Assembly: GCA_027063755.1 (NCBI GenBank)
Contig: JAMORD010000044.1
Location: 1 to 11,188 of the forward strand
Source of the DNA: a bacterium
GTDB taxonomy: Bacteria > Coprothermobacterota > Coprothermobacteria > Coprothermobacterales > JAADFF01
Length of the DNA: 11,188 nucleotides
Reading direction: 5' to 3'
A program made the position numbers and the translations under genes. The notes under the pieces are model-generated. The model was not told the origin of the DNA and searched no databases. It was given only the letters and a program-made list of their open reading frames with translations. Positions 1-11,188 of the stretch are shown piece after piece. Each line of letters begins with the position of its first letter. The stretch's first letter is position 1.

Positions 1-327
1 CGATCTGGTGAAGACCTTGTTATTGGGTTGCTATTATCTATAGTAATAAGTTGGATATTGGAAAAAAGAGATATACATAGTCACCTTGGCGATATTAGTC
101 GGACTTTACAACGATATCCTATAACTCTATTAAAAGGCATCTATGAAAGTATTGTGCTTACAATGGGATTTTCTAGCAAGTTAAGACGCAAAGTTGTACA
201 CAGACAGGTACATACCAAAGATGTATTTGCCAGTACAATCAACATAACAGCTACACCACTAACCATCGTCTTTGACTACGATAGCGAATCCGGCGAGTTG
301 TATATACACGAGGTGCATAAGCGGTGA
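1..327 (+). CDS. mnhE: Na+/H+ antiporter subunit E (MnhE/MrpE, MbhA-like), 5' truncated
   Basis: This is the C-terminal 108 residues of a small membrane subunit of Mrp-type cation/proton antiporters, a family of about 160 residues, so roughly the first 50 are outside the window. The reading frame is open back to base 1. The in-frame TTG at 28 has no ribosome binding site and is not taken as the start. Visible are a hydrophobic helix (LVIGLLLSIVISWIL) and then a soluble, basic C-terminal part. The family signature comes near the end: ITATPLTIVFDYD followed by GELYIHEV, matching the 'ITLTPGT...V...LYVH' pattern of MrpE. The stop overlaps the next start (GTGA), so the two genes are translationally coupled. 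In Mrp complexes this subunit is needed for assembly and activity rather than forming the ion channel itself. Confidence 0.85.
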   Translation, partial: RSGEDLVIGLLLSIVISWILEKRDIHSHLGDISRTLQRYPITLLKGIYESIVLTMGFSSKLRRKVVHRQVHTKDVFASTINITATPLTIVFDYDSESGELYIHEVHKR

Positions 328-569
328 ATATTGCAGCATATATTATTTTGTTTGCAGCATTTATAAGCGGTCTATACATTATCAAATCACATAACACATG
401 GGAAATGCTTCTTGGATATAGTAGTCTAACAGTAAAACTCATCGCCCTAATGATTCTCTTCTCTATTTCCATTAGGGCAGAATGGGCGATAGATGCTGCT
501 ATAGCTTATATGATGCTAAGCATAGGTGGGCTAATGATACTGGCATATTTTAACTCAAGGAGGAGTTAA
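324..569 (+). CDS. mnhF: Na+/H+ antiporter subunit F (MnhF/MrpF, MbhB-like)
   Basis: An 81-residue integral membrane protein of the MrpF family, whose usual length is 80-95 residues. It has three hydrophobic helices, roughly residues 3-20, 31-50 and 56-75, and a short basic tail (NSRRS). The helix 2 to helix 3 region, with an acidic residue in AIDAAIAYMML, corresponds to the conserved D.AL stretch of MrpF. The start is GTG at 324, supported by a GAGGTG box about 9 bases upstream and by the 4-base overlap with the preceding stop. It is part of the antiporter operon and is expected to act in the cytoplasmic membrane next to subunits E and G. Confidence 0.85.
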   Translation: MNIAAYIILFAAFISGLYIIKSHNTWEMLLGYSSLTVKLIALMILFSISIRAEWAIDAAIAYMMLSIGGLMILAYFNSRRS

Positions 570-570
570 T

Positions 571-837
571 ATGCAGATTATCTCTTACATTCTCATCATA
601 ACCGGGGCTGTATCTATGGTTATAGGCACTTTCGGTATGTGGTATAGAAAGCACTATATGGAAAAACTACATTTCTTGACTATATCCGACACCATAGGAA
701 TGCTACTATTCCTTATTGGTATCATGTTCCAATTCCACGACATTTGGAAAACAGGTTTCATGCTACTTCTATATGCCATACTTGGTCCCATGACAAGCCA
801 TATACTGGCAAGGGCCTTCTACCTGAGGAGAAACTAA
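571..837 (+). CDS. mnhG: Na+/H+ antiporter subunit G (MnhG/MrpG, MbhC-like)
   Basis: An 88-residue membrane protein of the MrpG family with three predicted helices. The N-terminal half, GAVSMVIGTFGMWY followed by YMEKLHFLTISDTIGMLL, matches the family pattern of a glycine-rich first helix and then 'Y.RLH..T...T.G'. The ATG at 571 follows a near-perfect AAGGAGG box and lies 1 base after the mnhF stop. The stop at 835-837 is 1 base before the next gene. Together with E and F it forms the small-subunit block found in both Mrp antiporters and archaeal Mbh-type complexes. Confidence 0.88.
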   Translation: MQIISYILIITGAVSMVIGTFGMWYRKHYMEKLHFLTISDTIGMLLFLIGIMFQFHDIWKTGFMLLLYAILGPMTSHILARAFYLRRN

Positions 838-838
838 C

Positions 839-1399
839 ATGGAGGTTACCTTAGGCTTTATGGGAATTATATTTGCAATTGGCGTTGTCCTCAGTCATAA
901 TCCTATGCGTGCTGTCATATTTATGGGAGCATTTAGTATCACCATGGCCACATATTACTATGCTATGGGAGCTCCCGATGTGGCTATGGCAGAAGCCACG
1001 TTGGGAGCAGTATTTACAACATTCATCTATGTAGTTGCCATGAAACACCGTGGCTCTATTAAAGTCGCATATATCAGAAAAGAACCCTTCTTCTTCAAAA
1101 CCAATAACGGCTTTGCTGGTAGTGAATATCATCTACTAAAGCGATTTGCCGACAAAAATGCCATGCACCTTGAAATTACCCGCATCGCAGAAATACCTTC
1201 CCACAAAGACTTACAAACAGACAGATCCTTTCAGTTTGACATCATATGCGGAGGACTAAAAGATAGTCTATCTTTGCCCGGATACACCCCTTTACCATAT
1301 CACTTAAGAGGATTTGCCATATATGTAAAAACCGATAGTGAAGACATATATGAAAGTTTAGAAGACTTTCTTGTAGGTGATGTCAATGAAGAATATTAG
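839..1399 (+). CDS. MbhD-like antiporter subunit (DUF4040) fused to a solute-binding-protein-like lobe
   Basis: This 186-residue protein has two parts. Residues 1-70 are three membrane helices (about 3-19, 23-42 and 49-67) with the DUF4040/MbhD signature GAPDVAMAEATLGA at 44-57. That domain equals MbhD and a C-terminal segment of MrpA. Residues 74-178 are soluble and resemble the N-terminal lobe of family 3 (amino-acid type) solute-binding proteins. The order of elements fits: a KVAYIRKEPFFF strand, GFAGSEYHLLKRFADKNAMH at 91-110 like 'G..VGFDVDLLKAIAKRLG', FDIICGGL at 133-140, then GYTPLPYHLRGFAIYVK and ESLEDF. Only one lobe is present. Basic residues after helix 3 (KHRGSIK) suggest this domain faces the cytoplasm. 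The ATG follows a GAGGAG box. The MbhD assignment is firm. The binding-lobe call is by pattern only, and any ligand is unknown. Confidence 0.75.
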   Translation: MEVTLGFMGIIFAIGVVLSHNPMRAVIFMGAFSITMATYYYAMGAPDVAMAEATLGAVFTTFIYVVAMKHRGSIKVAYIRKEPFFFKTNNGFAGSEYHLLKRFADKNAMHLEITRIAEIPSHKDLQTDRSFQFDIICGGLKDSLSLPGYTPLPYHLRGFAIYVKTDSEDIYESLEDFLVGDVNEEY

Positions 1400-2072
1400 G
1401 CTTATATCCGTTTTATTATTTGGCATTTTTATCTCCATGCTCCTTGTATCGGCTGAAACTATTTCATATGTTCAGCCCGATAATGTTACTGGTGCCGTCA
1501 AAGACACCGGTGCCATCAATGTCATAGCAGCGTACTACTTAGGATACAGACTGTTTGATACACTCTTTGAAATATTGGTATTCACAGTTGCAGTACAGGG
1601 AGTTGTATATCTACTGGGGCATATACCAACCTTGGAACAACACAAACCCATGCGTGAAAAGGCCATTATCATATACACAGATCTTATATTCGGAGCATCG
1701 CTTATCACAGGTATGTATATCGCAGTAGCCGGTCACATCAGTGCTGGTGGAGGCTTTGTTGGAGGCATTGTAGGAGCTACAGGAGCCGTTTTAGTGTTTC
1801 TTACAATGCCCATGGAAGATATTGAAAACGAGTTCAATCACAAGTACATGGCCATATGGGAAGCTGTTATCCTTATTACCATATTTATACTGGCTCTTAT
1901 ACCAATTTTAAAGGGCATGAGCCCTATGGAAAACTTTCTACCTCTTGGCACTCCGGGACATATCATCAGTGGTGGAATTATACCCATTGTTGACACACTC
2001 ATAGGCATCAAAGTGCTTATTGGTGCCGTTACCATAGCCCAGACATTTATCAAGCACAGGGGGGTATTCTGA
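1386..2072 (+). CDS. mnhB: Fused MbhE-like and MnhB antiporter subunit
   Basis: This 228-residue membrane protein joins two units usually separate in Mbh complexes. Residues 1-80 are MbhE-like: a signal-like first helix (5-21), a polar loop, then a helix carrying AINVIAAYYLGYRLFDTLFE, which matches the conserved 'A...I...YR.FDTLGE' stretch. Residues 90-228 are MnhB/MrpB (MbhF-like), with the family signature GHISAGGGFVGGIVGA at 117-132 and further helices near 157-175 and 195-221. The start is placed at ATG 1386 because AGGTGA sits 5 bases upstream. GTG 1377 and ATG 1380 are in frame but overlap that box. The gene overlaps its upstream neighbour by 14 bases and ends in a TGATG overlap with mnhC, so translation is coupled. 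In MrpA-containing complexes the MbhE segment belongs to the MrpA C-terminus. Confidence 0.85.
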   Translation: MKNIRLISVLLFGIFISMLLVSAETISYVQPDNVTGAVKDTGAINVIAAYYLGYRLFDTLFEILVFTVAVQGVVYLLGHIPTLEQHKPMREKAIIIYTDLIFGASLITGMYIAVAGHISAGGGFVGGIVGATGAVLVFLTMPMEDIENEFNHKYMAIWEAVILITIFILALIPILKGMSPMENFLPLGTPGHIISGGIIPIVDTLIGIKVLIGAVTIAQTFIKHRGVF

Positions 2073-2410
2073 TGATTTACATTGCCATAGCCGTTGTAAT
2101 ATTTGCCATTGGAGGAATAGGTATTATCTGGAAAGATAATATACTTCTCAAACTGCTATCTTTGGGCATTATGAATGCCGGTGTGGTTGCATTGTTCGTA
2201 TCTATTGCAGGGCTAAAATACCGTATACCTGCCATTCTTAACACCAGTGGACCCTATGCCGACCCTTTACCTCAAGCTGTTATTATCACATCTATTGTTA
2301 TTGGCTTTGCTACAATGTCATTGGCACTGGTCTTTACCATGCTTATCAGTTTAAAAAAAGGAACTCTTAGCAGTAAAAAACTTCAGGAGGATATAGATCG
2401 TGAGCATTGA
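2072..2410 (+). CDS. mnhC: Na+/H+ antiporter subunit C (MnhC/MrpC, NuoK-like, MbhG-like)
   Basis: A 112-residue membrane protein of the MrpC/NuoK family with three helices, about 2-19, 24-46 and 67-93. Recognisable stretches are LLKLLSLGIMNAGVVALFV at 25-43 (NuoK helix 2) and GPYADPLPQAVIITSIVIGF at 60-79, a hallmark of MrpC. The usual GxNS..G loop is reduced to NTSG. The ATG shares its A with the previous stop, and a G-rich SD box (AGGGGGG, 2058-2064) lies 7 bases upstream. The polar C-terminal tail overlaps the start of mnhD by 11 bases. In related complexes this subunit lines the proton path next to the MnhD-type channel. Confidence 0.92.
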   Translation: MIYIAIAVVIFAIGGIGIIWKDNILLKLLSLGIMNAGVVALFVSIAGLKYRIPAILNTSGPYADPLPQAVIITSIVIGFATMSLALVFTMLISLKKGTLSSKKLQEDIDREH

Positions 2411-3857
2411 CATTCAGATATATCCCTCACTTCTAACCTTAGTACCAATGTTATTTGCCCCCCTTTTTTTACTCTTTAGAACCAAACTGGTGCAGAAGCT
2501 ATTGGCGTCATTGATTATCATTCTTGATTTGCTTATCATCTATAGGTTAACCCTTATCATGCCTTTAGATGAATATACCGGCGGTTGGATACTCAGGGGC
2601 ATACACCTAAGATTTGACAATCTTTCGCTAATATACACACTGCTATTTGTCACAGTAATAGGCACGAGTTGGCTCTCATCATTTAAAAAAAACTATCCTC
2701 CACTATTCTATTTCCTCACCAGCATACTCTTATCAACACTCAACACATCGGCCATTACACTTGACCTTTTCAATATATATGTCATGCTTGAACTGTCTTC
2801 TATCATTGCGTATATTCTCATCGCCATGAAAGATAATTGGAAACATCTATGGGCATCACTTAAATATCTCATGATCAGTTACTTTGCCTTTACCATGTAT
2901 CTTACAGCTGTAGGTCTTATATATATGCACACAGGAACATTGGATATTTCCCGTATTACTGGTGAAATACCACCAATTATAGTATCTATGCTTATTGTGC
3001 CTCTACTGTTAAAATCCGGCGTATTCCCTGTTTCTATGTGGCTACCTGCAGCCCATAGTCTTGCCCCCACAGAGGTGTCTGCTATATTGTCTGGTAGTTT
3101 TGTAAAAATGGGAAGTATCGTTATATTTAGACTTATTAATACACCTATACTCAAACAGGCTTATACTCCTATAACACTAATTGCCCTCCTATCAGCACTT
3201 ACAGGGGTTATTCTTGCATACAACGAATCAAATGTCAAGCGTATACTGGCATTTCACACAATATCTCAGATGGGCTATGTTCTTGCCGGAGGCCCTGTAT
3301 ACGGAGCACTCCATGCATTCAATCACGGTATCTTTAAATCTTTACTATTCTTCACTGTAGGAGACCAAGTAGAAGAAACAGGCCATTACGATATAAAGGC
3401 ATTAAAACATGCGAAATTTCCAATGCATAGATATATCTTTTTAGTCATCGGCGTCTTAGGTATTAGCGGAGTACCATTGTTTAGCGGTTTTATCAGCAAA
3501 AGTATGATTATTCACCATATACCCATATACGGAAAAGTGGTACTAATACTGGCCTCTGTAGGCACCGTGGCCAGTATGTCAAAGCTTGTCAGTATTGGAT
3601 ACCGAAAAAGCAGTATCAAACTAATACCACACTATATCATAATGGCTACCATTATCATCTTGGTAGGCATAAGGTATATAGAACATGTTATATCGTTGTG
3701 GACTATCATTGAGAGCCTCATTGTCATAATAGTAGGCATCACCATATTCCTTGTGATACATCCCAAACACATACCAAGAATACTTGAAAAACTTGATATT
3801 ATGGTAATTGAATATATGCTTACACTAATCACTGTGTGGGCAATTTTATATATGTAG
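2400..3857 (+). CDS. mnhD: Na+/H+ antiporter subunit D (MnhD/MrpD, MbhH-like proton channel)
   Basis: A 485-residue polytopic protein (about 14 helices) of the proton-conducting NuoL/M/N and MrpA/D family. Functional residues are visible: Glu131 in VMLELSSI (helix 5 glutamate), Lys205 in LLLKSGVFP (helix 7 lysine), Lys236 in SGSFVKMGS, His305/His309/Lys313 in HAFNHGIFK, and Lys395 in the C-terminal half. PVSMWLPAAHSLAPTEVSAI at 210-229 is the classical family signature. The GTG start has AGGAGG 9 bases upstream and overlaps mnhC. It is the only large channel-type subunit visible; no MrpA N-terminal half and no hydrogenase or dehydrogenase gene follows. It should carry ion translocation in the membrane, but whether the physiological exchange is Na+/H+ cannot be read from the sequence. 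Confidence 0.93.
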   Translation: MSIDIQIYPSLLTLVPMLFAPLFLLFRTKLVQKLLASLIIILDLLIIYRLTLIMPLDEYTGGWILRGIHLRFDNLSLIYTLLFVTVIGTSWLSSFKKNYPPLFYFLTSILLSTLNTSAITLDLFNIYVMLELSSIIAYILIAMKDNWKHLWASLKYLMISYFAFTMYLTAVGLIYMHTGTLDISRITGEIPPIIVSMLIVPLLLKSGVFPVSMWLPAAHSLAPTEVSAILSGSFVKMGSIVIFRLINTPILKQAYTPITLIALLSALTGVILAYNESNVKRILAFHTISQMGYVLAGGPVYGALHAFNHGIFKSLLFFTVGDQVEETGHYDIKALKHAKFPMHRYIFLVIGVLGISGVPLFSGFISKSMIIHHIPIYGKVVLILASVGTVASMSKLVSIGYRKSSIKLIPHYIIMATIIILVGIRYIEHVISLWTIIESLIVIIVGITIFLVIHPKHIPRILEKLDIMVIEYMLTLITVWAILYM

Positions 3858-3869
3858 AGGTGAGTCAAT

Positions 3870-5273
3870 ATGATTTATGGAAAGCTGTTAGATTTTTTAG
3901 GACAAAAAAGATTATCGGACAAAAAATACGCCCGTTACATTACAAGTAGCTATGTAGAGAATCCGTATATAGTCTATCGTGGCGCAAGGTATTTATGGAA
4001 AAAAGGACACCATGAACTAGCCAAAAGAACTGTGAAAAAACATCTGGACATGAAACCTGATGCAAGACTTACAAGATTATACGCTTTCTTTCTACTAAAA
4101 GAACGGAAAGAAGAGCTGGCCATAAAACTTTACCACAGATACATAAAAATACAGCCAGATAACTTATGGGCTCGCATATTCCTTGGAGACTTGTATTACT
4201 TCTTTGTGAATGAAAAAGATAAGGGAATAGAAATATGGGAAGAGATTCTAAATATGGAAGAAGAAATCACTAAAAGTACTATTGATCCTGCCAGATACGT
4301 ATATAAAAGACTTACCAAAGTATACATGGAGAAAGAAGATATTGACAAAGCACTTGAACTATATGAAAAGTTCTTGGCACTCACACCATCAAACTTCTAT
4401 GAAACAGATTTCATCAATTTGGCCACCATCTATCTCATAAAAGGTATGGAAGAAAAGGCCAAACATGTTATGGAAATGGGAATAGCCGTCTCCCCCAAAT
4501 ATTACAAGCTAAGACAGATGTACGAAGACATATTTGGTGTGAAAATAAAAGCAAGGGAACATAAGTGGGTTGCCGAAGTTAAACAGAAGTATCCAGACAT
4601 AGAAAAAATACCTATAAAGACAAAAATTGTTGATGAACGAGATGAAATTTGGGAAATAGCCGATCTGTATACAAGAAATATTAGACAAGAGGGAGACATT
4701 ATCGTCATTGCTTCGTGTGTGGCAGCTATAACAGAAGGTATGTTCTACATGGCTGATGGCGTAGACTATGGAACACTGGCATGGCTCCTTGCATCATTTG
4801 TAGAAAAGAAAAATCCATTCCACAGTCTTAAAGAGCACCATGGTGAACCATTTTCCCTTCTTGCCCCACTGGCCAATCCTATGGCCATGCAGGTCCTTAT
4901 AGAAGAAACAGGAACACTGCCTATTATAAAAGCAGCAATTCATGGTGCCATAGGTAGATTGACAGGCAAAAGAGGTATGTTTTATAAAACAGCCGGTGAT
5001 CAGGCTGCCCTTATAGACGATATGCCAGCCAGCTTAGCCCCATATGATTACTACATTATTTTAGGCCCTGAAGATTCTGATGCTGTGGCCATGCAGATTA
5101 AAGAGATTACTGGCCTTGAAGCGGCCATTGTGGATGCCAACGATTTAACCGGTGCATGGGTTGTCGGAGCATCTGACGGTGTTGATAGAAAACTCCTTGA
5201 AGATGTACTTATGGACAACCCCGCTGGTAATCAAGATCAGCAGACACCTGTTATGCTTGTAAGAGGTCTTTAA
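3870..5273 (+). CDS. TPR-repeat protein with a C-terminal F420-0:gamma-glutamyl ligase (CofE)-like domain
   Basis: A 467-residue soluble protein without a signal peptide. Residues about 31-210 hold five helical TPR-like units, for example GHHELAKRTVKKHLDMKP, EELAIKLYHRYIKIQPDN and DIDKALELYEKFLALTPSN. Residues about 247-467 resemble the F420-0:glutamate ligase fold (CofE-like). This region starts with IPIK and EGDIIVIASCVAAITEG and continues with GRLTGKRGMFYKTAG at 362-376, LGPEDSDAVA at 399-408, VDANDLTG at 421-428 and VVGASDGVD at 431-439. Archaeal CofE adds glutamate to F420-0 using GTP. Bacterial homologues in organisms without F420 have no settled role, so the substrate here is unknown. 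The gene follows mnhD by 12 bases with a GAGGTGAG SD box, so it probably belongs to the antiporter operon. Its last 23 bases overlap the convergent racemase gene. Confidence 0.72.
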   Translation: MIYGKLLDFLGQKRLSDKKYARYITSSYVENPYIVYRGARYLWKKGHHELAKRTVKKHLDMKPDARLTRLYAFFLLKERKEELAIKLYHRYIKIQPDNLWARIFLGDLYYFFVNEKDKGIEIWEEILNMEEEITKSTIDPARYVYKRLTKVYMEKEDIDKALELYEKFLALTPSNFYETDFINLATIYLIKGMEEKAKHVMEMGIAVSPKYYKLRQMYEDIFGVKIKAREHKWVAEVKQKYPDIEKIPIKTKIVDERDEIWEIADLYTRNIRQEGDIIVIASCVAAITEGMFYMADGVDYGTLAWLLASFVEKKNPFHSLKEHHGEPFSLLAPLANPMAMQVLIEETGTLPIIKAAIHGAIGRLTGKRGMFYKTAGDQAALIDDMPASLAPYDYYIILGPEDSDAVAMQIKEITGLEAAIVDANDLTGAWVVGASDGVDRKLLEDVLMDNPAGNQDQQTPVMLVRGL

Positions 5274-6318
5274 TATCTTCAGGCAGGGCTATCCTACGGG
5301 ATAGGCCTGCCCTTGTTAACACCTTTTCTGTAGAAACACCTATCTGTTTGCCAACCTCATCGGCTCTAACCTTGGTCTTATCTCCTAAGAGCAAGATTTT
5401 ATCTCCCACACGGGCATTTATACCAGATACATCAAATGCCGTTACATTCATCGTAAGGTCAAATACCCGAGAAATGTATTGTTTGCTTCTAATATGATAT
5501 GCATAGCGTCCCCCTGCATAGCCATCGCCATAACCTGCTCTTACAAATGCCACAGTCATATTGTTTTCAGCCACATTACCGTAAAATACCGTATCACCCT
5601 TTTTAACCTTTTTAATGGAAATAATCTCACCAACTTGATACATTACAGGTTTTAGCTCTGGTCTAATACTACGAGCTTCTATATAACCATAAAGACCAAC
5701 TCCAGTTCTTACCATGGTTGTACCACTACAACCATCCATGTAAAAAAGTGTGGCACTATTGCATATATGAACCTCCGAAGCACGATACTTTTCGGCATAG
5801 AAAATTGCCCTTTCAATAAATTCCTTGTATATTCTTTCGCGTAGCCTCTGGTGTTTTTCTGTATCATCTAAAAACGGCATATGTCCCATAATCCCTTCTA
5901 TATAAACATTGGAGAGATTACCCTGTATCTCGTTTATACCCACGCCAAAGCCCGTTGAAAGTGCTATGTGTACAGGTACATGGTTGGGAACAATATCAAG
6001 CATTGAAAAATCCCAAATGGCTATGCGAATGGCACTACTGAGAGGTGCTGGCAAATACTCAATCTCTTTGACATCTTCTGGTGATGGGTGCAAAACAAGA
6101 ATCCACTGGGCACCGAGATTCCATATAGCATATGCCTCTTTAAGATTAGATACTACAAAACGATTGATACCCAGTGATACAAGTGTAGGAACAACAAGGG
6201 AGATGCCATGGCCATAGGCATCTCCCTTGACAACTGCGGCAATTTGCTTACCGTCTGTTTTACTCAATATATACCTCGCATTGTGAACCAGTGCCTGTAA
6301 ATCTATATATACCTGCAA
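5251..6318 (-). CDS. alr: Alanine-racemase-like PLP enzyme (fold type III), divergent
   Basis: A 355-residue enzyme of the alanine racemase family, close to the usual 360-390 residues. Lys31 in AVVKGDAYGHG is the PLP lysine. Tyr263 in RAGYGDGYAGG is the second catalytic base. Arg204 in MVRTGVGLYG should contact the PLP ring nitrogen, and HICNSAT (184-190) and GIMGHM (143-147) match other family blocks. The stretch that is normally 'K.DTGMGRLG' reads HIALSTGFGVGI at 117-128. The lysine that is carbamylated in characterised enzymes and the substrate-contacting arginine are thus alanine and valine. It may still make D-alanine for the cell wall, or it may act on another amino acid. The start is TTG 6318, with AAGGGGGA 6 bases upstream overlapping the stop of the M20 gene 12 bases away. 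Confidence 0.82.
   Translation of the reverse strand: MQVYIDLQALVHNARYILSKTDGKQIAAVVKGDAYGHGISLVVPTLVSLGINRFVVSNLKEAYAIWNLGAQWILVLHPSPEDVKEIEYLPAPLSSAIRIAIWDFSMLDIVPNHVPVHIALSTGFGVGINEIQGNLSNVYIEGIMGHMPFLDDTEKHQRLRERIYKEFIERAIFYAEKYRASEVHICNSATLFYMDGCSGTTMVRTGVGLYGYIEARSIRPELKPVMYQVGEIISIKKVKKGDTVFYGNVAENNMTVAFVRAGYGDGYAGGRYAYHIRSKQYISRVFDLTMNVTAFDVSGINARVGDKILLLGDKTKVRADEVGKQIGVSTEKVLTRAGLSRRIALPEDIKDLLQA
5282..5317 (+). terminator. Strong UACG-tetraloop hairpin after the antiporter operon, inside the opposite gene
   Basis: GGCAGG (5282-5287) and CTATCC (5289-5294) pair with GGATAG (5299-5304) and CCTGCC (5306-5311), around a single G-G mismatch and a TACG loop closed by C-G. A UNCG loop of this kind is exceptionally stable in RNA and forms only on the + strand transcript. 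It starts 9 bases after the TPR/CofE-like stop. The following bases are only moderately U-rich (CTTGTT), so it may be a weak intrinsic terminator or a 3'-end stabiliser. It lies within the coding region of the convergent racemase. Confidence 0.55.
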
Positions 6319-6330
6319 AAGACATCCCCC

Positions 6331-7566
6331 TTAAAATTCATCAAGTGTTAGTGCAAGTACAAAAGTGCGGGCATCACCAATAAGATTGTCTATATGAGCT
6401 CGCTCGTTAGGCTGATGGGCAAACTCTTCTATTGTTGCCCATACAACACTATCTACACCAATCTCCCTGAGATGGGCAGCCACTGTACCACCACCAATAC
6501 CACCAACAACAGGGGCTATGTTTCTGTCAATTTCTATAGCCTTTTTCAGTCTTCTAACAATCTCTGCCTTGGGAGATGTAGGAGGTGCAGCATCATTTCT
6601 TTGAACGACATCAACAGAAATTGACACTTTAAACTCATACTCCACTTTGCTAACAATGGAATATACATCACCGATAATGTCATCAAGCTTCCACTGGGGA
6701 AGTACACGCATATCCATATAGAAGATATCCTTACCGGGAATGATATTAACACTGTCTACATTTGCCTCTATCTTTGTCAGCTCAAAGGTAGAATATGGTG
6801 GCTCAAAGAGATTATCTCTGTCGGCATAAACATCGTGCAGATATTCATCTAAATACACGGCAAGATAAGATGCGGCCCTTCTGGCATTGACACCAGCCGG
6901 TGGCATGGATGCATGTGCCTGTTTACCCTGAACGGTAAAGCGTAGCCACAATATAGATTTTTCGGCCACTTCAATAAAATGGCCATCTGGGGTGCCACCA
7001 TCGGGCACAATGGCCATATCGGTTTCTTTAAACAGTCCTTTTTTCACAAGGTAGGCAAGACCATAATCAGAACCCGTCTCCTCATCGGCAACAAGAAGTA
7101 CTGCAACATTGTATTTAGGTCTGATGCCAAGCTCTTTCATAGCCCTCAGTGCAAACATACTGGATACAACACCTTGCCCATTGTCCTCTGCCCCCCTACC
7201 AATAATCCAACCGTCTTCTGTCATAACAGGCTCAAACGGATCAGTCTCCCACTGAGATAGATCACCAGGAGAGACAACATCCATGTGGCCAATAAGCCAC
7301 ACTGTTTTAGATGTATCTTCGCCTTCAAGCACTGCCCATATGTTAGGCCTCGGCCCAAACTCTGGATCTTCTGCATCTATACGATGCACCTCAAAACCCC
7401 ACTGCTGGAGATAACCACTAAGCACCTTGGCAGCCTCAATTTCTCCCTTACCACCTTCACCACTGCGAGGATTAATAGGGGCTGTCTTTACAAAGTCCAT
7501 AAGCACCTGTGCGGCCTCCATCTTGTGGTCTTCAAACCACTGCCTTAGAATTTCTTTGTCTACCAT
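6331..7566 (-). CDS. M20-family dizinc metallohydrolase (peptidase or ArgE/DapE-like deacylase)
   Basis: A 411-residue cytoplasmic enzyme with the complete M20 active site. His94 and Asp96 lie in GHMDVV, the bridging Asp128 in GRGAEDNGQG, the general base Glu162 and ligand Glu163 in ADEETGS, Asp189 in PDGG, and the final ligand His384 in FAHQPNE. The dimerisation domain (about 200-315) holds QGKQAHASMPPAG, with the His218 expected to reach the partner's active site. GGIGGGT (355-361) is the usual loop before the last ligand. Family members cleave amide or peptide bonds, including acyl-amino acids and dipeptides. The sequence does not settle the substrate. ATG 7566 follows a purine-rich GGGGGGAG box. 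The gene sits 12 bases from each neighbour in a three-gene operon with the racemase-like gene, which suggests amino acid or peptide turnover. Confidence 0.88.
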   Translation of the reverse strand: MVDKEILRQWFEDHKMEAAQVLMDFVKTAPINPRSGEGGKGEIEAAKVLSGYLQQWGFEVHRIDAEDPEFGPRPNIWAVLEGEDTSKTVWLIGHMDVVSPGDLSQWETDPFEPVMTEDGWIIGRGAEDNGQGVVSSMFALRAMKELGIRPKYNVAVLLVADEETGSDYGLAYLVKKGLFKETDMAIVPDGGTPDGHFIEVAEKSILWLRFTVQGKQAHASMPPAGVNARRAASYLAVYLDEYLHDVYADRDNLFEPPYSTFELTKIEANVDSVNIIPGKDIFYMDMRVLPQWKLDDIIGDVYSIVSKVEYEFKVSISVDVVQRNDAAPPTSPKAEIVRRLKKAIEIDRNIAPVVGGIGGGTVAAHLREIGVDSVVWATIEEFAHQPNERAHIDNLIGDARTFVLALTLDEF

Positions 7567-7578
7567 TTTTCTCCCCCC

Positions 7579-8262
7579 TTACAATAGTTCAGAAAACTCC
7601 CTCTCTATATCTCTATATGCTATTAGCATTTCCAACCATCTGGGCACATATACATCTTTTAGCTCTACATATTTTAGGTTTTCACCTAAAAAGTGTTTAT
7701 ATTCCTCAATCTCCAGTCTAAAACCACTATCCCACAGCTGATTACCACTAACCCATAGTGTGTTTACAGCAGTTATCTCCCATTTTCCTCCCATAATATT
7801 TATGGGTTTCTTGCGAGTGCCATACAAAATAAGACTGTCTACTTTCTCTGTTTTCAGAATAAGATTTTCTATATTGCTATACCTTACATGAAAATGTTTC
7901 AGATGTTCAGACATAACATCCACATTTGACACACTGCTACCTGACACCTCTAAAACCTCAGACACCCGAACTTGAGCCCTTTCCATTGTGCTATTCATAA
8001 AAATCATTTGTCCTACTTTGGCTTCTAAATAAGAAACACGAACACCATCAAGAACCAGAATATCTAAATAACCACGAATGGCAATGTCATCAACAGTGCC
8101 CCCCCTTATAACAAGGATACCGCCGTTTACCTCTGCAGCAACAATACCGGCAGAAGAGGAAGACATCATATCAAGAATATATCCATCATAGACGCCAAGT
8201 GGCGTCTTTACAGATATCTTATTGCTTAAATCTAAAACATTATCACCAACCATAATCTTCAC
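7579..8262 (-). CDS. Unrecognised beta-strand-rich protein, first gene of the M20/racemase operon
   Basis: A 227-residue protein that I do not recognise. It has no signal peptide and no membrane helix. From about residue 10 to 150 it is a run of short alternating hydrophobic strands separated by glycine, aspartate or serine turns at intervals of about 20 residues, for example GGILVIRGGTVDDIAIRG and LDILVLDGVRVSYLEAKVG. This suggests a beta-solenoid or similar stacked-strand fold. The last 70 residues are more charged and helical (RLEIEEYKHFLGE, MLIAYRDIEREFSELL). The start is taken as GTG 8262 because GGAGGTGA lies 5 bases upstream; GTG 8277 is in frame but precedes that box. It is probably co-transcribed with the M20 hydrolase. 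Transcription diverges from the flagellin gene, about 125 bases away start to start. No function is proposed. Confidence 0.72.
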   Translation of the reverse strand: MKIMVGDNVLDLSNKISVKTPLGVYDGYILDMMSSSSAGIVAAEVNGGILVIRGGTVDDIAIRGYLDILVLDGVRVSYLEAKVGQMIFMNSTMERAQVRVSEVLEVSGSSVSNVDVMSEHLKHFHVRYSNIENLILKTEKVDSLILYGTRKKPINIMGGKWEITAVNTLWVSGNQLWDSGFRLEIEEYKHFLGENLKYVELKDVYVPRWLEMLIAYRDIEREFSELL

Positions 8263-8304
8263 ATCTATCACCTCCACATGTCTATATTCTAACCCAAGGG
8301 GTAT

Positions 8305-8330
8305 TAAATATTGAAGACTTCCTCCGATAA
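8305..8330 (+). promoter_or_regulatory. Sigma-28 (FliA/SigD)-type promoter of flagellin
   Basis: TAAA at 8305-8308 and TCCGATAA at 8323-8330 are separated by 14 bases. This closely matches the flagellar sigma factor consensus TAAA-N14-16-GCCGATAA, with 7 of 8 bases in the -10 element. Transcription would start near 8336-8338, giving a leader of about 50 bases before the flagellin ATG. The location directly upstream of a flagellin gene makes a chance match unlikely. Confidence 0.82.
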
Positions 8331-8339
8331 TAATAATGG

Positions 8340-8383
8340 CTCCCCAAGGATGGGGAGACTATTAATCCATGGACGGAGGTGAG
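8340..8383 (+). promoter_or_regulatory. Flagellin mRNA leader: CsrA-like hairpin plus GGA-rich Shine-Dalgarno
   Basis: CTCCCC (8340-8345) pairs with GGGGAG (8352-8357) and exposes the loop AAGGAT. The CAAGGATG sequence across the loop matches the core CARGGAUG of the CsrA consensus, displayed in a hairpin loop as CsrA prefers. Two further GGA motifs follow at 8371-8373 and 8375-8377, the second inside the SD GGAGGTGA (8375-8382). A loop site upstream plus a site over the SD is the arrangement by which CsrA represses flagellin (hag) in B. subtilis. The motif is seen directly; the regulation is inferred. Confidence 0.6.
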
Positions 8384-8388
8384 TGAAG

Positions 8389-9453
8389 ATGGCACTAGCC
8401 GATCTCACTCGTATTAACTCTAACATTGGGGCTATGAATGCCCTGAACAGCCTGAAGCTGGTCAACAACGACCTGGCTCTCAGACAGCTGCGCCTGGCAA
8501 CAGGCGTACGTATCACCAAGGCCGCAGACGACCCTGCGGGCTTCAGAATTTCAGTAAAATTGAAAGCAAGAAGCCGTGGTCTTGGTGTTGCCCTTGACAA
8601 CATCTCTGACGCCAAGAACATGCTCTCCGTTGCCGAGGGTGGTCTGACAAAGATCAAGGACCTGCTCCTTGATATTCGTGACAAGATCTCCCAGGCAGCA
8701 AACGACACAATGGGCACAGAAGAGCGTCTAGCTATCGCCCAGCAGGTCAGAGAGTACATGCACGAAATTGTGCGTATTGCCCACGAGACCAGGTGGAATG
8801 ACATTGGTCTGCTTGATGATTCTAAACCAGCAGAAACAACCAGCTCTGCTTCTACTACATTTAAATTCCAAACAGGAGCAGATTCCTTTGAGACAACCAC
8901 TTGGGACAGACAGTTCAAGTTTGTATTTAATAACGGAACAATTACAAACGATGAGGCTAATTGGACCAATTGGGTAGGCAATGCAAATAAGCTAGCAGTT
9001 ATGATCACAACTGCTGATAATACTTCTTCTGCCGTAGCGGCTAAAGTCTATGACTCTACTCAAGGACTTACTGATGCATCTGCACAATTCACGGTAGCAG
9101 AAGTATATGCCTCCTTGGGTGTCGCTAATGAGGTTGGCATAACAGGAGTAAGCAATTCCAACAACGTCAACGCTTCTGCTAACGCACTTCTCCAGAAAGT
9201 TGATGCTGCAATTCGTAAGACATCCGAATGGATTGCAGGTATCGGTGCTCTGCAGGCTCGTCTGCAGGCCAAGGAAGAGACTGTCATGATTGCACAGGTC
9301 AATGTAGAGGCATCTTGGAACAGAATCTACAACGCAGACATGGCCAAAGAGCAGCTGTATGCAACAAGAGACCAGATTCTCCAGCAGACCGCTACAGCAA
9401 TGCTCGCCCAGGCCAACACTGCTCCTCAGAGCGTCCTTCAGCTCTTCAGATAA
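8389..9453 (+). CDS. fliC: Flagellin
   Basis: A 354-residue flagellar filament protein. The conserved N-terminal D0/D1 region (1-143) includes INSNIGAMNALNSL, LATGVRITKAADDPAGFRIS and NMLSVAEGGL. The C-terminal D1/D0 region (about 264-354) ends in TAPQSVLQLFR, matching the usual 'LPQSVLSLL' end. Residues about 145-262 are the variable, surface-exposed part, Thr/Ser/Asn-rich and without cysteine. As in other flagellins there is no cleaved signal; export would be by the flagellar type III system. ATG 8389 is chosen because GGAGGTGA ends 6 bases upstream; GTG 8383 abuts the SD box. The conserved ends use C/G-ending codons (AAC, GAC, CTG, ATC, CAG), as in highly expressed genes. The middle (8821 to about 9165) has AT-rich codons like the rest of the window. 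The gene appears to be monocistronic. Confidence 0.97.
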   Translation: MALADLTRINSNIGAMNALNSLKLVNNDLALRQLRLATGVRITKAADDPAGFRISVKLKARSRGLGVALDNISDAKNMLSVAEGGLTKIKDLLLDIRDKISQAANDTMGTEERLAIAQQVREYMHEIVRIAHETRWNDIGLLDDSKPAETTSSASTTFKFQTGADSFETTTWDRQFKFVFNNGTITNDEANWTNWVGNANKLAVMITTADNTSSAVAAKVYDSTQGLTDASAQFTVAEVYASLGVANEVGITGVSNSNNVNASANALLQKVDAAIRKTSEWIAGIGALQARLQAKEETVMIAQVNVEASWNRIYNADMAKEQLYATRDQILQQTATAMLAQANTAPQSVLQLFR

Positions 9454-9454
9454 T

Positions 9455-9476
9455 AACGGTATATTATATAACCGTT
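9455..9476 (+). other. Small hairpin in the flagellin 3' untranslated region
   Basis: AACGGT (9455-9460) and ACCGTT (9471-9476) can form a 6-bp stem around an AT-only 10-base loop, starting one base after the flagellin stop. It precedes the main terminator and could help stabilise the mRNA 3' end. It is short, and a role is only possible, not shown. Confidence 0.35.
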
Positions 9477-9487
9477 CCCGCAGGGTC

Positions 9488-9514
9488 AGGGAGGGGAATA
9501 TCCCCTCCCTTTTT
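9488..9514 (+). terminator. Intrinsic terminator of flagellin
   Basis: AGGGAGGGGA (9488-9497) pairs perfectly with TCCCCTCCCT (9501-9510) over a 3-base ATA loop and is followed directly by TTTT. This 10-bp G/C-rich stem plus U-run is a textbook rho-independent terminator, 34 bases after the flagellin stop. Confidence 0.93.
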
Positions 9515-9832
9515 CCTTTCAATACTCAGTAGAAGTCTCATCTCAAGATACCCCAAATAATAAGTGCCTCTAACTATACTATAAGGGAGAAAAAAACCAA
9601 CTTCAATATCTCTCTCATTACACCTTTTAGATTTCACCTAACCATATTTCATAAAATAATTCCACAATCACTAATCATTGAAAGGTCTTAATATACAAAG
9701 CACAAACTCATCAAAACTATTTTTCTCAGAAAATAGCACGATGGACATGCAATAAAAGAGTAAATGGATAATTTCATACATCAAAGTCGCTTGCAACTTG
9801 TATGGTATACACATTCCAAATCCCCCAAAATT
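9515..9832. other. AT-rich intergenic stretch without a recognisable gene
   Basis: About 320 bases separate the flagellin terminator from the tRNA terminator. No reading frame with a credible start and SD box was seen. The only structure noticed is an AT-rich hairpin, CTATTTT (9718-9724) with AAAATAG (9731-9737), which has no following U-run. No clear promoter was found on either strand, so a small RNA is not supported. Confidence 0.5.
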
Positions 9833-9860
9833 AAAAAATAGGGCCCTATGGTATGGGCCC
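9833..9860 (-). terminator. Intrinsic terminator downstream of tRNA-Ala
   Basis: On the minus strand, GGGCCC (9860-9855) pairs with GGGCCC (9846-9841) over an 8-base loop. It is followed by TA and six U residues (from the A-run at 9833-9838). It lies 31 bases beyond the tRNA 3' end and would also end any read-through transcript from the ABC transporter genes. Confidence 0.8.
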
Positions 9861-9890
9861 CTGTATCAGTAGGGGGTGGTTCCTAAGAGG

Positions 9891-9965
9891 TGGTGGAGCC
9901 GACGGGATTCGAACCCGTGGCCTCCTGCATGCCAAGCAGGCGCGCTCCCACTGCGCTACGGCCCC
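9891..9965 (-). tRNA. tRNA-Ala (anticodon GGC), CCA encoded
   Basis: The 75-base minus-strand sequence folds into a complete cloverleaf. The acceptor is GGGGCCG with CGGCTCC, including the G3-U70 wobble pair that is the main identity element for alanyl-tRNA synthetase. The D-arm is GCGC/GCGC with a short 7-base loop. The anticodon arm is CCTGC/GCAGG with loop TTGGCAT, giving anticodon GGC, which reads GCC and GCU codons. The T-arm is ACGGG/CCCGT with loop TTCGAAT. The discriminator base is A and the CCA end is encoded at 9893-9891. Confidence 0.97.
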
Positions 9966-9984
9966 ACCTTCAAGTCGCAAAAGT

Positions 9985-10013
9985 ATTATATCATCATCCC
10001 CCTACCATGTCAA
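9985..10013 (-). promoter_or_regulatory. Consensus sigma-70/SigA promoter of tRNA-Ala
   Basis: On the minus strand TTGACA (10013-10008) and TATAAT (9990-9985) are separated by exactly 17 bases, a perfect match to the housekeeping consensus in both boxes and spacing. The tRNA begins 19 bases after the -10 box, leaving a leader of about 12 bases to be removed by RNase P. The promoter sits in the 56-base gap after the ABC permease stop. Confidence 0.92.
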
Positions 10014-10021
10014 CACCTATA

Positions 10022-10897
10022 CTACACCCCTTCAGATACGGCAAACTGCCAACCTGCAAGAAGCACAAACACAATAGCAAAGCCACTCATAACAAGAATA
10101 TCTGTCTGCATAGAAAAGTGCGTAACATCAGGTCTTGTAGACATTACAGAATTAAGCATATCCATAATAGGCTGAAGAGTCTTCATAGCCTGTGGTGGTA
10201 AGTTCTGAGGTATCTGTGGCACAGCTATAGTCTGAACTTTTATCATAGATTTGGTTATATGTCTCATAAGATCTACAGCATAAGTCAGAGGGTTAATATA
10301 CACAAACCATTTGAGCCAATTGGGAATATTGTCTATAGGAAAGAAAGCACCGGATAAAAAGAGCATAGGTTGTACAATCATATTCATCAGCGCCATAAAG
10401 TTTTCTGTGGTTCTCAATGCACTCCCCATAAATATGCCAAGGCCACCAACCATAATACCCAAAGCAAAAGTTACTACCACAATCTTTAATGTCATCACAA
10501 TGTCTGGACGGATACCAAGAAAATAACCGATAATCATGAATATAATCCCTTGAAGTGTCGCAACAGTAGCAGAACCAAGAATACGCCCAAGAACAACCCA
10601 TGTCGGTCTTACAGGAGCAACCATAAGCTCTTTGAGAAAACCAAACTCCCTATCCCATATAACGGTGATACCTCCCATAAAAGCTGTCATGAATACTGTC
10701 ATAGCCAAAATCCCGGGGAATAGGAACTTCATATAGTCAAATCCCATAAGGTTCTCAGGAAAAACGCTCTTAATACCATAACCCATGACAATGAGAAACA
10801 TTAGTGGCTGGAAAAACATGGCTATCATTCTACCTTTGTCAAGGATATACCTACGAAGTTCTCGCCACCACACAATATATGCAACCTTAACCCCCAT
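10022..10897 (-). CDS. ABC-2 type transporter permease (DrrB/NodJ-like exporter subunit)
   Basis: A 291-residue integral membrane protein with six predicted helices, near 24-42, 57-78, 106-126, 136-157, 167-187 and 268-285. Family marks are REFGFLKELMVAPVRPTWVV at 83-102, the cytoplasmic coupling segment, and LSGAFFPIDNIPNWLKWFVY at 181-200 followed by INPLTYAVDLMR, typical of ABC-2 exporters. The loop between the last two helices (about 213-266) is long, Pro/Gln/Met-rich and predicted to be outside the cytoplasm. ATG 10897 is chosen because AGGAGG lies 8 bases upstream; GTG 10906 would start inside that box. It pairs with the ATPase gene 5 bases upstream to form an exporter. The substrate cannot be read from the sequence; drugs, lipids or polysaccharides are all possible for this family. 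Confidence 0.88.
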   Translation of the reverse strand: MGVKVAYIVWWRELRRYILDKGRMIAMFFQPLMFLIVMGYGIKSVFPENLMGFDYMKFLFPGILAMTVFMTAFMGGITVIWDREFGFLKELMVAPVRPTWVVLGRILGSATVATLQGIIFMIIGYFLGIRPDIVMTLKIVVVTFALGIMVGGLGIFMGSALRTTENFMALMNMIVQPMLFLSGAFFPIDNIPNWLKWFVYINPLTYAVDLMRHITKSMIKVQTIAVPQIPQNLPPQAMKTLQPIMDMLNSVMSTRPDVTHFSMQTDILVMSGFAIVFVLLAGWQFAVSEGV

Positions 10898-10902
10898 AGT
10901 TA

Positions 10903-11188
10903 TCACCTCCTAAATCTCATTGGCACAAATTTTTCAGGAGAAGACTCGTTATCTCTTAGCTCTCTCCCCGTAAGCGTGAGGAATACATCATTAAGTGTTG
11001 GTATACGAATATCAACCTCAGTAATAACATCACCAAGCCCCTCAAACAATCGCGGAATGGTCGACGCCGTGTCAGACACAGGTATCCATATTTTGCCATC
11101 ATTTGCCTTGTGAGGAGTAAAGCCCATCTGCTTCAGCTTTTCTACAACACAGTCTTCTTTACCCTCTTTTACTCCAATGACAATCATA
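10903..11188 (-). CDS. ABC transporter ATP-binding protein (DrrA-like), C-terminal part only
   Basis: The last 94 or so residues of an ATPase that continues beyond the right edge; the ATG at 11187 is an internal methionine rather than an evident start. No Walker or signature motif is in view. The identification rests on the C-terminal domain typical of DrrA-type exporter ATPases, with the stretch ITEVDIRIPTLNDVFLTLTG, which matches the common 'v....PTL.DVFL.LTG' ending, and on the adjacent ABC-2 permease. The stop TGA lies 5 bases before the permease ATG, so the pair is co-translated. It would power export from the cytoplasm. Confidence 0.82.
   Translation of the reverse strand, partial: MIVIGVKEGKEDCVVEKLKQMGFTPHKANDGKIWIPVSDTASTIPRLFEGLGDVITEVDIRIPTLNDVFLTLTGRELRDNESSPEKFVPMRFRR

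Follow-up and report, generated by a model that had tools for sequence, protein, structure and literature searches.

The locus analysed here raises the question of why a subunit of an Mrp-type antiporter should carry a soluble domain resembling a solute-binding protein (SBP), and what this domain may do there. Mrp antiporters are relatives of the ion-pumping arm in respiratory complex I; how they are regulated is little understood. The gene lies at positions 839–1399 (+) of the window, that is, the whole stretch of 11,188 bp under study, which is a contig of the draft genome G000 (251 contigs, 88% complete). It is a genuine gene, and its open reading frame of 186 residues encodes an MbhD subunit with a soluble tail of approximately 115 residues. 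A protein with 92% identity is encoded in a second Dictyoglomota genome (locus L029, on a MAG contig). The MbhD identity proposed in the initial annotation was borne out by the Pfam profile PF13244, which matched residues 9–70 with 60.2 bits against the gathering score of 27.2 (E 2e-16). Two further MbhD genes of G000 (open frames of 81 and 85 aa) are both without the extension.

The gene belongs to a cluster of the Mrp type with the order E-F-G-[MbhD-lobe]-MnhB-C-D, and the same cluster is complete in L029. The genes of the cluster and the parts of the MbhD protein are as follows.

1–327 (+), MrpE subunit, cut by the contig start (Pfam MNHE, E 1e-6; the full length in L029 is 123 aa)
324–569 (+), MrpF subunit (Pfam MrpF_PhaF, E 2e-4, just under the cut-off; operon position)
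571–837 (+), MrpG subunit (Pfam PhaG_MnhG_YufB, E 8e-16)
839–1048 (+), MbhD transmembrane domain, residues 1–70 (Pfam MbhD, E 2e-16)
1052–1396 (+), single SBP family-3 lobe without lobe 2, residues 72–186 (tail HMM, PDB profile, dN/dS)
1058–1264 (+), N-terminal segment of lobe 1, residues 74–142, ending in FDIICGG (SBP HMM positions 26–124)
1265–1312 (+), short linker, residues 143–158, at the site of lobe 2 of classical SBPs (alignments)
1313–1375 (+), strand and helix, residues 159–179, probable returning end of lobe 1 (alignment with L036)
1386–2072 (+), MnhB-type subunit with MbhE-like N-terminus (Pfam MnhB, E 6e-17; MbhE, E 0.0035)
2072–2410 (+), MrpC subunit (Pfam Oxidored_q2, E 1e-18)
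2400–3857 (+), MrpD-type antiporter subunit (Pfam Proton_antipo_M, E 8e-39; NCBIfam subunit D, E 1e-71)

Alternative starts of the MnhB-type gene are GTG at 1377 and ATG at 1380. The MrpD-type protein is the sole large antiporter-like subunit of the cluster, and its surroundings, in the window as in L029, show no MrpA N-terminal or NuoL-like subunit. Conservation beside Mnh/Mrp genes, to which the initial annotation had attached weight, was found at each of the 60 loci examined in Thermotogota and cyanobacteria: mnhB adjoins the MbhD-lobe gene at each of them, together with at least one further gene of mrpF, mrpG, mrpC and mrpD.

The initial annotation had also suggested a search for the same two-domain architecture in other genomes. 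It was found in Thermotogota, in a degenerate form in cyanobacteria, and in a fourth phylum (that of G326); with Dictyoglomota, the MbhD-SBP fusion spans at least four phyla of bacteria. Of 103 Thermotogota genomes, about 70, T. maritima included, gave matches reaching well into the tail. The Thermotogota label rests on genome G149: over 227 residues, its arginine-binding protein (ArgBP) shows no difference from chain 4prs, the ArgBP of T. maritima. The T. maritima protein (L052 in G149) has the same domains, operon and missing ligand Arg as the window protein, and the closest Thermotogota homologue of the latter is L036 (40% identity). The phylum of G054 is probably the Cyanobacteria, given that four control genomes match NF005628, one of them over the cut-off; we take this one to be Synechococcus elongatus. 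The PRK07377 cut-off is exceeded in 43 of 117 cyanobacterial genomes. In the fourth phylum, 54 of 100 genomes match and the tails are longer. Within Dictyoglomota the fusion is confined to the genus of the window (two of nine genomes); the contig profile scan gave one relative. In one Thermotogota genome (G100:C13:225024-225682) the MbhD-SBP gene appears broken, with two overlapping matches in different frames and stops in the first.

The cyanobacterial proteins (PRK07377, NCBIfam NF005627–NF005630) are MbhD/DUF4040 proteins of group 3 Mrp clusters. They share with the window protein a soluble tail of about 115 residues after MbhD and the order G – MbhD-tail – MnhB. The PRK07377 match covers residues 13–115 of the window protein and so extends into its tail; the scores stay below the cut-offs: 31.9 vs 151 bits for NF005628 and 34.3 vs 149 bits for NF005630. 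MbhD-SBP is a large MbhD subfamily without a name, and its cyanobacterial form is listed in NCBIfam only as 'hypothetical protein' (PRK07377). A literature search covering open PMC papers found no paper describing the fusion. For Anabaena, the gene all1838, named mrpA, is reported to influence sensitivity to alkali and Na+ (PMC5703873). The extension had been regarded as unusual for MbhD. This holds only in part: it is a constant part of the large subfamily and therefore not peculiar to the window genome, which goes some way towards the refuting outcome named in the initial annotation.

The evidence that the tail descends from family-3 SBPs (SBP3) comes through the relatives. The Pfam model SBP_bac_3 (PF00497) aligns to residues 76–142 of the window protein with 12.4 bits (E 0.14), below the gathering score of 26.4, and the window protein alone against PDB gives weak SBP and MltF matches (E 0.09–0.2). 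Some Thermotogota and fourth-phylum homologues pass the gathering score (38.4, 31.6 and 38.0 bits). Significant matches include the Thermotogota homologue L005/L031 (E 1.2e-9) and the fourth-phylum L098 (E 1.7e-9), and SBP_bac_3 is matched at E 1 or better by 14 of 19 aligned family members (best 1.9e-18). An HMM of 12 Thermotogota tails, built with the window protein left out, scores the window tail at 45.1 bits, and none of 20,000 shuffled tails rose above 12.1. The window pair (window and L029) aligns by hhalign to the Thermotogota tails with E 3e-12, and these to true SBP3s from the same genomes with E 5e-12. A profile of 14 tails searched against PDB retrieved SBP3 proteins (GlnPQ SBDs, 5e-16; AncQR, 6e-13; T. 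maritima ArgBP). In these alignments both segments of lobe 1 are covered and lobe 2 is bridged. Judged from these comparisons, the SBP resemblance is homology, and the lobe-1 ancestry first read from the single protein stands, as does its extent from about residue 72 to the stop codon.

MltF was rejected as a separate parent, since its match covers residues 66–121 only and MltF itself contains an SBP3-type domain. AlphaFold gave pLDDT 45 for the whole protein and 56 for the lobe alone (pTM 0.57); this confidence is low because the alignment depth is two (window and L029). Foldseek hits of the weak lobe model are mostly SBP3-like (top MltF, Hk1 and ArgBP D1, E 0.06–0.15), and VIA-align on the same model (pLDDT 56) gives Z of about 4 or less; these matches are suggestive at most, none being significant. 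For the cyanobacterial tail, Pfam gives no SBP match, and hhalign to the Thermotogota tails yields only E 6e-6. When cyanobacterial tails are compared directly with SBPs, the outcome is equivocal: the weak matches fall mostly on lobe-2 positions, and hence the homology of these tails rests on position and hhalign.

The order of motifs had been said to follow the first lobe of SBP3 proteins. Lobe-1 homology was upheld; the tail, rather than stopping half-way, looks like a lobe from which lobe 2 was cut out. Both lobe-1 segments appear to be present in the tail, in order, with lobe 2 missing. The lobe-2 site of the window protein holds only about 16 residues, and two lobes joined by a hinge were not found in it. 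Residues 160–179 (FAIYVKTDSEDIYESLEDFL) align to the C-terminal return of L036 (YIFLVSKESEDIGEALRDFL) with a score of 48, the maximum in 2000 shuffles being 43. The N-terminal segment is strong by profile; the C-terminal one is weak (0.6–3.7 bits), and in an alternative register against true SBPs residues 159–179 can be placed on the first crossover strand. We regard these residues as the probable returning end of lobe 1, which is favoured but not proven; they fit it better than the crossover strand, which argues for excision of lobe 2 and not a half-way stop. Thermotogota tails are longer (153–190 aa), with residues left over where lobe 2 would sit, and they end in a further helix that the window protein lacks. 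The median tail length falls from 192 aa in the fourth phylum through 176 aa in Thermotogota to 118 aa in the window pair.

The ligand motif of SBP3 lobe 1 (D1) is GxTxxxxR, and the window protein has GGLKDSLSLPG there. None of the 46 parsed sequences, among them the window pair, has the ligand-contacting Arg at the aligned position. This leaves the ligand sensing proposed in the initial annotation unsupported. In such a scheme the lobe would bind a cytoplasmic metabolite or ion via the surviving face of the pocket and gate exchange at E52. We consider it rather unlikely: besides the missing Arg, the window protein has no lobe 2 to close over a ligand. Still, SBP3 domains do bind ligands, the lobe is constrained, as the dN/dS values given below indicate, and the fourth-phylum versions retain more of lobe 2. 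The claim that a single lobe cannot bind ligand is too strong: isolated T. maritima ArgBP D1 (F57W) binds arginine at about 3 μM (Kd 3.4 μM; PMC7589609). That protein (PDB 6gpc) resembles the window lobe in being a lone lobe 1 of the SBP3 type from which lobe 2 has been taken away; unlike it, ArgBP D1 is engineered and free-standing, and keeps the ligand motif (PMC7589609).

The position of the lobe relative to the membrane bears on its role. The low-confidence AlphaFold model places three transmembrane helices at residues 2–18, 22–42 and 48–68. The mean K+R count is 3.1 after TM3, 1.2 in loop 1–2 and 0.05 in loop 2–3. These counts favour the TM3 tail side and, together with known MbhD structures, place the tail inside, so the lobe is probably cytoplasmic, as had been annotated. 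Since classical SBP3 domains work outside the membrane, an extracytoplasmic site is conceivable for the lobe as well; with positive charges flanking TM3 on the tail side, we hold this to be very improbable. The homologous MbsD likewise speaks against it, as its C-terminal tail reaches the peripheral arm (PMC7684303), which is cytoplasmic. Pyrococcus MbhD/MbsD of MBH/MBS share the three-helix MbhD with the ion-coupling Glu. They lack an SBP lobe, and in MbsD the tail, which lies at the dimer interface, is only short and rich in Trp (PMC7684303).

The key acidic residue E52 falls in APDVAMAE, after the (A/S)PDVA motif. The essential carboxylate Glu706, situated on the cation path of Mrp, belongs to the region homologous to MbhD (PMC7419157), and an ion-coupling Glu in the MbhD-type subunit is also supported by PMC7684303. 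By the shared motif, E52 would be the equivalent of Glu706. Of the homologues, 27 from cyanobacteria and 22 from Thermotogota keep the Glu. In seven Thermotogota MbhD-SBP proteins (seven of loci L031–L060) it is replaced by Gln, as in APDVAAVQ of L031–L035, and the neighbouring mrp genes are still kept.

Selection was estimated from one pair, the window protein and L029. The dN/dS of the lobe is 0.04–0.07 and that of the transmembrane domain and neighbours 0.01–0.10, rough values because synonymous sites are near saturation. On these estimates the lobe is under strong purifying selection, constrained like its operon neighbours. Values as low as those of the antiporter subunits disfavour the view that the lobe is a decaying remnant, without a role, of a once functional SBP fusion. 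The variation of tail length among groups and the cyanobacterial tail, barely recognisable as SBP, would fit such decay; the retention of the tail in so many Thermotogota and cyanobacterial genomes would not, and we find a relic improbable.

With the ligand-motif Arg lost, we prefer docking or regulation to ligand sensing of the classical kind. The protein is the MbhD subunit (MrpA C-terminal-like) of an Mrp-type Na+/H+ antiporter, extended by a single SBP3 lobe, and we lean towards this lobe serving as a docking or regulatory cap. Following TM3, the lobe would lie on the cytoplasmic face, near the ion-coupling site at E52, and, having neither the clamp nor the ligand-gripping Arg, would contact neighbouring subunits, the second protomer or a soluble partner. 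Through such contacts it might stabilise or tune the antiporter. A precedent comes from MBS, where, at the dimer interface, the C-terminal extension of MbsD enters the partner protomer's peripheral domain (PMC7684303). With this precedent, a cytoplasmic tail after TM3 and near E52 would be well placed to affect the coupling site or complex assembly. The docking model leans on this one precedent, and the MbsD extension is unrelated to the SBP lobe. A soluble domain right after the helix with the ion-coupling Glu offers a testable handle on Mrp regulation, and the handle exists in T. maritima and cyanobacteria, among others.

It is also possible, though doubtful, that an SBP3 domain was moved inside the cell, lost lobe 2 and became a regulator or ligand sensor of Mrp exchange. 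If true, an internal SBP3 domain on Mrp would be antiporter control of a kind not described before. The locus also looks like a natural instance of a binding protein that was trimmed from two lobes to one and came to lie in a new compartment.

The history of the cluster was traced with an MnhB tree. The Dictyoglomota pair joins the Thermotogota locus L036 with support 98/92, and the Thermotogota set is paraphyletic around the pair, a single Thermotogota clade being rejected (p-AU 0.0004). Horizontal exchange with Thermotogota is likely, as far as this tree tells; its deeper order is unreliable because of the long branches L098, L008, L009 and L002. For the fourth-phylum L098, L155 and L161, the alignment with the SBP model continues into the lobe-2 region, and their fuller SBP domain is possibly an earlier stage of the same fusion. 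An ancestral MbhD would have gained a more complete SBP3 domain at its cytoplasmic end. Lobe 2 would then have been reduced in Thermotogota and the fourth phylum and removed in Dictyoglomota, and in cyanobacteria the whole SBP domain would have degenerated.

Several minor observations were made. In the fourth phylum, L098 (1075–2310) and L146–L165 have MbhD followed by the fuller SBP domain, with a tail of about 190–200 aa. Directly after the Mrp cluster of the window, and in the same place in L029, a gene (3870–5273, +) encodes a protein with TPR repeats and a weak match to F420-0:gamma-glutamyl ligase (E 3e-4). An open reading frame of 232 aa at 7579–8277 (−) has no Pfam match at E 0.001. 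A tRNA-Ala (GGC) gene lies at 9891–9965 (−), and the open reading frames that overlap it, from 9853 to 10201 (+), are probably spurious.
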